From the NCBI GenBank assembly GCA_000525675.1, contig CP002190.1, positions 124,001 through 188,000 on the forward strand: a DNA stretch of 64,000 nucleotides, read 5' to 3'. The DNA comes from Bdellovibrio bacteriovorus W. GTDB lineage: Bacteria > Bdellovibrionota > Bdellovibrionia > Bdellovibrionales > Bdellovibrionaceae. Made by a program: the position numbers and the translations under genes. Below, in pieces: positions 1 through 64,000 of this stretch; within the stretch, counting starts at the first letter, position 1, and every line of letters begins with the position of its first letter. The notes under the pieces were generated by a model, which searched no databases, had not been told where the DNA came from, and worked only from the letters and a program-made list of their open reading frames with translations.

Positions 1-882
1 CCTTTTTAAAAAGATCCATTTATTCTTACCCATCAAAAGACTTCCGTAATGCTCTCTCCCTTTCACTCTTTCGGCTTCATTCTTACGTTCGTCATTGATA
101 AGTTCTGTGAATCTTTGAACGAGATGGAAGCGATCCCACACAAGAGAGGCTTTCTTGCAATGCTCTTTTACGCTTGCCCCATAGCCCTCGTGTTGGTCTG
201 TTGCGACAACTTGTATCTGCTCGCAAGCCTCGGGCCCTATCATTGAGAAGAATGTATCTAGCGCTTCTTTACGTCGTGACTTAGAAATCCAGATGACCTT
301 ATGAGTTCTTAGATCCACAATGACAGTGAAAAAAAGATCGTCTCTTGTTTCATTGCTCTTTTGTTGTTTGGGACCTCTAGCATAAACTTCATCGACACCA
401 ATATGGGTAACCTTGGGGATTTTGTAACCTTGCAACAGTCTACCTAGAATATATTTATCAATTTTATAGCAGGTCATTTTATCAACTGATTTCAAAATCC
501 CAACCTGCCTTACAGTTGCAATTTCACTAAGTCGGTTAATATACCAAGCAAGATCCATTGTTATATGGGGAGATGTAGGGCAAAGCCATGGTATCCACTC
601 GGCGCGTACTTTCTTACAATGAGCGCAGTGACGTTGCTCAGTGAAGAAATGGACTTCAACTTGAAAATTAAAGATTTTTAAGTGTTTTACTTTACGATGG
701 TAGCGATCATGGTAGTTTCCCAAAGGCTCCAAGCATTTGGAGCAAATCCTTTTTTCCGAGGCTCTATGTTCCAAATGAATTTCAATGCGCTGATCCGCGA
801 TGAATTCTTTAATGTCTTTCACTGAAAAACCTTGAAAAGAATCTAAAAACCGAGGAATTAAAAGGGTGGGCTCTGTAAACAT
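1..882 (-). CDS. ISL3-family transposase, N-terminal part (runs off window)
   Basis: Reading the minus strand from an ATG at 882 gives an uninterrupted 294-codon frame that reaches base 1 without a stop, so the C-terminal part of the gene lies outside the window. An RBS-like AAAGGA lies 7 nt upstream. The N-terminal part has a zinc-binding pattern (CSKCLEP near residue 46 and HCAHCKK near residue 77), followed by the HIGVDEVYARG segment carrying the first DDE aspartate, then the ATDQHEGYG segment with a second aspartate, and WDRFHLVQRF further on. This order is that of ISL3 (Tnp_ISL3) transposases, which excise and insert IS elements by DDE chemistry. No frameshift is visible in the part seen, so the element could be active. 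The IS ends were not identified. Confidence 0.85.
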   Translation of the reverse strand, partial: MFTEPTLLIPRFLDSFQGFSVKDIKEFIADQRIEIHLEHRASEKRICSKCLEPLGNYHDRYHRKVKHLKIFNFQVEVHFFTEQRHCAHCKKVRAEWIPWLCPTSPHITMDLAWYINRLSEIATVRQVGILKSVDKMTCYKIDKYILGRLLQGYKIPKVTHIGVDEVYARGPKQQKSNETRDDLFFTVIVDLRTHKVIWISKSRRKEALDTFFSMIGPEACEQIQVVATDQHEGYGASVKEHCKKASLVWDRFHLVQRFTELINDERKNEAERVKGREHYGSLLMGKNKWIFLKR

Positions 883-970
883 GTTGCAATCCTTTGATGA
901 GTTTTTGGTGGTACAAAAATCTAATCAAAGATTGCATGGTTTATGGAGCTTTTTTATTTGATGCGCAGGA

Positions 971-1090
971 TGTGGGTAAGTCCCTTTAAAAAGGGATCTC
1001 CGGCAGGCATGGATGCCTGCGACCGCCAAAGGCGGTCAAGAAGCCGGCTGAGCCTGGATGGCGTATCCCGTTTAAAGGGACTTATCCACA
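971..1090. repeat. 120-bp cloverleaf-like palindromic element (MITE or REP-like)
   Basis: The outer arms 971-990 and 1071-1090 are inverted copies matching at 19 of 20 bases. Inside them lie GGGAT/ATCCC (993-997 and 1065-1069), a GCCGG/CCGGC pair, and two perfect hairpins: GCAGGCAT-GG-ATGCCTGC (1003-1020) and GACCGCC-AAA-GGCGGTC (1021-1037). The whole folds as a multibranched structure. It encodes no protein. It sits between the transposase and the lipoprotein gene. I read it as a non-autonomous repeat element; whether it is multicopy cannot be seen here. Confidence 0.65.
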
Positions 1091-1126
1091 GCCGACCCAC
1101 TTAAATTAGAAAGATCCCAGAAAAAA

Positions 1127-1153
1127 AGCTCTCTTTTTACAGAGAGCTTTTTG
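1127..1153. terminator. Intrinsic terminator, bidirectional
   Basis: AGCTCTCT (1127-1134), loop TTTTAC, AGAGAGCT (1141-1148), with a T run on the right and an A run on the left. It lies 10 nt beyond the stop of the minus-strand lipoprotein gene and should end that transcript. Confidence 0.8.
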
Positions 1154-1162
1154 AGAAAAATC

Positions 1163-2533
1163 CTAAGGATTTGGTGGGGTAGGTTCTTCAGGATTTGTCG
1201 GTGGAGCAGGGGTCTCTTCTGGTGGAGTCGGTTGCTCTGGAGGAGCTTGCTCTTTGGGTTGAATATCATCGAATGTGAGATCTGCACTTACTTGCGCAAG
1301 ATAGGAGTTGTTGACGAACCACTGATAAGAGTTTGTGTAGTTGCCACCTTGAAAGAAAAAGGCCATATCACTGGCATTTGTAGGTTTTAAACCATCATTA
1401 CCTTCACACGTAGCAGTTGTTGGTCCGTAGCAAATTCCTTTGACGTCATTACTCCATTGGCCATTTGTTTGTTTATCACTCAGGAGTAAGCGCCCGTTGA
1501 CGGAATCCCCTTTAAGGGAGATGTATTCAGCCATTCTTGCATCCTGCGCATTTGAACCGTTAGCGGCAATGACTGAGCCGGATCCAACTTCGACCATGCG
1601 TGAAGTTTGCGAGCTGAGGTTCCCATTAAGAATCATGCGCCAATGTTTGGAGAAGTCCTCTTGAGAAGGAGTTGTTCTTGCTTCATAGAAGGCTTTGCCA
1701 TCAGCACCTGTGCGCGTATAGGCCGCAAATGTTTCGCTCCCCATATCGCCACCAGGATTGAGGGCAAGGTCCTTATATCCCGCAACAGCCATCTCAGAAT
1801 CTTGAGACTTTGTTAGAACGGTAAAGCCATTTCCTTTGATAGCTGTTTTCAGTTCGTCGGGAACTTTTATTTGAACAAGCTCAGTCCAACCAGCGTCTGT
1901 TGGTAAACCGATTTCATCCAAGGTTTTCAAATCCACAGCGCGCACTTGCACATCAAACTGATTGTTCGGCGCAGGTGTTGGTTCTGTTGGATTCTCTGGA
2001 TCTGTGGGCATCTCTTGCGAAGGTGTCGTGGGAGGGGCGGGCGTGCCGACGACAGCGTCTACAAAGTCTTGGCTAAAGCATTTCGTATCGACTGTGATGG
2101 TCTGAGTATTTTCGATACCATCATAGTTGATCTCGCCAAGGGAGCAGACAAAAGATTTGGCAAGTTCAATAGGGCCAAGCATGGTCACCTCTGTTGAGGT
2201 GCGCGTGGCCATCATGCAATAGAGGCTCTTCATTGCAAAGTCTTGATCATCAGGAGGGGCATCCGTGTTTCCCGTGGCATTACATTGAAACTCTTCTTCG
2301 AAGGTGCGCATTGGGCCAGCTTCAGGTGGGCGTGTGAGCGTGAACTGTGCATTGGCGATTCCTGTGCGCAGAGCTTCCGTCACACTCTCCATCGTTGCAG
2401 AGACAGTGCTCTGTGCATTTCTAATTTTATCACTTGCGATATTGTTAATCCCATTTTTAGAGGACGAGCTATCACAGGCTGAAAGGTACGCGGCAGTACC
2501 AATAAGTAGAACACCGTTGAGGATCTTCTTCAT
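1163..2533 (-). CDS. Secreted lipoprotein with proline-rich linker and tail
   Basis: A 456-residue protein with a type II signal peptide: a basic start, a hydrophobic stretch and lipobox LSAC with lipidation at Cys20. The start is supported by AAGGAGAT upstream of the ATG. A Pro/Thr/Glu-rich linker near residues 165-190 separates an N-terminal part with several cysteines (residues about 80-155) from a larger C-terminal part. The last 25 residues are again almost only Pro, Glu and Thr, like the wall-spanning or flexible tails of surface proteins. I do not recognise a catalytic motif or family. It is monocistronic, with a terminator downstream. An envelope-anchored protein is certain; function is unknown. 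Confidence 0.8.
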   Translation of the reverse strand: MKKILNGVLLIGTAAYLSACDSSSSKNGINNIASDKIRNAQSTVSATMESVTEALRTGIANAQFTLTRPPEAGPMRTFEEEFQCNATGNTDAPPDDQDFAMKSLYCMMATRTSTEVTMLGPIELAKSFVCSLGEINYDGIENTQTITVDTKCFSQDFVDAVVGTPAPPTTPSQEMPTDPENPTEPTPAPNNQFDVQVRAVDLKTLDEIGLPTDAGWTELVQIKVPDELKTAIKGNGFTVLTKSQDSEMAVAGYKDLALNPGGDMGSETFAAYTRTGADGKAFYEARTTPSQEDFSKHWRMILNGNLSSQTSRMVEVGSGSVIAANGSNAQDARMAEYISLKGDSVNGRLLLSDKQTNGQWSNDVKGICYGPTTATCEGNDGLKPTNASDMAFFFQGGNYTNSYQWFVNNSYLAQVSADLTFDDIQPKEQAPPEQPTPPEETPAPPTNPEEPTPPNP

Positions 2534-2667
2534 TCCAGTATCTCCTTGAAAGGTTGTGGTTAGTACTTATTAAGGAGACTCAATTATGAAGAAGATGGGC
2601 GCGCATCTCAAAAAAAGAATGATTAAGAGTTGGTTACGCGAAGTCGAGTGAGTGATGGCAAAAAAAA

Positions 2668-2691
2668 AGCCTGCGCGAAGGCAGGCTTTTT
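2668..2691. terminator. Intrinsic terminator after the cyclophilin gene
   Basis: AGCCTGC (2668-2674), loop GCGAAG, GCAGGCT (2681-2687), flanked by an A run on the left and a T run on the right. On the minus strand the hairpin is followed by at least eight T, as expected for the end of the cyclophilin transcript. Confidence 0.8.
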
Positions 2692-2714
2692 CATTTCGAA
2701 TTGTTATCAGAAAC

Positions 2715-3347
2715 TTATTTTACGATTTTCACGTGCTTAATAACAATTGGTTCTACGGGACGATCCATTGGACCTGTTTTAGAACCTTCGATAGCTGTTA
2801 CAACTTCCAAGCCTTCAACAACTTCTCCGAAGACAGTGTGTCTGCCATCAAGCCAAGGAGTTGGTACAGTTGTTACGAAAAACTGTGAACCGTTTGTGTT
2901 AGGACCTGCGTTTGCCATAGAAAGAATTCCAGGCTTATCGTGCTTTTGTTGACCTGCAGGGAACTCGTCTTCAAAGCGATATCCTGGGCCACCAGTACCG
3001 TTACCAAGTGGGCAACCACCTTGGATCATGAAGTCTTTAATAACTCTGTGGAAAACAAGACCGTCATAAAAAGGTTTTTTTACTTTTTCGCCAGTTTTTG
3101 GATCAGTCCACTCTTTTGTGCCTTCTGCAAGACCCACAAAGTTCTCAACTGTTTTTGGAGCTTTTTCGCTTAAAAGCTTAACTTTAAAATTTCCTTTAGA
3201 CGTTTCAAAAACAGCAAACATTGTATTCCCCTTTTTTGTCTTTGTTTTTTCTTTAGTTTTCGCCTCTGCTTGAAAACTAAATGCTGCTAATAAGAATGCA
3301 AACACATAGATCCAAAAGATCTTTTTTATATCGATGTTTTTCGACAT
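2715..3347 (-). CDS. Cyclophilin-type peptidyl-prolyl cis-trans isomerase
   Basis: It catalyses cis-trans isomerisation of X-Pro bonds. The catalytic domain begins at [12 protein letters not shown] and carries the cyclophilin landmarks: [13 protein letters not shown] with the catalytic Arg, then [26 protein letters not shown] and [11 protein letters not shown]. The chosen start (MSKNIDIKK) follows GAGGGAG and gives a hydrophobic signal sequence ending near AEA, so the product should be periplasmic. A second ATG at the start of the catalytic domain is itself preceded by AAGGGG, so a cytoplasmic form may also be made. The frame is open further upstream to 3398 without a better RBS. It is monocistronic, downstream of tolB with a 230-bp gap. 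Confidence 0.9.
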
Positions 3348-3523
3348 TCGTTCTCCCTCATTTATCAACTCTACAACTATTAGTGACAGGTTTGTCATGG
3401 GTCAAGTGTCTTCGGAGAGGGCGAAAAGCCCACAAAAGGAAGAATACTTATTTTTAGAGAAGCGCTGTAACTATATGAAATCAATATTGTTATTAGTGAC
3501 TGCCGAGTGGCTTTTAGAGAGGG

Positions 3524-3556
3524 CCTGCGAGGCAGTGCGTTGTTGGGCCTCGCAGG
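3524..3556. other. Hairpin between tolB and the cyclophilin gene
   Basis: A perfect 9-bp inverted repeat, CCTGCGAGG (3524-3532) and CCTCGCAGG (3548-3556), lies just past the tolB stop. There is no clear T run, so it may be an mRNA-stabilising 3' hairpin or a Rho-dependent end rather than a classical terminator. Confidence 0.4.
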
Positions 3557-3578
3557 ATATAAAGAAACGATCAAAATT

Positions 3579-4961
3579 CTACTGAATATTTCGTGACCAC
3601 TTCGGTTTGAAATAATTGAAGTTGTCGTTTGTTACACGACGCTCTTCGGTTCCATCAACTGTAGAGATGTAGATCTGATTTTTTCCTGTGCGATTGCTTG
3701 TGTACATCACGAAGCGACCATCTGGTGAAAAACTTGGATCTTCGTTACTCGCCATTTTGCCGTTAGGCTTCTTTGCCGAAGTCAGGCGTATCATACCAGT
3801 GCCATCTGCATTCATGACGAAGATATCGAAGTTATTATCACTCTGCCCTGAGAATGCGATCTTCTTACCATCTGGAGACCATGACGGCGAAGAGTTGAAA
3901 ACACCTGCAAAGGTAATGCGTTTAACATTAGAGCCATCATTATCGGCAGTGTAAATCATCGGGCGGCCAGCACGATCTGAAGAGAAAGCAAGAAGACCGT
4001 TGTTGGCAGCCGCGGGTTCTACGTTGAGTGCTCCAGCGGGACCATTTGTGATCTTGCCAGCAAGCTCTCCCTCAAGTGTCATCTTGTAAATATCAGGGGC
4101 GCTGCCTTGAGAAATTGTTAAGTAGATATGTCTCCCGTCTGGAGAAAACGCTGCGCCAGAGTTAATTCCTTGGCGATAGGAAACCAAAGAGCGTTTTCCA
4201 GAGTTGAGATCATAAAGCAACATATCCGCGTTTCTAAATTTAGCGCCTACGCGTTTGACGTAAGAAGTGTAAGCTACTTTTGTTCCATCAGGAGACCACG
4301 CCGGAGAAATTGAAATACTCTTATGGTTAGAGATTTGATTTATGTTAGCGCCATCCCAGTCCATAGTAAAAATTTCTTTGGTCTGAGCTCCAGAGCGATC
4401 GCTGGAGACGACGATGCGAGATAAGAAAGGACCTTCTTCGCCCGTCAGGGACTTTAAGATGTCGTTTGCAAAAGTATGGGCAATTTTACGCGCACTGGAA
4501 ACGGGGCCTTTATATTTTTTTCCTAAAACTAGTTGAGCGCGTGGAACGTGGTAGGTGTAAGTCTCTAGAGTCATTTCATTGCCAACAATAGAGTAACCAG
4601 CACGTACTAAAAACTCCGTACCAATTGCTGACCAACTTTGAAATTTAAAGCCATTGGCTTGTCCTGGGGCTGGCATTAATCCCGTTTTGCTAGGATCTTC
4701 TAAGAAGGCTTTTTGATCAATGAGCTGAAAGTAAGCAGAAACCGTGAGGTCATTGACGAGGGTGTTAAAAAGTTCAACTCCTACAGATTGATACTTTGCA
4801 GTTGTGGTTGGGGAACCAAAATACTGCAGAGGCGGAACAGCAAGTAGGCTCTTCTTCGTGCGAGCTTCGCCCATTTTGATATAAATTCCACCTTCTTGAG
4901 CGTAGGATGCAGAAGCAAAACTAAAAATCAAAAGAAGACATACTAATGCATTCTTCAACAT
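3579..4961 (-). CDS. tolB: Tol-Pal system periplasmic beta-propeller TolB
   Basis: A 460-residue protein with a cleavable signal peptide (ASA-SYAQ region near residue 20). An N-terminal TolB domain (about 30-170) is followed by WD40-like TolB repeats, recognisable by recurring [24 protein letters not shown] and DPSFSPDG motifs. TolB links Pal and the outer membrane to the TolQRA inner-membrane motor during cell division and maintains envelope integrity. It is the last gene of the operon tolQ-tolR-tolA-like-tolB, 15 nt after the tolA-like gene with a CTAGGAGG-type RBS. No pal gene follows, unlike the enterobacterial order. Confidence 0.95.
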
Positions 4962-4976
4962 GCAAACCTCCTAGGA

Positions 4977-5828
4977 TTATTCCGGGAAACCAATAAGAAT
5001 TCCATCAACAGATACTAAAGCTACAAATTTCTCAGGTGGTGCTGGGAAAGGAGCTGACTTGTCGATGGTTTGTAAAACTTCATCATCAAAACTTTGATTG
5101 CCACTGGATGCGATAATGCGGCGACCGATAATATTTCCGCGCGAGTCGATATAGACGATGGCTTTGGCCTTGAAGTCACGCCTTGCTAGCCACTCTGGGA
5201 GTGTCCAGTGTTGTTTAATATGCTGATCTAAATCAGAAGCATAAGTATCGTGCTGTAATTTATTTAAGCCCGTGAGTGAAGTGCCCGGAGAAACCATATT
5301 GCCCTTCACTGTTTGCCCGCCGCCGCCTGTTGGTTTTGGTGCCGCTTGCTGTTCTGCTTGGCGCTTATTTTCTTGAGCCACTTCATCTTTGATTTGCTCA
5401 AGAGCCGCCATGGCCTTCAATTTGTCTAGGGCACTTTGTTGTTGGGTTTTCACCTTTTCAAGATTGATAGCATCATCTTGTTTTTTAACGACTGGTTTCG
5501 GCAATTCCGGTTTCGCAGCAGGTGCAGGAGCTTTGGGCTCAGCCTTAGCTTCTTTCACTTCTGGTTTTGGTGGCTCAGGAGTAGGCGCTGGTGGTTCCGG
5601 AGTTTTTTGAGTACTGCCTTTAGGCGCCAAGGGCTTTGACGTGTCTAACTTTTCAGGCAGACCGACGATGTCTACGCGCACAGCTTGAGAGATATCGATA
5701 GGCGGAGAAGTAAAAAAGACTGCCTTGAGTGTAAATAGCGAGAGAATAAAAGCATGAATGGCAAAGGAAACGCCTATGCCTCTAGAAAGTTCATCTTGCT
5801 GAGAGTTGTCTTGCTTAAAGTTACTCAC
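4977..5828 (-). CDS. TolA/TonB-like energy transducer
   Basis: A 283-residue protein with the TolA layout: a short cytoplasmic N-terminus, one membrane helix (about residues 18-42), a long Pro/Ala/Lys/Glu-rich and partly coiled region (about 60-175), and a C-terminal TonB/TolA-like domain (about 190-283) with the segment KAIVYIDSRGNIIGRRI. Its position between tolR and tolB identifies it as the TolA of this system, carrying force from TolQR across the periplasm. The start codon overlaps the tolR stop by 4 nt (ATGA). The C-terminal domain resembles TonB as much as TolA, so I leave the symbol empty. Confidence 0.9.
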   Translation of the reverse strand: MSNFKQDNSQQDELSRGIGVSFAIHAFILSLFTLKAVFFTSPPIDISQAVRVDIVGLPEKLDTSKPLAPKGSTQKTPEPPAPTPEPPKPEVKEAKAEPKAPAPAAKPELPKPVVKKQDDAINLEKVKTQQQSALDKLKAMAALEQIKDEVAQENKRQAEQQAAPKPTGGGGQTVKGNMVSPGTSLTGLNKLQHDTYASDLDQHIKQHWTLPEWLARRDFKAKAIVYIDSRGNIIGRRIIASSGNQSFDDEVLQTIDKSAPFPAPPEKFVALVSVDGILIGFPE

Positions 5829-6238
5829 TGGTCCTTCGGAACGGTAATAAGTCCAATATTAAAAATTCCCGCTGCTCTTAACTCGGCCATCGCTTCTGCG
5901 ACGAAACCATAGTCGACTTTTCTGTCAGCTTGAATATAAATCTGCTTGTTCTTTCGATTGGCAAAAATGGCACTTACTTTAGTGCGCAGATCCTTCATTT
6001 GGATCGACGTTTTTGCAATCGTCATTTTTTGATTCGCATTAATCACAAGAATAAATGGATCTTCCTTAACATCTACCCCTGCGGCAGATGTTTTCGGCAG
6101 GTCCACTTCAATTCCTTGCTGCATAAGAGGCGTCGTTACCATGAACATGATAAGCAGAACCAACATCACGTCGACAAGGGGAGTGATATTGATTTCGCTT
6201 AATGTGGCTCCGCTTCTGCTTTTTTTTCCAGCGCCCAT
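5825..6238 (-). CDS. tolR: TolR/ExbD-family biopolymer transporter
   Basis: A 137-residue protein with one N-terminal membrane helix containing the conserved NITPLVDVMLVLLI motif; the Asp is the proton-conducting residue of TolR and ExbD. A periplasmic ExbD/TolR domain follows (about residues 45-137). With TolQ it forms the proton-driven motor that energises TolA. It is encoded 3 nt after tolQ and overlaps the next gene by 4 nt, which indicates translational coupling. Confidence 0.95.
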   Translation of the reverse strand: MGAGKKSRSGATLSEINITPLVDVMLVLLIMFMVTTPLMQQGIEVDLPKTSAAGVDVKEDPFILVINANQKMTIAKTSIQMKDLRTKVSAIFANRKNKQIYIQADRKVDYGFVAEAMAELRAAGIFNIGLITVPKDQ

Positions 6239-6241
6239 TAC

Positions 6242-6982
6242 TTAGCTTCCTTGGAAAAAGTTTCTCTTAACGATATTTAAGAAATCCGCAGAGAAGTTAT
6301 TAATAATGATCTCTTGCTTACGGATGCGAGAAATAAAGTGATTGTACATGACAACCGCTGGGATAGCTGCGGCAAGTCCGATAGCTGTTGCGATCAGCGC
6401 TTCTGAAATACCAGGAGCTACAACGGCAAGGCTGGCTGTTCCCGTTTGCCCAATTTTATGGAACGAGCCCATGATTCCCCATACTGTACCGAATAAACCA
6501 ATGAAAGGGCCTGTGCTACCTGTGGAAGCAAGAATTGTCAGACGAGACTCAAGTTTTCCGATTTCAACTTCGGAACATTTATTGAGAATTCTCTCAAGAT
6601 TATCCAAGCCCGAAAGAACAGTCTTTTCACCTTCTGACTTTGCCAACAGAGGGGACTCAGAGATCTTTTTCATCTCTAAGTAAGCATCTTTAAAGACACG
6701 AGCAACAGCAGAGTCAGAGTATTGGTCGATATCTTCATAAAGAGTATCAAGGGAGTTTACTTTCCAAAATTTATTAAGGAAAAGCTCATCAGCAACACCC
6801 ATCTTTTTAAAAGTTTGGTATTTAGCGTAACCAATGGCCCAACAAAATACAGACAGCACCACTAAAATTAAAAGTGTGAGCTGTACAACAGGACTTGCTT
6901 GAAAGATGGCATCAATTGAGCTGGTGTTGACAGTTGCAGAAGGGGCAGCGTTTGCTACCGATGGAAAAATCGCAGAGAACAT
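6242..6982 (-). CDS. tolQ: TolQ/ExbB-family proton channel subunit
   Basis: A 246-residue protein with three membrane helices (about residues 32-52, 145-168 and 190-212) and the MotA/TolQ/ExbB core containing STGSTGPFIGLFGTVWG and the later GISEALIATAIGLAAAIPAV. It is the stator of the Tol motor in the inner membrane. The start follows GGAGG at good spacing. It is the first gene of the tol operon. An inverted repeat, GGGAAT-N6-ATTCCC, lies in the leader just before the RBS. Confidence 0.95.
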   Translation of the reverse strand: MFSAIFPSVANAAPSATVNTSSIDAIFQASPVVQLTLLILVVLSVFCWAIGYAKYQTFKKMGVADELFLNKFWKVNSLDTLYEDIDQYSDSAVARVFKDAYLEMKKISESPLLAKSEGEKTVLSGLDNLERILNKCSEVEIGKLESRLTILASTGSTGPFIGLFGTVWGIMGSFHKIGQTGTASLAVVAPGISEALIATAIGLAAAIPAVVMYNHFISRIRKQEIIINNFSADFLNIVKRNFFQGS

Positions 6983-7026
6983 AATCTAACCTCCAAGGGA
7001 ATTTTGGGATTCCCCTCTAGAGTAAA

Positions 7027-7055
7027 ACGATATTCTCAAATCAAAACGAGTTCAA
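7027..7055 (-). promoter_or_regulatory. Candidate sigma-70 promoter of the tol operon
   Basis: On the minus strand TTGAAC (7055-7050) and TATCGT (7032-7027) are separated by 17 bp, about 45 nt upstream of tolQ. The -35 abuts the stop codon of the upstream GDPD-like gene. It is a motif match only. Confidence 0.45.
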
Positions 7056-7056
7056 C

Positions 7057-7923
7057 CTACTTAGCAGGACTTTGGCCAAGCCAGAGCTGGAATTCTTCTA
7101 AATTTCTAAAAATGAATCCATCCGCAGAAAGTTCTTTGGCTGCTTGAAGTTCTTCCTGAGATTGCAGAGGGCCTAAAAGAATTTTCTTATGGCGGCGTTT
7201 CATCTCCTGCAAAATTTCGATATTGAATGCCGGCCGGTTGGAAACTTTAAAAGGAAAGATCGCCACATCTCCTTTGAACTGTACAGCGGGCAAAATCCAC
7301 ATAGCATCAAAGCTTAAAAATCGCATGATGTCGGGTTTGCTTGTTCCGTAGAGCCACTCAGGCTTTAAATCTTTAATCGCTGTCATCAAAATAAGAGCTT
7401 CACTCTGAACAAGAGTTCTCTCGTTGGGTTTAGACTTTTCTAAGTGATTTACAAGAGTTGTGTGGGCATCAGACACGTTGTCGATCACATTAAGGATAAA
7501 TCGAGTGTTTGGAAAAGTTTTATAAAACTCATTCAAAAGAACGGTCTGCGGGAAAAAGCCGTGGATATCTTCCCAGTTATACTCCGCCAGGCGTCCACTC
7601 GTATAAATGGCTGTTTGCGGTTGAGCTTCTTGCTGGCTGCGACGGTCTTTGAGAAAATGGGTGTCTTCAGATGCAGAAAGGACGAAAACCTCTTTGTCTT
7701 TAGAGAAGCGCACGTCCAACCAGAGCACAGAATCAGACTGAGCTTTGATGATGCTTTCCGCTTCCGGCAGGTCTTTGGCGGCCACAACAAGAGTTGGAGA
7801 AGAGTGAGAGAAGAAGGGATGCTCATAAACGCTGAAGCTTTGTCCCATTCCCCAAATACGGGTCATTAGAATAATTGTTGCCAGAGCCATCAAGCTCCCG
7901 GCGATGATCGCTAGTAGTCTCAT
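7057..7923 (-). CDS. GDPD-like membrane-anchored protein, probably catalytically degenerate
   Basis: About 288 residues, with an N-terminal membrane anchor (about residues 5-25) and a domain resembling glycerophosphodiester phosphodiesterases. LWLDVRFSKDKEVFVLSAS aligns with the family's E-x-D...T-D-G-x-V-x-x-H-D region, and FPNTRFILNV with the later strand. However, the catalytic His-Asp pair and the first Glu are not conserved (Leu-x-Asp, and Ser-Ala in place of His-Asp). A longer frame would begin at a TTG (7962), but the ATG at 7923 directly precedes the hydrophobic anchor. It lies upstream of tolQ on the same strand and is divergent from rrf2-suf. Family assignment is moderate; loss of activity is inference. 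Confidence 0.6.
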   Translation of the reverse strand: MRLLAIIAGSLMALATIILMTRIWGMGQSFSVYEHPFFSHSSPTLVVAAKDLPEAESIIKAQSDSVLWLDVRFSKDKEVFVLSASEDTHFLKDRRSQQEAQPQTAIYTSGRLAEYNWEDIHGFFPQTVLLNEFYKTFPNTRFILNVIDNVSDAHTTLVNHLEKSKPNERTLVQSEALILMTAIKDLKPEWLYGTSKPDIMRFLSFDAMWILPAVQFKGDVAIFPFKVSNRPAFNIEILQEMKRRHKKILLGPLQSQEELQAAKELSADGFIFRNLEEFQLWLGQSPAK

Positions 7924-7998
7924 AGACTTTGATATAGCACCGTAAATTATTGAAATCAGCAATTATTTCAAGATCTGAAAGCGAAAAACTGTCACGAA

Positions 7999-8047
7999 CT
8001 TAAATACGTTATTTTTTGACGTATTTAAGGTTGTTTTTCATTATACT
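7999..8047 (+). promoter_or_regulatory. Candidate operator/promoter upstream of the suf operon
   Basis: A perfect 11-bp inverted repeat CTTAAATACGT-N9-ACGTATTTAAG (7999-8029) is followed by a good -10, TATACT (8042-8047). TTGACG (8016-8021) inside the repeat could be a -35, but at a long 20-bp spacing. This overlap is what is expected of a site bound by the Rrf2 regulator encoded just downstream. Confidence 0.45.
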
Positions 8048-8140
8048 TTCGTTTAGAAAGTCGGATGATGCGCTCTGTCCTTTTTCGGACGCGCATTGGG
8101 GAAAAGGGTTTCACTTAAAGATCACCACTTTGGGGAAATT

Positions 8141-8608
8141 ATGAATAAAATCAATCGTAAGCTCGAGTATGCCTTGATGGCATTGAAGTACATGAGCAAA
8201 AAAATTCCTGGAGAACTGACGACGGCCAAAGAGGTCTCGGATTCGTTTCGCACTCCTTTTGATGCTACCGCAAGGGTGATGCAGCAAATGGCGCAAAAGG
8301 GCGGAATTCTGAGATCTGAATACGGAGCCAGTGGCGGTTACCAAATCACTAAAGACTTAGCCAAGGTGTCGATTCAAGATTTGATCGATATTATCGAGGG
8401 CCCAACAGCACTTGTGAAGTGCTTACACAAAGAAGGCGAAGAGGGGCGTTGTGATATCAAGGATACTTGCAACATCTTGTCGCCGGTTAAGTATTTGAAT
8501 CAAAAACTATCTGATTTTTACAAAGGTATTAGTTTGAAAGAAGTGCTTCTAGATAGATCAGCACCTACTTCAGTTAGAAAAACTGCGGAGGCAGAGCTTC
8601 ATGGATAA
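8141..8608 (+). CDS. Rrf2-family (IscR/SufR-like) regulator
   Basis: About 155 residues with an N-terminal winged helix ([12 protein letters not shown], then a recognition region ending [10 protein letters not shown]) and three cysteines near residues 90-110 in KCLHKE, GRCDIK and DTCNI. These are the usual ligands of an Fe-S cluster in Rrf2 regulators. The ATG at 8141 has GGGGAAA upstream; the frame is open from a TTG at 8096 but the family N-terminus fits 8141. It is the first gene of the SUF operon and overlaps sufB by 8 nt, so it probably senses Fe-S status and autoregulates the operon. Confidence 0.9.
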
Positions 8609-10058
8609 TAAGAATTCTTCGAACCCACTAGAGAGTTATGAGTATAAATACGGGTTCACGACGGATATTGAAACGGATCAAGCGCCATTAGGTTTGAACG
8701 AAGATATTATTCGTCTGATTTCAGAAAAGAAAAACGAACCCGAGTGGATGCTAGAGTATCGCTTAAAGGCCTATCGCCATTGGCTAACTTTGACCGAGCC
8801 AACCTGGGCAGAGGTTTCTTATCCGCCTATCGATTTTCAAGCAATTCGTTATTACTCAGCGCCTAAGAAGGCTGCCGAAGGCGATGAGGCTAAGCCGAAA
8901 TCTCTTGATGATTTAGATCCAGAACTTCTGAAAACTTTTGAGCGCTTAGGTATTCCTCTTTCTGAGCAAAAACGTATTTCTGGAATTGCTGTCGATGTAG
9001 TTTTTGACTCTGTCTCTGTTGGTACAACACATACTGAAGTGCTTGATGAGGTCGGAGTTATTTTCTGCTCTATCTCTGAGGCAATTCATAAACACCCAGA
9101 GCTTGTAAAAAAATACCTAGGCACCGTAGTTCCTTATACAGATAACTTCTATGCAGCTTTAAATGCTGCGGTCTTCACGGATGGATCTTTCTGTTACATT
9201 CCTAAGGGAGTTCGTTGCCCGATTGATCTATCAACGTATTTCCGTATCAATGCGGCGGATACGGGTCAGTTTGAAAGAACTCTTCTGGTTTGTGATGAAG
9301 GTGGATACGTGAACTACCTCGAGGGCTGTACAGCGCCTCAGCGTGATGAAAATCAACTTCACGCAGCGGTGGTAGAGTTGATTGCTTTAGATGATTCTGA
9401 AATTAAGTATTCCACAGTTCAGAACTGGTACACAGGCGATAAAGAAGGCAAGGGCGGAATTTATAATTTCGTTACTAAGCGTGGAAAAGCTCTCGGCAAG
9501 AGATCGAAAATTTCTTGGACTCAGGTTGAGTCTGGATCTGCGATCACTTGGAAGTATCCTTCCTGCATTCTACAAGGCGAGGGATCTGAGGGAGCATTTT
9601 ATTCTGTGGCATTAACCCACGACCGTATGCAAGCAGATACTGGTACGAAGATGATCCACATCGGTAAGAACACGAAAAGTACGATTATCTCTAAGGGGAT
9701 TTCCACAGACTTCTCCTCAAACACGTATCGTGGTCAGGTGAAGATTCTTCCTTCTGCAGAGAATGCTCGTAACTATTCTCAGTGTGATTCGATGCTTGTG
9801 GGTGATAAGTGCAGTGCAAGTACTTACCCGTATATTGAAGTGAAAAACAAAACAGCCATGCTTGAGCACGAAGCAACAACTTCGCGAATTAGCGAAGACC
9901 AAATTTTTTACCTACAGTCTCGTGGACTTGATATGGAGCAAACGATTTCCATGCTGGTTAACGGATTCTGTAAAGAGGTCTTCAAAGAGCTACCACTAGA
10001 GTTCGCGGTAGAAGCTGTTAAATTGATTGAAATGAAATTAGAAAATTCTGTTGGATAA
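8601..10058 (+). CDS. sufB: Fe-S cluster assembly scaffold SufB
   Basis: A 485-residue protein of the usual SufB length, with the family signatures [37 protein letters not shown], and a C-terminal core with [20 protein letters not shown]. SufB with SufC and SufD forms the scaffold on which Fe-S clusters are built. The start ATG lies within the end of rrf2, and a GGAG lies about 12 nt upstream. sufC follows 14 nt later. Confidence 0.97.
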
Positions 10059-10072
10059 AGTGAAGGTTAGAG

Positions 10073-10822
10073 ATGTTAGAAATTAATAATTTACACGCAC
10101 GTGTTGAAGAAAAAGAAATCCTTAAAGGCCTAAGCCTAAAAATTAATGCGGGTGAAGTGCACGCAATCATGGGACCTAACGGTTCTGGAAAATCAACTCT
10201 TTCTAAAGTTCTTGCTGGTCACCCAGCTTATGAAGTGACTTCAGGTGAAGTTAAATACGACATTAACTTTCAGATGAAGGATCTTTTTGAATTAGCTCCC
10301 GATGAGAGAGCTAAAGAGGGAATCTTTTTGGCGTTTCAGTATCCAATCGAAGTTCCAGGAGTTTCTAACTTCACGTTTCTACAAACTTCCTTCAATTCTA
10401 TCTTAAAACATCAAGGTTCTGAACCTATGGGTGAAGAAGAGTTTAGAACATTCCTGATTCCAAAGCTTGAGTTAGTAGGACTGCGTTCAGAGTATTTGGA
10501 TCGCCCGGTAAATACTGGTTTCTCTGGTGGAGAGAAAAAGAAAAATGAAATTCTTCAGATGGCAGTTCTTTCTCCACGCCTGGCACTTTTGGATGAGACA
10601 GATTCAGGTCTTGATATTGACGCTCTTCGTGTTGTTTCAGAAGGTGTTAACAAACTTCGTCGTAAAGACAATGCCATCGTAATGGTTACGCATTACCAAC
10701 GCCTTCTGGACTACATCAAGCCTGATTACGTTCACGTTCTTATGGGTGGAAAGATTGTAGAAACGGGCGATGCCTCTTTAGCGTTAAAGCTTGAGAGCAA
10801 AGGTTATGACTGGTTGGTATAA
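10073..10822 (+). CDS. sufC: SUF system ATPase SufC
   Basis: A 249-residue ABC ATPase without membrane domain. Walker A is GPNGSGKST near residue 35, the signature is SGGEKKKNE near 147, and Walker B LALLDETDSGLD near 170. The SGGEKKKNE and DETDSGLDIDAL sequences are typical of SufC. It drives conformational change of the SufBCD scaffold. It lies between sufB and sufD with short spacers (14 and 12 nt). Confidence 0.97.
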   Translation: MLEINNLHARVEEKEILKGLSLKINAGEVHAIMGPNGSGKSTLSKVLAGHPAYEVTSGEVKYDINFQMKDLFELAPDERAKEGIFLAFQYPIEVPGVSNFTFLQTSFNSILKHQGSEPMGEEEFRTFLIPKLELVGLRSEYLDRPVNTGFSGGEKKKNEILQMAVLSPRLALLDETDSGLDIDALRVVSEGVNKLRRKDNAIVMVTHYQRLLDYIKPDYVHVLMGGKIVETGDASLALKLESKGYDWLV

Positions 10823-10834
10823 AGGATTGATGTG

Positions 10835-12085
10835 ATGAATTTATTCTCTCAATACGACAAGTTTAACTCCACAGCGCCTGCTTCAGGTGCCTTGGCAACT
10901 TTGCGCCAAGCGGGGTTTGACTACGTTTCTCATAAAGGTCTGCCAACACGTAAAGATGAAGATTGGCATTACACGAGTGTGCGTAGCATTGCTGAGACCG
11001 AATATCTTTTGGGTTCTTTGGTTGATGTTAAAGCCGTTTCTAATAAAGAAATCTTTGCGAATTATTTAAACCCAGAGTTTACAAATCTTGTATTTGTAAA
11101 TGGGAAGTTGAATGAAAATCTATCTGATTCACTTCCAGCAAATGTAAGCTTTGGCGAGAGTCAGGTTTTTGCGGATACATTTTTGGACGCCTTTGATGCA
11201 CTCAATGGTGCCTATGCTCAGCAGGTTTATGAATTGCAAATTAAAGCTGAAGAGAAAGTTGCAAAGCCTCTTCATTTGGTCTTTGTATCAGTAGCTACTG
11301 GCGGCGCTATTATGAACCATCCGCGACTCAAAGTTGTGGTTGGTGCAAGAGCGAACGCTTCAGTTTTAGAAAGCTACTATGGTTTTGGTGGACGTTATCT
11401 TGTGAACTCGTTCTGTGAGATCGAAGTTAAAGAGAGCGCTAAACTCGTCTATGCACGTGTTCAGTGTGATGACCTTGCGGCAGATAATATTGGTAGAACT
11501 CAAGTTTCTCTGCAAAAGTTTGCTCAATTTGAATCTCTTGCGTTTGCAGCGGGGGCTTTATTGTCTCGTCACTCTTTGGATGTGCAGTTAAAAGGTGCCG
11601 GGGCGGATGCGCAAGTCCTTGGCGTTTATGCAACTAAAGGACAGCAACATGTGGATAATACGACGCTGATTGATCATCAGATTGGCGAGTGTAATACGAA
11701 CCAGCTTTACAAAGGTATTTTAGATGAGACTTCTAAAGCTGTGTTTTGCGGTAAAGTTCTTATTCGTAAAGATGCTCAGAAAGCCAACTCTGCTCAGCTT
11801 AACAATAATCTTCTTTTGGATTCTCGTGCAGAGGCTGATAGTAAGCCCTGCCTTGAGATCTATGCAGACGATGTAAAGGCTGCTCACGGCTCTACAGTGG
11901 GTCAGTTGGATGCAGATGAGATTTTCTATATGCAGTCTCGCGCTATCCAAAAAGATCAGGCCATTTTAATGCTAAGTTATGGTTTCTTAACGGAAGTTAT
12001 TTTTAAACTGTCTGATGTGAAGGTGCAAAAGTGGTTGAGCAAGCATTTGCAGACAGCTTTTGAGGGGCTTCATATTAATGGGTGA
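10835..12085 (+). CDS. sufD: Fe-S cluster assembly protein SufD
   Basis: About 416 residues. The C-terminal half has the SufB/SufD beta-helix core (KAVFCGKVLIRKDAQKANSAQ, then HGSTVGQLDADEIFYMQSRAI), and the N-terminal part contains DEDWHYT. It pairs with SufB in the SufBC2D complex. The frame begins at a GTG (10832), but the adjacent ATG at 10835 has AAAGGA at proper distance. The 3' end overlaps the beginning of the next coding region. Confidence 0.95.
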   Translation: MNLFSQYDKFNSTAPASGALATLRQAGFDYVSHKGLPTRKDEDWHYTSVRSIAETEYLLGSLVDVKAVSNKEIFANYLNPEFTNLVFVNGKLNENLSDSLPANVSFGESQVFADTFLDAFDALNGAYAQQVYELQIKAEEKVAKPLHLVFVSVATGGAIMNHPRLKVVVGARANASVLESYYGFGGRYLVNSFCEIEVKESAKLVYARVQCDDLAADNIGRTQVSLQKFAQFESLAFAAGALLSRHSLDVQLKGAGADAQVLGVYATKGQQHVDNTTLIDHQIGECNTNQLYKGILDETSKAVFCGKVLIRKDAQKANSAQLNNNLLLDSRAEADSKPCLEIYADDVKAAHGSTVGQLDADEIFYMQSRAIQKDQAILMLSYGFLTEVIFKLSDVKVQKWLSKHLQTAFEGLHING

Positions 12086-12089
12086 TTCT

Positions 12090-13319
12090 ATGAATGATTT
12101 AAGTAAATTGTTTGCAGATGTTCGATCTCAGTTCCCAGCCTTGAAGCAAAAGGTTCATGGTAAGGATTTGGTCTATTTAGACAGTGCTGCAACAACGCTT
12201 AAGCCTCAATCTGTGATCGATCGAATGACTCAGTTCTACAGTCTTGAAACTTCGAATGTTCATCGTGGAGCCCATCACTTAGGGGATCTTGCAACGCAAG
12301 CTTTCGAGCAGGCGCGTGAACGAGTGCGTTCATTTTTGAATGCCGATCAAGTCGAAGAAATTGTTTTTGTGCGCGGAACTACCGAGGCTATTAATTTAAT
12401 TGCTCACTCTTGGTCTGAAAAGTTCTTAATGCCTGGTGATGAAATTCTGATTACTGAAATGGAACATCACGGGAATATCGTTCCTTGGCAAATGGTAGCA
12501 GAGAAGTTTAAAGCCAAAGTTGTTGCAGCTAAAATCTTAGATAATGGAGATTTAGATTGGAATGACTTTAAGAGTAAGCTCAATGCAAAAACAAAAATGG
12601 TTGCGATTACAGCGTGCTCAAATGTTTTGGGCACGAATATAGACATTAAGAAAGTCACGGACCTCGCTCATGCAGTGGGTGCCCATGTCTTGATTGATGG
12701 GGCGCAATTGGTTTCTCAATCGCGTGTCGATGTCGTGGATATTGATTGTGATTTCTTTGTCTTTTCCGCTCATAAACTCTTTGGTCCTTTTGGTTTTGGT
12801 GCTTTCTATGGGAAGCGTGAAATCTTAGATCAGATGCCTCCTTACCAAGGCGGTGGAAGTATGATCGAGCGAGTGACTCTAGAAAAGACAACATATAACG
12901 AAGTTCCTTTCCGCTTTGAGGCAGGCACTCCACATGTAGCGGGGGCTGTTGGTTTAAAGGTGGCATTGGATTTCGTAGATGAGATTGGTTTAGAGCGCAT
13001 TCATAAATATGAGATGGAACTTTTGGACTACACCATGGCTGAACTAGAAAAAGTGGGCGGGGTGAAGGTTTACGGGACTTCTCAGAATAAAGGGCCTATC
13101 GTCTCCTTTAATTTAGAAGGAGCTCATCACTCAGATGTGAGCCAGATTTTAGATCAAGAGGGAATTGCTGTGCGTGCCGGGCACCATTGCACTCAGCCAT
13201 TGATGGATCGTTTTGATATTAAAGGCACTGTGCGTGCTTCGTTTTCAGTATATAATAATAAAGCCGATGTTGACGCCTTCATCGCAGCACTTAAAAAGGC
13301 AAAAGGAATGTTGTTATGA
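12090..13319 (+). CDS. sufS: Cysteine desulfurase SufS
   Basis: About 409 residues, PLP-dependent class V aminotransferase fold. The PLP lysine is in FVFSAHKLFGPFG, and the reactive cysteine is in VRAGHHCTQP, the group II (SufS) arrangement. It releases sulfur from cysteine for Fe-S assembly. Two in-frame ATGs are possible, 12078 and 12090; the second has GGGTGA 5 nt upstream and lies just past the sufD stop, so I chose it. No sufE or sufU gene, the usual sulfur acceptor, is in the operon. Confidence 0.95.
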   Translation: MNDLSKLFADVRSQFPALKQKVHGKDLVYLDSAATTLKPQSVIDRMTQFYSLETSNVHRGAHHLGDLATQAFEQARERVRSFLNADQVEEIVFVRGTTEAINLIAHSWSEKFLMPGDEILITEMEHHGNIVPWQMVAEKFKAKVVAAKILDNGDLDWNDFKSKLNAKTKMVAITACSNVLGTNIDIKKVTDLAHAVGAHVLIDGAQLVSQSRVDVVDIDCDFFVFSAHKLFGPFGFGAFYGKREILDQMPPYQGGGSMIERVTLEKTTYNEVPFRFEAGTPHVAGAVGLKVALDFVDEIGLERIHKYEMELLDYTMAELEKVGGVKVYGTSQNKGPIVSFNLEGAHHSDVSQILDQEGIAVRAGHHCTQPLMDRFDIKGTVRASFSVYNNKADVDAFIAALKKAKGMLL

Positions 13320-13876
13320 GTAACACAGATGTTCTAATTAGAATTCAAGCGACTCCAAACCCTAATGCTTGGAAATTCATTCTTGATAGGCCTGTCCTAG
13401 TTGAGGGTAAAGCCACTTACCACAGCCCACAAGAAGCCGATCAGAGCATTTTGGCGTATTCCTTGTTTCATGTGATTGGTGTTCGCCAAGTGCATTTCTT
13501 TCAGAACGTTATTACGATTACGCATAACTTTGATGAAGACCCTGAAGAAGTTCAAAAGGGTGTTTGTTCAGTTATTCAAACTCGCATGGCTGCTCATAAT
13601 CCGAATCAGACGATGAAAGATGAAAAGATGAAGCGTCGTGAGTCTTTATCTCCAGAGTTGCAACAGATCGAAGAGATTCTAGATCATACAGTAAGACCTG
13701 GTTTGCAAGGCGACGGTGGGGACGTGGAGATTGTAAAGTTTGAAGAGAACAAACTTTATGTTCTTTACCAAGGAGCTTGTGGCACTTGTCCAAGCGCTAC
13801 CACAGGAACTTTAATGGCGATCGAGGGCATTCTTCGCGATCAATTTAATCCGAGCATCGAAGTTATTCCGATGTAG
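13316..13876 (+). CDS. Nfu-type Fe-S carrier (Nfu_N plus NifU C-terminal domain)
   Basis: A 186-residue protein with an N-terminal Nfu_N domain (about residues 6-90, beginning IQATPNPNAWKF) and a C-terminal NifU-like domain (about 112-186) with the cluster-binding CGTC motif in QGACGTCPSATTG. Such proteins receive clusters from the SUF scaffold and deliver them to targets. It overlaps sufS by 4 nt (ATGA) and is the last gene of the operon. Its 3' end overlaps the 3' end of the convergent gene by 14 bp. Confidence 0.93.
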   Translation: MSNTDVLIRIQATPNPNAWKFILDRPVLVEGKATYHSPQEADQSILAYSLFHVIGVRQVHFFQNVITITHNFDEDPEEVQKGVCSVIQTRMAAHNPNQTMKDEKMKRRESLSPELQQIEEILDHTVRPGLQGDGGDVEIVKFEENKLYVLYQGACGTCPSATTGTLMAIEGILRDQFNPSIEVIPM

Positions 13877-14411
13877 TTTCAGAGGGCTCTTTAGAGCCCT
13901 TTTCTTTTTGGGACTCAAACTCTTCGACTTGTTGGCGAATTCTAGGTGCGACATGCTCTAGAGTGTCTTCGGGGCGGCTGACAACAATGTCAGAGGCTGT
14001 AAAGCCACCGGCCGTTACTTTTAAGATAATATTTTTTTGTGATTCTTTATTAAATCCTCGGACTTTCACTTTAAGAGAAAGTTCTTCTTGGCCTTGAGCA
14101 AGCAGAGATCCGCTTTTGCTGCCACTGCTGATTGTAACTTCAGAAGGAAGTTCCCATTCATATTTTAGCTCAGAAGCGTTTCTGCGATTTAAAATCTTGG
14201 CGTCAATCGTAACCTCACTGTCACCGCTTTCTGGAATATCAGAGGGTTCAGTAAGAGAGACAGCAACGGGCTGAGAGGGTTTTCCACGATGGGCCGGAGA
14301 GATGCGTTCAAAGGCGAGCTTTTCATTCTTAGGCTTTGACGGGCTCATCGAAAGGGCAAATGGAGAGGCGAGAATAAGAATGCAAATAAATGCTAAAGGG
14401 CGCGTGGACAT
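13863..14411 (-). CDS. Secreted protein of unknown function
   Basis: A 182-residue protein with a signal peptide (hydrophobic residues 6-21, cut probably near ALS-MSP). The mature part looks like a single beta-rich Ig-like domain (SEVTIDAKILNRRNASELKYEW, given here only in part: VTIDAKILNR and LKYEWELP), followed by a charged tail rich in Glu, Lys and Ser. I recognise no family. Its start lies inside the 3' end of the upstream lipoprotein gene (19-nt overlap), so the two are co-translated and may act together at the cell surface. Confidence 0.75.
   Translation of the reverse strand: MSTRPLAFICILILASPFALSMSPSKPKNEKLAFERISPAHRGKPSQPVAVSLTEPSDIPESGDSEVTIDAKILNRRNASELKYEWELPSEVTISSGSKSGSLLAQGQEELSLKVKVRGFNKESQKNIILKVTAGGFTASDIVVSRPEDTLEHVAPRIRQQVEEFESQKEKGSKEPSETTSE
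13884..13909 (+). terminator. Terminator of the suf operon, inside the convergent gene
   Basis: GGGCTCT (13884-13890) pairs with AGAGCCC (13893-13899) and is followed by TTTTCTTTTT. It lies in the last codons of the minus-strand gene, so these bases are both terminator and coding sequence. Confidence 0.75.
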
Positions 14412-16330
14412 AAGTTAACTCCATTACCGAGGCGAAGTTGATAAGTGGTTTGATGCGGAAGATTGCCAAGATTCAGCGCTTTGACCTTCACGTTCACGAC
14501 AAGATATTCCTCGTTGTAAGAGCGTGTGTCTAAGTACTCAGAACTTGACGTAGAGCGAGAGGCCCCTAAGAGTGTGCTATTCTTTTCAGACCATTTAGAG
14601 TCTTCAATATAGCGATAGTTTTTTCTATAAATCATAAGATCTAAATTTAGATTGGGTCCACTAGGGTTTGGCAGAATGTCGAAGCCAATTCGAGAATCAC
14701 CCAATGAAGATTTTTTTACCAAATAGAAATGGTTGTTCGTCAACTGGTTAGAGGTTGGAAATGAAGCGTTTTCAGGAGCTGCCCCATCAAAAAGCTGTGG
14801 GCAGGATGTGTTGCCCGCCTCCGCTAAGAAAGGCATGTAGTGCAAGTTTGTCAGTGGTTGATTCTCACTTTCAAGAATTTCTAACGCTTGCGGGCTCAAG
14901 GTCATGTTGCTCGCCAAAATATTCGTGAAGATTCCCGCATTCGAAATAGGCGCGACCACTGAGTTTTTAAGATTAGTCGGAAATTCACCGCTATTTGGTA
15001 GACCTATACCCGTGAGGCTTTTCCAGATTTCAAAAAACGGAACGCCTCCTCCGTGGGTTGCGTCGTGGGTGACTCCAGTGGGTGTATCGCACTGGCCATT
15101 GGCTCCATACACCTTTTGGGGAGTAATCATGGATACAGAGTTAGCACGAGTTAATTTATAAAGAGTCCTCGAGATTGAAAGCTCTCTGAAGATACCCGAG
15201 TGTGCATACTTATCTGAATAGGCATAGTCGGGGACAGTGCAATCATAGCCATGGGCAATAAGGTCAAAAGAGAAGGTTCTTCCTGCAGCGGTATCCAAAT
15301 AGAAGCCATCGGTATTTAAATCAAAACCATCATTTCCCGTTTGAACCGCACCTTGGAAGTAGTTAGCAAGTCCCTCACTCCAAGCAAGGCGTGGGTCGAT
15401 GATCGCATCCCCATCGTGATAGCCGCCCATGGAGGACGAGTTGCTATAAGTGTCTTCAAGAAAGTGCATATACTCATGCAAGATCACGGAATCATCAAAG
15501 TGATCAGTATCTACACTCGAAGTGTTGCCTCGACTGCCCCCAAGAATAAAAGCCATTCGTGAGTTGGGATCTGTAGAAGGGATGTAGAAAGAAGAGGCGC
15601 CTGGCTCATTGGTAAAATAAGTATAAGGATTGAACCCGGCCTTCCAGTAAATTTTTAACTTGGGAGCCACTATCCAGTTTGCATTCGTAATGACAGTCGG
15701 GGCGACTCCATTGCCGTTATTTCTCTGTAGCTCTTTGCGAATAAACTCATTTGCGTGAAAAACATTGTAATAGATATTAAAAGCTCCACCACGAATTTCT
15801 GGATCATCCGTAGAGTGAGCATGGGCCACAAGAGCCAGAGTGCTTGGCGTGCTGACGCCTTCATTCAGAGTAAAGTTCTGTGAGATATAATAAGGCGTAT
15901 TCGTATTAATTTGATCTAAGACGCTGACATTTAAATAGCTATTAGCTGCGCGCGAGAAAACTCTGACTTGATAGCTTCCATTGATGTCGGGAATTTCAAA
16001 ACTAAACGTCCCATCTCTTTTTGTTTCACCTTGTTGGATACGCTGAGTACCTGCGTAGATGTGAAATTCTGCAAAGGGAATGGGTGAGATCACGGCGCCT
16101 GCACTGAGGCCAGTCGACTGAGAAGGGACGCGCGCTTTGAACTCAGCTTTTCCAGTCAAGATGCGAGTCGGAACTTCGCTAGGAAAAGTAGTTGGTTTAC
16201 CCGCATAGACGGGTTCGTTTTGCGGTGGCGCCGTTGAGCCGAAGTCCATTTCACCAAAGTTACCAATACAACCTGTAAGGAAGAGCAGTGAAGAAAATAG
16301 GAGTTGGATCAGAGACTGATAAAATCGCAT
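14393..16330 (-). CDS. Gluzincin-like zinc metalloprotease lipoprotein
   Basis: A 645-residue protein with lipobox LTGC (Cys21). Residues about 75-140 look like a carboxypeptidase-regulatory-like beta domain (FHIYAGTQRIQQGETKRDGTF). The zinc site is VILHEYMHFLED (HExxH at 285-289) with a downstream Glu at about 319 in AWSEGLANYF, a typical gluzincin arrangement. So a surface-exposed or periplasmic metallopeptidase is likely. No RBS is obvious before the ATG; TCCGATAA lies 6 nt upstream, one base from the sigma-28 -10 consensus. It is co-transcribed with the small secreted protein. Catalytic motif clear, substrate unknown. Confidence 0.8.
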   Translation of the reverse strand: MRFYQSLIQLLFSSLLFLTGCIGNFGEMDFGSTAPPQNEPVYAGKPTTFPSEVPTRILTGKAEFKARVPSQSTGLSAGAVISPIPFAEFHIYAGTQRIQQGETKRDGTFSFEIPDINGSYQVRVFSRAANSYLNVSVLDQINTNTPYYISQNFTLNEGVSTPSTLALVAHAHSTDDPEIRGGAFNIYYNVFHANEFIRKELQRNNGNGVAPTVITNANWIVAPKLKIYWKAGFNPYTYFTNEPGASSFYIPSTDPNSRMAFILGGSRGNTSSVDTDHFDDSVILHEYMHFLEDTYSNSSSMGGYHDGDAIIDPRLAWSEGLANYFQGAVQTGNDGFDLNTDGFYLDTAAGRTFSFDLIAHGYDCTVPDYAYSDKYAHSGIFRELSISRTLYKLTRANSVSMITPQKVYGANGQCDTPTGVTHDATHGGGVPFFEIWKSLTGIGLPNSGEFPTNLKNSVVAPISNAGIFTNILASNMTLSPQALEILESENQPLTNLHYMPFLAEAGNTSCPQLFDGAAPENASFPTSNQLTNNHFYLVKKSSLGDSRIGFDILPNPSGPNLNLDLMIYRKNYRYIEDSKWSEKNSTLLGASRSTSSSEYLDTRSYNEEYLVVNVKVKALNLGNLPHQTTYQLRLGNGVNLCPRAL

Positions 16331-16747
16331 GAATTCTTATCGGAGATAAGATTGATGTCTTCACTATTTTAATGCGCAAATTTAAAGAGTTCTCAGATTG
16401 ATTCTCTTGAGGGATTCATACTTTACGTCGAGTCTAAAATTGAGGGAGTTGATCGTGCTAATTTGAGACAAATAGAAAAAGAGAAAATAAAAAAAGGCTC
16501 GAAGGCCACTCTGAAACATAAACCTGTTTTAGCTAAGGTGGGTAACCATTATAACAACTTTAGGCTTCTCAGTACGAGCTGAGCTTGCACACCGTTGTCA
16601 GGGACAGTCCCCATAAATATGCTTGTAAGGTTTAATTTCGATGAGCTTTACGCCGCCGAACCCCCATATTTAGATTTTACCAATTTCTTCGGTCCCGTCA
16701 ATAAATCAGGACTTCATGCCACTGCATGAAATGCCGATTAATTGCAA
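16331..16747. other. Intergenic region with decayed reading frame and palindromes
   Basis: No intact gene seen. On the plus strand about 16369-16582 is open without an ATG or a usable start and encodes a Lys-rich peptide that I do not recognise; it may be a gene remnant. A palindrome GGGAC-A-GTCCC lies at 16601-16611 and an inverted repeat TTCATGC-N4-GCATGAA at 16713-16730, close to the start of the next gene. Confidence 0.4.
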
Positions 16748-16966
16748 ATGACACCAGAAAAGATAGATTTTATTTTTCCTTTCGTTGTTTTTTTCTATGG
16801 ACTCCTAGTTCTGCTTGTGCTGGAGAATCCAGTTCTTGTCCGTATTGGGGAAGAGCGTATGGGTGCGGCTTTTCAAAACATGTTGCGACATCGTTCCCTT
16901 GCTTGGGTTTGCTTTTTTGTTGGTGGACTTTGGGCTGCGCAGAATGTGTGGTTTTCTTCTCTGTAA
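16748..16966 (+). CDS. Small two-helix membrane protein
   Basis: A 72-residue protein with two hydrophobic helices (about residues 6-24 and 49-68) separated by a short charged segment (RIGEERMGAAFQNMLRHRS). The residue pattern is that of a real membrane protein, but I do not recognise the family. There is no RBS before the ATG; GCCGATTA lies 7 nt upstream, so a leaderless transcript is possible. A TTG two codons earlier is an alternative start. xseA starts 54 nt downstream. Confidence 0.6.
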   Translation: MTPEKIDFIFPFVVFFYGLLVLLVLENPVLVRIGEERMGAAFQNMLRHRSLAWVCFFVGGLWAAQNVWFSSL

Positions 16967-17020
16967 CGAACTGGTCTATTTGTTGACTCAATCTTTTCGG
17001 ACGATTAGCTTGAGTTGGAC

Positions 17021-18424
17021 ATGTCAAAGACACCTAATAAAGCTCTATTAAAGACGGATACCTCTGCCCAAATGAGATTGGGCTCTGATGTTTTCTCTTC
17101 GGCAAATGACAGTTCAGTTCTCTCTGTAGAACAAATGAACTTGCAGATTAAAACTTTGCTGGAAGGGCAAGTCGGTATTGTTTGGGTGCGCGGTGAACTT
17201 TCAAATTTCAAAGCTCATAGTTCGGGGCACTTCTATTTCAGTCTTAAGGATGCAAAGTCGCAAATCACGGCGGTGATGTTTCGAGGCAATAATGCTCGCC
17301 TTAAGTTTAAGCCCCATGACGGCATGGAAGTTGTCGTGCGTGCGCGTATATCGGTTTATGAGCCACGCGGAAACTATCAATTGCTTTGTGACACGATGGA
17401 GCCTGTGGGCGCAGGAGCTTTGCAAAAAGCTTTTGAGCAATTAAAGGCAAAACTCAAGGCTGAAGGGTTATTTGATCCGGCTCGAAAAGTTCCGATTCCG
17501 ACATTTCCAAAACATATCGCGGTTGTGACATCTCCAACAGGGGCAGCTATTCGTGATATTTTAAATGTACTTTCCCGTCGTGCAAAATCCATTGCTGTAA
17601 CTGTTGTGCCGACTGTTGTTCAAGGGGAGGCAGCAGCCCCTTCTATTTGCCAAGCTTTCTTGAAGGCGCAAAAACTTCCAGATGTGGATGTGATTATCAT
17701 TGGTCGCGGCGGCGGCTCCACTGAGGATATGTGGTGCTTTAATGATGAAAACCTCGCACGACTTATTGCAGATAGTAAAATCCCAGTCATCTCAGCCGTA
17801 GGGCATGAGATTGATTTTACGATTTCTGATTTTGTTGCCGACCTTCGTGCTCCAACGCCTTCAGCTGCGGCGGAAATGGTCGCTAAGAGTGCAGGGGAGC
17901 TGACTTCAAAGCTGCAATCTTTAGAGAGAATGCTAAAGCTTTCTATGCAGCGATCTTTGCAGTTTAGACATCATGCTGTTTTGGGTTTTGCGAAAAGACT
18001 TTTCGATCCTCAGCGCAAGTTGCAGGATTTGATTCTCAAAAATGATGACCTGCTTTCTCGACTAGAAGGAGCAAAGGCCCGTTATTTAGAAAAGCTAGGA
18101 ACTAAAATCGGCAATCTGCAAAAGCGCTTAGGGTCTCCGGAAAGAAGGCTTGAGAGTAAGCGCAAAGAATTCTCCTTTCTAGAAAGCCGCTTGCAAAAGA
18201 GTATTACCCTCCAATTAGATCGTAAAAAAAATCGCAAAGATAAAGTCATGGCGATCCTAGATAGTTTAAGTCCTCTTAAGGTTGTGGAGCGAGGATACTC
18301 GATTGTCACAAAAGACGGACAAGTTGTTAAGAGTTCAGATCAAGTCGCAGTCAACGACGTTGTAGAAATTCGACTTGCTCAAGGAACCCTTGAAGCATCG
18401 ATTCAAAAAATAAAGGAGTCTTAA
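17021..18424 (+). CDS. xseA: Exodeoxyribonuclease VII large subunit
   Basis: About 467 residues with an N-terminal OB-fold domain (VGIVWVRGELSNFK, then GHFYFSLKDAKSQI), the catalytic Exonuc_VII_L domain (VVTSPTGAAIRD, IIGRGGGSTEDMW, ISAVGHEIDFTISDFVADLRAPTPSAAAE) and a long coiled-coil C-terminus. With XseB it degrades single-stranded DNA in both directions. The ATG at 17021 has GAGTTGG upstream; the frame extends by two codons to a TTG. xseB follows immediately. Confidence 0.97.
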   Translation: MSKTPNKALLKTDTSAQMRLGSDVFSSANDSSVLSVEQMNLQIKTLLEGQVGIVWVRGELSNFKAHSSGHFYFSLKDAKSQITAVMFRGNNARLKFKPHDGMEVVVRARISVYEPRGNYQLLCDTMEPVGAGALQKAFEQLKAKLKAEGLFDPARKVPIPTFPKHIAVVTSPTGAAIRDILNVLSRRAKSIAVTVVPTVVQGEAAAPSICQAFLKAQKLPDVDVIIIGRGGGSTEDMWCFNDENLARLIADSKIPVISAVGHEIDFTISDFVADLRAPTPSAAAEMVAKSAGELTSKLQSLERMLKLSMQRSLQFRHHAVLGFAKRLFDPQRKLQDLILKNDDLLSRLEGAKARYLEKLGTKIGNLQKRLGSPERRLESKRKEFSFLESRLQKSITLQLDRKKNRKDKVMAILDSLSPLKVVERGYSIVTKDGQVVKSSDQVAVNDVVEIRLAQGTLEASIQKIKES

Positions 18425-18649
18425 ATGGACTTTGAGAAAAAACTTGGACGATTAGAAGAAATCGTTGTGAAAATGGAACGTGGAGATTTAGCCCTCGAGG
18501 ATTCTCTAAAACTTTTCGAAGAAGGTGTTAAGCTTTCTCGAGAGTGTCATGTTCAGTTGAATGAAGCTGAGGCTAAGGTAAAGATTTTAGTTTCTCAAAG
18601 TGCTGACGGTAAGTCTGTGACTGAAGACTTTACTCCAGAAGAAGAGTAA
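18425..18649 (+). CDS. xseB: Exodeoxyribonuclease VII small subunit
   Basis: A 74-residue protein of standard XseB length with the helical hairpin signature FEKKLGRLEEIVVKMERGDL and LEDSLKLFEEGVKLSREC. It binds the XseA coiled-coil stalk. It begins directly after the xseA stop with an AAGGAG RBS inside the xseA end. Confidence 0.95.
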   Translation: MDFEKKLGRLEEIVVKMERGDLALEDSLKLFEEGVKLSRECHVQLNEAEAKVKILVSQSADGKSVTEDFTPEEE

Positions 18650-18654
18650 ATACT

Positions 18655-19527
18655 TTGGATCTAGCACTTAATATCGAATCAGAGATTCAATCCCGCGTGC
18701 AGGCTGTTGATAAGTTCGTGGAGAACTATCTTCGCTCGATTAATTTGGGAACAGATTTAAAGCCAGTTCCTCTTTTATCTGAATCAATGCTTTATTCTGC
18801 CATGAATGGTGGTAAGCGCTTTCGTCCGCTCTTGAGTATCTTGGTCGGTGAAGCTCTCGGAGCAAGCGTAGAAAAGGTAATCCCTTTTGCTTGCGCTGTT
18901 GAATTTATTCATACCTACTCTCTGATTCACGACGATCTTCCGTGCATGGATAACGATGATATGCGCAGAGGGAAGCCAACTAATCACAAAGTCTATGGTG
19001 AGGATTTTGCTCTCTTAGCTGGGGATGCTCTCTTGACAGAGGCTTTCACGCTGTTGGCGACTCATTACTCTGAGCATCCTGCATTGTTAGGACTGCTTGT
19101 TAAGCGTCTTTCAGAAGCTGCGGGCCTGCGTGGTATGGTCGGTGGTCAAGCTATTGATCTACGGGCCTCAGATATAAAAATCGACGTTGCTTCATTAAAA
19201 ACTCTGCATGCCATGAAAACAGGAGCTCTGATTGCTGTTGCTGTTGAAGGGGCTGCATTGATTGCCGGAGCGAAGGCTTCAGAAATCAGCTCATTGACGA
19301 AGTTTGGTCAGGGGTTGGGTTTAGCCTTCCAAGTGGCCGATGATATCTTAGATCACGGCGAAGCAAATCAAGGAGACCGCAGTTTCACAGAAGTGCTGGG
19401 TCTAGAGGAAACGAAAAAACTCTTAGAAGAAATTAGCAGTGAAGCTTTGCATGAGTTGCACAAAGTGACTCAACAGTCTTCGATGCTTGAGTATCTTATT
19501 AATTTTAATCAAACGCGAAAGCACTGA
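18655..19527 (+). CDS. ispA: Farnesyl-diphosphate-synthase-type polyprenyl synthetase
   Basis: A 290-residue protein of the IspA size class. The first aspartate-rich motif is DDLPCMDNDD and the second DDILD; GGKRFRP lies near residue 50, with MKTGAL and GLAFQVADD further on. It condenses isopentenyl diphosphate with allylic diphosphates. The only start that keeps the N-terminal helix is a TTG at 18655, preceded by AGAAGAAGAG; the first in-frame ATG is about 45 codons later and would cut the domain. It lies 5 nt after xseB. Confidence 0.93.
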   Translation: MDLALNIESEIQSRVQAVDKFVENYLRSINLGTDLKPVPLLSESMLYSAMNGGKRFRPLLSILVGEALGASVEKVIPFACAVEFIHTYSLIHDDLPCMDNDDMRRGKPTNHKVYGEDFALLAGDALLTEAFTLLATHYSEHPALLGLLVKRLSEAAGLRGMVGGQAIDLRASDIKIDVASLKTLHAMKTGALIAVAVEGAALIAGAKASEISSLTKFGQGLGLAFQVADDILDHGEANQGDRSFTEVLGLEETKKLLEEISSEALHELHKVTQQSSMLEYLINFNQTRKH

Positions 19528-19530
19528 TCC

Positions 19531-20310
19531 ATGGGCGAGAGCGAGAAGTTAAGGGCAGATCTATTATTAGTAAAAAAGGGACTGGCCTCTTCGCGCACTC
19601 ATGCTCAATCTCTGATAGAATCCTCTCAAGTTTTTTACATTGAGCAGGGGCAAAGAAAGCTTCTCAAAAAACCAAGTGCGATTTTATCTCAAGAGACTTC
19701 GTTGGAAGTGGAACAAGGTGAAGCCAATCGTTTTGTTTCACGCGGGGGCTTGAAGCTTGAAGGAGCGCTGAAGCATTGCCGGTTTTCTGCCGTTAATCTT
19801 GATGTCCTAGATGTGGGAATCTCGACAGGGGGTTTCACAGACTGTGCGCTTCAGGCAGGGGCAAAGACTGTTCTTGGCGTGGATGTCGGGCATGGGCAAG
19901 TTCATCCCTCACTGCTAAAGGAATCTCGTCTTCAGGTGTTTGAAGGAGTTAATGCGCGCGATTTAAGATCGCAACTTGCAGTTTTGCGCCCTCAGATTAA
20001 AAACAATTTTGATCTTATCGTGATGGACGTCTCTTTTATTTCTATGACCTTAATTATTCCTGAGCTTGCAGATCTTCTCAGATCTGACGGGCGCTTTCTG
20101 GGGCTGGTAAAGCCGCAGTTCGAGGTTGGAGCCGAGGGCTTAGGAAAGGGCGGAATCGTTAAAGATGAAGGTCTTTATGAGGTGGTGAAGGAAAAGATTC
20201 TTCACTCATGTGAACAGAATTCTTTAAAAGTTTTAGATTATTTTTCATCTCCCATTGTGGGAAAAGACGGAAACCATGAGTTCTTCGTCTATTGCTGTCG
20301 AGCAAATTAA
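19531..20310 (+). CDS. tlyA: TlyA-family rRNA 2'-O-methyltransferase (S4 plus FtsJ)
   Basis: A 259-residue protein. The N-terminal S4 RNA-binding domain begins RADLLLVKKGLASSRTHA; an FtsJ-like SAM domain follows with DVLDVGISTGGFTDC (SAM site), VLGVDVGHGQ, and a catalytic-region LIVMDVSFISM. TlyA proteins methylate cytidine 2'-OH in 16S/23S rRNA; many annotations call them hemolysin A. It starts 4 nt after ispA, and is part of the xseA-xseB-ispA-tlyA run. Confidence 0.93.
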   Translation: MGESEKLRADLLLVKKGLASSRTHAQSLIESSQVFYIEQGQRKLLKKPSAILSQETSLEVEQGEANRFVSRGGLKLEGALKHCRFSAVNLDVLDVGISTGGFTDCALQAGAKTVLGVDVGHGQVHPSLLKESRLQVFEGVNARDLRSQLAVLRPQIKNNFDLIVMDVSFISMTLIIPELADLLRSDGRFLGLVKPQFEVGAEGLGKGGIVKDEGLYEVVKEKILHSCEQNSLKVLDYFSSPIVGKDGNHEFFVYCCRAN

Positions 20311-20322
20311 AAGGAGAAAGAC

Positions 20323-21279
20323 ATGCGTCGTTCGTTATTAGTCCTTATCTGTTTTACTCAGTTTTTTATTTTAGGCTGTGAAACTCTAAGAACTCGTGAG
20401 GATATTCGTCGCGCCGTAGAGCCGAAAGCAGAAACATCTTCTTCAGGGCCTACCTATCAGCGAGAAGAAACGAATGAGTATGAAAACGCCGTGCCTATTG
20501 AGGCCGGAGCTCCGACATTGCCAAGTCTTCCTAAGATTGGACTTATTTTGGGCGGGGGCGGCGCCAAGACATTTGCTCACATTGGTTTCTTAAGAGAGCT
20601 TGGGAAAGACAAGATCCCATTGCATATTATCGGCGGAGTTGAGTTTGCGGCCCCTATAGCTGCCCTTTACGCCAATAAAGAGCAAGCCAACGAGGTGGAG
20701 TGGCAGATGTTTAAGCTTAAAGATGAAGATCTTTATAAGAAAAACATGCTTGGTGCCAAAGGAGTCAACGGCGAGATCTCTCAGTTAAAAGACTTCTTAG
20801 GCACAGCTTTTAATAAAATGAAAATTGAGTCTTTTGCTGTTCCCTATGCTTGCCCTTCTTATAACTTTAAAAAGAATCAAGTTTATCTAATGAACAGAGG
20901 CTCTTTGCCACAAGTCATGAGTCTTTGTATGGCTTACCCTCCGATTTATAGACCGACAGAAGGGGCTGTTGCGGGGGTGAGAGATGTTACGGCTCTTGCG
21001 AACTACATGCGCTCTAAAGGGGCGAATTACATCGTTTTTGTGAATGTTCTTGAGAAGCCGGGTAAGAACTTCTTTGCAAACGAGCTAAACTCTGAAAACG
21101 TATTATGGGGTGAGATTGCGGGTCTGTATAATAAGCCTTTGGCTTCTGTAGACGCGGTCGTTACAATCGACACTGCAAAATATGGTATATTGGAATTTGA
21201 AAAGCGTAGAGATATCATGAATGAAGGGTCCTCTTCTTTTCAACAGTTCAAAAATCTAGTAAGAAGATGGGGCCTTTAG
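20323..21279 (+). CDS. Patatin-like lipoprotein lacking the catalytic serine
   Basis: A 318-residue protein with lipobox ILGC (Cys19). From about residue 70 it follows the patatin fold: the oxyanion loop GLILGGGGAKTFAHIGFL is intact, but the nucleophile elbow (normally G-x-S-x-G before AALYA) reads GGVEFAAPIAALYA, with no Ser. The later Asp-Gly-Gly motif is also not recognisable. It therefore looks like a pseudo-phospholipase anchored in the envelope, with a binding or structural role. It follows tlyA by 12 nt and its 3' end overlaps a minor upstream start of pepP. Confidence 0.8.
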   Translation: MRRSLLVLICFTQFFILGCETLRTREDIRRAVEPKAETSSSGPTYQREETNEYENAVPIEAGAPTLPSLPKIGLILGGGGAKTFAHIGFLRELGKDKIPLHIIGGVEFAAPIAALYANKEQANEVEWQMFKLKDEDLYKKNMLGAKGVNGEISQLKDFLGTAFNKMKIESFAVPYACPSYNFKKNQVYLMNRGSLPQVMSLCMAYPPIYRPTEGAVAGVRDVTALANYMRSKGANYIVFVNVLEKPGKNFFANELNSENVLWGEIAGLYNKPLASVDAVVTIDTAKYGILEFEKRRDIMNEGSSSFQQFKNLVRRWGL

Positions 21280-21287
21280 GAGACATT

Positions 21288-22607
21288 ATGAGAAAACCAA
21301 CTGTAGATATGAACATCTTTAAAGAACGTCGCCAAAAAATCGGAGCTGAAATTGCGGGAGGAGCCCTCGTTGTTGCTTCTCATCCTGAGTTGATTCGCAA
21401 TGATGATGTTCATTATCCCTATCGTCAGGATTCAAACCTTTTCTATCTTACAGGATGGGAAGAGCCGGAATCTATTTTAATTTTTAGACCAGGGCTTCAG
21501 CCAGAGACGGTGATGTTTGTGCGTCGTCGTGATCGCGAGCGCGAGACTTGGGATGGTTTCAGATACGGTCCAGAAGGTTGCGAATCTGAATTTAAAATCG
21601 ACAAGGCTTATCCGATTGATGAGTTTGAAAAAGTAGCTCCTCAATTATTAAAAGAAGTCGACAAGGTTTACTATCGCCTTTACAAGAATGCCGCTGCTGA
21701 TGAGAAGATGCAAACAGTCCTCGAGTCTGTGAAGCGTCTTCAGGGTCGTACCGGCTATGGTCTTTTAACGATTCAAGATGCAGATATCCTCATCGGCGAA
21801 CATCGCCTAGTAAAATCTGAGTATGAGTTGGCGCAGTTAAGAGAGGCTTGCGAAATTTCTGCTCAGGCTCATTTGGCGGCTATGAAATTCACTCGCCCAG
21901 GCGTGAGCGAACGACAAGTTCAAGGTGTTTTGGCTCATCATTTTCTAATGAATGGTTCTGCACGTGAAGGCTATGGCTATATTGTTGCTTCAGGAAATGC
22001 AGCAACAACTTTGCATTATAACTTCAATGATCAAATCTGTAAGGATGGCGATCTTCTGTTGATCGATGCTGGAGCAGAGTTCAACTACTATACAGGAGAT
22101 ATCACGCGAACTTTCCCTGTGAACGGAAAATTCACTGATGAGCAAGCACGTGTCTATGAGGGCGTTCTTAAAGTTCAAAAAGAGATCATCGACTTCATTA
22201 AGCCAGGTATTGTGTTTAAAGATTTACACGATATGGGAACATCTCTTTTGACGGATGTGATGTTAGAGTTAGGTCTTTTATCAGGTCGTAAAGAAGACAT
22301 CATTCAGGCTATGGGTCAGAAGAAGTACTATCCGCATGGAATTGGTCACTGGTTAGGAATGGATGTTCATGATGCGGGTCTTTACTTCAAAAAAGGTGAG
22401 CCTCGCCCGATTGAAGCCAATATGTGCTTCACTATTGAACCGGGAATCTACATTCCAGCAGATGATACATCTGCTCCTGAGAAGTATCGTGGAATCGGTG
22501 TTCGTATTGAAGACAATATTCGCGTGACCTCAACGGGCTCAGAAAATATGACAACTTCTGTCCCGAAAGAAATTACGGATCTTGAGAAAGTTGTAGGAAA
22601 AGCATAA
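21288..22607 (+). CDS. pepP: Xaa-Pro aminopeptidase
   Basis: About 439 residues: an N-terminal AMP_N domain (RRQKIGAEIAGGALVVAS) and a C-terminal pita-bread metallopeptidase domain with all five metal ligands: DAGAEFNYYTGDITR (two Asp), HGIGHWLG (His), TIEPGIYIP (Glu), GVRIEDNI (Glu). It removes N-terminal residues preceding proline. The ATG at 21288 has AGGAGA upstream; an earlier in-frame ATG at 21267 lies inside the previous gene and has no RBS. Confidence 0.95.
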   Translation: MRKPTVDMNIFKERRQKIGAEIAGGALVVASHPELIRNDDVHYPYRQDSNLFYLTGWEEPESILIFRPGLQPETVMFVRRRDRERETWDGFRYGPEGCESEFKIDKAYPIDEFEKVAPQLLKEVDKVYYRLYKNAAADEKMQTVLESVKRLQGRTGYGLLTIQDADILIGEHRLVKSEYELAQLREACEISAQAHLAAMKFTRPGVSERQVQGVLAHHFLMNGSAREGYGYIVASGNAATTLHYNFNDQICKDGDLLLIDAGAEFNYYTGDITRTFPVNGKFTDEQARVYEGVLKVQKEIIDFIKPGIVFKDLHDMGTSLLTDVMLELGLLSGRKEDIIQAMGQKKYYPHGIGHWLGMDVHDAGLYFKKGEPRPIEANMCFTIEPGIYIPADDTSAPEKYRGIGVRIEDNIRVTSTGSENMTTSVPKEITDLEKVVGKA

Positions 22608-22631
22608 GGCACGTTACATTTTAAAAATCAA

Positions 22632-22665
22632 AAAAGGCTCAGAGGTTTAATTCTCTGAGCCTTTT
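22632..22665. terminator. Bidirectional terminator between pepP and the HAD gene
   Basis: AAAAGGCTCAGAG (22632-22644) and CTCTGAGCCTTTT (22653-22665) form a perfect stem, with A and T runs on each side. It serves both convergent genes. Confidence 0.9.
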
Positions 22666-22670
22666 TAATT

Positions 22671-23414
22671 TTAGATGAAACGATGGGAAAGCCATGAGTT
22701 ATTCACAGCATTTTCTTGGAGTTCAAACTCGGTTTTAAAGAGTTTATCGTCCCTAGAAGCGGCGCTAACAGCAAGCCTTGCGTGAGTGGCAGCTTTAAGC
22801 AATTCAAAGTCTCCCATGGTATTCCCAGAGACAAAGAAGGGGAGCTTGCCTTGGGTGCGCTCTAAGAGAGCATCCACTTTACCCTGACGGTAAGTGATAA
22901 TGCCTTTTTGCGTATTCCCTATCACTCCATCGTGAACCGCAGTTTCAACTCCAATGACATTATCTTTGCGCAGGCCAATGATCTCGGCACCTGGCTCTAC
23001 AGCCCAAGTGATGGAGGCGGTGACGATATAGACTTGAACATCATTTTGTAAAAACAAATCAATGATCTTTTTTTGTGGCATCAGAATCGGCAAAGGACTT
23101 GCGGCCTCAACACCTTCACGGGCCCATTTGCGCACCTTTGTGAGGTCGTGATTTTTGCAGATTTGTGCTAACCAGAGATAGGCAACTTTAGGATCTTGAG
23201 CTTTTAAATCAAGGTAGTGCTGCCAAGGATCTTTAGGAAGATCGACCAATTTATTATCAATTAAGTGATGAAAGAAAAGTTCACCTAAATCAATATCCCA
23301 AAGTGTGCCATCAGCATCGAAGGCTGCAATAGGGTTTGGATCTTGCTTTTTTACTTCTTCGAGAGAGGTTTTAATTTGCGCCCAAATTTCGTCTGAATAG
23401 TCTTTGTATTTCAT
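22671..23414 (-). CDS. HAD-superfamily hydrolase (phosphoserine-phosphatase-like)
   Basis: A 247-residue protein. Motif I is AAFDADGTLWD with the nucleophilic Asp; motif II is the VYIVTASITWAV region (Thr/Ser), and the later SGNTMGDFELLKAA carries the acidic motif IV. An alpha-helical cap (about residues 50-120) matches subclass I phosphatases such as SerB. It hydrolyses a small phosphate ester, whose identity cannot be told. It is monocistronic and ends directly at a shared terminator. Confidence 0.85.
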   Translation of the reverse strand: MKYKDYSDEIWAQIKTSLEEVKKQDPNPIAAFDADGTLWDIDLGELFFHHLIDNKLVDLPKDPWQHYLDLKAQDPKVAYLWLAQICKNHDLTKVRKWAREGVEAASPLPILMPQKKIIDLFLQNDVQVYIVTASITWAVEPGAEIIGLRKDNVIGVETAVHDGVIGNTQKGIITYRQGKVDALLERTQGKLPFFVSGNTMGDFELLKAATHARLAVSAASRDDKLFKTEFELQENAVNNSWLSHRFI

Positions 23415-23464
23415 AGATGGATAGTATGAAATAGACTGGGTTTGATTTCAAGGAGACTGCGTAC

Positions 23465-23920
23465 ATGGACTTGGTTTATCGAGTCATTCAGGTTGAGGAT
23501 TTAGAATCCTTACAAAAGATGGAAGAAAAGAAACTAACTGAACAATATCCTGACGAGATGGAACGAATGATCGCGGTCTGGAATTCGAAGTTTCGCGTAG
23601 AGGCTTTGAATCATTACATCGCTCTGGGTTGGAGTTTCTTGGCGCACGACAAGCAGACCAATGAATTGCAAGGATACTTCATTGCTCAGCCATTGCTTTT
23701 CTTTGATGGGCAAACACAAACTCTTTGGGTAGAGCACGTGCAATTCAATTCTGAAATGGTTCGCGATGGCCTTTGTGAACTTGCATACAAGCTCGGTCGA
23801 GAAAAGCATCTTCAGCGTGTATACTTTCCTAAAGAAGAAAGAATTTTACCTGCAATTCAGAGCTTTAAGCCTTTGGAGTGGAATCACGATAAAGTCATGG
23901 TAAAGACGACAAAAGGTTAA
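23465..23920 (+). CDS. Uncharacterised protein, possibly acetyltransferase-like fold
   Basis: A 151-residue soluble protein starting after AAGGAG. The order of helices and strands (an N-terminal VEDLESLQKMEE helix, then GWSFLAHD and ELQGYFIAQPLLFF strands) is reminiscent of GNAT acetyltransferases, but no acetyl-CoA loop is clear. It is 2 nt upstream of glpD and thus probably co-transcribed. Function not assigned. Confidence 0.7.
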   Translation: MDLVYRVIQVEDLESLQKMEEKKLTEQYPDEMERMIAVWNSKFRVEALNHYIALGWSFLAHDKQTNELQGYFIAQPLLFFDGQTQTLWVEHVQFNSEMVRDGLCELAYKLGREKHLQRVYFPKEERILPAIQSFKPLEWNHDKVMVKTTKG

Positions 23921-23922
23921 TT

Positions 23923-25560
23923 ATGAAAGAATTCTCACCAGAGACTCGACAAGTAAATCTACAGAGGCTTCAAAACGAAGATTTTGATTTGATTGTTATT
24001 GGCGGAGGTATCAATGGCGCAGGAGTTGCGCGTGATGCAGCTTCTCGAGGAATGCGGGTGGCCCTTGTTGAGGCAAGAGATTTTGCCTCAGGGACCTCTT
24101 CAAAGTCGAGTAAGTTGATTCATGGTGGAATTCGCTATCTAGAAAATAAAGAATTCAAATTAGTATTTGAAGCTCTTTCAGAAAGAACAAAACTTTTTGA
24201 GATTGCACCTCATTTGGTTCACCCACTGCGCTTTATGATTCCTCTCTACAAAAACAGTCGAGTAGGGATGGGTCTTATGGGCGTAGGGATGTGGCTTTAT
24301 GACATATTAGCGATGTTTCAATCACCCGAGATGCATGAACGCCTTGATGCTAAAGAAACCATGGAAGCGATGCCAGCGTTAAATCCCCAAGAAATCGTTG
24401 GTTCGTATATTTATTCCGATGCCTATATGGATGATGATCGCCTTGTGCATGAGACTATGCGCTCAGCAAATGATTTTGGGGCGGTCTGCGTGAACTACGT
24501 GAAGGCCGTCGGCTTAAAGACTACGGGTGAAAAAAATTACATCACGGGTATTCAGGTCGAAGATGTTTTCACAAAAAAGAACTTCATCATTCAAGGTCGC
24601 CACGTTGTCAGCACCGTGGGGCCGTGGACGGATGAGTTGGGTGAGATGATCTTTGATAGCTGGAAGAAAATTCTTCGCCCAACAAAAGGAGTTCATATCA
24701 CTCTTCCGCAGGGGCGCTTGCCGCTTCAAAGTGCCGTGGTGATGGGGGCTGAAAAAAGTGATCGTATCGTGTTTGGAATTCCAAGGCATGAGATGATTAT
24801 TGTTGGAACGACAGACACAGACTTTAAGGGCAATCTCAACGATGTTGAGGCGACGCCAGAAGACATTCAGTATTTATTAAATATCGCGGATCAATACTTT
24901 CCTGGGGCGCAACTAAAAGCGGATGACATCATCGCTAGCTATGCTGGCGTAAGACCTTTGGTGAAAGATGATTCAACAACTGAGGGGAAAACCAGCCGTG
25001 AGCACACGATCTTAAATGATGATCGCGGAATTACTTTCTTAGCTGGTGGAAAATACACGACTTATCGGTTGATGTGTCAGCAAACGGTGCAAAAAGTATT
25101 AAAAAGATTTCCGATCGAAGATCGAGTGCGCTTCAATAATTCTCTGTCTGAAAATCCACTCAATCCAGAAGCCAGTACTGACTCTCTTCATCAGGCCCGC
25201 GTTCAAGCCGAAGTTCTTGCAAAGGAATGTGGGCGCGACCTGAATGATGTTCGTCAATTGGTAGAGCGCCATGGTCTCGAGGCACGAACAATCTTGCGCA
25301 AATATCCTAAGACCTCGACGTACTGGCAGCTTGAAGCGGCCCACGCCATTGATTCTACAATGTGCCTGAGTTTGGTTGATTTTTACGCTCGCCGAACTCC
25401 ACTTTTTTTAGCAAATCCTGATCATGGGGTGTCTGTGCTGAATGAAGTGGGCGAAGTCTTCCAAGAAAAGTTGCAATGGTCCGATGAAGTTTTAGCCATG
25501 CAGAGTAAATTGCTTTTAGAATATATGGCCCATGAAATTGAGTGGAAGAAGTCCTTCTGA
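23923..25560 (+). CDS. glpD: Aerobic glycerol-3-phosphate dehydrogenase
   Basis: A 545-residue FAD enzyme. The N-terminal dinucleotide site is LIVIGGGINGAGVARDAASRG, followed by the family signature SGTSSKSSKLIHGGIRYLE, the substrate region around RPTKGVHITLP, and a C-terminal DAO_C helical domain (about 400-520). It oxidises glycerol-3-phosphate at the membrane and feeds electrons to quinone. It lies 2 nt after a small gene of unknown function. No glpK or glpF is nearby. Confidence 0.95.
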   Translation: MKEFSPETRQVNLQRLQNEDFDLIVIGGGINGAGVARDAASRGMRVALVEARDFASGTSSKSSKLIHGGIRYLENKEFKLVFEALSERTKLFEIAPHLVHPLRFMIPLYKNSRVGMGLMGVGMWLYDILAMFQSPEMHERLDAKETMEAMPALNPQEIVGSYIYSDAYMDDDRLVHETMRSANDFGAVCVNYVKAVGLKTTGEKNYITGIQVEDVFTKKNFIIQGRHVVSTVGPWTDELGEMIFDSWKKILRPTKGVHITLPQGRLPLQSAVVMGAEKSDRIVFGIPRHEMIIVGTTDTDFKGNLNDVEATPEDIQYLLNIADQYFPGAQLKADDIIASYAGVRPLVKDDSTTEGKTSREHTILNDDRGITFLAGGKYTTYRLMCQQTVQKVLKRFPIEDRVRFNNSLSENPLNPEASTDSLHQARVQAEVLAKECGRDLNDVRQLVERHGLEARTILRKYPKTSTYWQLEAAHAIDSTMCLSLVDFYARRTPLFLANPDHGVSVLNEVGEVFQEKLQWSDEVLAMQSKLLLEYMAHEIEWKKSF

Positions 25561-25641
25561 TTTTATAAACCCCTTTGTCGGAACGGGTTCGCGCAAGAGG
25601 CCGCTGACATTGCGCATTAAGTCTAGAGTGAAAATGTCTAA

Positions 25642-26748
<1,107 letters not shown>

Positions 26749-26758
26749 CTTGAGGCTT

Positions 26759-26776
26759 GGCTCTTTACAAAGAGCC
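26759..26776 (+). other. Hairpin just downstream of mreB
   Basis: GGCTCTTT (26759-26766), AC, AAAGAGCC (26769-26776): perfect 8-bp stem with no T run. It may reduce rather than stop read-through from mreB into the sigma-like gene 14 nt downstream. Confidence 0.45.
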
Positions 26777-26789
26777 TCTACGAGTCTCT

Positions 26790-27269
26790 ATGAATGAAAG
26801 AATTCATGTGACCGAGGCAGAGATAAACTCCATATCATTATTTTTCTTCTTCATCTTACTAGATGATCAGAAGGCATTGGATGCCTCGTCTCAGGCAGTG
26901 GCCTTGTTTAAATCTAAAATTGAAAAAAAGACGGATATTTCCAGAGAAGCTCTTTTAGTCAGTGTGACTAAAACTATTTGGGATAAATGCCGTGCGCGCA
27001 TTATTCGCGGACGTAATCACTCTTTGAATTCAAACCTTTGGAATATTCCAGAAGGACTTGATTTAGGGCCTTGGAAAGAGTTTCAAAAAACGGCCTCTGA
27101 AGATGAGCTTTTGACTCTTGTATGGTCAAAGGTTTTAAAAATTCCTGATCAAGATATCTCTAAAGCACTCAATATAACCACGGGAACTGTTCGTTATCGT
27201 TTAGGGCGTGCCCTTAGGAAGATGGGTGTTATGACCCAAAACGTGGTGGCATTAAGACATGAGCCATAA
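26790..27269 (+). CDS. Divergent sigma-70-like (ECF-type) regulator
   Basis: About 159 residues. The C-terminus has a sigma region-4-like helix-turn-helix: LVWSKVLKIPDQDISKAL then NITTGTVRYRLGRALRKMG. The N-terminal part is helical and in the place of region 2, but it is divergent and lacks a recognisable -10-binding motif. The ATG at 26790 was preferred over a TTG at 26757 that lies in the mreB trailer hairpin. It overlaps the next gene, an anti-sigma-like membrane protein, by 11 nt, which supports a sigma/anti-sigma pair. Confidence 0.65.
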   Translation: MNERIHVTEAEINSISLFFFFILLDDQKALDASSQAVALFKSKIEKKTDISREALLVSVTKTIWDKCRARIIRGRNHSLNSNLWNIPEGLDLGPWKEFQKTASEDELLTLVWSKVLKIPDQDISKALNITTGTVRYRLGRALRKMGVMTQNVVALRHEP

Positions 27270-28206
27270 AGACTCTTTGTTTTCCGTTAAAGACAAAAGA
27301 CAACTCAGTTCATTTCTCACTCATGAAATGTTGTATGACTATGTGATGGGTGCTTTGGATGATGAGCGCAAACTTGCTGTGGAAAAAACTCTTGAGGTTT
27401 CTCGAGAGGCAAGATCCGATCTAGCAAAGATTCGTGCCGGCTTATCCTATATGGAAAGTCTATCTCACACTCAAGCAAACACAGCGGTGGTCGAGGGACT
27501 AGCAACTTCCGTCGGTTATATTCCGACTCTACTCAATAAATCACGTTTCCATTCATGGCCGTCGGGTTTGAAGTGGGGGTTAGAGGCGTTGGGAGTAGTC
27601 TTTGCAATTATGATTGTTTTGACGGTAACACCTTGGGAAAAAGTTTTAAACCTTGGTGATATGATGTCGGGCAAAGAAGTTATTCTTGCTGAAGTTGAAA
27701 AGAAAGTTCCTTCATTGCCAGTGGTGGAAGCTCCTCCTGAATTTGTCGATGAGGGCGTGAAAGAGGCAGCAAAGTCTGAGGTAAAAACTACGACAGAAGT
27801 CCAGAAGCCTTTGGAGATTGCGAAAGCTCCTGTGACTCCTGAGCCAGTCAAGCCAACCGTGGTTGAAACGAAGAAAGCTGCAAAGACAGATCATCCTTTG
27901 CCTGAAAGTGGCGGGTTTTTATATCGCGGTGATATCGCGATTACCAACATTGATGTTGTCGGACCTAAGATCACTGAGAAGATCAACGAGCTAGGCGGTA
28001 GAAAGGCTGGCTCGGTGGAGTTAGGTTGGAAAAGAACTCCAAGTTCCATATACTATCACTTTACGATTCCTGAAGCTAAGTACCGGGATCTTTTGACGTA
28101 TTTAGATACTTATGGAAAGACTAAAATCGTCAAAGAAAAACATCCTCGCGTAATGAGTGATGGAATCATCCGATTGATTATTAATGTGGATGAAGCGAAG
28201 AAGTGA
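27259..28206 (+). CDS. Anti-sigma-factor-like single-pass membrane protein
   Basis: A 315-residue protein. Residues about 20-70 (THEMLYDYVMGALDDERKLA) resemble the cytoplasmic helical domain of ZAS-type anti-sigma factors, but without the zinc His/Cys residues. One membrane helix lies at about 108-128 (GLKWGLEALGVVFAIMIVLT in that area), followed by a Pro/Glu/Lys-rich linker and a periplasmic domain (about 215-315). It overlaps the sigma-like gene (11 nt) and the kinase gene (4 nt, GTGA). The role as anti-sigma is inferred from layout and context. Confidence 0.65.
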   Translation: MSHKDSLFSVKDKRQLSSFLTHEMLYDYVMGALDDERKLAVEKTLEVSREARSDLAKIRAGLSYMESLSHTQANTAVVEGLATSVGYIPTLLNKSRFHSWPSGLKWGLEALGVVFAIMIVLTVTPWEKVLNLGDMMSGKEVILAEVEKKVPSLPVVEAPPEFVDEGVKEAAKSEVKTTTEVQKPLEIAKAPVTPEPVKPTVVETKKAAKTDHPLPESGGFLYRGDIAITNIDVVGPKITEKINELGGRKAGSVELGWKRTPSSIYYHFTIPEAKYRDLLTYLDTYGKTKIVKEKHPRVMSDGIIRLIINVDEAKK

Positions 28207-30155
28207 AGACCCTCCGGCGCAAACCTAAAAGATCATTGAGAACAATTTTGATTGTTTGGTTCGTGCTATTTTCTGTTGTGCCATTGGCTTTTGTCACTGG
28301 CTACTCCATGTTGAAATATGAAAAGGCCATTGATCGCGAACTGTCTCAAAGACTGAGTGGCAATGCGCGAGAAATCGAAGTCGCCCTTAGTGAATTCAAA
28401 GATAATCTAGAACAGAAACGCGATATCTATATCAAGAATCCAAGTTTGGTGTATCACCTTGCAATGGGTGAGGGCGCGACCATCCGAGGACTTGCTTCTC
28501 AGTGGATCAAGACAGATGCGGCCTCTTCTTTGACATTTTTTAATCGTGAAGGTCGAATGCTGGCCTCGGTTTTTAAAGATGAAAAACAAAACGTCAGAAG
28601 CTTTGTACCCTCGCAAGATGCTGTTTTTCTCTCAGCAAAATACATGGCAGAGCTCAAAGGATCTTCCGAAGTTGTTCTTGCAGAATTTAGTGATAAGCAG
28701 AAGGTGAACCTTATCCAAATCACGAAAGTGATCGGTGCTGGGGGACGCATTGTCGGTTACTTAGAACAAACGGTGGATTTAAATCGCGCTTTTGTCTCAC
28801 GCATGAAACAGCGTTTGAAGCTTGAGATGATGATCTTTAAAGACTCCGGCGAAGTGGTCGTTGCGAGTCATTCCGATTTTATGCTTTATAAGAAAGACTT
28901 TTTTAAGTCTTATTTTAGACCTGGGGCGGAGCCTTTCTTTGACCTGAATCTTCGTCAAGAGCCGTATGGATTTTTAATTTATCCATTGGATTGGGGAATC
29001 ACAAAGTTTTATGTGGCTCTTGGAGCTTCAAAGAGTGATGCCAAAGATGTTCTAAAAAATGTTAACGTCGCTTTCATTTCAGTTGTTGGCGCTGTGATCA
29101 TCCTTTTAATTATTACTATCTTAGTAACTTCAAGTTGGGTTTTAAAACCTCTCTATGAGTTGGTAGATGCTCTGCAATCCTTTGAGTCCCAGGAACAAGC
29201 CGTCACGATTCCGGTGAAGAACGATACGGAAATCGGTCTTTTAACAGAGTCTTTCAATGAGATGAGTAAAAAGATCTGGCAAGCTCGTTCGGATTTAAGA
29301 GCAAAAATTGTAGAGCTAGAAGGCGCCAACAAAGAGCTTAAAGATACTCAAACAAAACTTGTCCATTCAGCTAAGATGGTGAGCTTAGGTCAACTTGTTG
29401 CTGGTGTTGCGCATGAGTTGAATAATCCTATTGGATTTATCTATAGCAATATGACCCATTTAAAAGATTATTCCGAAAAGCTTATTGAAATTGTAAATGT
29501 GGCAGAAAAGAATCCAGCAAATCTTCCAGCAATTAAAGATGAGTATGAATTTGACTACATTGTCAGCGATTTACCAAAGCTTGTAGCAAGTTGCCAAGAT
29601 GGAGCGCGAAGAACTCGCGATATCGTTTTAGGTCTTCGTAATTTCTCACGCCTTGAAGAAGCTAAGCTGCAAGAGATCGATGTTCATCAAAGTTTGGATA
29701 CGACTTTGAATCTCTTGCAGGGTGAGATTAAAAATAGAATCACAATCCATCGTCAGTATGAGCCGATTCCGCATATCTATTGTTACGCAAGTCAGATCAA
29801 TCAGGTCTTTATGAATATTCTCTCAAACGCTGTGCAAGCAGTGGATGAAGGTGGACATATCTGGATCTCGACAATTCCACTTAAAGGTTATAGAGACGAA
29901 AAAGATCGCCGCGGTTGGGTGCAGGTTTCTATCCAAGATAGCGGAAAAGGTATGACCTCAGAGACAGTTGAAAAAATCTTTGATCCGTTTTTCACAACAA
30001 AAGGCGTGGGTCAGGGAACGGGGTTGGGTTTAAGTATCTCCTATGGAATTATTCAAAATCATGGTGGAGAAATTCAAGTGCGCTCTGAAGAGGGAGTGGG
30101 CACAGAGTTTATAGTGATCGTTCCGATCTATCCTCCGATTCAAGAAAAGACTTAG
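28203..30155 (+). CDS. Membrane sensor histidine kinase
   Basis: A 650-residue protein starting with GTG. TM1 (about 13-35), a periplasmic Cache-like sensor (about 40-285), TM2 (about 290-312), a HAMP region (about 315-365), a coiled coil, the HisKA-type phospho-acceptor VAGVAHELNNPIGF, and a HATPase domain with NILSNAVQAV (N box), DSGKGM (G1), FDPFFTTKGVGQGTGLGLS (F and G2). The HELNNP motif is that of NtrB-like kinases. No response regulator is adjacent. Coupling to the sigma/anti-sigma genes suggests that it feeds the same envelope-sensing pathway. Confidence 0.93.
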   Translation: MKTLRRKPKRSLRTILIVWFVLFSVVPLAFVTGYSMLKYEKAIDRELSQRLSGNAREIEVALSEFKDNLEQKRDIYIKNPSLVYHLAMGEGATIRGLASQWIKTDAASSLTFFNREGRMLASVFKDEKQNVRSFVPSQDAVFLSAKYMAELKGSSEVVLAEFSDKQKVNLIQITKVIGAGGRIVGYLEQTVDLNRAFVSRMKQRLKLEMMIFKDSGEVVVASHSDFMLYKKDFFKSYFRPGAEPFFDLNLRQEPYGFLIYPLDWGITKFYVALGASKSDAKDVLKNVNVAFISVVGAVIILLIITILVTSSWVLKPLYELVDALQSFESQEQAVTIPVKNDTEIGLLTESFNEMSKKIWQARSDLRAKIVELEGANKELKDTQTKLVHSAKMVSLGQLVAGVAHELNNPIGFIYSNMTHLKDYSEKLIEIVNVAEKNPANLPAIKDEYEFDYIVSDLPKLVASCQDGARRTRDIVLGLRNFSRLEEAKLQEIDVHQSLDTTLNLLQGEIKNRITIHRQYEPIPHIYCYASQINQVFMNILSNAVQAVDEGGHIWISTIPLKGYRDEKDRRGWVQVSIQDSGKGMTSETVEKIFDPFFTTKGVGQGTGLGLSISYGIIQNHGGEIQVRSEEGVGTEFIVIVPIYPPIQEKT

Positions 30156-30225
30156 GTCCTAAGTATCTCATTAAGAGACATCTCAGCCTCAAATGTAAAT
30201 CTCTCCCTGAGGACGTGGTAGAATA

Positions 30226-30255
30226 AGGCATTAAAAGAATGCCTCATAATTTTTG
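30226..30255 (+). terminator. Probable terminator of the sigma-kinase operon
   Basis: AGGCATT (30226-30232), loop AAAAG, AATGCCT (30238-30244), then CATAATTTTT. It is 70 nt past the kinase stop and just upstream of the next promoter. Confidence 0.5.
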
Positions 30256-30265
30256 GAGATTCTTG

Positions 30266-30292
30266 TTAAGAGTTTTAATGAGGGGCCGATAA
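30266..30292 (+). promoter_or_regulatory. Sigma-28 (FliA)-type promoter with expected leaderless start
   Basis: TTAA (30266-30269), 15 bp, then a perfect GCCGATAA (30285-30292). The ATG of the next gene is exactly 8 nt later and has no properly spaced RBS, so transcription would begin at or within a base or two of the start codon. Confidence 0.6.
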
Positions 30293-30300
30293 TTACTCAT

Positions 30301-30903
30301 ATGTCTACGGAACAAAAGCCAAAAGAAAACTCAATGATGCTTGCTTTGCTTCTATTTATAGGAGCAACAGGTCTTGTGTTTGCTTATCTACAAAGCGAAG
30401 AACCTGCACCGCCAGTTTCTAAAACGCCGGCTTCCGTTCAGTCAGAGAAATTTGAAAAGTCTGTGAATCGCCATCTTATGTTTACAAACGAAAAGATGGA
30501 GCTTGAGCGTAAGCGGATGCAGCTTGAGAATGCACAGCTCATGAACGCCGACTTCAATTCAACGAAGCCACAAGAAGCCTATCAGAATCACAATAACCTT
30601 CGCCAAGATATTGATACAAGATCAGCGGATATTGCCAATGAACTCGGGCGGGGTGATAAGATTGCAGATTTATACTCACCTCACGATGTTGTGCAGCGAG
30701 AGATTTACGACGCCCAACAAGATGCTGAGTATAATCAAGCGTATCGCGAAGAGTACGCGCGCCAGTTTATTGAGAACGCACGTCGTGGTGGATACAAAGT
30801 TCGGTTGAGTGAAGATTTAAGCCGCGTGATATCTGTTCAGCCCATTTCGGGCGCTCAAAAAGGAATGGAACTTTTTTCTGGCAGTGGTGAGAGAATTCAG
30901 TAG
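30301..30903 (+). CDS. Membrane-anchored protein with coiled coil, unknown function
   Basis: About 200 residues: a short cytoplasmic N-terminus, one membrane helix (about residues 13-31), then a charged alpha-helical region with probable coiled coil (about 50-110) and a soluble C-terminal part rich in Arg, Glu and Tyr. I recognise no family. A longer frame from 30253 would include the promoter, so 30301 is preferred. It appears to be transcribed from a sigma-28-type promoter, which in Bdellovibrio would suggest attack-phase expression. Confidence 0.7.
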   Translation: MSTEQKPKENSMMLALLLFIGATGLVFAYLQSEEPAPPVSKTPASVQSEKFEKSVNRHLMFTNEKMELERKRMQLENAQLMNADFNSTKPQEAYQNHNNLRQDIDTRSADIANELGRGDKIADLYSPHDVVQREIYDAQQDAEYNQAYREEYARQFIENARRGGYKVRLSEDLSRVISVQPISGAQKGMELFSGSGERIQ

Positions 30904-30904
30904 T

Positions 30905-31327
30905 TCACTTCTTAGGTTTTATTTTAAATAGACCAGAGTCGGCCAGACTAAAATAAATATGATCCGTAAAAATAATGTGATCGTTCATTTTTATCTCAAA
31001 CACTTTGGAGAGTTGTTGGATCTTTCTTGTTATAGTCAGATCTTCAGGTGAAGGCAGTACAGATTTGCTCGGATGATTGTGAGCTAAGATGAATGAGCAG
31101 GCATTATTGAGTATCAGTGTGCGAAAGATATCTCGAGGATGAATCAAGCATGCATTGGCTGTCCCTCTAAATACCATATCAAGAGAAATCAAATGAAGTT
31201 GTGTGTCCAAAGAAATCACCCACACTTCCTCGGAAAATGGGTTGAACTTTGATTTTAGGAGATGAAAGGCCTCGGAGCTCGAATTGACTTCAATCATAGA
31301 TAAGACTTTATTCAAAGAATCCCCCAC
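30905..31327 (-). CDS. RadC-like JAB/MPN domain protein, short form
   Basis: A 140-residue protein that corresponds to the C-terminal MPN/JAB domain of RadC-family proteins: FILAHNHPSKSVLPSPEDLTIT holds the HxH...S..D metal site (shown in part: HNHPS and PSPEDLT), followed by NDHIIFTD. The N-terminal helix-hairpin-helix part of full-length RadC (about 220 residues) is absent. The frame starts with GTG at 31327; a TTG at 31315 with GGGGGA upstream is an alternative. Function of the family is unsettled. Its stop is 2 nt from the convergent gene's stop. Confidence 0.8.
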   Translation of the reverse strand: MGDSLNKVLSMIEVNSSSEAFHLLKSKFNPFSEEVWVISLDTQLHLISLDMVFRGTANACLIHPRDIFRTLILNNACSFILAHNHPSKSVLPSPEDLTITRKIQQLSKVFEIKMNDHIIFTDHIYFSLADSGLFKIKPKK

Positions 31328-31437
31328 CTAAGTTAGAGTCTAATGCTCTCGGGGAGGTTCGGATTGGGACTTGCTTGTCCGAATCACTATGGCATATTCT
31401 TGGACTGTGCCGGAAAACTGGCGATGAAAGGTGATCT

Positions 31438-32040
31438 ATGAATTTCAAATCTATCTTTGTAGCAAGCGTGTCTTTAGTAGTGGCGGGTTCACTTGTATCC
31501 TGCGGTCCAAAAGCCTTTGTTAAAGGTCAGTATGATGACGTTCAACGCGAGAATCTCTTAAATGACCAATGGTCAGAAACTGATATGCAAAAAGCAGTTG
31601 CTGATTTAGTTGGAAGTTTAACAAAGGCACCTTCTATCGGAGCAGCTCCGAAGATGCCAGTTGTGATGGTGACGGGCTTGCAAAATAAAACAAGCGAGCA
31701 CATAGATACTCAAAGTATCATGGACATGATCCGCGTCGAACTTATGAAAACAGGGCGAGTGGCATTCATTGATAAAGAAGCTCGTGAAGATATCGCAAAC
31801 GAGTACAACTATCAAAACTCAGGTATGGTTGGTAAGAATCAATCGGGCCCAGGTCAACAAGTAGGTGCGGACTTTATCATTAACGGTCGCTTGGATTCGA
31901 TTGTTCAAGAGGTTGGTAAGGATAAAACAGTTTATTATAAACTGACTTTAAACTTAACAGACTTAAAAACCAGCATGATCACTTGGTCTGATCAAAAACA
32001 AATTCGCAAAACGTTTAAAAAGAAAACGATCGGTCTTTAA
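31438..32040 (+). CDS. lpoB: LpoB-family penicillin-binding-protein activator lipoprotein
   Basis: A 200-residue protein with lipobox LVSC (Cys22). The mature part matches LpoB: VVMVTGLQNKTSEHIDT, a helix with IRVELMKTGRVAFID, QVGADFIINGRLDSI, and YYKLTLNLTDLKTSMITW. LpoB sits in the outer membrane and activates PBP1b peptidoglycan synthase. It is followed after 3 nt by a TPR lipoprotein, and this pairing recurs in related genomes as far as I know, suggesting a shared envelope role. Confidence 0.9.
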   Translation: MNFKSIFVASVSLVVAGSLVSCGPKAFVKGQYDDVQRENLLNDQWSETDMQKAVADLVGSLTKAPSIGAAPKMPVVMVTGLQNKTSEHIDTQSIMDMIRVELMKTGRVAFIDKEAREDIANEYNYQNSGMVGKNQSGPGQQVGADFIINGRLDSIVQEVGKDKTVYYKLTLNLTDLKTSMITWSDQKQIRKTFKKKTIGL

Positions 32041-32043
32041 TAC

Positions 32044-33285
32044 ATGAAATTTCTAGTACGCAAGCCAACTCTTTGGGTTGGCTTCGTTCTTTCTACTTTA
32101 CTTGTGAGTTGTGCGACTTATCAGGGGAAAGTCGAAGGGGCGCGCCGTGCTCTCTTGCATCATGATTATCAAAAAGCTTTAACTGAACTAGCTCCATTAG
32201 CAGAAAAACAAGATGGAGATCAGCTCGTTTATCTTTTGGACTATGCCGTGTCTCAGCAGTTGGCTGGAGACCTCAAGGGCAGCAATCAAACTTTCCTCAA
32301 AGCAGAACGTCTTTCTGAAGCCGTAGATTATCAATCTGTTTCAAGAATTGCCGGATCTCTAGCTCTTAACGAAGAAATGGTTCAATATAAGGGCGACACT
32401 TTCGAAAAAGTTTTCATCAATGCTTTTTTGGCGATGAACTTTTTAGAAATGGGCGATCTTGATAGTGCGCTGGTCGAAGCGCGAAGAATCAATGAGAAAT
32501 ATCAAAAGTATCGTGCGGATGAAGAGAAATCATATGCTCTAAATCCCTTCAGCAAATATCTATCGGCCATTATTTGGGAAGCCAATGGGAGTTATGACGA
32601 CGCCTATATTGCTTACAATGATGCCTATAAAATTGATCCTTCAATTCCCAGTATCGGCGAAGATCTAATTCGTTCGGCAAAGCTTGCGCGTAGAACCGAT
32701 GCCTATAATCAATGGAAGAAGAAGTTTCCTCAGGTGGTCGAAGATCCACAATGGTATGATAATTCTAAGGGAGAAGTGATTCTTCTTTATCAACAAGGCT
32801 GGGGGCCCCGTAAGGTCACGACACAGAATCAATATCGTTTTCCAGTGTTAATGCCGGTGCCAAGTCAGACTCAGGCCGCACAGATTCAAGTAGGGAATCA
32901 ACAGAAAAGTACTTCTATGATTTACGATGTGCAGACGGCCGCGATTAAAACTCTGAATGAAGATCAGGGTATTCTTGTGGCAAAGCGAGTTGCGGGTCTA
33001 GCGACGAAGGCTGTTCTTGCTGATCAAGTTCGCCAAAAAGATGATCTCTTAGGAAGTTTGGTATGGATTGCGCTCAATGTGGCAGACCGAGCGGATCTTC
33101 GCCAGTGGTCTACACTTCCACAATCCATTCAAATTGCGAGAGTTCGTTTGGAACCAGGGATGTATCAAGCCGATATTCAAGGGATAGGCTCTTCGGGGCA
33201 AAGTACAGGGGAGCAGTTGGAGCAAAAGAACGTCCCTGTGCGAGCGGGAAAGAAGACATTTATAGTTTGGCGTTCTTTGAAGTAG
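32044..33285 (+). CDS. TPR-repeat lipoprotein downstream of lpoB
   Basis: A 413-residue lipoprotein with lipobox LVSC (Cys23). Helical TPR-like repeats occupy about residues 30-220 (RRALLHHDYQKALTELAPL, ALVEARRINEKY, and AYIAYNDAYKIDPSIP), followed by a C-terminal beta-rich domain that ends close to GKKTFIVWRSL. It resembles the COG3014-type proteins found with lpoB. It is probably an outer-membrane scaffold for peptidoglycan synthesis, by context only. Confidence 0.8.
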   Translation: MKFLVRKPTLWVGFVLSTLLVSCATYQGKVEGARRALLHHDYQKALTELAPLAEKQDGDQLVYLLDYAVSQQLAGDLKGSNQTFLKAERLSEAVDYQSVSRIAGSLALNEEMVQYKGDTFEKVFINAFLAMNFLEMGDLDSALVEARRINEKYQKYRADEEKSYALNPFSKYLSAIIWEANGSYDDAYIAYNDAYKIDPSIPSIGEDLIRSAKLARRTDAYNQWKKKFPQVVEDPQWYDNSKGEVILLYQQGWGPRKVTTQNQYRFPVLMPVPSQTQAAQIQVGNQQKSTSMIYDVQTAAIKTLNEDQGILVAKRVAGLATKAVLADQVRQKDDLLGSLVWIALNVADRADLRQWSTLPQSIQIARVRLEPGMYQADIQGIGSSGQSTGEQLEQKNVPVRAGKKTFIVWRSLK

Positions 33286-33302
33286 AAAAAAGGCAAAAAA
33301 AA

Positions 33303-33326
33303 AGGCTCTTAAAAAGAGCCTTTTTA
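33303..33326. terminator. Bidirectional terminator
   Basis: AGGCTCTT (33303-33310), AAA, AAGAGCCT (33314-33321), with A run before and T run after. It separates the lpoB operon from the convergent PHB-regulator-like gene. Confidence 0.85.
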
Positions 33327-33350
33327 ATTTAACGATTAAGATCTCAATAC

Positions 33351-33896
33351 TTAGTTGCTCATCAAAGAAGAGCCTGGAAGATTTGGAGTCTCGTCGTCTT
33401 GTTGTAAGCCTGGCAATACAGTCGCTTTTTCAGCAGCAACTTTAGCAGTTGTGTCTGTGTTGTAGCGAGTTGCAGCTGTAGCTACACGGTTTTCAAGATT
33501 TTGTTTCACGCTGTCAGCAGACGCGCTTTCAACAACAGTGTTTACTTGTTGTTTTGTCATATAATCCTGAGGGAATGCACCTAGCTTCGCAAGATAGCCA
33601 GAAATACTTCCGTTACCGTTTTGAATGATCTCACGAAGAGTGAATAGAGGAGCATACTGAGATGCTTTCTTTTCAGCTTCGAAGATGATTTGTGTCAAAG
33701 TTGCAGCAGTGATGTCATTTTTAGACTTATTGTCGATGACCATAACTTCTTCATTTGCACGGATCATCTTAGCAATATCATCCAAAGTGACGTAGCAGCT
33801 TTGTTGAGTGTCATAAAGTTTACGGTTCTGATAACGCTTGATGATTTTAACTTTAGAATTTGGCTTAGATGTCATTGTTTCGTTTTGGTTGATCAA
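33351..33896 (-). CDS. PHB/PHA accumulation regulator-like DNA-binding protein
   Basis: About 181 residues. The N-terminal domain (about 15-75) matches the PHB_acc_N DNA-binding family: KIIKRYQNRKLYDTQQSCYVTLDDIA, of which KRYQNRKLYDT is the hallmark. The rest is helical and Ala/Thr/Gln-rich. I chose a TTG start at 33896 because GGGAGG lies 5 nt upstream; the ATG at 33875 has no RBS. The family controls polyhydroxyalkanoate granule genes in other bacteria; no PHA synthase is in the window, so the target is open. Confidence 0.85.
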   Translation of the reverse strand: MINQNETMTSKPNSKVKIIKRYQNRKLYDTQQSCYVTLDDIAKMIRANEEVMVIDNKSKNDITAATLTQIIFEAEKKASQYAPLFTLREIIQNGNGSISGYLAKLGAFPQDYMTKQQVNTVVESASADSVKQNLENRVATAATRYNTDTTAKVAAEKATVLPGLQQDDETPNLPGSSLMSN

Positions 33897-33979
33897 AATG
33901 CCTCCCAATTTGAAAATTTCCCCAAAGTTTCCCAGGGGCAGATGCCTTATGATTCGGCGTGCCCTTGGCAGTTGGGCGC

Positions 33980-34008
33980 AACCTAACTCTGCCGCCACCC
34001 CTTGTCAA
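33980..34008 (-). promoter_or_regulatory. Sigma-70 promoter of the PHB-regulator-like gene
   Basis: On the minus strand a perfect -35 TTGACA (34008-34003), 17 bp, and TAGGTT (33985-33980). It lies about 85 nt upstream of the TTG start. Confidence 0.6.
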
Positions 34009-34094
34009 GAGTCCTAAAACCCAAAAGAAAAGACTCCAGGCGTTAAACTATATCAAATAAAGGTGAGTTTCTATTTTTAGGGGGGACTTAGGTC

Positions 34095-34122
34095 TAAAGT
34101 TTTTGCAAAAAGATGCCGAAAC
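34095..34122 (+). promoter_or_regulatory. Sigma-28-like promoter
   Basis: TAAAGTTT (34095-34102), a perfect match to the enterobacterial FliA -35, 12 bp, then GCCGAAAC (34115-34122), six of eight bases of the -10. The next gene starts 36 nt downstream. Confidence 0.45.
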
Positions 34123-34158
34123 AGAGAAGTTCTCAAATATTTTAACAAACGAAATTTG

Positions 34159-34647
34159 ATGAAAATTAAATTAAATCAGACACTTATTAGCACGTTTCGA
34201 GATCCCCAGATGACTTTGATGGTTCTGGTGGCAGGAATTACAATTCTGCCTTTAGGTCTGCAATCCCGTGATAATAAAACCGAGCAAACCCTCGTCCTTG
34301 CTGAAGAAATAGGCACTCAAGTTGTTGCTATTTATCGCGACGCATCCCGCATGGAGCCTGAAAAGGGGCGAACTCCTGCCTCTGTGGCGAAAAAAGCGGG
34401 ACTGCGAGGCCTGAGGGAAGAGTTCCGATCGACGGGAACAACGGGCAAGGATCCTTGGGGGACTCCGTTTCAGTATCGCCTGATATCCGAAGATGACTCA
34501 GGGAATGTGCGCATCCTTGTTTGGTCGGCGGGCCCCAATAAGAAGATCGAATCGTTTGAGCTTTTAGACGAGGGCAAAGAGATCAAATATCAGCCGGTTT
34601 ATTCAGGGGATGATTTGGGAGTTCTTCTGAGTATGTCTCAAAAATAG
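34159..34647 (+). CDS. Pseudopilin-like protein (GspG C-terminal-like)
   Basis: About 162 residues. One hydrophobic helix near residues 17-36 is followed by a helical stretch and a C-terminal part with GKDPWGTPFQYR and ILVWSAGPNKK, which closely resembles the DPWGxPYQY...SxGxDG region of type II secretion major pseudopilins. However, no prepilin-peptidase cleavage motif (G-F-T-L-x-E) is visible. It may be a membrane protein using a GspG-like domain. The ATG has no good RBS; a TTG one codon earlier is an alternative. Confidence 0.65.
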   Translation: MKIKLNQTLISTFRDPQMTLMVLVAGITILPLGLQSRDNKTEQTLVLAEEIGTQVVAIYRDASRMEPEKGRTPASVAKKAGLRGLREEFRSTGTTGKDPWGTPFQYRLISEDDSGNVRILVWSAGPNKKIESFELLDEGKEIKYQPVYSGDDLGVLLSMSQK

Positions 34648-34690
34648 ACGTTTTTTTACCCGCGCAAAGTCCTGTTCTATCCTGTCTCAT

Positions 34691-34717
34691 TAAGAAAATT
34701 CAATTTTTTGCCGATGT
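34691..34717 (+). promoter_or_regulatory. Sigma-28-like promoter of the TPR lipoprotein gene
   Basis: TAAG (34691-34694), 15 bp, then GCCGATGT (34710-34717), six of eight bases of the FliA -10. The gene's AAGGAG RBS and ATG (34739) follow at normal distance. Confidence 0.45.
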
Positions 34718-34738
34718 CACCTGTATCAAGGAGCTCTG

Positions 34739-36598
34739 ATGTTTCCATATATACGGGCCACGGCCATCCTATCGCTATCGTTACTCTCTGCATGTGCGAC
34801 AATCACGGCAAATGATTCGGGCAAGGCGAGATATTTTGAATCCTCCTTTGATGACAAGAACAGGGCACCTGCTTCCTTTGCACCAGCAGTGGTTTCCGCT
34901 GATGGGGGAGCCACAGTTGACCCTCTCTATATGCGCACTCAAGCGGACTATTACTTCGCAATGGGTGAAGCCTACAGTTTAGAAGGAAACTCTCTCGGGG
35001 CTATTGAATCCTTCAGGATGACATTGATCTATGATCGCGAGTCTCCTGCTGTGAATATGCGCTTAGCTACTGAGTACCTGAAGCAGGGCCTAGTCACAGA
35101 GTCTTTGGCTCAAGCTGAAGAAGCTGTGAAGAAAGATCCTAAAAATGTAGAAGCTCACTTACTGATTGGTGGACTTTACTCGTCGATGAAGCTTTATCCA
35201 AAAGCTCTTAATGCTTACAACGATGTGATGCGCTTAGATCCTAAGAATCAAGATGCGCCTTTATACATCGGAGCACTTTATTCAGAGCAAAAGCAACACG
35301 ACAAGGCCGTGAAGTATTTTGAGTCTTTAGCAAAGAACCCAGATTATCCAAATCAATACTTGGCTTATTACTACATGGGCCGTGTGCGTATGGAGCAAAA
35401 GGATTCTAAGCATCAAAAGCAAGCTGAAGATTTCTTCCATGCTTCTTTAAAACACCGTCCTACATTTGTTGATTCGGTTTTATCTTTAGGTGTTCTGTAT
35501 ACTCAACAAAATCGTGAAGCCAAGGCGTTGGCACTTTACAATGAGTATCAAAGAGAAAACGGGCCGAATCTGCGTTTGGCGGAAGTGCTTGCACAGTACT
35601 ACATCGAAAAAAATGACTACAAGAGTGCTTTTGCGCAGCTTGAAGTTGTTGAACAAGAAACAGATGAGCCACTTAACGTGCGTATGAAGATGGCTTTGAT
35701 CTTGATTGATCAAAAGAACTATAAGCAAGCAGTTGTAAAACTAGAAGAGATTCTAAAAGATGCTCCAGAGTCTGATAAAGTGCGCTTTTACCTAGCGGCG
35801 GTTTATGAGGAACTGCGCCAGCACGACAAAGCAATTGCTGAGTACGCGCAAGTTCCTGCTTCCAGCACATTTTATGGAGAAGCTGTTGTTCACCGCGCTT
35901 ATCTCTTAAAAGGCCAAGGCAAGGTAGATCAGGCATTGGAAGTTGCTAAAAAAGGCCTTTCTGATCGTCAAGATCAACCGCAAGTGTACGCGATGTATGC
36001 TTCTATCTTGGATGAGAAAAATGAATTTAAAGAAGCAGCCAAAGTTCTTCAGCAGGGTTTAGAAAAGTTTGCTGATAATGCTCAGTTGAGATTCTATTAC
36101 GGAACGATCAATGACCGTCTTGGTAATAAAGACGTTGTTGTCGAGCAGATGAAAAAAGTTTTGGAAATCGATCCGGAGCATGTGCAAGGCATGAACTATC
36201 TAGCTTATACGTGGGCTGAGATGAATCATAACCTTGGAGAGGCAGAAAACCTTGCTCGTAAAGCTATGCAGTTAGATCCAAAAGATGGATACATTTTAGA
36301 TACGCTAGGTTGGATTCTTTATAAACAATCTAAGTATGCTGAGTCCGTGAAGTTTTTAGAGGCTGCACATAAGTTCCAAGGCTCAGTGAGTATTATTGCA
36401 GAACACTTAGGTGATGCTTATTACAAACAAGCACTCGTGGAAAAAGCCAAAGAGATGTATTTGAAAGCTATTGATCTTGAAACAGATAAAAAGAAAGTTC
36501 AAGAGTTGCGCGGTAAGATCTCAGCGATCGAAACGCAAGAGCTGAAAAATCCAAGATTGCCAGCCAATGCAAGCCCGATTGCTGAAAACTCGAAATAG
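34739..36598 (+). CDS. Large TPR-repeat lipoprotein
   Basis: A 619-residue protein with lipobox LSAC (Cys19), start supported by AAGGAG. From about residue 65 to 600 it is an array of at least a dozen TPR motifs, e.g. KNVEAHLLIGGLYSSM, KALNAYNDVMRLDPKNQDA, and near the end MNYLAYTWAEM and YILDTLGWILYKQSKY. TPR lipoproteins of this size often scaffold outer-membrane or secretion machines. It contains no enzymatic motif. It is monocistronic, between a sigma-28-like promoter and a strong terminator. Confidence 0.88.
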   Translation: MFPYIRATAILSLSLLSACATITANDSGKARYFESSFDDKNRAPASFAPAVVSADGGATVDPLYMRTQADYYFAMGEAYSLEGNSLGAIESFRMTLIYDRESPAVNMRLATEYLKQGLVTESLAQAEEAVKKDPKNVEAHLLIGGLYSSMKLYPKALNAYNDVMRLDPKNQDAPLYIGALYSEQKQHDKAVKYFESLAKNPDYPNQYLAYYYMGRVRMEQKDSKHQKQAEDFFHASLKHRPTFVDSVLSLGVLYTQQNREAKALALYNEYQRENGPNLRLAEVLAQYYIEKNDYKSAFAQLEVVEQETDEPLNVRMKMALILIDQKNYKQAVVKLEEILKDAPESDKVRFYLAAVYEELRQHDKAIAEYAQVPASSTFYGEAVVHRAYLLKGQGKVDQALEVAKKGLSDRQDQPQVYAMYASILDEKNEFKEAAKVLQQGLEKFADNAQLRFYYGTINDRLGNKDVVVEQMKKVLEIDPEHVQGMNYLAYTWAEMNHNLGEAENLARKAMQLDPKDGYILDTLGWILYKQSKYAESVKFLEAAHKFQGSVSIIAEHLGDAYYKQALVEKAKEMYLKAIDLETDKKKVQELRGKISAIETQELKNPRLPANASPIAENSK

Positions 36599-36625
36599 AA
36601 TAATAAAGAGATTTTAAAATAAAAA

Positions 36626-36649
36626 GGGAGACTAAGAGTCTCCCTCTTT
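36626..36649. terminator. Bidirectional terminator
   Basis: GGGAGACT (36626-36633), AAG, AGTCTCCC (36637-36644), flanked by A and T runs; serves both convergent genes. Confidence 0.85.
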
Positions 36650-37237
36650 TTATTCGTTTGTATCTTGGGCAAAGAAAGTATGAGCCGCGAGGGAAATTAA
36701 AGGTAAGGCCAAGACATACCCCACGCCCCACGTCAGTTTACTCAAGAGCAGTAAACCTGCAGAATAAAAGCTGAGCAAAAAGAGATTTTTTAGATTTCGA
36801 AAAAGCTTTAAGGCACTGGCATCGAGAGCCTTTACTAAGTTCATGTTTTTCTGGATACGCAATTCAAGGGCGGTCGCCAGAAAGAAGAATATCATACTCA
36901 CTAGTATATAGATGATAAAGGCGCTGGGAAGACTGCTAGGTGAGTATCTATTTAAAACAAGAGTGTCTCCAGATCCCATTAAAAGCAGGCTGGGAAAAAA
37001 TAGAACTCCAATAACTATAACCGCGGGGAGATGTTTAGCGGTTTGGAATGTTTTACTGTGAAGTACAAACTTTTGTAGAAGCTGATGGAAAATAAAGACT
37101 TCAATAGCAATGAAGGCCCCTCCAATAATTGGAATATAATAGGTCGCAGTCATAATCAGTACAGCGAGGGCGCCGATCGCTAAACAGATCTGCCACTTAT
37201 TTTTCAGGGTATTCAAAGCTTGTTTAATAAGATTCAT
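36650..37237 (-). CDS. Polytopic membrane protein of unknown function
   Basis: A 195-residue protein with about five to six hydrophobic segments (residues about 15-45, 64-85, 90-112, 145-165, 168-185). I do not recognise the family. Its start codon lies only 17 bp from the divergent start of the next gene, so each gene's promoter must lie inside the other's coding sequence. Confidence 0.75.
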   Translation of the reverse strand: MNLIKQALNTLKNKWQICLAIGALAVLIMTATYYIPIIGGAFIAIEVFIFHQLLQKFVLHSKTFQTAKHLPAVIVIGVLFFPSLLLMGSGDTLVLNRYSPSSLPSAFIIYILVSMIFFFLATALELRIQKNMNLVKALDASALKLFRNLKNLFLLSFYSAGLLLLSKLTWGVGYVLALPLISLAAHTFFAQDTNE

Positions 37238-37248
37238 GCCTCTATGCT
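37220..37248 (+). promoter_or_regulatory. Sigma-70 promoter giving a probable leaderless mRNA
   Basis: TTGTTT (37220-37225), 17 bp, TATGCT (37243-37248); the ATG of the lipoprotein gene is 6 nt later, at the expected transcription start. The -35 and part of the spacer lie inside the first codons of the divergent gene. Confidence 0.5.
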
Positions 37249-37254
37249 AAGGCA

Positions 37255-37881
37255 ATGAAAATAAGTATCAAATCTTTTTTAGCAATTGGATTAACCTTTC
37301 TTTTCTCTGGCTGTGTCACTAAGACGGTCAAAGAGGGGGCTTATCAGAAAGCTCAATGGCAGACAAAAGCTGTTGTGAAGGATTTAAAGAATAATAAGAA
37401 CCAAACTTTAGATATTGATATTTTTTCAGTTAAAAATGAAAGAGCGAGATTTGAAATTTCTGCGCTCTTCGGATTTCAAGTGGCATCGCTAGTGATGAGT
37501 CCCACAGAAATCTCTTATGCTATTTATCCCCAAAAAAGTTTCTACTATGGTAAAAACTCAGAGCGCGCTTTTCAGCGCATGCTTGATTTGCAATTGCACC
37601 CGATGAATCTTGCGAACATTGCCTTCGATGAACCCGTGCGCGGACCTGGTTGGAAATGCACTTTAGATTCTACAGGTTGGGTGTCTCAGTGTGAGAACGT
37701 GAGTAAGTCTATTAAGGTGCTTTGGGCACAAAGGGATCAAGGTCAAAAAAAGGTCACCATTGAGGCCCCAGGCTTTGAGATGCTATGGAGCTTTGCTGCA
37801 CCCAAGACTGAAGTCGAGTTCAAGCCAGAGCTTTTCGTGCTGAAACAGCCCTCGGGGTTCAAAGCAATACAAATAAATTAA
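37255..37881 (+). CDS. Lipoprotein with LolB-like layout
   Basis: A 208-residue lipoprotein with lipobox FSGC (Cys20). The mature part is beta-rich and of the size and pattern of LolB-like or DUF4292 outer-membrane lipoproteins (AQWQTKAVVKDLKNN, FEISALFGFQVASLVMSP, SYAIYPQKSFYYGK). Such proteins insert lipoproteins into the outer membrane, but no diagnostic motif proves this here. It probably has a leaderless mRNA. A sigma-70 promoter for prkA follows its stop directly. Confidence 0.7.
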   Translation: MKISIKSFLAIGLTFLFSGCVTKTVKEGAYQKAQWQTKAVVKDLKNNKNQTLDIDIFSVKNERARFEISALFGFQVASLVMSPTEISYAIYPQKSFYYGKNSERAFQRMLDLQLHPMNLANIAFDEPVRGPGWKCTLDSTGWVSQCENVSKSIKVLWAQRDQGQKKVTIEAPGFEMLWSFAAPKTEVEFKPELFVLKQPSGFKAIQIN

Positions 37882-37889
37882 AAAACTCG

Positions 37890-37917
37890 TTAACCGTCTA
37901 GTAATGAGGCATAATCT
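37890..37917 (+). promoter_or_regulatory. Candidate sigma-70 promoter of the prkA operon
   Basis: TTAACC (37890-37895), 16 bp, TAATCT (37912-37917), 47 nt upstream of the prkA ATG. Confidence 0.45.
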
Positions 37918-37964
37918 AATGAAGTAGATATTGTGTGTCACCACAACACTATGGGGGAACCATT

Positions 37965-40037
37965 ATGACCTCTAAGATCGACTTCGATTCCATTCTCGCC
38001 AACTGGCAAAATACAAGCGCTGCGAAAGAACACTGGACGGGCACCTTTGAAGAGTACCTCGCTCTGGTGAAAGAAAATCCCAAGATCACGCGCAATGCTT
38101 ACCAACGCATGTATGACATGATCGTTGAGGAAGGCACAGAGACGTATATTGATTTCAAAAAAGAAGTCACACGTTATAAATTTTTCGATGATAAACATAA
38201 CAACGGCAAAGACGCTGTTTTCGGACTTGATGTTCAGTTGATGAAACTCGTGAATGTCTTGAAGTCGGCGGCTCTTGGTTATGGAACTGAAAAGCGCGTA
38301 ATCCTTTTGCATGGCCCGGTGGGAAGTGCGAAATCAACGATTTGCCGCATGCTTAAAAAAGGCCTTGAGAAATATTCTCACTCTAAAGAAGGGGCTCTTT
38401 ATACATTTGAATGGATTGATGAAAAGCTAGAGCTTGATGGAATTCTTGGAAAAGAAACCAAAGTTTTTCATTCACCGATGAATGAAGAACCTCTGTTGCT
38501 CATTCCTGAAGAGTTACGCCAACAAGTCTATGACTCTATTAATAAAGGCCAAGAAGGTTCTTATCGAGTTCATGTTGACGGAGAACTCAGCCCGCCATCA
38601 CGTTTTATCTTTAAAGCTTTGATGGAGCGTTATGATGGTAATCTGAAAAAAGTACTCTCACACGTGCGCGTGAAGAGATTGTTCATCTCTGAGGCGGATC
38701 GTATCGGTATTGGGACCTTCCAACCTAAAGATGAAAAGAACCAAGACTCTACAGAGCTTACCGGTGATATTAACTATCGTAAGATTGCTGAATACGGATC
38801 AGATTCTGATCCTCGGGCCTTTAACTTTGACGGGGAGTTCAACGTCGCCAATCGCGGCATGATTGAATTCGTAGAGGTGCTAAAGCTTGATGTGGCTTTC
38901 TTGTACGATCTTTTAGGTGCCTCACAAGAGCATCGCGTGAAACCGAAAAAGTTCGCACAGACGCATATCGATGAGGTGATCATTGGGCATACGAATGAGC
39001 CCGAGTATCGTCGTCTTCAAGATAACGAATTCATGGAAGCTCTTCGAGATAGAACTGTAAAAATTGATATTCCCTACATCACTCGCTGGAGAGATGAGAT
39101 GAATATCTATAAGCGGGACTTCAACTCACAAAAAGTGCGTGGAATCAGTATTGCACCGCACACCGTTGAGATGGCGGCGATGTGGGCCGTTCTAACTCGT
39201 TTAGAAAAGCCTAAGAAAGCAAACCTTACGCGGTTGCAGAAATTAAAACTTTATAACGGTAAAACTCTTCCGAACTACACCGAGGACAACGTGCGCGAAT
39301 TGCGTAAAGAGGCCAACCGTGAAGGCTTGGAAGGAATTTCAGCTCGTTATATCCAAGATAAATTGTCGAATGCTCTTGTGGCGGCTCAACAGTCTAATAA
39401 AGGTTCCGTCAATCCGTTCATGGTCTTTAAAGAACTTGAATCGGGGCTTAAGAATCACTCTTTGATTTCTAACGAAGAGTTAAAGACTGAGTATCGCGAA
39501 CTCTTAGGGGTTGTGATGCAAGAGTATGAAGAGATTATCAAAGGCGAAGTTCAGCGCGCGATTAGTGCCGATGAAGGTGCGATGCAAAGGCTTTGCGCGA
39601 ACTATATTGATAACGTGAAAGCTTATACTCAAAGAGAGAAGGTTCGTAATCAGTTCACTGGCAATGATGAAGAGCCAGATGAAAGATTAATGCGCTCGAT
39701 TGAGGAAAAGATCGAGATTCCAGAATCTCGCAAAGACGATTTCCGTCGTGAGATTATGAACTACATCGGGGCGTTAGCCCTTGAGGGTAAGAAGTTTAAC
39801 TTCAAGATGAACGAGCGTTTACATAAGGCCATTGAGTTGAAACTCTTTGAGGACCAAAAAGATAGCATTAAGCTGACGACTTTGGTTTCAAATGTGGCTG
39901 ATAAAGATACGCAAGAAAAGATTGATATCGTTAAAACACGTCTCATCAAAGACTTCGGATACGATGAGATCTCGGCAACGGATGTTTTACATTACGTCGC
40001 GAGCATATTTGCCCGAGGGGATGTGAAGAATAAATAA
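37965..40037 (+). CDS. prkA: PrkA-family serine protein kinase / AAA ATPase
   Basis: About 690 residues. The N-terminal AAA domain has Walker [13 protein letters not shown] (near residue 112) and a long PrkA core ([29 protein letters not shown] in part: [12 protein letters not shown]); the C-terminal PrkA domain covers about 400-690. Family members respond to nutrient stress and are described as kinases or as Lon-like AAA proteases. The ATG at 37965 has GGGGGAA upstream. It overlaps yeaH by one base and forms the conserved prkA-yeaH-spoVR operon. Confidence 0.95.
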
Positions 40038-41134
40038 TGTCTATCAGAGAAGACCATAATCGATTTAGAGAGATTGTTAAGGGTAAGGTCAAAGAAGATC
40101 TTCGACGTTATGTCTCTCAAGGAGAGATGATCGGTAAGCGGGAGGATGAATACGTTAAGATTCCTCTTCCGCGCATTGATATTCCAAACTTTCGCTACGG
40201 TCCTAAACAACAGGGCGGAGTGGGGCAGGGGGATGGTCAACCTGGTCAAGACGTTGGCGATCCTGGTGAGGGTGGAACTGGGCAAGCTGGAGAAGCTCCC
40301 GGAGAGCATCAACTCGAAGTGGAACTCAGCATGGAAGAACTTGCTGAGATTCTCGGCGAGAAGCTCCAACTGCCGCGCATTGAACCCAAGGGCGCAAAAA
40401 ATATTGATTCTTTAAAAACGAAATTCACGGGATTGGCTCCTGTGGGTCCTGAGGGGCTTCGTCATTTTAAATCTTCATACAAGCGCGCCTTAAAGCGCAT
40501 GGTGGGATCTGGAACTTACGATCCCAATGAGCCCTTGGTTTTGCCAATTCGTAGGGATATGCAGTACAAGTCCTTCAAAAAAGTTCAACAGCCTCATACT
40601 CAGGCTGTTGTTATCTATATGATGGACGTTTCTGGAAGTATGGGCGATGAACAAAAAGAAATCGTTCGACTTGAGAGCTTCTGGATTAATACCTGGTTGA
40701 AAAAACATTACAAGGGTTTGCAAACGCGCTTCATTATTCACGATGCGGCGGCAAAGGAAGTAGATGAGGATACGTTCTTTAGAACCAGTGAATCTGGTGG
40801 AACGTTGATCAGCTCTGCCTATAAGCTTTGTAAAGAAATCATCGAAACGGATTATCCTTCCGATGAATGGAATATTTATCCTTTTCACTTTAGTGATGGA
40901 GATAATTGGTCCGGTGAAGATACGCGCCTATGTCTTAAGATGCTGTCGGAGTTTTTTCTTCCGAAATGTAATGTATTTAGTTACGGCCAAGTCGAGAGTA
41001 AATACGGCAGTGGTCAGTTCTTAAAAGATTTGGAAAAAGAGTTCGGCGAAGACGAAAGACTGACTTTAAGCCAAATTGAAAATCGCGATAAAATATTAGA
41101 CTCGATTAAAGACTTTCTAGGAAAAGGAAAGTAG
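40037..41134 (+). CDS. YeaH/UPF0229-family protein with VWA-like domain
   Basis: A 365-residue DUF444 protein. The N-terminal part has a Gly/Gln-rich low-complexity linker (about residues 58-90), followed by a VWA-like fold with the metal motif [12 protein letters not shown] and a later TLISSAYK. It is always found beside prkA and spoVR in stress-response operons of proteobacteria; its biochemical role is not established. ATG overlaps the prkA stop (TAATG). Confidence 0.93.
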
Positions 41135-41159
41135 ACGAGTTTTTTTCTGAGGAGATGCT

Positions 41160-42689
41160 GTGGCTAATCTAACTCCTGAGCTTGAGGCGGAGAGAAAAAG
41201 AATTTGTAAGATCGCTGAAGAAGCGGGTCTGGATTTCTTTGAAACTATTTTCGAGCTTATCACTTATGATCAAATCAATCAGTTTGCGGCGTATGGTGGA
41301 TTCCCTGTGCGCTACCCACACTGGAAGTTTGGTATGGAGTATGAGCATCTTTCTAAGAGCTATGAATACGGACTTTCAAAGATCTATGAGATGGTGATCA
41401 ACACCGATCCTTGTTATGCCTACTTGATGGAAGGCAACGCCATGATGGACCAGAAGCTGGTGATGGCGCACGTCTATGGTCACTGTGATTTCTTTAAGAA
41501 TAATATTTGGTTCTCAAAGACCAATCGTAAAATGATGGATCAGATGGCGAATCACGCGACAAGAATTCGTCGCTATATGGATCGCTATGGACAGGAAGTG
41601 GTCGAAGATTTTATCGACGTCTGCCTGAGTTTAGAAAATCTCATCGATCGTTATTCGCCTTATGTGGAAAAGTCTGTGGCTAAGTCCGGTCCCGCACCGG
41701 CACAAGAGAATTATCTACTGCGTGTAGATCGCTCGTATATGCGTGATTATATCAATCCTCCTTCATTCGTAGAAGAGCAACGCCAAAAAGCGGAAGCCTT
41801 TGCAGCGGAAAAAGCGGCTAGATTTCCAGCGGAACCAGAGCGTGACGTTTTGAATTTCTTTATTCATCACGCACCACTGACGGATTGGCAGCAGGATGTC
41901 TTATCGATCATTCGCGATGAAGCGTATTACTTCTCTCCTCAAGGCATGACAAAAACCATGAATGAAGGATGGGCGTCTTACTGGCATTCAAAGCTTATGA
42001 CGACAAAGATTCTCAATGACTCTGAGATCATTGATTTTGCCGATCATCATGCAGGCACTATGGCGATGGCTCCGAATGGATACAATCCCTATAAAGTAGG
42101 TATTGAGCTGATGAGAGATATTGAAGACCGTTGGAATAAAGGTCAGTTCGGACGTGAGTGGGAAGAGTGTGATGATGTTCGCGAAAGAAAACATTGGGAC
42201 CGCAAGCTCATGCTGGGACGTGAAAAGATCTTTGAGGTGCGCAAGGTCTGTAACGACGTCACGTTTATTGATCAGTTTTTGACTGAAGACTTTTGTGTTC
42301 GCAATAAGATGTTCGTTTATAAATTTAATAAAAAGACCAATCGCTTTGAAGTGGATACAAAGGACTTTAAGGCGATCAAGGCTCAGTTGTTATTTCATAT
42401 GACGAATTTTGGTCAGCCGATTATCCGTATTGAGGATGCGAACTTTGAAAATCGTGGAGAGCTTCTTTTAACTCATCTTCATGAGGGCATTGATATGCAA
42501 CCCGATTTTATGAGTGAAACGCTTAAAAACGTCTTTAAAATTTGGCGTCGTCCAGTTAATATTGCGACCGTGATGGATGAGGCTCCACAGCTTTTCAGAT
42601 TCGATGGGAAAGAGTACAAACAATTCCCTATGGGTGGATCTGGTGGTGGTGGAGATTCCTCTGAAAGTAACGAGGAGCAAAAGGGTTGA
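41160..42689 (+). CDS. SpoVR-family protein
   Basis: A 509-residue protein of full SpoVR length. Family regions include GFPVRYPHWKFGMEYE, the HVYGHCDFFKNN motif, and NEGWASYWHSKLM, with histidines that may bind metal. It starts with GTG after GAGGAG. SpoVR is named for a Bacillus cortex mutant but is widespread in non-sporulating bacteria with PrkA and YeaH. It overlaps the SUI1 gene by 4 nt. Confidence 0.94.
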   Translation: MANLTPELEAERKRICKIAEEAGLDFFETIFELITYDQINQFAAYGGFPVRYPHWKFGMEYEHLSKSYEYGLSKIYEMVINTDPCYAYLMEGNAMMDQKLVMAHVYGHCDFFKNNIWFSKTNRKMMDQMANHATRIRRYMDRYGQEVVEDFIDVCLSLENLIDRYSPYVEKSVAKSGPAPAQENYLLRVDRSYMRDYINPPSFVEEQRQKAEAFAAEKAARFPAEPERDVLNFFIHHAPLTDWQQDVLSIIRDEAYYFSPQGMTKTMNEGWASYWHSKLMTTKILNDSEIIDFADHHAGTMAMAPNGYNPYKVGIELMRDIEDRWNKGQFGREWEECDDVRERKHWDRKLMLGREKIFEVRKVCNDVTFIDQFLTEDFCVRNKMFVYKFNKKTNRFEVDTKDFKAIKAQLLFHMTNFGQPIIRIEDANFENRGELLLTHLHEGIDMQPDFMSETLKNVFKIWRRPVNIATVMDEAPQLFRFDGKEYKQFPMGGSGGGGDSSESNEEQKG

Positions 42690-43048
42690 GCAATTTCCGA
42701 ATCGTTTTCAGCACGGATCCCAAAGATCAAGTGACGTGCGATAAGTGTAAAAAAAATAAAGCAGACTGTATTTGTGTTGCCGAAGAGGAAGTCCACGAAG
42801 ATAAAATCATGGTGGTCTTCCGATTAGAGAAGTCAGGTCGAGGTGGAAAAACTGTCACGGTGATGGATGGTTTTCCTAAAAATGAAGAATATCTAAAAAA
42901 GCTCACTAAAGAATTGAAATCCAAATGCGGTGTTGGTGGGACCCATATCTTGGGACCTAAAGCGGGGTTGATCGAGATCCAAGGCGACAAGCGAGAGGTC
43001 CTGAAAAAGCTCTTAACTCAGAAAAATATCAAGTTTAAGGGTGTTTAG
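42686..43048 (+). CDS. yciH: SUI1/eIF1-family translation factor (YciH-like)
   Basis: A 120-residue protein. The N-terminal CxxC pairs (TCDKCKKNKADCIC) are followed by a SUI1 domain (about 40-120) with RGGKTVTVMDGF and KCGVGGTHILGP. It is similar to eukaryotic eIF1 and may affect start-codon selection. It starts with a TTG that overlaps the spoVR stop (TTGA), and AAGGG precedes it. It is the last gene of the prkA operon. Confidence 0.9.
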   Translation: MSNFRIVFSTDPKDQVTCDKCKKNKADCICVAEEEVHEDKIMVVFRLEKSGRGGKTVTVMDGFPKNEEYLKKLTKELKSKCGVGGTHILGPKAGLIEIQGDKREVLKKLLTQKNIKFKGV

Positions 43049-43064
43049 GTCTTGCTCAGAAGCC

Positions 43065-43092
43065 TTGATGGGCTTGAGTCTGTGGATAATAT
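43065..43092 (+). promoter_or_regulatory. Sigma-70 promoter of the response regulator gene
   Basis: TTGATG (43065-43070), 16 bp, TAATAT (43087-43092), about 48 nt before the ATG. Confidence 0.5.
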
Positions 43093-43140
43093 GACATATC
43101 ATTTCGTTTACAAAGTCAGACAGCTTCGAGGATGAAACTA

Positions 43141-43824
43141 ATGGGTTCGAAGAAGATTGTAATTGTAGATGATTATGAAGAGAGTTGTAGGCTCTTATCA
43201 GAGATATTGAGCACTCTTTATGAGTGCTATCATACTTCAGATAGTAAGCAGGCCCTTGCTTTGATTCACGAAGTGCGCCCTGACCTTATTCTTTTAGATT
43301 ATAAAATGCCAGAGTTGATGGGTGTGGATGTCTGCCGCATGGTTAGAGAAAATCCCACTATTGCTAACATTCCCATCATTTTTATTTCTGGTGCAGCTTC
43401 AGTGGACGAGCGTGTAAAGGCTTTTGAAACCGGGGCCAATGACTTTGTTTCTAAACCTTACCATGTCAAAGAACTCCTTCTAAGAATCAAAGCAAGACTT
43501 GCTGAGGGGAAACAGGAACATCGCCCTGAGGTTCCCGAGTTGGTTATCGCAAATCTTCGCATGAATACACTTTCACGACAGGTGTTTGTGGATAATGAAG
43601 AGGTTTTCCTCACACAGAAGCAATTTGAGATTCTTAAGCTATTAGTGGCGGCGAAATGCAATCTTGTGACTCGTGAGACCTGCCTTATGGAGATCTGGGG
43701 TCACTCAGAAGTCACCGCACGAAACGTGGATTCTCAGATCAACTATCTCAAACGTAAAATCAGTTCCTTCAAAGGTAGAATTATTGCTGTTCCCTCTTTG
43801 GGTTATCGTATCGATTTGAATTAG
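43141..43824 (+). CDS. OmpR/PhoB-family response regulator
   Basis: About 227 residues. The receiver domain (1-120) has acidic pocket VDDYEE, phosphorylatable Asp in LILLDYKMPE, the Ser/Thr position in IFISGAA, and Lys in FVSKPYH. A winged-helix effector domain follows (about 135-227; LTQKQFEILKLLV, HSEVTARNVDSQINYLKRK, LGYRIDL). No cognate kinase lies beside it. I chose the ATG at 43141, correctly spaced from GAGG, over the one at 43132. Confidence 0.93.
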   Translation: MGSKKIVIVDDYEESCRLLSEILSTLYECYHTSDSKQALALIHEVRPDLILLDYKMPELMGVDVCRMVRENPTIANIPIIFISGAASVDERVKAFETGANDFVSKPYHVKELLLRIKARLAEGKQEHRPEVPELVIANLRMNTLSRQVFVDNEEVFLTQKQFEILKLLVAAKCNLVTRETCLMEIWGHSEVTARNVDSQINYLKRKISSFKGRIIAVPSLGYRIDLN

Positions 43825-43853
43825 TCCTAGACCTTAGTCGATAAGAATCTCTC

Positions 43854-43882
43854 TTAAGTTCAAAGACGAAGTGTGCCGATAA
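43854..43882 (+). promoter_or_regulatory. Sigma-28 (FliA)-type promoter with expected leaderless start
   Basis: TTAAGTT (43854-43860) and a perfect GCCGATAA (43875-43882). The ATG of the glutaminase-like gene is exactly 8 nt later (43891). The same spacing is seen before the gene at 30301. Confidence 0.55.
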
Positions 43883-43890
43883 GAAGGACT

Positions 43891-44844
43891 ATGAAGCTTC
43901 TTATCAGCCTCTTATTTCTTATTCTTCCCCTATGGGCGGTGGCCCCCAATGATCTCTGTTCCAAAGAGATTCTGGATCAATTGCGCCGATCAGAACCGAG
44001 AGAGTTTTCTAAAATGCTCGAGGTCTGTCGTTATGCGGGTCAGTATCAGGAATCGGTTCTTCCAGATAAGGCTTTAAAAGAAGCTCGTTCAGCGCGTGGT
44101 GATGTTTATATTTACGATGAGTTTTTCGAAAGCCTGCACTCAGTGACGCGTCCGCAAGGCAAAAAGGCAGAGCTCTGTGAAGATTCGACTCAGAAATCAG
44201 GTGTTACTTATCCAACGATTTTTTTAGAAAAAACGGCGTCAGGGGATATTCCGCTTTCAGTCGTGGATGAAAAAGAACTCGATAAAATTTTTGCCGATAT
44301 TAAAAAAGAATCTAAATACGCCTTTGAATATTTAGAAGATGGCTGTTGGGCGCGAGCGCACCTTATCACGCAAGAGCTTGAAAAACGTGGAATTCGTGCG
44401 GGGAAAACATTTGCAGAAGGTTATCTAGTAGTCCCTACGGATAAGGCCATGAATGGATACGCTGTGCAGTGGTCTTACCACGTGGCTCCGCTAGTCGCTG
44501 TTCAGACGGAAAAAGGAATTGAAATGCGCATCTTAGATGCCTCGCTCTTTGATAAACCCGTTCCAGTGAAAGAGTGGACGGATAAGATGATGCCGTCAGA
44601 GGAAATCAAAGAAGACGTGATCATTTATAATACCGATCGATTTGTCTTAGACCCCCTTAGAGGGCGACCCGTCAGTGCTTTGAAGAGTGATCCTAGCAAT
44701 GGGCGCTGGCATATTGCAGAAACAGTTCTTGCTGAAAAAGACTTAGAGGAAAAGCGCAACGGTCTTGAAGAAAGAGAAATGTATCGCAAGCAAGCTCTTG
44801 AAAACTTAAAAATCCTTCAGCAAGAAGAGGCGGGGAATCTATGA
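43891..44844 (+). CDS. Predicted secreted protein glutaminase (protein deamidase)
   Basis: About 317 residues with a signal peptide (cut near AVA, residue 18). Residues about 110-235 match the protein-glutaminase fold: DGCWARAHLI with Cys152, WSYHVAPLV with His197, and RILDASLFDKPVPVKEW with Asp216. The Cys-His-Asp triad and the C-W/Y-A-R-A-H signature are those of the secreted Chryseobacterium enzyme that deamidates glutamine side chains in proteins. Residues about 20-110 could be a propeptide. A coiled C-terminal tail follows residue 285. AAGAAGG upstream lies inside the predicted promoter. It overlaps the next gene by 4 nt. Function is predicted, not shown. Confidence 0.7.
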   Translation: MKLLISLLFLILPLWAVAPNDLCSKEILDQLRRSEPREFSKMLEVCRYAGQYQESVLPDKALKEARSARGDVYIYDEFFESLHSVTRPQGKKAELCEDSTQKSGVTYPTIFLEKTASGDIPLSVVDEKELDKIFADIKKESKYAFEYLEDGCWARAHLITQELEKRGIRAGKTFAEGYLVVPTDKAMNGYAVQWSYHVAPLVAVQTEKGIEMRILDASLFDKPVPVKEWTDKMMPSEEIKEDVIIYNTDRFVLDPLRGRPVSALKSDPSNGRWHIAETVLAEKDLEEKRNGLEEREMYRKQALENLKILQQEEAGNL

Positions 44845-45149
44845 AGATTTTCATATTCAGTTTTTTGCTGATGAGTATATTTTTAGCCAACCCGACAAGG
44901 GCTGCTGAGGATTCTGCAAAGACAAAAATGATAAAAAATAAAACTGTGAGCTTTACCGATCAGGTCTTTAAAACTTATGAGGTGAAGGGAAAGTTTAAAG
45001 TGACCTTCCTCAGAAATCCCGCAGTCTATGAAGTGCGGGATAAAGGTCTTCAGAAGACTCTCAAAGAGAGTCAGTCCAAAAAATCAAAGCTTGTCATTGA
45101 AGCTAATCCCTTTGAACTGACCATCGAAAAAGCAAAACTTTTGAAGTGA
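44841..45149 (+). CDS. Small secreted protein paired with the glutaminase gene
   Basis: A 102-residue protein with a signal peptide (residues 1-22, cut near TRA-AED). The mature 80 residues are Lys-rich and probably beta-rich. No family recognised. The ATGA overlap with the upstream gene means translational coupling, so an inhibitor or partner role is plausible but unproven. Its stop touches the stop of the convergent rhlE gene. Confidence 0.7.
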   Translation: MKIFIFSFLLMSIFLANPTRAAEDSAKTKMIKNKTVSFTDQVFKTYEVKGKFKVTFLRNPAVYEVRDKGLQKTLKESQSKKSKLVIEANPFELTIEKAKLLK

Positions 45150-46484
45150 TTACTTCTTCTTTTGTTTGGGTGTGCTTTTCTTTTTTGGAGGAGGCGCGCC
45201 ACCTTTTGGCTTTTGCGAAGCCGAGCTAAACTTCTTGCGACCTGAACCGAACTGACGGTTGCGATCTTTGTTTTCTTTCTTCACTCCCTCAAGAAGAGCT
45301 TTGGCTTTTCCTGGCGACATGATCATAGCCTCTTCAACTGCCTTTGAGTGAAACGGCTGATCTTTAATAACTTCGACCTTTTGGCGTGAAGTTTTCTCGA
45401 TCGCGTAAATGAAAGACTTCTCTTCAGCGGTACTTAAAGAAATCGCCTGTCCTGCATTTCCAGCGCGCGCCGTGCGCCCAATGCGATGGATATAGGTTTC
45501 GGGGATGTGAGGAATATCGTAGTTGATTACGTGTGTGATCCCCTCGATATCAATTCCGCGAGCCGCAATATCAGTGGCAACTAGAACGCGCACTTTATCG
45601 GTTTTAAATTCCTCAAGGGCTCTTTGGCGAGAGTTCTGAGATTTATCTCCATGAATTCCCGCAGCACTGATACCAGCTTTAGTGAGTTTATCCACGATGC
45701 GATTCGCACCGTACTTCATCTGAACGAAAACAAGCACCTTGTATAAGGAATTGTCTTCAAGGAGATGCTTTAGAAGATCTAACTTCTTTTCTTTTTCTAC
45801 ATACATCACCACTTGGGATACTTTTTCAGCGGTTGTTGCTGGTGGAGTGACTTCAACACGTAGAGGATCATTTAAAATTCTGCCAGCTAGTTTGCTAATT
45901 TCTGGCGGCATGGTTGCTGAGAAAAATAAATTGTGACGCTTTTTTGGAAGCAGTGGTAAAATTCTTTGAACGTCTTCTAGAAAGCCCATATCAAGCATGC
46001 GATCTGCTTCGTCTAAAATAAAATGACGAACTTTATCAAGGCGAACAAATTTTTGTGTAAAGAGATCAATCAAGCGACCTGGTGTTGCGACTAGAATATC
46101 CACACCTGCTTGCAAAGCTTTTACTTGGGCGCCCTGACGAACACCACCGAAAATCACTGTAGATGTGATCTGTAAATGTTTTCCGTAGGCTTCGATATTT
46201 TCATGAACTTGGATCGCAAGTTCGCGAGTCGGCACAAGGATTAGAGCTTTAGGGCAGCGAGACTCAGGTCTTTGATAATGCTGCATAAGGTTTTGCAAAA
46301 GCGGCAGAGAAAATGCCGCAGTTTTGCCTGTTCCGGTTTGCGCGATACCTAAGAGGTCTCTGCCTTCAAGAAGTGCTGGAATAGCCGCTTCTTGAATCGG
46401 TGTTGGATGGATGTAGTTTGCTTCACGCAAAGCAAATTGAAGTGGAGCAACTAAAGGAAGATCTGTGAATTTAGTATTTGTCAT
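45150..46484 (-). CDS. rhlE: DEAD-box RNA helicase, RhlE type
   Basis: A 444-residue protein with all helicase motifs in order: Q motif (TPIQEAAIP), I (AQTGTGKTAAF), Ia (PTRELAIQ), II (DEAD in FILDEADRMLDMGF), III (FSAT), V (ATDIAARGIDIEG) and VI (HRIGRTARAG). The C-terminal tail is Lys/Gly/Pro-rich, typical of RNA-binding tails of RhlE. It unwinds RNA in ribosome assembly or RNA decay. It is monocistronic. Confidence 0.95.
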   Translation of the reverse strand: MTNTKFTDLPLVAPLQFALREANYIHPTPIQEAAIPALLEGRDLLGIAQTGTGKTAAFSLPLLQNLMQHYQRPESRCPKALILVPTRELAIQVHENIEAYGKHLQITSTVIFGGVRQGAQVKALQAGVDILVATPGRLIDLFTQKFVRLDKVRHFILDEADRMLDMGFLEDVQRILPLLPKKRHNLFFSATMPPEISKLAGRILNDPLRVEVTPPATTAEKVSQVVMYVEKEKKLDLLKHLLEDNSLYKVLVFVQMKYGANRIVDKLTKAGISAAGIHGDKSQNSRQRALEEFKTDKVRVLVATDIAARGIDIEGITHVINYDIPHIPETYIHRIGRTARAGNAGQAISLSTAEEKSFIYAIEKTSRQKVEVIKDQPFHSKAVEEAMIMSPGKAKALLEGVKKENKDRNRQFGSGRKKFSSASQKPKGGAPPPKKKSTPKQKKK

Positions 46485-46513
46485 CGGCCGTGATTACTAA
46501 CAGCCCGTCAACT

Positions 46514-47452
46514 TTAGCGCAAGGTGCTTTTCAGGGCGTTCTTTTTGATGAGCTTGCGCACAGCCCACTGAATGTCTTGATGATAGGAAAAAGTTTCAAT
46601 GGAGTCCTTCAAAGGAAGCCAGTCAACTCCGCGGTGATAGCCGGCGTCCTGAATCTCTTGGGGCGGTTTGAATTCTTCGCTCAGAAAGCCTAAGTAAAAG
46701 TAAGTTTTACAAAAGAAGTCCTCGTTATTCCAATGAAATGAATACTCGCGAACGAGTTCCGTTTGTCTATCAATCTGAATTTTATATCCAGTTTCTTCAA
46801 GGCATTCACGAACCGCGCACTCTTCGGGAGTTTCATCTTTGTCGATGGCTCCACCTGGAATGAAAAAGTATTTCCTTAGTGAGTGGGGATCTTCAGCGTG
46901 GAAGCCGAGAATTTTTTGGTCATGAATCACTACAACAGAGGCGCGCTCTCGATAGGTCATTTTACTTTTATCGGTTTTCTTTTGATTGCGTTGCTCTTGG
47001 AAAAATTTTTTTAGTAAGGTCTCTGCCTCTAGCGCCATCACTCCTGAAGTGACTTCGCATTGATGATTGAGTTGCGAGTTTTGTAAAATATTGACGACAG
47101 ACCCAGCGCCTCCACCTTTAGGGTCGTGAGCTCCGAAGACGACTCTTTGCAGGCGAGATTGTTGAATAGCGCCGGCGCACATTGGGCAAGGCTCTAAGGT
47201 GACATAGAGAGTGCAGTCCGGAAGTCTCCAAGATTGGCGTTTTTGCGAGGCGCGGTAAAGAGCCAGGAGTTCGGCGTGGCCGAGGGGGCTTTGTTTTCTT
47301 TCTCGATTATTAATAGCTTTTGCTAAAAGCCCTTCCGGGCCAACAACAAGGGCTGCCACGGGAACTTCGCCGTTATGGGCGGCTTTTTGGGCATAGCTGA
47401 GGGCTTTTTTCATCCAATAGCGATCTTGTTCGTTTTGGCTACCTTGAGACAA
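46514..47452 (-). CDS. Fusion of tRNA adenosine deaminase (TadA) and NUDIX hydrolase
   Basis: A 312-residue protein. Residues about 10-155 are TadA: MKKALSYAQKAAHNGEVPV, HAELLAL (zinc His and catalytic Glu) and EPCPMCAGAI (zinc Cys pair). Residues about 170-310 are a NUDIX domain with the complete box GGAIDKDE...REcLEETGY (G-x5-E-x7-RE-x2-EE-x-G). TadA deaminates A34 to inosine in tRNA-Arg(ACG). TadA is normally about 150-170 residues alone. Start TTG at 47452 with AAGGAAG upstream; ATG at 47413 is possible. Confidence 0.9.
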   Translation of the reverse strand: MSQGSQNEQDRYWMKKALSYAQKAAHNGEVPVAALVVGPEGLLAKAINNRERKQSPLGHAELLALYRASQKRQSWRLPDCTLYVTLEPCPMCAGAIQQSRLQRVVFGAHDPKGGGAGSVVNILQNSQLNHQCEVTSGVMALEAETLLKKFFQEQRNQKKTDKSKMTYRERASVVVIHDQKILGFHAEDPHSLRKYFFIPGGAIDKDETPEECAVRECLEETGYKIQIDRQTELVREYSFHWNNEDFFCKTYFYLGFLSEEFKPPQEIQDAGYHRGVDWLPLKDSIETFSYHQDIQWAVRKLIKKNALKSTLR

Positions 47453-47479
47453 TCGAGAGGCTTCCTTCTATTTTGGGCG

Positions 47480-47609
47480 TTGGTGACTTTGTCGGTAGCT
47501 TTATAATGGCTTTAAACCCCCGACAAAAGAAGGGAAATTGGAAACTCTACACTTTATACCCTGCATCAATAGCTGGTTCCTTGCCCCTTTTTTGCGCTTT
47601 TGCTATACA
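47480..47609 (+). promoter_or_regulatory. Tandem sigma-70 promoters of rpsU
   Basis: P1: TTGGTG (47480-47485), 16 bp, TATAAT (47502-47507). P2: TTGCCC (47581-47586), 17 bp, TATACA (47604-47609). P2 would start about 35 nt before the GTG of rpsU. Both are motif matches. Confidence 0.6.
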
Positions 47610-47648
47610 CTTTCTTTCTTATTCCACACAGAAGGGAAGGTGATACTC

Positions 47649-47849
47649 GTGGCATTAGTTAAGATTAAAGACGGTGAGTCTTTTGAATCTGCTTTCAGAA
47701 AATTCAAGAAATCTTGCGAAAAAGCAGGAATCCTTTCTGAAGTTAAAAAGCGTGAGCACTTCGAAAAGCCTTCTATCAGCAAAAAGAAGAAATCTGCAGC
47801 TGCTCGTAAGCGCGCTGTTAAGAAATCTAAAAAAGGTTGGAACGATTAA
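47649..47849 (+). CDS. rpsU: 30S ribosomal protein S21
   Basis: A 66-residue basic protein with the S21 signature [20 protein letters not shown] and a Lys/Arg-rich tail. It joins the 30S subunit near the anti-SD region. The GTG start at 47649 fits the family N-terminus and is preceded by GGGAAGG; the longer frame from 47538 overlaps the promoter. It is the first gene of the classic rpsU-dnaG-rpoD cluster. Confidence 0.95.
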
Positions 47850-47877
47850 TTTCTGACTGACAGAATTTAGTTTTCAT

Positions 47878-47907
47878 CAGAGGCGACTTTCAAGTCGCCT
47901 CTGTTCT
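47878..47907 (+). terminator. Strong hairpin between rpsU and yqeY
   Basis: CAGAGGCGACTT (47878-47889) pairs perfectly with AAGTCGCCTCTG (47892-47903), followed by TTCT. The stem is very stable but the T run is short, so it may let part of transcription continue into yqeY-dnaG-rpoD, as the attenuator in the E. coli operon does. Confidence 0.65.
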
Positions 47908-47940
47908 ATCCGGAAAATATAGAAAAACTTTGGGGGTTTT

Positions 47941-48387
47941 ATGGATATCCAACAACAACTCACTGCTGATGTAAAAGCAGCTATGATCGCAAAAGATTCT
48001 CTAAAACTAGGAGCATTAAGAATGCTTCAAGCGGCGATCAAAAACCGTGAAATCGAACTTCGCCCCAACGCAATTACACCTGATGATGTATTGGCGATCG
48101 TTAAAAAATTAGCAAAGCAACGTAAAGAGTCCATCGAGCAATTTCAACAAGCCGGTCGTCAAGACTTGGTCGATCAAGAGTCTGCTGAATTAAAAGTTTT
48201 AGAAGTTTATTTGCCTGCGCAAATGGGTCGCGAGCAAGTTGAGGCTTTGGTAACAGAGTCGATTGCAAGCCTGGGTGCGAAGTCTGTAAAAGACATGGGC
48301 GCTGTGATGAAAGATGTCATCGCAAAGGCCAACGGTGCTGCTGACAATAAACTTGTAAGCGAAATCATCAAATCTAAACTCGTGTAG
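47941..48387 (+). CDS. yqeY: YqeY/GatB-domain protein
   Basis: A 148-residue protein of normal YqeY length. It has the family sequence LKLGALRMLQAAIKNREIELR and VLAIVKKLAKQRKESIEQF, and the C-terminal tRNA-binding-like domain related to GatB. It is often found between rpsU and dnaG. Role probably in tRNA or amidotransferase function; not established. GGGGG RBS. Confidence 0.9.
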   Translation: MDIQQQLTADVKAAMIAKDSLKLGALRMLQAAIKNREIELRPNAITPDDVLAIVKKLAKQRKESIEQFQQAGRQDLVDQESAELKVLEVYLPAQMGREQVEALVTESIASLGAKSVKDMGAVMKDVIAKANGAADNKLVSEIIKSKLV

Positions 48388-48434
48388 GAAAAGGGACCTA
48401 GTGCCTCTTTCCTACCCAAATGGTTGGAAGGTGC

Positions 48435-50303
48435 ATGAGATTCAATCAAGAATTTATTGAAAGAGTCTCCGAGGCGAATAATCTCGTAGACATTATCTCT
48501 CAATATACTCAATTAAAACCCGCAGGTCGTGGCCTGATGGGGCGTTGTCCTTTTCCCGATCACGTGGAGAAGACGCCTTCTTTTTCTGTTTCTGAGTTAA
48601 AGCAGGTTTATCACTGCTTCGGCTGTCATAAGAGCGGCAACGTATTTTCATTTTTAAGAGACTACCAAGGGATGAACTTCCCTGAGGCCATTGAATATCT
48701 GGCTACAAGAGCCAGTATTGCGTTGCCGGAGCCCGAAGCTCAAGATCCAGAGGCTGATCGCGCGGCGGAGTTCCGTCGCCAGTTGATGCGAGCTAATAAA
48801 CTGGCATCTGAATTTTATATTCAAGCACTTAAAACTGTTTCTCATGATCATCCTGTCAAAAAGTACATCGCTTCGCGCGGACTTTCTGCAGAGGTGATTG
48901 AAGCCTTTGGGATTGGCTACGCCGACGCTGAGTGGGACAGCTTGGAAAAGCACCTACTGGCACATAAAATTCCTGTGGCTGTGGCTGAAGAGGCGCGCCT
49001 GATCAAGGCTCGGACGAATAAATCTGGCCACTTTGATCTGTTCAGAGATCGGTTGATGTTCCCAATTCACTCCCCAATGGGAGAAGCCATCGCATTTGGT
49101 GGTAGATACCTTGAGAAAAAAGAAAATGAGCCGAAGTATTTAAACTCCCCAGAGACGCCAGTGTTTGTGAAGGGGAGGATTATGTACGGCCTCACGCAAA
49201 CAGCTCGTTATATCCGCAGTGAAGACTCTGCCTTGATTGTGGAAGGGTATATGGATCTTGTTTCTCTGTTCCAAGTCGGTATCCGCAACGTGGTTGCGAG
49301 CATGGGAACGGCATTAACGCCGGATCATGGCCGTCTTTTGAAACGCATGACTAAAAACGTCGTAGCGCTTTTTGATGGAGATGCGGCGGGAATGGAAGCC
49401 GCAGAGCGCAGCTTGGCGATCTTGTTGGCTTCCGATCTTTATCCAAAGGGTCTGACTCTTCCTAACGGGATGGACCCAGATGATTACGTGAAGAAATACG
49501 GTGCAGAAGCTCTGAAAATTGAAATTGAGCGAGCCCCAGATCTCTTTGTTTTAATTTTGAATCGCTGGATGGAGAATTACCGTGGAGATGCCTCGGAAAA
49601 GGTTCAGTTGGCTGATAAGTTAAAACCTCTGTTCCAAGTCGTGCCAGATCAGCGTTTGCGCGATTTATACCTGGCTGAGGCTGCTCAGAAGATGAGTGTG
49701 ACCTTGCCGTGGTTGCGTCAAGCTGTCGGAATACAGAGTAGCGGATATGTTTATAATCAAAACCGTCCTCAGATGACTCGCACGCTTCCGGCTCAGTCGG
49801 CTCCGTCTTCGGCAAAACCTGTCGAGAAAACGGCCGAAGGTTCATCGGTGGAGATGGCTAAGATCAGTCTAAAAGCGGCATCGAAGGCCGAAATTTTGTT
49901 AATGGGATTGGTCCTCAAAAGTCGTGCCAACTTTGACCATTTTGAGAGGGAAAACATACTTTCAAGTGTGAGTCATGAAGGGGTGCTGAAGATCCTTCAA
50001 AAGGCGACGGATGTATATAGACAAGATCTTAATAAGTTTGATAAGTTAACGAGTCTTCTAGTTTCTTACGTTGACCACCCAGAGTACTTATTCCAGAAGG
50101 AATTACAGTCAGAGACAAATGCGGGGTTCGACGAAGAATCTGAGATGAAACTACTGCGTGATTGCTTTAAGCGCGTAAAAGAGAATTTCCTAAGAGACCA
50201 AGCAAAAAAATTAGCAAGAGATCTGAAGTCAGAACCTAGTTCTGAAAAGTTGGAACAGATTATGAATATTCAAAGAAGTAGAATTTCTTTGAATAAAGGG
50301 TAA
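48435..50303 (+). CDS. dnaG: DNA primase
   Basis: About 622 residues. The N-terminal CHC2 zinc domain (GRCPFPDHVEKTPSF and YHCFGCHKSGNVFSF), the Toprim RNA polymerase domain (FGGRYLE, then IVEGYMDLVSL and LFDGDAAGMEAAERS) and a C-terminal helicase-interaction domain are all present. The zinc ligands are C-x2-D-H...C-x2-C, as usual. The ATG at 48435 follows GGAAGG; the frame extends to 48420. It lies 13 nt upstream of rpoD. Confidence 0.96.
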   Translation: MRFNQEFIERVSEANNLVDIISQYTQLKPAGRGLMGRCPFPDHVEKTPSFSVSELKQVYHCFGCHKSGNVFSFLRDYQGMNFPEAIEYLATRASIALPEPEAQDPEADRAAEFRRQLMRANKLASEFYIQALKTVSHDHPVKKYIASRGLSAEVIEAFGIGYADAEWDSLEKHLLAHKIPVAVAEEARLIKARTNKSGHFDLFRDRLMFPIHSPMGEAIAFGGRYLEKKENEPKYLNSPETPVFVKGRIMYGLTQTARYIRSEDSALIVEGYMDLVSLFQVGIRNVVASMGTALTPDHGRLLKRMTKNVVALFDGDAAGMEAAERSLAILLASDLYPKGLTLPNGMDPDDYVKKYGAEALKIEIERAPDLFVLILNRWMENYRGDASEKVQLADKLKPLFQVVPDQRLRDLYLAEAAQKMSVTLPWLRQAVGIQSSGYVYNQNRPQMTRTLPAQSAPSSAKPVEKTAEGSSVEMAKISLKAASKAEILLMGLVLKSRANFDHFERENILSSVSHEGVLKILQKATDVYRQDLNKFDKLTSLLVSYVDHPEYLFQKELQSETNAGFDEESEMKLLRDCFKRVKENFLRDQAKKLARDLKSEPSSEKLEQIMNIQRSRISLNKG

Positions 50304-50315
50304 CAGGCGGTGTTG

Positions 50316-52148
50316 ATGAAACAAAACCTTCCAAATAAGCAAGAAAAAGAGCCAACAAAGGTTCTTACTTTGCAGGAACAAGAAGCGTTAATTAAAGAAG
50401 AAATTCAACGCTTTCTGAAGCTTGCAAAGGAAAAAGGTGCGTTGACTATTGAAGAGATCAACGAACTCCTTCCACCTGAAATTATCGCCCCTTCTGTACT
50501 AGATGCATTCATGCACGGCCTAGAGGTCGGTGGTGTAGTAATTTCAGACTTGTCTGAAAGTTCGAAAGAAGAAGACGGTGAAGGTTCCTTCCTAGAAAGT
50601 CCAGATTCTGATGATGAAGAAGTGGACGAAGAAGAAAAAGCTGAAAGTGAAGACGTTAAGGGTAATGACCCAGTTCGTTTATATCTTCGTAAAATGGGAA
50701 GCGTATCTCTTCTAACTCGTGAGGGTGAAGTTGAGATTGCTCGTCGTATTGAAAAAGGGGAGCGTGAAATCGTTCGTGCGATTTTATTATCACCTCTTGG
50801 AACATACGAAATCATTCAGTTAGGTAAATACCTTGATGAGGGTCGTATTAAAGTTAAGGCGATCTTCCGTGGTCTTGAGGATGAAGATACTCAGTACGAC
50901 GAAAAGGAATACATTGATAAGATTCATGAACTTATCGGTAAAGTAACTGAATACCAAAAAAGTGCTGAGAAGTTTTTCATCACTCTTCGTCAAGAAGAGA
51001 ACAACACTCCTGCGCGCCAAGAGGCGATGAAGCAGTTGTTGGCCTTGAACGAAGGTTTGATGGCTAACTTTGAGTCTGTGAACTTCAACCGTAAGACGAT
51101 CAATCGTATCGTGATCAAGTTTAAGAACTTGGTAAGCCGTATTGCAACTCTACGTCGTCGTATTAAAGACGGTGTTGAGAGAACGTTCTCTAAAGACGTT
51201 CAAGCAATGACGGAGCGTATGAAGCTCATTGATGGAAACGAAAAAGAATTAATCAAAATGACTCGCGACACAGGTTTGAACTATCAGAAGTTCAGATCTT
51301 ATGTGATGCAAGCGCAGATTGCTGAAAAGCGTTTAACTCGTTTGGATTCAGAAACTGAAATGAATCACACGTGGGTTAAAGAAACTTACACAGCAATTTG
51401 GAAAGGTGAGCGTGAGGCCGATGCTGCGAAATCAGAATTGGTTGAAGCGAACTTACGTCTTGTGGTTTCTATCGCTAAAAAATACACAAACCGTGGTCTT
51501 CAGTTCTTGGATCTGATTCAAGAAGGAAACATCGGTTTGATGAAAGCCGTTGATAAGTTCGAATACCGCAGAGGTTATAAGTTCTCTACTTATGCTACTT
51601 GGTGGATTCGTCAGGCGATCACTCGTGCGATTGCGGATCAGGCGCGTACAATTCGTATCCCTGTTCACATGATCGAGACGATCAATAAGCTTGTTCGTAC
51701 ATCTCGTTATCTTATTCAGGAGCTTGGCCGTGAGCCAACCCCAGAAGAGATCGCAGAGAAGATGGACATGCCAGTTGATAAAGTTCGCAAGGTTCTTAAA
51801 ATTGCCAAAGAGCCAATCTCTTTAGAAACTCCAGTGGGTGAAGAAGAAGATTCACACTTAGGTGATTTTATTGAAGACAAAAAGGTGATCAACCCTGCAG
51901 AGGCGATTGTGAACCTGAACTTGGCTGAGCAAACTCGCCGTGTTCTTTCGACACTGACTCCGCGTGAAGAAAAAGTTCTTCGTATGCGTTTCGGTATCGG
52001 GGAAGAGTCTGACCATACTTTGGAAGAAGTGGGACAAGACTTTAACGTAACACGTGAGCGTATTCGTCAGATTGAAGCAAAAGCGTTACGCAAGCTTCGT
52101 CACCCATCTCGCAGCAACAAACTAAAATCATTTGTTGATGGCCAATAG
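50316..52148 (+). CDS. rpoD: Primary sigma factor RpoD (sigma-70)
   Basis: About 610 residues. Region 1.1 is followed by an acidic stretch (about 75-110), region 1.2 ([20 protein letters not shown]), a non-conserved region (about 150-340), region 2 ([34 protein letters not shown]), region 3 ([11 protein letters not shown]) and region 4 ([20 protein letters not shown]). It directs housekeeping transcription. The ATG at 50316 follows AGGCGG; a GTG two codons earlier is an alternative. Confidence 0.97.
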
Positions 52149-52174
52149 AGATAAATAAAGTTCTAAATTAAAAA

Positions 52175-52204
52175 GGGAGGTTGATAAGACCTCCCTTTTT
52201 TTAT
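52175..52204. terminator. Bidirectional terminator after rpoD
   Basis: GGGAGGT (52175-52181), loop, ACCTCCC (52189-52195), followed by eight or more T and preceded by A. The T run runs into the stop codon of the convergent gene. Confidence 0.85.
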
Positions 52205-53649
52205 TCTTTTTCTGATTTTCGAGTCAGATTTTGCCAATCTAAGAAACTAATTTGCCAAGTCTTTAGGTAATACTGATTAAGGCTTTCAGGAATGCTTGAG
52301 GTGACCTGAAAGGCGCAGCGGTGGTGCAACTCGCGCTCACTCAAAGCCTGCTTGGTAGTGGCTTCGCAGAAGCGCTCAAGCCAGCTCTTTTGTAGCTGAT
52401 CCGAAACTTCAGAGACGATTTCTTTGCTGATAGAGCCGATCCAATCGGCATCGGAAAGAACGACGGGGTTTGTCGGGGTTAGGCCCGCATCAGGGAAGTT
52501 TTCATTCGAGCGATCCTTAAGTAAGGAATACTTTCTTTGAAAATCGAATTCAAACCCCTGCTTGTCCAGTGTGGCTTGGATCTTTCCCTTTAAAGTCTTT
52601 TCTGCTGAAACCTCTGTGGCTTGATAATAGTGTTTTCTATCTTCGGCGCGGTACTTAGTGACAGTCACAGATTCTGTTCCATCCATATTATCCCTGACAA
52701 CTTCATCAGACATGGAAGAGTTTCCAGAAAGTAGAGTCAGCATAGTTAAAATACTATCGGCGTTTGATTTTTTCTGAGTTTTAACACGCTTATAAGTGTC
52801 TTTATAGGGAACCTGAACTGTATAGACAGCCATTCTTGAAACGGGTGTTTCTTTATAGTTTTTCTCGAAGTCTCCTTGAATGGAAAGATCGAGATTTGCC
52901 GTGCCTTTTTTATCATACCACTTTGACTGTAAGAACGCGGTTTGGATATCGTGACTTAAACGATCCTGCAGGCTTTTATCTAGGTGAGTGAGAGAAGATT
53001 TCGGTGTGGCCCCTTTGAAAAGCACCACTGAGTTTTTGAGAGGTTTATCTTTTAAAGAGACTTCCCAGATAGAACAAGTGCGCTTCAGCCAGTCCATTGT
53101 GTAGTACTCGCTGCTTTGCAGGCCTTTGTGGGTCTCACTGCAAAAGCGCAGTCCTTGGCTATAGATTTTGTTTTTAAGGAGCGAAAGATTTTTTGAACGT
53201 GCCTCGCCCATAATGAAGTGGTTTTTATTAAACTCTACTTGTGCGGCTATGGGGTTTTTCTCGTGAATAAGTTTTTCAATTCTTTCTTCCACACGTTTTG
53301 AGAAATGAAGGATTTCTTCTTTTTGAGTTGAGAAGGCGACGCCGGAAGGGAAAACCTGCCATTCGTTTTCTTTTTTAATAATGTCTAAAAGCAGAGTCTC
53401 GCTATCGCGAAGATTGTCCCCGAGGCGCAAAAGCCGGACGTCGATCAATTTGCGGTTGATCCACTCTTGCTGAGCTTTACGTAAGCCTTCCAAGGCGTCG
53501 CCGTTTTGAGGACTTTCGGAGGTGGCCTGCTGAAAGAGAGTCAGAGCCTTTTCGTATTGGCCTGCCTCAAGGGCGTTGTACCCCTGTTGAGTGAGGCTTG
53601 CACAACCTAGTAGAAGGAACGGAACGAGGACAATGAGTTTGCGAAACAT
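52201..53649 (-). CDS. Large lipoprotein with N-terminal TPR-like repeats
   Basis: A 482-residue protein with lipobox LLGC (Cys16). Residues about 20-65 form TPR-like helices (GYNALEAGQYEKALTLFQQ). The rest is a soluble alpha/beta region without a motif I know; a stretch near residue 290-340 is Ser/Asn/Asp-rich. Its stop lies at the shared terminator. It seems to be transcribed alone. Function unknown; an outer-membrane periplasm-facing or surface protein. Confidence 0.8.
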   Translation of the reverse strand: MFRKLIVLVPFLLLGCASLTQQGYNALEAGQYEKALTLFQQATSESPQNGDALEGLRKAQQEWINRKLIDVRLLRLGDNLRDSETLLLDIIKKENEWQVFPSGVAFSTQKEEILHFSKRVEERIEKLIHEKNPIAAQVEFNKNHFIMGEARSKNLSLLKNKIYSQGLRFCSETHKGLQSSEYYTMDWLKRTCSIWEVSLKDKPLKNSVVLFKGATPKSSLTHLDKSLQDRLSHDIQTAFLQSKWYDKKGTANLDLSIQGDFEKNYKETPVSRMAVYTVQVPYKDTYKRVKTQKKSNADSILTMLTLLSGNSSMSDEVVRDNMDGTESVTVTKYRAEDRKHYYQATEVSAEKTLKGKIQATLDKQGFEFDFQRKYSLLKDRSNENFPDAGLTPTNPVVLSDADWIGSISKEIVSEVSDQLQKSWLERFCEATTKQALSERELHHRCAFQVTSSIPESLNQYYLKTWQISFLDWQNLTRKSEKE

Positions 53650-53790
53650 AAAAGATTTCCCGCGTGAGCTTGTTTTTTAGAAAACTTCTAAAATTCTAAG
53701 GGCAAAAAAGGGGGAGTTTAAGGCATAGCGTGTCGTATCAGACGCTTTACCGTGCGTGGATTTTTTTGGTAGTTTATTCAGATCAATTAA

Positions 53791-53867
53791 GGGGGTTTAG
53801 CTTAGTTGGTTAAAGCATCCCGCTCATAACGGGAGGATCGTGGGTTCAAGTCCCTCAGCCCCTACCA
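53791..53867 (+). tRNA. tRNA with CAU anticodon (Met elongator or Ile2)
   Basis: A 77-nt cloverleaf: acceptor GGGGGTT / AGCCCCT, D stem GCTT/AAGC, anticodon stem TCCCG/CGGGA with loop CTCATAA, T loop TTCAAGT, and encoded CCA. The 1:72 pair is G-U and 6:67 is U-G. The initiator type is excluded because of the paired end and because the anticodon stem lacks three G-C pairs in the initiator order. Met elongator versus Ile2 (lysidine) cannot be told by eye. One T-stem mismatch (50:64, U-U) is seen. Confidence 0.9.
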
Positions 53868-53964
53868 TTTTATACCGTCAGAGTATAACTAGATAAGCTT
53901 GTCTTTCTTTCATTGTTTCTCTCTAGAAAATAGCTAAAACTTAAAAACCGGGAGAAACGCTGAA

Positions 53965-55008
53965 TTGACTGAAAATAGCCGAAATACTTTTTTTGCAGTT
54001 CTAATCATTGCTTCGATGGCGTTCTCTTCATCCGTATCCCTTGCGCAGCCTAATACTGGCGAGTCCTTCACCATCTATATCGAAAATGACACCCGTCGTA
54101 TTGGCGGGCCAGGGTCAGACGATAACTACTCCAATGGACTGCGTCTGTCTTATGTCTATGCTGAAGATCAGGTTCCTAATTGGGTGCCGACTCTGACGGA
54201 TTGGTCAGAAGATCTGCGCCGTGAGTTTCGTAAATCCAGCAATACAAATTTTGGGATTTCCCTCGGGCATCAGATTTTTACGCCGAAAGATACCCAAACT
54301 GAAACTTTGATTACAGATGATCGTCCCTATGCTGGGTGGCTTTATTTTGGATTCATGGCTAGCTATCAGACAGTTTCTCATAGTCATTCCTTAGAATTGG
54401 ATTTAGGAGTGGTGGGGCCTGCAGCGATGGGAGAACAGGTTCAGAATAATTTCCATTCATTGATTGATGTGGAAAAAGCTAAAGGCTGGAACAATCAGTT
54501 GGACAATGAGCCGACAGTGCAGGTTTCTTATCAACAAAGACTTCGTTTTATTAAAGCAGAATTTCATGACAGCAGAGTCGCTGATTTGATTCCCTATTTT
54601 GGAGGAGCGGTTGGTAACGTTTTAATCGGTGCCCATGTGGGAGCTTTGTTGAGGGTCGGATTTAATATTCCCGATGACTTTGGTCCCACGCGCCCGTCTT
54701 CCACCGATGGTGATCCTGCCTTTATTCCACGCCCTGATATCAATGCACAGAAGTGGGGAGGTTATCTTTACGGGGGCTTGAGGGGAAATTTGGTAGCGCA
54801 TAATATTTTTCTAGATGGCAGTATTTTTCAACACAGCCACCATGTTACGAAATATCCCATGAATGTCGAGACCGAGTTTGGTGTAGGCGGGCGCTATGGT
54901 GGATGGAGTGTTGTTTGGCGATATGTCACTAAATCGCCAGAGTTTGAAGAGCGCAGTATTTTTAACAGCTTTGCTTCGATCAGTATCTCTTATGCAAGAA
55001 GCCTTTAA
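53965..55008 (+). CDS. LpxR-family (DUF2219) lipid A deacylase-like outer-membrane protein
   Basis: A 347-residue protein with a signal peptide (cut near SLAQ, residue 28). The mature start FTIYIENDTRR carries the N-D pair of the LpxR active site, and the family sequences DDNYSNGLRLSY, ISLGHQIFTP and DDRPYAGWLYFGF follow. The rest is a 12-stranded beta barrel. LpxR removes a 3'-acyloxyacyl group from lipid A. TTG is the only start that leaves a full signal peptide, with GGGAGA upstream. Probably modifies its own or its prey's lipid A. Confidence 0.88.
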   Translation: MTENSRNTFFAVLIIASMAFSSSVSLAQPNTGESFTIYIENDTRRIGGPGSDDNYSNGLRLSYVYAEDQVPNWVPTLTDWSEDLRREFRKSSNTNFGISLGHQIFTPKDTQTETLITDDRPYAGWLYFGFMASYQTVSHSHSLELDLGVVGPAAMGEQVQNNFHSLIDVEKAKGWNNQLDNEPTVQVSYQQRLRFIKAEFHDSRVADLIPYFGGAVGNVLIGAHVGALLRVGFNIPDDFGPTRPSSTDGDPAFIPRPDINAQKWGGYLYGGLRGNLVAHNIFLDGSIFQHSHHVTKYPMNVETEFGVGGRYGGWSVVWRYVTKSPEFEERSIFNSFASISISYARSL

Positions 55009-55151
55009 AGGCTGATTCATATCTATTTACATTTTATTTTATTCACACCTATTTCAAACAACAGCATTTAATTCTTGCAAAGAAACATCTTTCGTCGCGC
55101 CTGACTTACTCTCAAAATGAACTCTCAAGTTTTTCAAGGAGGAAGACGGAT

Positions 55152-55529
55152 ATGGAGAATTCAGCTGAGATCATGAAGGTTGGGGAAAAACTCGTGGACT
55201 TCTGTCGACGAGGAGAAAATCTAAAAGCAGTGGATGCGCTTTACTCTGATAAAGTGGAAAGTCATGAGGCTGTTTCAATGCCCGGGATGCCCGAAGGTAT
55301 AAATGGCATTGAAGCTATTCGTAAGAAAAATAAAGATTGGGAAGAGACTATGGAAACCCACAAAGTGGATGTGGACGGTCCTTTTCCGTGTGGAAACCGC
55401 TTTGCCGTTTATTATAATATCGATGCCACGGATAAAAAAACTAAGAAAAGAATGCAGATGAAAGAAGTTGGTCTCTACACAGTTCGCGATGGCAAAATCA
55501 TCAAAGAGGAATTCTTCTATTCGATGTAA
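55152..55529 (+). CDS. SnoaL-like (NTF2 fold) protein
   Basis: A 125-residue protein after a strong AAGGAGGAAG RBS. The NTF2/SnoaL fold is seen in the helical start (EIMKVGEKLVDFCRRGE), LYSDKVESHEA and the last strand TVRDGKIIKEEFFY. These domains bind or isomerise small molecules; substrate unknown. Its 3' end (40 bp) is duplicated at 60020-60059 on the far side of the fibre gene. Confidence 0.8.
   Translation: MENSAEIMKVGEKLVDFCRRGENLKAVDALYSDKVESHEAVSMPGMPEGINGIEAIRKKNKDWEETMETHKVDVDGPFPCGNRFAVYYNIDATDKKTKKRMQMKEVGLYTVRDGKIIKEEFFYSM
55483..55522 (+). repeat. 40-bp direct repeat, copy 1 (SnoaL 3' end)
   Basis: Matches 60020-60059 at 39 of 40 bases, with one G/T difference at the sixth base. 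It codes for the last residues of the SnoaL-like protein. Confidence 0.9.
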
Positions 55530-55552
55530 ATCGTATTCATCAAGAAATGATC

Positions 55553-55609
55553 TGTACCCCTAAAAATCTAGCAGGTCTTTTTCTATTCCTGTCCAATTTT
55601 CGGGGTACA
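55553..55609. other. Nested inverted repeat between the SnoaL and fibre genes
   Basis: TGTACCCC (55553-55560) and GGGGTACA (55602-55609) pair across a 41-nt loop that contains a smaller CAGG/CCTG pair. It lies between the two convergent stops, so it may act as a shared 3' structure. No good T run. Confidence 0.4.
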
Positions 55610-55634
55610 CTTTTATGATTTTTCCTAACCGAAG

Positions 55635-58600
55635 TTAGAGTGTTCCTGCTGCAGATTCGTAAACGGTCATTTCGCCTGGGTAGACAATTCTTCCATTGCC
55701 TACATACGTCGAATCGACTCGGAGTGACAGGAAGTAAACATTGCCAGGCTTGAACCGTAAATAAATATTTCCATCGGATCCAATGTATTGAGTTGGGTTG
55801 AAGTGGCCTTGTGGGTCACGGCTCTGAGGAGCTGTAATTATACTAGGAGTTAGAGCGTAAGAGTATCCAACGAATGTGAGGTCTATATCTTTGGCATCTC
55901 CGTAGGCGTATCCTTCGACTTTGAAGTGATACATATTGGTATGAACTGAGGGTTTAAATGGAGTTCTGATATGGATATAGAGCGCAGAACTGGATGTTTG
56001 AGTAAAAAAGCTAACGACATTGATGGTTTTGGCTCCAATTCCACTTCCAATAACAGTGCCGCCGCTAACCTCTAGTTTAGCTCTAGGATTGTCAGTTCCA
56101 ATTCCAATGTTCCCATTCTGGCTGATATTCATGCGGGATACAGCGACCTTACTGCCATCTGGTGTCGTGTTAAAAACTAAATTGCTCCCATTGGCAGACT
56201 CTGTCCAGTTCTCTGTAGCTTGGGAGATTATGCCAGTTTGAGCACCTGTGGAGGGTGCAAAGGAACTTCCATTATAGCCTGCAAAGATAAACTGTCCCAA
56301 GAAGTCGTTCTTTTGAAGGGCTACTGGAGCCGCTTCTGTGCCGCGTGCGGCGCGGGCAACAAACGGAGCTCCCCATAAATCGCTAGAGTTATAGTAGGTG
56401 GCGTGAATCCCCCTTCCTGCTGCGGATTGAGCGACAACTTCAAGCTGAGCGATTGGTTTTTGAGTTCCAACCCCCACGTTGCCGCCAGAGGAGTTTAAAA
56501 CAATATTTCCTGCTGTCATGTTGGATGTTCCAGCCAGCGTCAAAGTATTTTCAGCGGCAGTGCCGCCATAAAGAGTTTGTCCGCCGGAGCGACCCGCAAG
56601 AAGGGCATACTGCTTAAAAAGATCACCAGAAATTGCTGAGAACCCAGGGGTGCCTGAAGCGTTGGTGGTTAAAACTGAATTGTTCGCAGTTGTAAGACCT
56701 CCGATAACATTGTTAGCCGAGGAATAAAGCAGCTGGTTCGCCGTGGTTGTTGATGGGTAACTGGCTGTGCTGAAAGTGGGACCAGTAACACTATTGTGTT
56801 GTAAAACAGAGCCATGGACCACGCTAGAGACTGAAGTGAGTGCTGTGCCACCTGGATTTGAGGTGATAACGCTAGATGCTCCAAAGCTGCTGGCATTGGT
56901 GCCGCCGTTAGCGATTGGCAGTACACCACTCACATCCGAAGTCAGTGTGACGGCGTTTCCGCCGGAGAGGGCACCCGCAGCGGTATTCTTCACAATTCCC
57001 GCTGTTGTAAAATTAGAAAGAGTCAAACCTGAAAACGTTGGAGTCGCCGCCGTATGAATATTCTGCGGAGTCGCAAGGGTCACAGAACCCGCCGCATTGG
57101 TCACAGTGACTTGATTGGCAGTGCCGTTTAAAGCTTTGTATTCATAGCCTGTGGCACCTGCATTCATGCCTAAAATTCTATTAGCTGCTCCAAGTCCTGT
57201 CAGTCCAGCAAGAGAAATTGTCGGCGTTGCTCCACCTGTTGAACTCAATGGTAAGGTGGTGCCGACCGATGTAACAGTTCCATTTGTTAAAGTCTGCCAA
57301 GATAAATTACCAGCACCATCATTAATCAATGCTTGAGTTCCAGTGCTTTGTGCAGCAGGCAACCTCAAAACATAATTTGTGGCAATCGCACCTGACGGGC
57401 CTTGGACAGTCACAGAGTTCCCATTAGTTCCTGCAGTGTAAGCGCTGCCAGTGTTTGCAGAAAATTTGAGATTACCAGTCATAGAGTCGCCAGCTTTGAG
57501 CACATTGAGTGAAGCGGCACCCGTTAAACTTGCAGTAATATTTCCTGCACTGAAATTACCTGAAGCATCACGCTTAACGATTGTGGAGGCAGTGTTCACA
57601 TTTGTTGCAGCATTTGCAGCCACTTCAGCAGTATGTACATCCGCTGCTGTTGAGCCACCGACAGATTTCACAGTTGCAGGAACCGAACCAGAACCTGACG
57701 CTGTGACATCGCCAGTTAGAGCGGTGATGGTGCCGCCAGCACCCGCGGCTGAAGCAATAACTGCCCAAGCACCGGAGTTATATTGGTAAATCTTTTGAGT
57801 ATCCGCTGCGAAATACAGATCGCCCATTAGAGGAGAGGCTGGTTTACTAGAGTCAGCACCAGAGCTGATCGTTGTAACACCTCCACCATTTTTAACGACC
57901 GAGTCAGTAATACCATAACCACTCAAAGTAGTAGGTTTATTAGTTGTGATCTTAGACCAATCCAAATTAGGAATATCAGAAGCAACTAAAGATGCGGAAC
58001 CAGAAGTGACACGGCCTTTAGAATCCGTCGTCACTTTATAATAAGTGCCCGGAGTTCCAGTCGCAGCTAGTGTTAGAGTTGTAGAACCTGCAGCCGATGT
58101 TACATCGCCAGTAAATGCTGGCAGTGCAGAAGCTGGTAAAGTTCCATTCAGATCACTCGCTTGCAGAGTTGAATTTACAAACGCTGAACCATTGTGGCGA
58201 ATATAGTCACCAGAAGTTGGTGTCGTAAGGGTTAATGTAGATCCTTGAAGTTTAGCAATTGTTGCAGGCGCAGAGCCTGGACCACTTGCAATCACATCGC
58301 CAGCTAAGGCGGTCACATAGTTCCCAGCAGCTTGTTTGTTATTAAATGTCGTCCAATCAGCAGAAGATAAATAGCCACCAGTAGAAGAAGTCGCTTGAGA
58401 AATGGAAACAACTGGATTTGAAGTTCCAGAAGCAACACTAATGGGTGAAGTGCCAGAAACAGAAGTCACGGTTCCCGGATTTCCTGCAGGCAGAGTCGCA
58501 GGAGCCCACTTTGTACCATTCCACTGCAAAACTTGATCGGAGGTTGGTGCTATTGGATCAATAGGTTGATTCTGTAAAGCCACGACTTTCGCGGAACCAA

Positions 58601-59810
58601 TAGATCCAGTGACATCTCCCGCCAAGCCCACATTGATTGCTTGGCATTGGAAATTCCCCGAAACAGAATTCCAATATATAGTTTGTGAAGGTGAACATCC
58701 CGCAGAGGAAATATAGCCGTTAAACGCAGACTGAGTAATGTAATTAGAGAGTGTCGAAGAGAAATTAGAAATATCACCTGTGGTTAAAGTATTCGCAGAC
58801 CAATTTGTACCATTATACTTTAGAATTTGTCCTGAATTTGGCGCAATGGAACTTACACTAACACCTTGAAGAGCGGCCACCGTAGGACTTGGATAGTTCC
58901 CTGCCAGATCTCCGCTAGCAGCGCCACCTGGTGCGACTCCCGCTATCGCAATATTACCGGCTGCGGTTAAACGACCTTGAGCATCGACAGTGAACGTGGG
59001 TACCTGAGCAGCAGAGCCATAAGATCCTGCGATAACAGATGTATTTTCAAGACTGATAGTTCCACTTGTTGTAATCGGGCCGCCTGTTAAACCTGCACCT
59101 GTCGAGATGTTGACGACAGATCCTGAACCAGCAGCCAAACAAGTCATCGCGGAACCATTCCAAGACAGGTAAGTTCCAGTACTGCACGTAGGAAGACCGG
59201 CTTTTATTAAGAAATCTGTCGCGACGTTCGTTCCGAGTTTTTCCGCAGAAAAAGCATAGCCCGCAAATGGAACAGAACGAATGATGTTATCAGGAGTAAT
59301 TGTTTGCCACGATTTACCATCGTAAAAAGAAACCCGTAATTTTCTCAGGTCACCAGAAGAAGCTTGATAGGTGCTTGTGCTGTTTGAGCAAGAATAGGAG
59401 TCGCTCAAGGTGCAAGTGCCACAATTAAAAAGAGCGCTGTTATTGAATGCATTGAGTATGCTTGAGCTACCTAAGGGATATTGAATGGCCCCCAGGCCAA
59501 TGGGTACGTCAAAGACTCCGCCGGAATTGACCATGTTAATCCCGGTGACCTGCTCTTGATAGATAAGACATTGACCAAGAGGATCCATGATCTGAAATAG
59601 AAAAGAAACGGCATTATATTCCAGAGGCTTGCCACTGGTATTCAAGATTCTACCCTGATAAGTAAGAGAAATGGGGGAGGCTGGCGCTACTTCAGAAAAA
59701 AGAAAGAACAATAGTGTAAAGGCGATCATGGCAATGAGTCGATGTTTCAAATTAAACAAGGTTATATCTTTGCGATCGTCTTTTATAAGAAATCTTCCAG
59801 CACGTACCAT
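55635..59810 (-). CDS. Giant secreted fibre / adhesin (mosaic adhesive trimer-like)
   Basis: A 1391-residue protein. A hydrophobic signal sequence near residues 25-45 is followed by a conserved N-terminal domain (SLTYQGRILNTSGKPLEYN). Then come at least five related modules beginning GDV or GDL (GDVTGSIGSAKVVALQ, GDVIASGPGSAPATIAKLQG, GDVTASGSGSVPATVK), with the recurring QVLQWNGTKWAPATL motif; long Ser/Thr/Gly/Asn stretches; NVGVGTQKPIAQLEV and NIGIGTDNPRAKLEVSG motifs; and a unique C-terminal beta domain of about 115 residues. This is the layout of phage-tail-fibre-like Bdellovibrio MAT proteins that bind prey through the C-terminal tip. ATG at 59810 with AAGGA; a TTG at 59867 is less likely. 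Confidence 0.8.
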   Translation of the reverse strand: MVRAGRFLIKDDRKDITLFNLKHRLIAMIAFTLLFFLFSEVAPASPISLTYQGRILNTSGKPLEYNAVSFLFQIMDPLGQCLIYQEQVTGINMVNSGGVFDVPIGLGAIQYPLGSSSILNAFNNSALFNCGTCTLSDSYSCSNSTSTYQASSGDLRKLRVSFYDGKSWQTITPDNIIRSVPFAGYAFSAEKLGTNVATDFLIKAGLPTCSTGTYLSWNGSAMTCLAAGSGSVVNISTGAGLTGGPITTSGTISLENTSVIAGSYGSAAQVPTFTVDAQGRLTAAGNIAIAGVAPGGAASGDLAGNYPSPTVAALQGVSVSSIAPNSGQILKYNGTNWSANTLTTGDISNFSSTLSNYITQSAFNGYISSAGCSPSQTIYWNSVSGNFQCQAINVGLAGDVTGSIGSAKVVALQNQPIDPIAPTSDQVLQWNGTKWAPATLPAGNPGTVTSVSGTSPISVASGTSNPVVSISQATSSTGGYLSSADWTTFNNKQAAGNYVTALAGDVIASGPGSAPATIAKLQGSTLTLTTPTSGDYIRHNGSAFVNSTLQASDLNGTLPASALPAFTGDVTSAAGSTTLTLAATGTPGTYYKVTTDSKGRVTSGSASLVASDIPNLDWSKITTNKPTTLSGYGITDSVVKNGGGVTTISSGADSSKPASPLMGDLYFAADTQKIYQYNSGAWAVIASAAGAGGTITALTGDVTASGSGSVPATVKSVGGSTAADVHTAEVAANAATNVNTASTIVKRDASGNFSAGNITASLTGAASLNVLKAGDSMTGNLKFSANTGSAYTAGTNGNSVTVQGPSGAIATNYVLRLPAAQSTGTQALINDGAGNLSWQTLTNGTVTSVGTTLPLSSTGGATPTISLAGLTGLGAANRILGMNAGATGYEYKALNGTANQVTVTNAAGSVTLATPQNIHTAATPTFSGLTLSNFTTAGIVKNTAAGALSGGNAVTLTSDVSGVLPIANGGTNASSFGASSVITSNPGGTALTSVSSVVHGSVLQHNSVTGPTFSTASYPSTTTANQLLYSSANNVIGGLTTANNSVLTTNASGTPGFSAISGDLFKQYALLAGRSGGQTLYGGTAAENTLTLAGTSNMTAGNIVLNSSGGNVGVGTQKPIAQLEVVAQSAAGRGIHATYYNSSDLWGAPFVARAARGTEAAPVALQKNDFLGQFIFAGYNGSSFAPSTGAQTGIISQATENWTESANGSNLVFNTTPDGSKVAVSRMNISQNGNIGIGTDNPRAKLEVSGGTVIGSGIGAKTINVVSFFTQTSSSALYIHIRTPFKPSVHTNMYHFKVEGYAYGDAKDIDLTFVGYSYALTPSIITAPQSRDPQGHFNPTQYIGSDGNIYLRFKPGNVYFLSLRVDSTYVGNGRIVYPGEMTVYESAAGTL

Positions 59811-60019
59811 TACCCAATCCTTCTTCAGATTAAGCTCTCCGAATAACTTTTCGGTATTCTGTGACAATTTCTTAAATCAAGAGGCTTCTGATGTTCGATG
59901 ATGAGACGGTGAGAAGTTCTAAAGGTCGACATTTAGTAGCCTGACTAAAGTCGCAAACGCGCTGAGGATCTGAAAAAACTCAGATTTAAAATCCAGATGA
60001 GCGAAGACTGACTTTCCAA

Positions 60020-60064
60020 TTCGCTATGGCAAAATCATCAAAGAGGAATTCTTCTATTCCACGT
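60020..60064 (+). pseudogene. Remnant of a second SnoaL gene (3' end only)
   Basis: In frame it reads RYGKIIKEEFFYST and a TAA, the same C-terminus as the protein at 55152. A stop lies a few codons upstream, so only the end of a duplicated gene survives. Bases 60020-60059 are copy 2 of the 40-bp repeat. Confidence 0.8.
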
Positions 60065-60090
60065 AAAAAGAAAAGAGTAATTCCTAATGC

Positions 60091-60120
60091 AAAGAGAGGG
60101 AGCTAAAGTCCCTCTCTTTT
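60091..60120. terminator. Bidirectional terminator
   Basis: AAAGAGAGGGA (60091-60101), loop GCTAAAG, TCCCTCTCTTT (60109-60119). It now ends the oxidoreductase gene on the minus strand and may once have ended the lost SnoaL copy. Confidence 0.85.
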
Positions 60121-60128
60121 ATTTTAAA

Positions 60129-60980
60129 CTAATTCAAAAACTCTGGCAGGGTCTCTTTCATCGGTGTTGTTTTGCGGCCCAGAAGATGGCTCAGATCATG
60201 GGTCTCGTCGTAAAGGCCGCCCTTAGAGGCTGCAACGTCAGATTGGGCTAGCACACCCGCAAAAGGCTCGGGCAGTCCGACCTTCACAAGTAACGCTTTG
60301 TAATCTGTTTCGGAGAGATCCGTGTATTTAACATCCTTCCCAGTTTGTTTAGAAATTTCTTTCGCAAGATCACTCAGCGTATAGCTTTCATCTCCTGCTA
60401 GTTCATAAAGGGGTTTAGGGTTTTCCATTGTAAGAACTTTAGCAGCCGCCTCTGCGTAGTCTTTGCGAGGTGCTGAAGAAATACGTCCTTCTTTCACAGC
60501 GCCGAACACAGCTCCATGTTCAACGGCTGATTTTGCACTTTGGACGTAGTTTTCGGTGTACCAGCCATTACGCAAAATAGAATAGGGAATGCCGCTGGCT
60601 TTAATAAGCTCTTCCGTCTGACGATGCTCTTCGGCTAAAACTAAATTAGAAGTGTCTGCGCGCAGAAGGCTTGTGTAGACAATCAATTTCAAATGTCCGT
60701 ATTTTTTTGCAGCCTCAAGTACGTTCTTGTGTTGTTGGAAACGCTTGCCGACCTCACTGCCAGACACAAGCATTAGCTTATCGATGCCCGTAAAAACCTT
60801 TTCCCAAGAGTGTGCATCGTCATAATCGGCGACACGAACTTGCACTCCTAAAGCTTTTAAAGATTCTGCTTTTTGAGGGTTCCTCACAGCAGCTACAATT
60901 TGATTTGCAGGAACTGTTTTTAAGAGGGATTGAATAATCATTGGACCTAGGTGACCTGTGGCGCCGGTAACTAAAATCAT
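60129..60980 (-). CDS. NAD(P)-binding quinone-oxidoreductase-like protein (QOR2/NmrA type)
   Basis: A 283-residue extended SDR protein. The nucleotide site is MILVTGATGHLG; AAVRNP gives the NADP-binding Arg, and the LRNGWYTENY region matches QOR2 (YtfG) and NmrA-like enzymes. It reduces quinones or senses redox cofactor ratio. It is divergent from a LysR regulator 103 bp away, a common pairing. AGGAG RBS. On the minus strand TATACT (61021-61016) is a good -10. Confidence 0.88.
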   Translation of the reverse strand: MILVTGATGHLGPMIIQSLLKTVPANQIVAAVRNPQKAESLKALGVQVRVADYDDAHSWEKVFTGIDKLMLVSGSEVGKRFQQHKNVLEAAKKYGHLKLIVYTSLLRADTSNLVLAEEHRQTEELIKASGIPYSILRNGWYTENYVQSAKSAVEHGAVFGAVKEGRISSAPRKDYAEAAAKVLTMENPKPLYELAGDESYTLSDLAKEISKQTGKDVKYTDLSETDYKALLVKVGLPEPFAGVLAQSDVAASKGGLYDETHDLSHLLGRKTTPMKETLPEFLN

Positions 60981-61015
60981 AACGAACTCCTTTTTATTTG
61001 TTAGAAGACTTCGCC

Positions 61016-61081
61016 AGTATAGTTTCTTGATTCGATCTAATAAATAGCTTCCGAGTTAATACATTGTTTCTTATTATGAAA
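61016..61081. promoter_or_regulatory. Divergent promoter/operator region of the oxidoreductase-lysR pair
   Basis: A minus-strand -10 TATACT (61021-61016) serves the oxidoreductase. TTTC-N7-GAAA (61067-61081), extended by ATT and AAT on the flanks, lies directly before the lysR ATG and may be the autoregulatory site of the LysR protein. Confidence 0.4.
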
Positions 61082-61083
61082 TA

Positions 61084-61974
61084 ATGGATCGCTTAACAGC
61101 TATAAATGTATTTATCGAAGTGGCAAAAACGGGAAGCTTTACAAAGGCGGCGGACAATCTTGATATGTCTCGGCCTATGGTGACGCGATATATTTCCCTA
61201 TTGGAAGACTGGGTCGGGGTGGGGCTCTTACAGCGCTCCACGCGTAAAGTTTCTCTGACTCCTAGTGGAGAGCTTTACCTCGATAAGTGCCGTCAGATTC
61301 AAGACATCGCTTTTGATATTGAGGTGAACTCAAAGTCGACACTCAGCGCCCCCCATGGGGTTATTCGTGTGGCGTGCAGTGTTTCATTTGCAAAGTCGCA
61401 GTTTAAAACTCTGGTGGCTCCCTTTTTAGAGAAATACCCCCATGTGACGATGGACTTTGTGGTCACCGATCGGCAGGTGAACCTCATAGAGTCGCGCGTA
61501 GATTTTGCCATTCGTATAACCAATCATTTAGATCCCGGAGTGGTTTCCAAAAAAATCGGAGTTTGCAGATCTTGCCTTGTAGCTTCGCCTAGTTACCTAA
61601 AGAAAAGCGGAACTCCCAAAAAAGTCGAAGATCTTAAAAAACACGTGGTGATGGCGCATGATCATTTTAAAAAAGTAGATATTCAAATCCATAAAGAGGG
61701 GCGCCTTGAAGATTTGATTTTTAGTGGGGCCTTTAGCTCCAATGAGACACTTCTTTTATTTGAGGCAACCTTAGAGGGCTTGGGTATTGCGATGTTGCCC
61801 ATTTACTTAGTCCAAGAAGCCTTAAAGAAAAAAGAGCTGATGGAGGTTTTGCCTGACTGGGAATTGCCGGAGATGGGGTTACACCTAGTCTTTATGAATC
61901 GCAAAATTATCGCACCGCAAGTGCGTCTATTTATTGATTACTTGGCAGAGAAAGCCAAGCGCCAGAGTTGGTGA
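61084..61974 (+). CDS. LysR-family transcriptional regulator
   Basis: A 296-residue protein. The N-terminal winged helix is MDRLTAINVFIEVAKTGSFT followed by KAADNLDMSRPMVTRYI and LLQRSTRKVSLT. The C-terminal periplasmic-binding-like effector domain covers about residues 90-296. It is of the type that regulates a divergent oxidoreductase. RBS is weak. Confidence 0.93.
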   Translation: MDRLTAINVFIEVAKTGSFTKAADNLDMSRPMVTRYISLLEDWVGVGLLQRSTRKVSLTPSGELYLDKCRQIQDIAFDIEVNSKSTLSAPHGVIRVACSVSFAKSQFKTLVAPFLEKYPHVTMDFVVTDRQVNLIESRVDFAIRITNHLDPGVVSKKIGVCRSCLVASPSYLKKSGTPKKVEDLKKHVVMAHDHFKKVDIQIHKEGRLEDLIFSGAFSSNETLLLFEATLEGLGIAMLPIYLVQEALKKKELMEVLPDWELPEMGLHLVFMNRKIIAPQVRLFIDYLAEKAKRQSW

Positions 61975-62020
61975 AGGCGCTAAGACTCAGAGCTTGCGCC
62001 TCTCATGAATAGAACAAGAT

Positions 62021-62857
62021 TTAGAGTTTCTCGAGACGAGATTTGCCATTTTCTGTAAGGTGAGTGAAACGAACTCCGTAGCGATAGAAAACTTGATCTG
62101 ACCCAGGGATGCGAACTTTGCGAATTGAGACAATCTCGCCGCGAGCGTCGACTTTATTGCCATCAAGTTCTTTTGCAAAACGAATCATAATGTTTTCGTT
62201 GAGCTGACAGCGCGCCGAGCGAACGATAAAAGCCATTCCAGATTTAGAAATATCTGGGCAGAGAGCCTGAAACCCTTTGTTCTGAGCAATGATGATGAAG
62301 ATCTCGCCGGAGTCGTGTCGAGTGTGTTTTCTGCGAATATTGACGTCAGGCACATCTTCAGGGCTCGAGGCGCGAAATTTAGAAACGGATTCCGGTTTAA
62401 ACTCGTCCCAGTCGATCAGTTTCTTCCAAGGCCCTGTAGGAGACTTTGAAATTTCACTGGCCTCATGAAGATGGTGATCGTGGATTTGCGAGAGCACATC
62501 AAGATATTTGAGAGGCTGATTGATTTGATTCTTTTTATACCAGTAAACAGTCTCAACTAGAGGCTCTTTGGTCGGCGAGAGGAGGCCTGAAAAAGCAGAG
62601 TTATCAAAAGTTAACTCCTCTTCGATAAGGCCCACGGCCTTGTAATTCGAATCCTCAGAGACGCTTTCACTGCCAGACTCTTCCAGCACCTCAGAGAAAT
62701 CTGGATGCTGCATCAGCATGACCCACTCTTGAGTTTGGTTTGAAAGAATCAAATCAAAAAGAGAGATCTTCCCCGCACGGAGGGCCTCAATTACATTCTT
62801 CTCTGTTAATGGGCCTAAATTTTTTGAACCAGATTTAATATAATAAGTTCCAGACAT
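62021..62857 (-). CDS. GYF-GYF-PilZ protein (predicted c-di-GMP receptor)
   Basis: A 278-residue soluble protein. Two GYF_2-like domains (about 1-55, YYIKSGSKNLGPLTEKNVIE; and about 104-155, VYWYKKNQINQPLKYLD ending GPWKKLIDW) precede a PilZ domain (about 172-278) with the c-di-GMP motifs RRKHTR (175-180) and DISKSG (202-207). So it should bind c-di-GMP and pass it to a partner. In Bdellovibrio c-di-GMP receptors control gliding and prey invasion. It is monocistronic. Confidence 0.85.
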   Translation of the reverse strand: MSGTYYIKSGSKNLGPLTEKNVIEALRAGKISLFDLILSNQTQEWVMLMQHPDFSEVLEESGSESVSEDSNYKAVGLIEEELTFDNSAFSGLLSPTKEPLVETVYWYKKNQINQPLKYLDVLSQIHDHHLHEASEISKSPTGPWKKLIDWDEFKPESVSKFRASSPEDVPDVNIRRKHTRHDSGEIFIIIAQNKGFQALCPDISKSGMAFIVRSARCQLNENIMIRFAKELDGNKVDARGEIVSIRKVRIPGSDQVFYRYGVRFTHLTENGKSRLEKL

Positions 62858-62966
62858 TTTTCCCTCGGGGCTTCCTCAAAGACTTCGAGATACAAATATT
62901 ATATCGAAACTAAACCTTCGTGACAAAATAACAAATGACTTCTAGCCTTATATTATGTTCGTCGTA

Positions 62967-63908
62967 ATGAAGCGCAAAACGCTTTTATTTTTTGTAGTAG
63001 TTCTCGCAATCACCCCGAATACTGTTTGGGCGGATGTTGAGTCTTCATCAGAAAGTACAAAAAAGAATACTAATATTCCTTTGTTGGATCGAGTTCTTAC
63101 AGAAGAATATCTTGAGGACACTCGGCAAAGCGTTGTTGGGCAAGTCAATCGCCTCGCAGACAGAATTGACTCCCTCTTTGGGAATAGACGTTATGATGAT
63201 CGTTATAACAAGAGCACTCTTCGTATTTCTCAAGAAAGTTATATTCTTGACGGAACTCCAGGTGCGGACAGTCCGTCGGTTAGTTTGAATCTTCACTTGC
63301 CTCAGTTGAAAGAGTTGGAAAAGAGACTCTTAAAAAAAATCACTCCGTCCCCTTCAGGGGGCCCTGGTGGGAAAGAAAAAGAAGAGGTCAATCCTTGGCG
63401 ACTCAATCAAGAGACCGGTATCGTGGCAACGATTCCGATTGATTACTTTCTAAGGTTAAGACTGAGTAAAGACTTTCAAGTGGGGTCTTTTTTGAATACA
63501 TTCTACGAGCAAGTGGGATGGTCCAAAAAAAATGAATGGGTTGAGAAGACCTCTCTCATGTCAGACTATGCAATCTCTGACAAACTTCTTTTTCGTTTTG
63601 TAAATGAGAAAGAATGGGAGATGACGGATCGGGAATTGTCCACGGTGCATGGTCCCTCTGTTTTGCAACAGTTGAGTGCGATTAGCGGTATCTCCTATAA
63701 CCTACGCTATTCGACTGAATTAGATGGACATGATTTTTATAGCAAACGAGTGAGTCTTTCGAGTATTTATAGAACACAGTTTAAATTACCGTGGATATTT
63801 GTTGAGCTAAAGCCAGAGCTGGCGTGGGTGAGGGAAACCAATTTTCGCGCCCTTTATAACTTTTATCTAAAATTCGAATTCGTGTTTGGAAATAGCGATG
63901 ATAATTAG
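62967..63908 (+). CDS. Predicted outer-membrane beta-barrel-like protein
   Basis: About 313 residues. A signal peptide (MKRKTLLFFVVVLAITPN, cut near VWA-DV) is followed by an acidic linker and alternating strands with terminal Phe, as in small outer-membrane barrels (LRLRLSKDFQVGSF, YNLRYSTEL, FYLKFEFVF). No family recognised. The frame has an ATG at 62955, but the one at 62967 gives a proper basic signal-peptide start, and TATATT (62949-62954) could be a -10 directly upstream. The last bases overlap the parvulin gene by 11 nt. Confidence 0.7.
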   Translation: MKRKTLLFFVVVLAITPNTVWADVESSSESTKKNTNIPLLDRVLTEEYLEDTRQSVVGQVNRLADRIDSLFGNRRYDDRYNKSTLRISQESYILDGTPGADSPSVSLNLHLPQLKELEKRLLKKITPSPSGGPGGKEKEEVNPWRLNQETGIVATIPIDYFLRLRLSKDFQVGSFLNTFYEQVGWSKKNEWVEKTSLMSDYAISDKLLFRFVNEKEWEMTDRELSTVHGPSVLQQLSAISGISYNLRYSTELDGHDFYSKRVSLSSIYRTQFKLPWIFVELKPELAWVRETNFRALYNFYLKFEFVFGNSDDN

Positions 63909-64000
63909 AGCAAGTCACATATTAGTTAAGCATCAGTATGAAGCTGAGGATATTTTAAAGCTCCTAGAAAAAGGTGCGTCCTTTGAGGAGATGGCGCGAA
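63898..64000 (+). CDS. Parvulin-type peptidyl-prolyl isomerase, N-terminal part
   Basis: The first 34 codons: MIIRASHILVKHQYEAEDI, then LLEKGASFEEMA, the start of a PpiC/rotamase domain (A-x-H-I-L-V is its hallmark). The gene continues beyond the window. It overlaps the upstream outer-membrane-like gene by 11 nt, so the two are coupled; a periplasmic or cytoplasmic form cannot be told, though no signal peptide is seen. Confidence 0.85.
   Translation, partial: MIIRASHILVKHQYEAEDILKLLEKGASFEEMAR

Follow-up and report, generated by a model that had tools for sequence, protein, structure and literature searches.

A fibre gene between two SnoaL gene ends in Bdellovibrio bacteriovorus W looks like a one-off insertion scar

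Introduction

How does the gene for a large fibre come to lie between two copies of the same short gene end? The question is raised by a locus in a 64,000-nucleotide stretch of the Bdellovibrio bacteriovorus W genome (hereafter the window), where a fibre gene stands between an intact SnoaL-like gene and the tail of a second. A first-pass annotation read the arrangement as the footprint either of a SnoaL tandem duplication interrupted by the fibre locus or of a fibre-gene insertion with homologous flanks, and proposed that it shows how fibre genes may move between sites. MAT (mosaic adhesive trimer) fibres are described as prey-handling adhesins of B. bacteriovorus with 21 members and exchanged tips (Caulton et al., 2024; PMC10769870). 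They are proposed prey-recognition adhesins, and the SnoaL locus would be one insertion scar bearing on changes in their repertoire. A literature search on the SnoaL–fibre locus found nothing among the matches listed, in which Bdellovibrio and SnoaL co-occur only in protein-clustering work.

Organization of the locus

From left to right the region holds dnaG, rpoD, a TPR gene (minus strand), tRNA-Met, an LpxR-like gene, the intact SnoaL gene, a 57-bp inverted-repeat hairpin, the fibre gene (minus strand), the SnoaL tail, a terminator hairpin, an NmrA-like gene (minus strand), a LysR gene and a PilZ gene (minus strand). The names dnaG and rpoD were assigned from sequence, and both genes are conserved in all 58 relatives searched. 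The features are as follows.

53791–53867, plus strand: tRNA-Met (CAT), the conserved left anchor after dnaG–rpoD
53965–55008, plus strand: LpxR-like outer membrane protein gene, left flank (Pfam LpxR, 4.7e-95)
55152–55529, plus strand: intact SnoaL-like gene, 125 aa (Pfam SnoaL_5, 4.9e-19)
55435–55530, plus strand: repeat copy 1, the 3' end of the intact SnoaL gene
55547–55616, no strand assigned: old mini-element whose inverted ends, TGTACCCC...GGGGTACA, are related to those of the resident IS3-family element; outer limits approximate
55635–59867, minus strand: MAT-family fibre gene, 1410 aa from the first TTG (Bdello_MAT_N, 7.5e-58)
59973–60067, plus strand: repeat copy 2, the decayed SnoaL tail; 59973–60016 degenerate, 60017–60067 92% identical
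60091–60119, plus strand: intrinsic-terminator-like hairpin of 11 pairs behind the remnant
60129–60980, minus strand: NmrA-like NAD(P)-binding protein gene, right flank (Pfam NmrA, 6.5e-26)
61084–61974, plus strand: LysR-type regulator gene, right flank (domain search)

The intact SnoaL gene passes the curated SnoaL_5 cut-off comfortably (69.4 bits against 24.1). An Rfam search over 52000–64000 returned the tRNA alone.

The direct repeat and the decayed tail

The reported match of 39 in 40 bases between 55483–55522 and 60020–60059 is borne out. Both copies had been read as coding for GKIIKEEFFYS followed by a stop; the coding sense and the stop stand, and each copy has one residue more before the stop, the ends reading GKIIKEEFFYSM-stop and GKIIKEEFFYST-stop. 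The ungapped repeat is longer than 40 bases (55480–55530 and 60017–60067; 51 nt, 92% identical, spacing 4537), and a gapped alignment of 55435–55530 with 59973–60067 is identical in 77 of 97 columns. Under the settings used this pair is the sole direct repeat of at least 36 nt in the window, and shuffling the window 100 times produced no 39-mer match with three or fewer mismatches. Dispersal of the 40-bp repeat through the genome, raised by the first-pass annotation as an argument against its own reading, was not seen: a search of the whole genome (one contig, 3,006,992 bases) gave two places that match beyond chance, with E values of 1e-50 and 3e-16, the next being 0.08.

The second copy is a 3' remnant only, as had been supposed. 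Its upstream half is degenerate, with a stop in it, and it is too short for the SnoaL_5 domain. Before the 51-nt core, homology of lower identity extends for about 45 nt; two of 3000 dinucleotide shuffles, and none of 2986 other window positions, reached its anchored score of 23. A smaller earlier run had given 2/200 shuffles and 1/300 positions, and we take the top-scoring position of that run (173.5) to overlap the SnoaL gene itself. Past the stop, no homology between the copies was found beyond 1–2 bases.

In its last 50 nt, the tail agrees with the resident SnoaL gene at 46 positions, with the SnoaL gene of genome G015 at 41 and with those of 17 other relatives at 31–38; the comparison covers 18 relatives and leaves out G020, where the script found no tail motif. 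The tail was therefore copied from the resident gene, or conversion has kept the two alike. The match is uneven, with identity in 45/51 columns of the core against 32/46 upstream (gapped alignment, Fisher P = 0.027; 0.004 in an earlier count entered by hand). Such unevenness is not what a single neutral duplication predicts, and it counts against the explanation that we favour below; gene conversion at a later time, or recombination between tails that had already diverged, could lie behind it.

The fibre gene

The fibre belongs to the MAT family NF053851 (Bdello_MAT_N), matched at residues 53–223 with 194.9 bits against a cut-off of 60; its true start is probably nearer 59810. Residues near 1160–1299 match the sequences of PDB chains of the cell-wall-anchor type (8oml, 8on4 and 8ol4), and the PHROG match is to a tail fiber (4.1e-18). 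From its membership of the MAT family the product is predicted to be a trimeric surface fibre on the predator. With the MAT fibres as described in PMC10769870 it shares a conserved N-terminal domain, a long repetitive shaft and the match to solved cell-wall-anchor-type chains. It differs from the fibres described there at its C-terminal end, where about 140 residues (55638–56050) found no sequence match among the fetched loci and MAT genes or in the PDB, and in that no S74-type Pfam domain was matched in it. These residues possibly form a private tip domain; prediction of the tip structure from the single sequence gave a mean pLDDT of 34.9.

The nearest relative of the fibre is a MAT gene of genome G005 (70% over residues 35–1145). 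Its ends carry no SnoaL sequence, so the SnoaL tail at the fibre locus is a local contribution.

SnoaL and the site in relatives

A SnoaL match occurs in 19 of 58 other genomes, all of them congeners (19 of 23) and with one match each; no second SnoaL tail was found in the 23 congeners. A contig scan for SnoaL gave one distant SnoaL and no more. The neighbourhoods of SnoaL differ widely among congeners. DnaG identity to the 17 congeners compared is 70–78%, and the comparison reaches no nearer genome.

The position of the terminator bears on which side of the repeat is the older. By one simple rule, a terminator lies within 90 bp of the SnoaL stop in ten of 18 relatives; in the window the same rule finds one behind the remnant (11-pair stem) and none behind the intact gene, where the inverted-repeat hairpin lies in its place. 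The pattern points to the remnant as the copy that retained the former downstream side, the new DNA having entered directly behind the intact gene, and the hairpin at 60091–60119 is probably the original SnoaL terminator. The argument is a moderate one, because the other eight relatives have no terminator by the same rule.

The explanation that we favour, with a probability of roughly 55%, is that a MAT cassette was inserted long ago immediately after SnoaL and that some 95 bp of the SnoaL end were duplicated in the event, by single crossover or by duplicative end-capture. In the ancestral state SnoaL would have run straight into the terminator now at 60091–60119. A cassette of about 4.5 kb with the MAT fibre gene would then have entered directly behind the SnoaL stop codon; the event would have been an insertion and not a deletion. 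About 95 bp of the 3' end would have been duplicated in the process, leaving SnoaL intact and moving the duplicate tail and the terminator to the far side of the fibre, and the duplicate tail would have decayed afterwards. The event may have been a single (Campbell-type) crossover of a DNA circle bearing the fibre gene and a SnoaL tail, or duplicative capture at a broken end; both would produce the same geometry, and the sequence alone does not tell them apart.

Thus one half of the earlier footprint claim, insertion with a duplicated flank, fits both the 46/50 match of the tail to the resident gene and the restriction of the repeat to this locus. The other half, a full tandem duplication, is less supported. 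It would have SnoaL duplicated first, with a fibre cassette later taking the place of the DNA between the two copies and of the greater part of the second, whose tail was left. We regard this order of events as possible yet unlikely: it accounts for the decay of the second tail, for the terminator behind that tail and for the degenerate homology further upstream, but SnoaL-bearing relatives have one copy each and none has two SnoaL genes or a second tail, the downstream sequence, terminator included, is not duplicated behind the intact SnoaL, and an extra deletion, hence more steps, would be needed.

The wider site is variable. The interval from tRNA-Met to the PilZ gene measures 2.1 kb in G005 and 7.4 kb in G001, where it holds other genes and none of SnoaL, fibre, NmrA or LysR, and the genes behind dnaG–rpoD–tRNA-Met vary between most of the 14 genomes listed. 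With such varying cargo behind the anchor, the whole block reads as accessory cargo at a variable site, and the region behind tRNA-Met is a candidate cargo hotspot. The anchor dnaG–rpoD–tRNA-Met(CAT) is common to 15 of the 18 rpoD loci scanned (window 53791–53867; L056, L074–L088 and L093). A conserved anchor with changing cargo offers a practical place to study change in the MAT repertoire in strain collections.

Genome G015 was considered as an empty site and dropped. Its SnoaL gene also lies near rpoD, without a second tail, and 30 bp on there is a convergent gene for a surface protein with Ig-like domains. DnaG groups G015 with G002, G006 and G023 and not with the window genome, the neighbouring genes differ, and rpoD is cut after residue 254 (L054, 15107–16012), its remainder not found in the genome and the adjoining tRNA-Met missing. 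The break is probably an assembly gap. On these grounds G015 does not represent a clean ancestral state. Separately, large proteins of one sequence cluster adjoin or lie near SnoaL in several congeners (L063, L064, L066, L054 and L062), and both of the two tested (from L063 and L054) have bacterial Ig-like domains.

The IS3-type mini-element

The hairpin between SnoaL and the fibre gene has the ends TGTACCCC(N)AAAA, also present at both termini of an IS3-family element of 1.37 kb (279.6 bits to transposase model NF033516). We counted eight full copies of this element, several with 3-bp target duplications. A two-ended pattern search found only two mini-elements, each of about 65 bp, 8.6 kb apart. 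The second (G000:C1:188188–188252) lies 188 bp past the right end of the window; it is nearly identical to the left IS end, has CTC on both sides and sits inside an intergenic hairpin. The one beside the fibre gene has diverged and is therefore old, and perhaps now serves as a hairpin between the convergent SnoaL and fibre genes.

An IS3-type element might itself have carried the fibre, in which case the mini-element at 55547–55616 would mark one of its ends and the duplicated SnoaL tail would be a by-product. The shared ends and the eight resident full copies speak for this, as does the proximity of the sole other such mini-element in the genome. On the far side of the fibre gene, however, inspection showed no IS end, the exact end pattern occurring in the window at the left junction only, and the duplications seen at several copies of the element are of 3 bp, not about 95 bp. 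An IS3 composite transposon requires IS ends on both sides together with 3-bp duplications, an arrangement that the fibre locus does not have. The mini-element may have inserted between the two genes at a later date, much as the second one inserted in an intergenic hairpin; with no IS end on the far side, a later or independent landing is how we read it, and carriage by the element we consider improbable.

Flanks of other MAT genes

Matches resembling MAT numbered 81 in nine genomes. Ten weak ones were not fetched and two were dropped (no ORF of at least 400 aa), leaving 69 genes whose 700-bp flanks were compared. The direct repeat at the window gene scores 78.3 bits; the next scores, 35.4 and 29.7, both fall at neighbouring MAT gene pairs and would represent shared upstream regions of those genes. 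The maximum in a control of 288 mismatched flank pairs was 26.8 bits. Among the 68 other MAT genes tested in the nine genomes, not one has comparable flanks.

A filled and an empty site were seen elsewhere. In G002 a MAT gene (L058, 3693–7826) lies between two genes that adjoin in G006 and G023, where about 30 bp separate their aligned parts. The filled site has no flanking repeats and is absent among the repeat-flanked cases. MAT genes thus come and go, but a scar of the SnoaL type is not the usual trace, and gain and loss must mostly use other routes without flanking repeats. The proposal that fibre genes in general move between sites in this way therefore fails, on the 0/68 count and on the G002 comparison.

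The same count bears on the idea that the direct repeats form a functional pair, recombination between which deletes the fibre gene and restores SnoaL with its terminator, an on/off switch for an adhesin. The 39/40 core is better kept than its surroundings, and a crossover would be expected to leave a perfect SnoaL gene. Since this is a single locus with no counterpart among the 68 other MAT genes, and both states are not in evidence in the single assembly, we think a switch very improbable. Continued maintenance of the near-identical 40-bp core by recombination, the cassette looping out between the SnoaL tails and returning, strikes us as more doubtful still; were it true, the predator would bear an excisable prey-recognition gene whose loss leaves the host gene intact.

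We did not rely on SnoaL as a favoured neighbour of MAT genes, since the 12-kb limit was post hoc and positions were copied by hand. Among the matches listed, a MAT gene occurs within 12 kb at six of the 16 SnoaL loci, where 1.5 would be expected (P = 0.002), or at four of 14 when three genomes with one shared locus are merged (expected 1.0, P = 0.013). The count leaves out three SnoaL genomes (short contigs, or no listed MAT position on the same contig).

Comparison with known systems

The fibre locus looks like a one-off scar of fibre-gene insertion and not a general mode of movement; it is a scar only and no new system. Unlike an integrase-mediated genomic island it has no recombinase gene between the repeats, where the fibre gene is the sole long ORF and the other listed ORFs (61–112 aa) overlap it, and this counts against the insertion that we favour. 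Duplication of a tRNA tail, as at an island att site, was rejected: the tRNA-Met end has no second copy in the window.

Duplication of the 3' end of a target gene is known from islands at tRNA genes and other gene tails and from Campbell-type plasmid integrations. The SnoaL–fibre insert departs from these in having no integrase, in the decay of its tail of about 95 bp and in not being repeated at other loci. It resembles them in its geometry: the target gene is intact and a partial copy of its tail stands on the far side of the insert.

Follow-up and report, generated by a model that had tools for sequence, protein, structure and literature searches.

A secreted MAT-type fibre of Bdellovibrio bacteriovorus W with a phage-type tip and exchange of distal modules at its capping loops

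The fibre gene and its product

The window analysed here, a stretch of 64,000 nucleotides, is part of the complete 3.0-Mb chromosome of Bdellovibrio bacteriovorus W. At positions 55635..59810 it carries a gene for a MAT-type fibre of the NS74 subgroup, recognised by its open frame, its homologues in the genus and its matches to MAT structures. The gene lies on the minus strand and is read from 59810 to 55635; its 1391 codons begin with an ATG that is preceded by a plausible ribosome-binding site, GAAGGA. An internal ATG at residue 28 provides an alternative start. An open reading frame on the plus strand of 55635-59810 was ruled out, the frame there being closed. Because a hairpin at 60091-60119, detected by a consensus scan only, separates the fibre gene from the end of nmrA upstream of it, the fibre gene is probably transcribed alone. 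The neighbouring genes (primase/rpoD and those for an LpxR-type outer-membrane protein, NmrA, LysR and PilZ proteins) place the fibre gene outside any prophage, and no phage structural genes were present among the neighbours tested. The congener G006 has a conserved nmrA-lysR pair with no MAT gene adjoining it, and the LpxR-type gene is located elsewhere in the congeners checked; synteny comparison of these congeners gave no orthologous locus bearing another tip.

Sequence comparison established the architecture of the product as well as its family membership, the homology of its tip, the junctions of exchange and the pattern of transfer. The signal peptide region (residues 1-44, 59679..59810) contains a hydrophobic stretch at residues 28-38 and a probable cleavage site after A44, between APA and S; the signal peptides of the homologues align at the same place. 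It is followed by the conserved N-terminal MAT domain (residues ~46-195, 59226..59675), copies of which occur across the genomes of the genus and which is presumed to form the fibre base and to retain the fibre on the predator. Both of these elements had been proposed in a preliminary description of the sequence, and both were confirmed.

The shaft contains repeated modules. Three GDx...NG modules were found, at residues ~300-337 (ending in QILKYNGTNW), 398-436 (ending in QVLQWNGTKW) and 504-544 (degenerate), of which the first two follow the pattern GDx...(Q)xLxxNGTxW and span 58503..58913; additional GDV repeats are at residues 566 and 700. The GDV/GDL modules described previously are present, but the exact QVLQWNGTKW, previously taken to be repeated, occurs once in the fibre. 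Residues 552-655 (57846..58157) match the phage tail-fibre family phrog_7389 with E = 1.3e-18. Further along, capping loop 1, NVGVGTQKPIAQLEV, occupies residues 1111-1125 (56436..56480), a distal beta-helix module residues 1126-1233 (56112..56435) and capping loop 2, NIGIGTDNPRAKLEV, residues 1234-1248 (56067..56111). These loops correspond to the NVGIGT-x-P-x-x-x-LEV motifs listed in the preliminary description, which occur twice. The protein ends in a tip module of 138 residues (1254-1391, 55635..56051; core, residues 1264-1391), assigned as a phage-type beta-sandwich from its homologues, an AlphaFold2 model and a fold search.

Relationship to the MAT family

HD100 has 21 MAT members, all with a signal peptide and a conserved beta-rich N-domain of ~130 amino acids (PMC10769870), counted there with a more sensitive search than the one used here, which gave 7 copies of the N-domain in the genome of strain W, 18 in G006 and 30 in G005. 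The MAT set of this species is comparatively small. The fibre has both the signal peptide and the N-domain, the latter up to 59% identical to N-domains of G006, and its homologues are present in all 24 searchable genomes of the genus (its own and 23 others). The published consensus of the MAT capping loop, V-G-G/N-x-x-x-P-x-x-x-L (PMC10769870), is represented by the two loops of the fibre, which have V or I rather than G/N at the third position. In a sequence search of solved structures, residues 1141-1252 matched Bd1334 (8OML, E = 2.2e-12; 8ON4 was also matched) and residues 1150-1280 matched Bd2439 (8OL4, E = 1.4e-9), which points to the distal beta-helix typical of the family. With homologues in 24 of 24 genomes and a distal-shaft match to solved MAT structures at E = 2e-12, the observation goes beyond chance. 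The variable tip, another feature of MAT proteins, is seen in the comparison with the congener G005, where the same shaft carries a C1q tip.

The C-terminus of the fibre gave no Pfam match to the S74 domain at E<=1, and the last 420 residues lack the SDxxxK signature; because of this absence the fibre falls into the NS74 subgroup. By the published definition (PMC10769870), the sequence supports its assignment as an NS74 MAT protein, and the earlier proposal of MAT membership is thereby backed by the N-domain, the capping loops, the distal beta-helix and a variable tip without S74. The fibre resembles the NS74 MATs of HD100 (Bd1334, Bd2439, Bd2133, Bd2734 and Bd2740; PMC10769870) in its signal peptide, N-domain and capping-loop motif, and also in having a distal beta-helix and a variable non-S74 tip, the closest solved relatives being Bd1334 (8OML) and Bd2439 (8OL4). 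Unlike theirs, its tip has no sequence match to the published MAT tip structures and belongs to a family common to phages and Bacteriovoracaceae. By analogy with the solved relatives, which are trimeric, the fibre would form a trimer, and it is expected to be displayed on the cell surface.

Two other identities were considered. A long, repetitive, secreted protein could be a type Vc trimeric autotransporter adhesin, self-anchored through a C-terminal barrel; however, Pfam gave no match to a YadA-type C-terminal membrane anchor in the fibre, and the C-terminus is a phage-type beta-sandwich, so that we regard this identity as extremely improbable. The match of the shaft to phrog_7389 and the homology of the tip to phage proteins would also suit the tail fibre of a prophage remnant rather than a cellular adhesin. 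Such a fibre would have no need of a signal peptide and a MAT N-domain, the tested neighbours are devoid of phage structural genes, and the family is found in every genome of the genus searched, all of which makes a phage remnant highly improbable.

Exchange of modules at the capping loops

The fibre of the congener G005 has a shaft 68% identical to that of the W fibre over residues 14-1125. Identity is ~80% before loop 1 and falls to ~20% from inside the loop on, and the G005 protein terminates in its C1q domain. The fibres of the congeners G017 and G014 remain similar to the W fibre, at ~40%, across the distal helix as far as loop 2 but not beyond it; both proteins bear the S74 signature, which in G014 immediately follows loop 2. 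The reverse was observed with the Bacteriovoracaceae fibres of G151 and G146, whose shafts are mostly 10-30% identical to that of the W fibre in global alignment: identity rises only at loop 2 and remains at 60-88% from residue ~1250 on. Loop 1 is therefore an exchange point with respect to G005, and loop 2 with respect to both the Bacteriovoracaceae fibres and the S74-ending congener fibres.

The same breakpoint was sought in a set of 62 fibres by requiring at least 60% identity over the 40 residues preceding a capping loop and at most 30% after it, the loop itself being skipped since the conserved motif by itself raises identity. Similarity was lost after the loop in 220 of the 320 comparisons (mutually non-independent) that were alike before it, compared with 2-36% at control offsets. 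The higher control fractions, at offsets of -120 and +120, fit the spacing of successive loops. As judged from these alignments, the capping loops mark the sites at which distal modules are exchanged.

The tip: relatives, transfer and proposed role

The preliminary description had placed a unique C-terminal domain at residues ~1275-1391. The domain is real, but it starts at about residue 1254 and its uniqueness holds within the genus only: the tip is private to this genome among its congeners and has relatives elsewhere. A sequence search found it in none of the 23 other genomes of the genus; a profile built from 31 relatives gave a single weak match in these genomes, to an unrelated short frame, and no match in G006. 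Weak profile matches in G221, G115 and G008 were partial, located within long fibres or an unrelated short frame, and were set aside. No family in Pfam or PHROGs matched the tip. Searched by sequence against the PDB, it returned repetitive 'Cake' proteins over ~22 residues only, which we judged to be chance.

Relatives of the tip were found in assemblies of Bacteriovoracaceae, Polyangiaceae, Desulfobacterales and Flavobacteriaceae, and in many contractile-tail phages. In the last three bacterial groups (one assembly per lineage) they end secreted proteins, each after a VGxGTxxP motif. Querying viral contigs with the tip as a single sequence yielded nothing; the viral relatives were retrieved by an alignment-based search. 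They are proteins of ~200 residues encoded by phages with contractile tails, by phage-plasmids and by prophages of Pseudomonas, Vibrio, Pseudoalteromonas and Shewanella. In the P2-like phages whose annotation was inspected, their genes lie between that for tail protein I and that for a fibre assembly chaperone or the tail sheath. Fibre-region proteins of P2-like phages and phage-plasmids, such as XLL20675 of Vibrio phage 10N.286.54.E5_PE002 and WCV99357 of P. aeruginosa pPHPALO418, have a C-terminal domain homologous to the tip, with 32-37% identity and E values down to 7e-18. Proteins of this type consist of a short N-terminal segment before the tip, lack a signal peptide and match phrog_8748/phrog_10758 in their first ~50 residues only, whereas in the fibre the tip ends a secreted protein of 1391 residues. 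Their position beside fibre and chaperone genes suggests that they bind receptors. The homology covers the whole C-terminal domain, with nine invariant columns in the 31 aligned sequences: H1280, P1284, M1293, G1300, Y1301, G1315, Y1318, G1335 and Y1342.

A single-chain AlphaFold2 model of the tip (pLDDT 91, pTM 0.87) has nine strands, and its best match among predicted viral structures spans the domain with a TM score of 0.80. Against solved structures Foldseek returned nothing reaching E 0.001. When the model was re-aligned to solved chains, phage tail proteins ranked at the top, with T4 gp9 the best (Z 8.0, 3.3 Å over 107 residues). The C-terminal domains of T4 gp9 and of tailspikes or fibres (1QEX, 6C72 and 7XY1; Z 8.0, 7.0 and 6.1) have a beta-sandwich arrangement like that of the modelled tip at 8% sequence identity, a likeness that is suggestive only and that, at such a level, may reflect just a common arrangement of the fold. 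The published MAT tips (Bd2133 and others) were not returned by the fold search of the tip, an absence that is not informative. Of the comparisons of the C-terminus envisaged in the preliminary description, that with phages yielded fibre-region homologues and that with published MAT tips gave no sequence match.

The closest tips are those of MAT-like fibres of Bacteriovoracaceae (G151, G146 and G152; DFXY01000061, JANJTC010000003), a different family-level lineage of the phylum. These fibres have the matching tip and last capping loop and a shaft nearly unrelated in sequence; that of G151, complete with 1111 residues, includes a signal peptide as well as a MAT-like N-domain related to that of the W fibre. 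Their tips are ~73-77% identical to the W tip (73-74% in two assemblies and 77%, or 107 of 139 aligned positions, in G151). Between the same lineages RpoD is 56% and DnaG 27% identical, RpoD within the genus being 92% identical. In a tree of tips the W tip groups with the Bacteriovoracaceae tips (91/99), separate from the phage tips, with weak internal support. This grouping lends no support to a phage as the immediate donor; the data support a shared pool of tips, of which phages hold another branch.

The grouping in the tree and the occurrence of both tips on MAT-like fibres with related N-domains would also be expected if the tip were ancestral to Bdellovibrionota fibres, inherited vertically with very slow evolution and lost in nearly all relatives. 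Such descent would require the tip to have evolved more slowly than RpoD and DnaG while the rest of the protein is ~10-40% identical in most stretches, as well as its loss in all 23 sampled congeners, and we find it improbable. Instead, the tip appears to have been passed as a ready-made block between distantly related predatory lineages. The transfer was not recent, since the DNA of the tip is just 65-68% identical between the fibre and Bacteriovoracaceae.

With good confidence, we propose that the product is a secreted surface fibre of the MAT family, with the N-domain as its base and a cassette-acquired tip that binds prey. The conserved N-domain would hold the fibre on the predator, and the long shaft of phage-fibre-like modules together with the distal beta-helix would project the C-terminus outward, where the 138-residue beta-sandwich may bind a prey surface structure, most likely a glycan, on contact or entry. 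The cassette bringing in the tip would start at the last capping loop and would have come from a pool common to Bacteriovoracaceae fibres and, more distantly, to fibre-region proteins of phages of Gram-negative bacteria. The earlier suggestion that specificity resides in the tip is probably right. Its support is good, if indirect: the tip is the exchanged part of the fibre and has homologues among phage fibre-region proteins.

The fibre might instead act later, in anchoring within the bdelloplast, vesicle placement or porthole resealing, or else serve self-adhesion or biofilm formation. Relocation to the bdelloplast or the vesicle has been described for several HD100 MAT fibres (PMC10769870), and relatives of the tip end secreted proteins in Desulfobacterales and Flavobacteriaceae, lineages not known as predators. 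However, every C-terminally tagged HD100 MAT tested was located on the attack-phase cell surface (PMC10769870), and the phage relatives of the tip are encoded in the fibre region, so that a role other than first recognition seems rather unlikely to us. Whichever stage the proposed prey-binding fibre serves, its individual importance may be small, because deletions of single MAT genes in HD100 mostly had little effect (PMC10769870).

The MAT family, to which this fibre belongs, is already known to aid prey recognition, and its member Bd2439 is the one Bdellovibrio adhesin for which binding of specific prey glycans has been reported (PMC10769870). The present analysis adds the tip's kinship and the junction rule to this picture. 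A tip shared with phages offers a route to guessing its ligand, through the receptors of phages with the same domain, and the rule that modules are cut at the capping loop makes the starts of tips readable in many unannotated fibres of the group. That a distant lineage of predators has a highly similar tip suggests that predators exchange parts for prey recognition. We give even chances to the broader proposal that such tips form a common pool moving between distant predatory bacteria, shared by descent with phages of Gram-negative bacteria and carried as cassettes bounded by the capping loop. If it is true, the prey range of predators would evolve through modular exchange of fibres, as phage host range does, at a definable junction.

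The tip domain outside complete fibres

Two short secreted proteins, L266 (G124:C26) and L267 (G126:C26), each about 225 residues long and lacking a fibre shaft, contain a distantly related form of the tip domain of the window's mosaic adhesive trimer (MAT) fibre. Their genomes belong to the same family (f12) as those that yielded the Bacteriovoracaceae matches to the tip. A fragment of the same tip, about 75 residues long and with frame changes, is present in a Bacteriovorax assembly at about 4106-4370 of L265 (G074:C27), where it immediately follows a few residues of the conserved N-terminal domain (SLSYSGRL); this locus appears to be either a fibre pseudogene with an internal deletion or an assembly join.

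An LpxR-type gene near the fibre gene

Near the fibre gene, an LpxR-type outer-membrane protein of the lipid A deacylase family is encoded at window positions 53965-55008 (+) (PF09982, E 5e-95). Relatives of this protein occur in 14 of the 23 other genomes of the genus, and at the places checked none adjoined a closely related MAT gene.

Other tips and the MAT repertoire of the genus

The C-terminal tip of one congener's MAT-like fibre (L186, G016:C5:190000-208000, 13493-16306) is a sulfatase-modifying-factor (FGE) domain (PF03781, E 4e-8). The size of the MAT repertoire varies widely among members of the genus: only 7 N-terminal domains were detected in the window's genome, compared with 18 in G006 and 30 in G005, both congeners. 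The C-terminal motif VSWISGF or GSWITGF is common to several MAT-like proteins of the genus (L203, L250, L014), two of which are encoded in the window's genome; these termini suggest another widespread type of tip.
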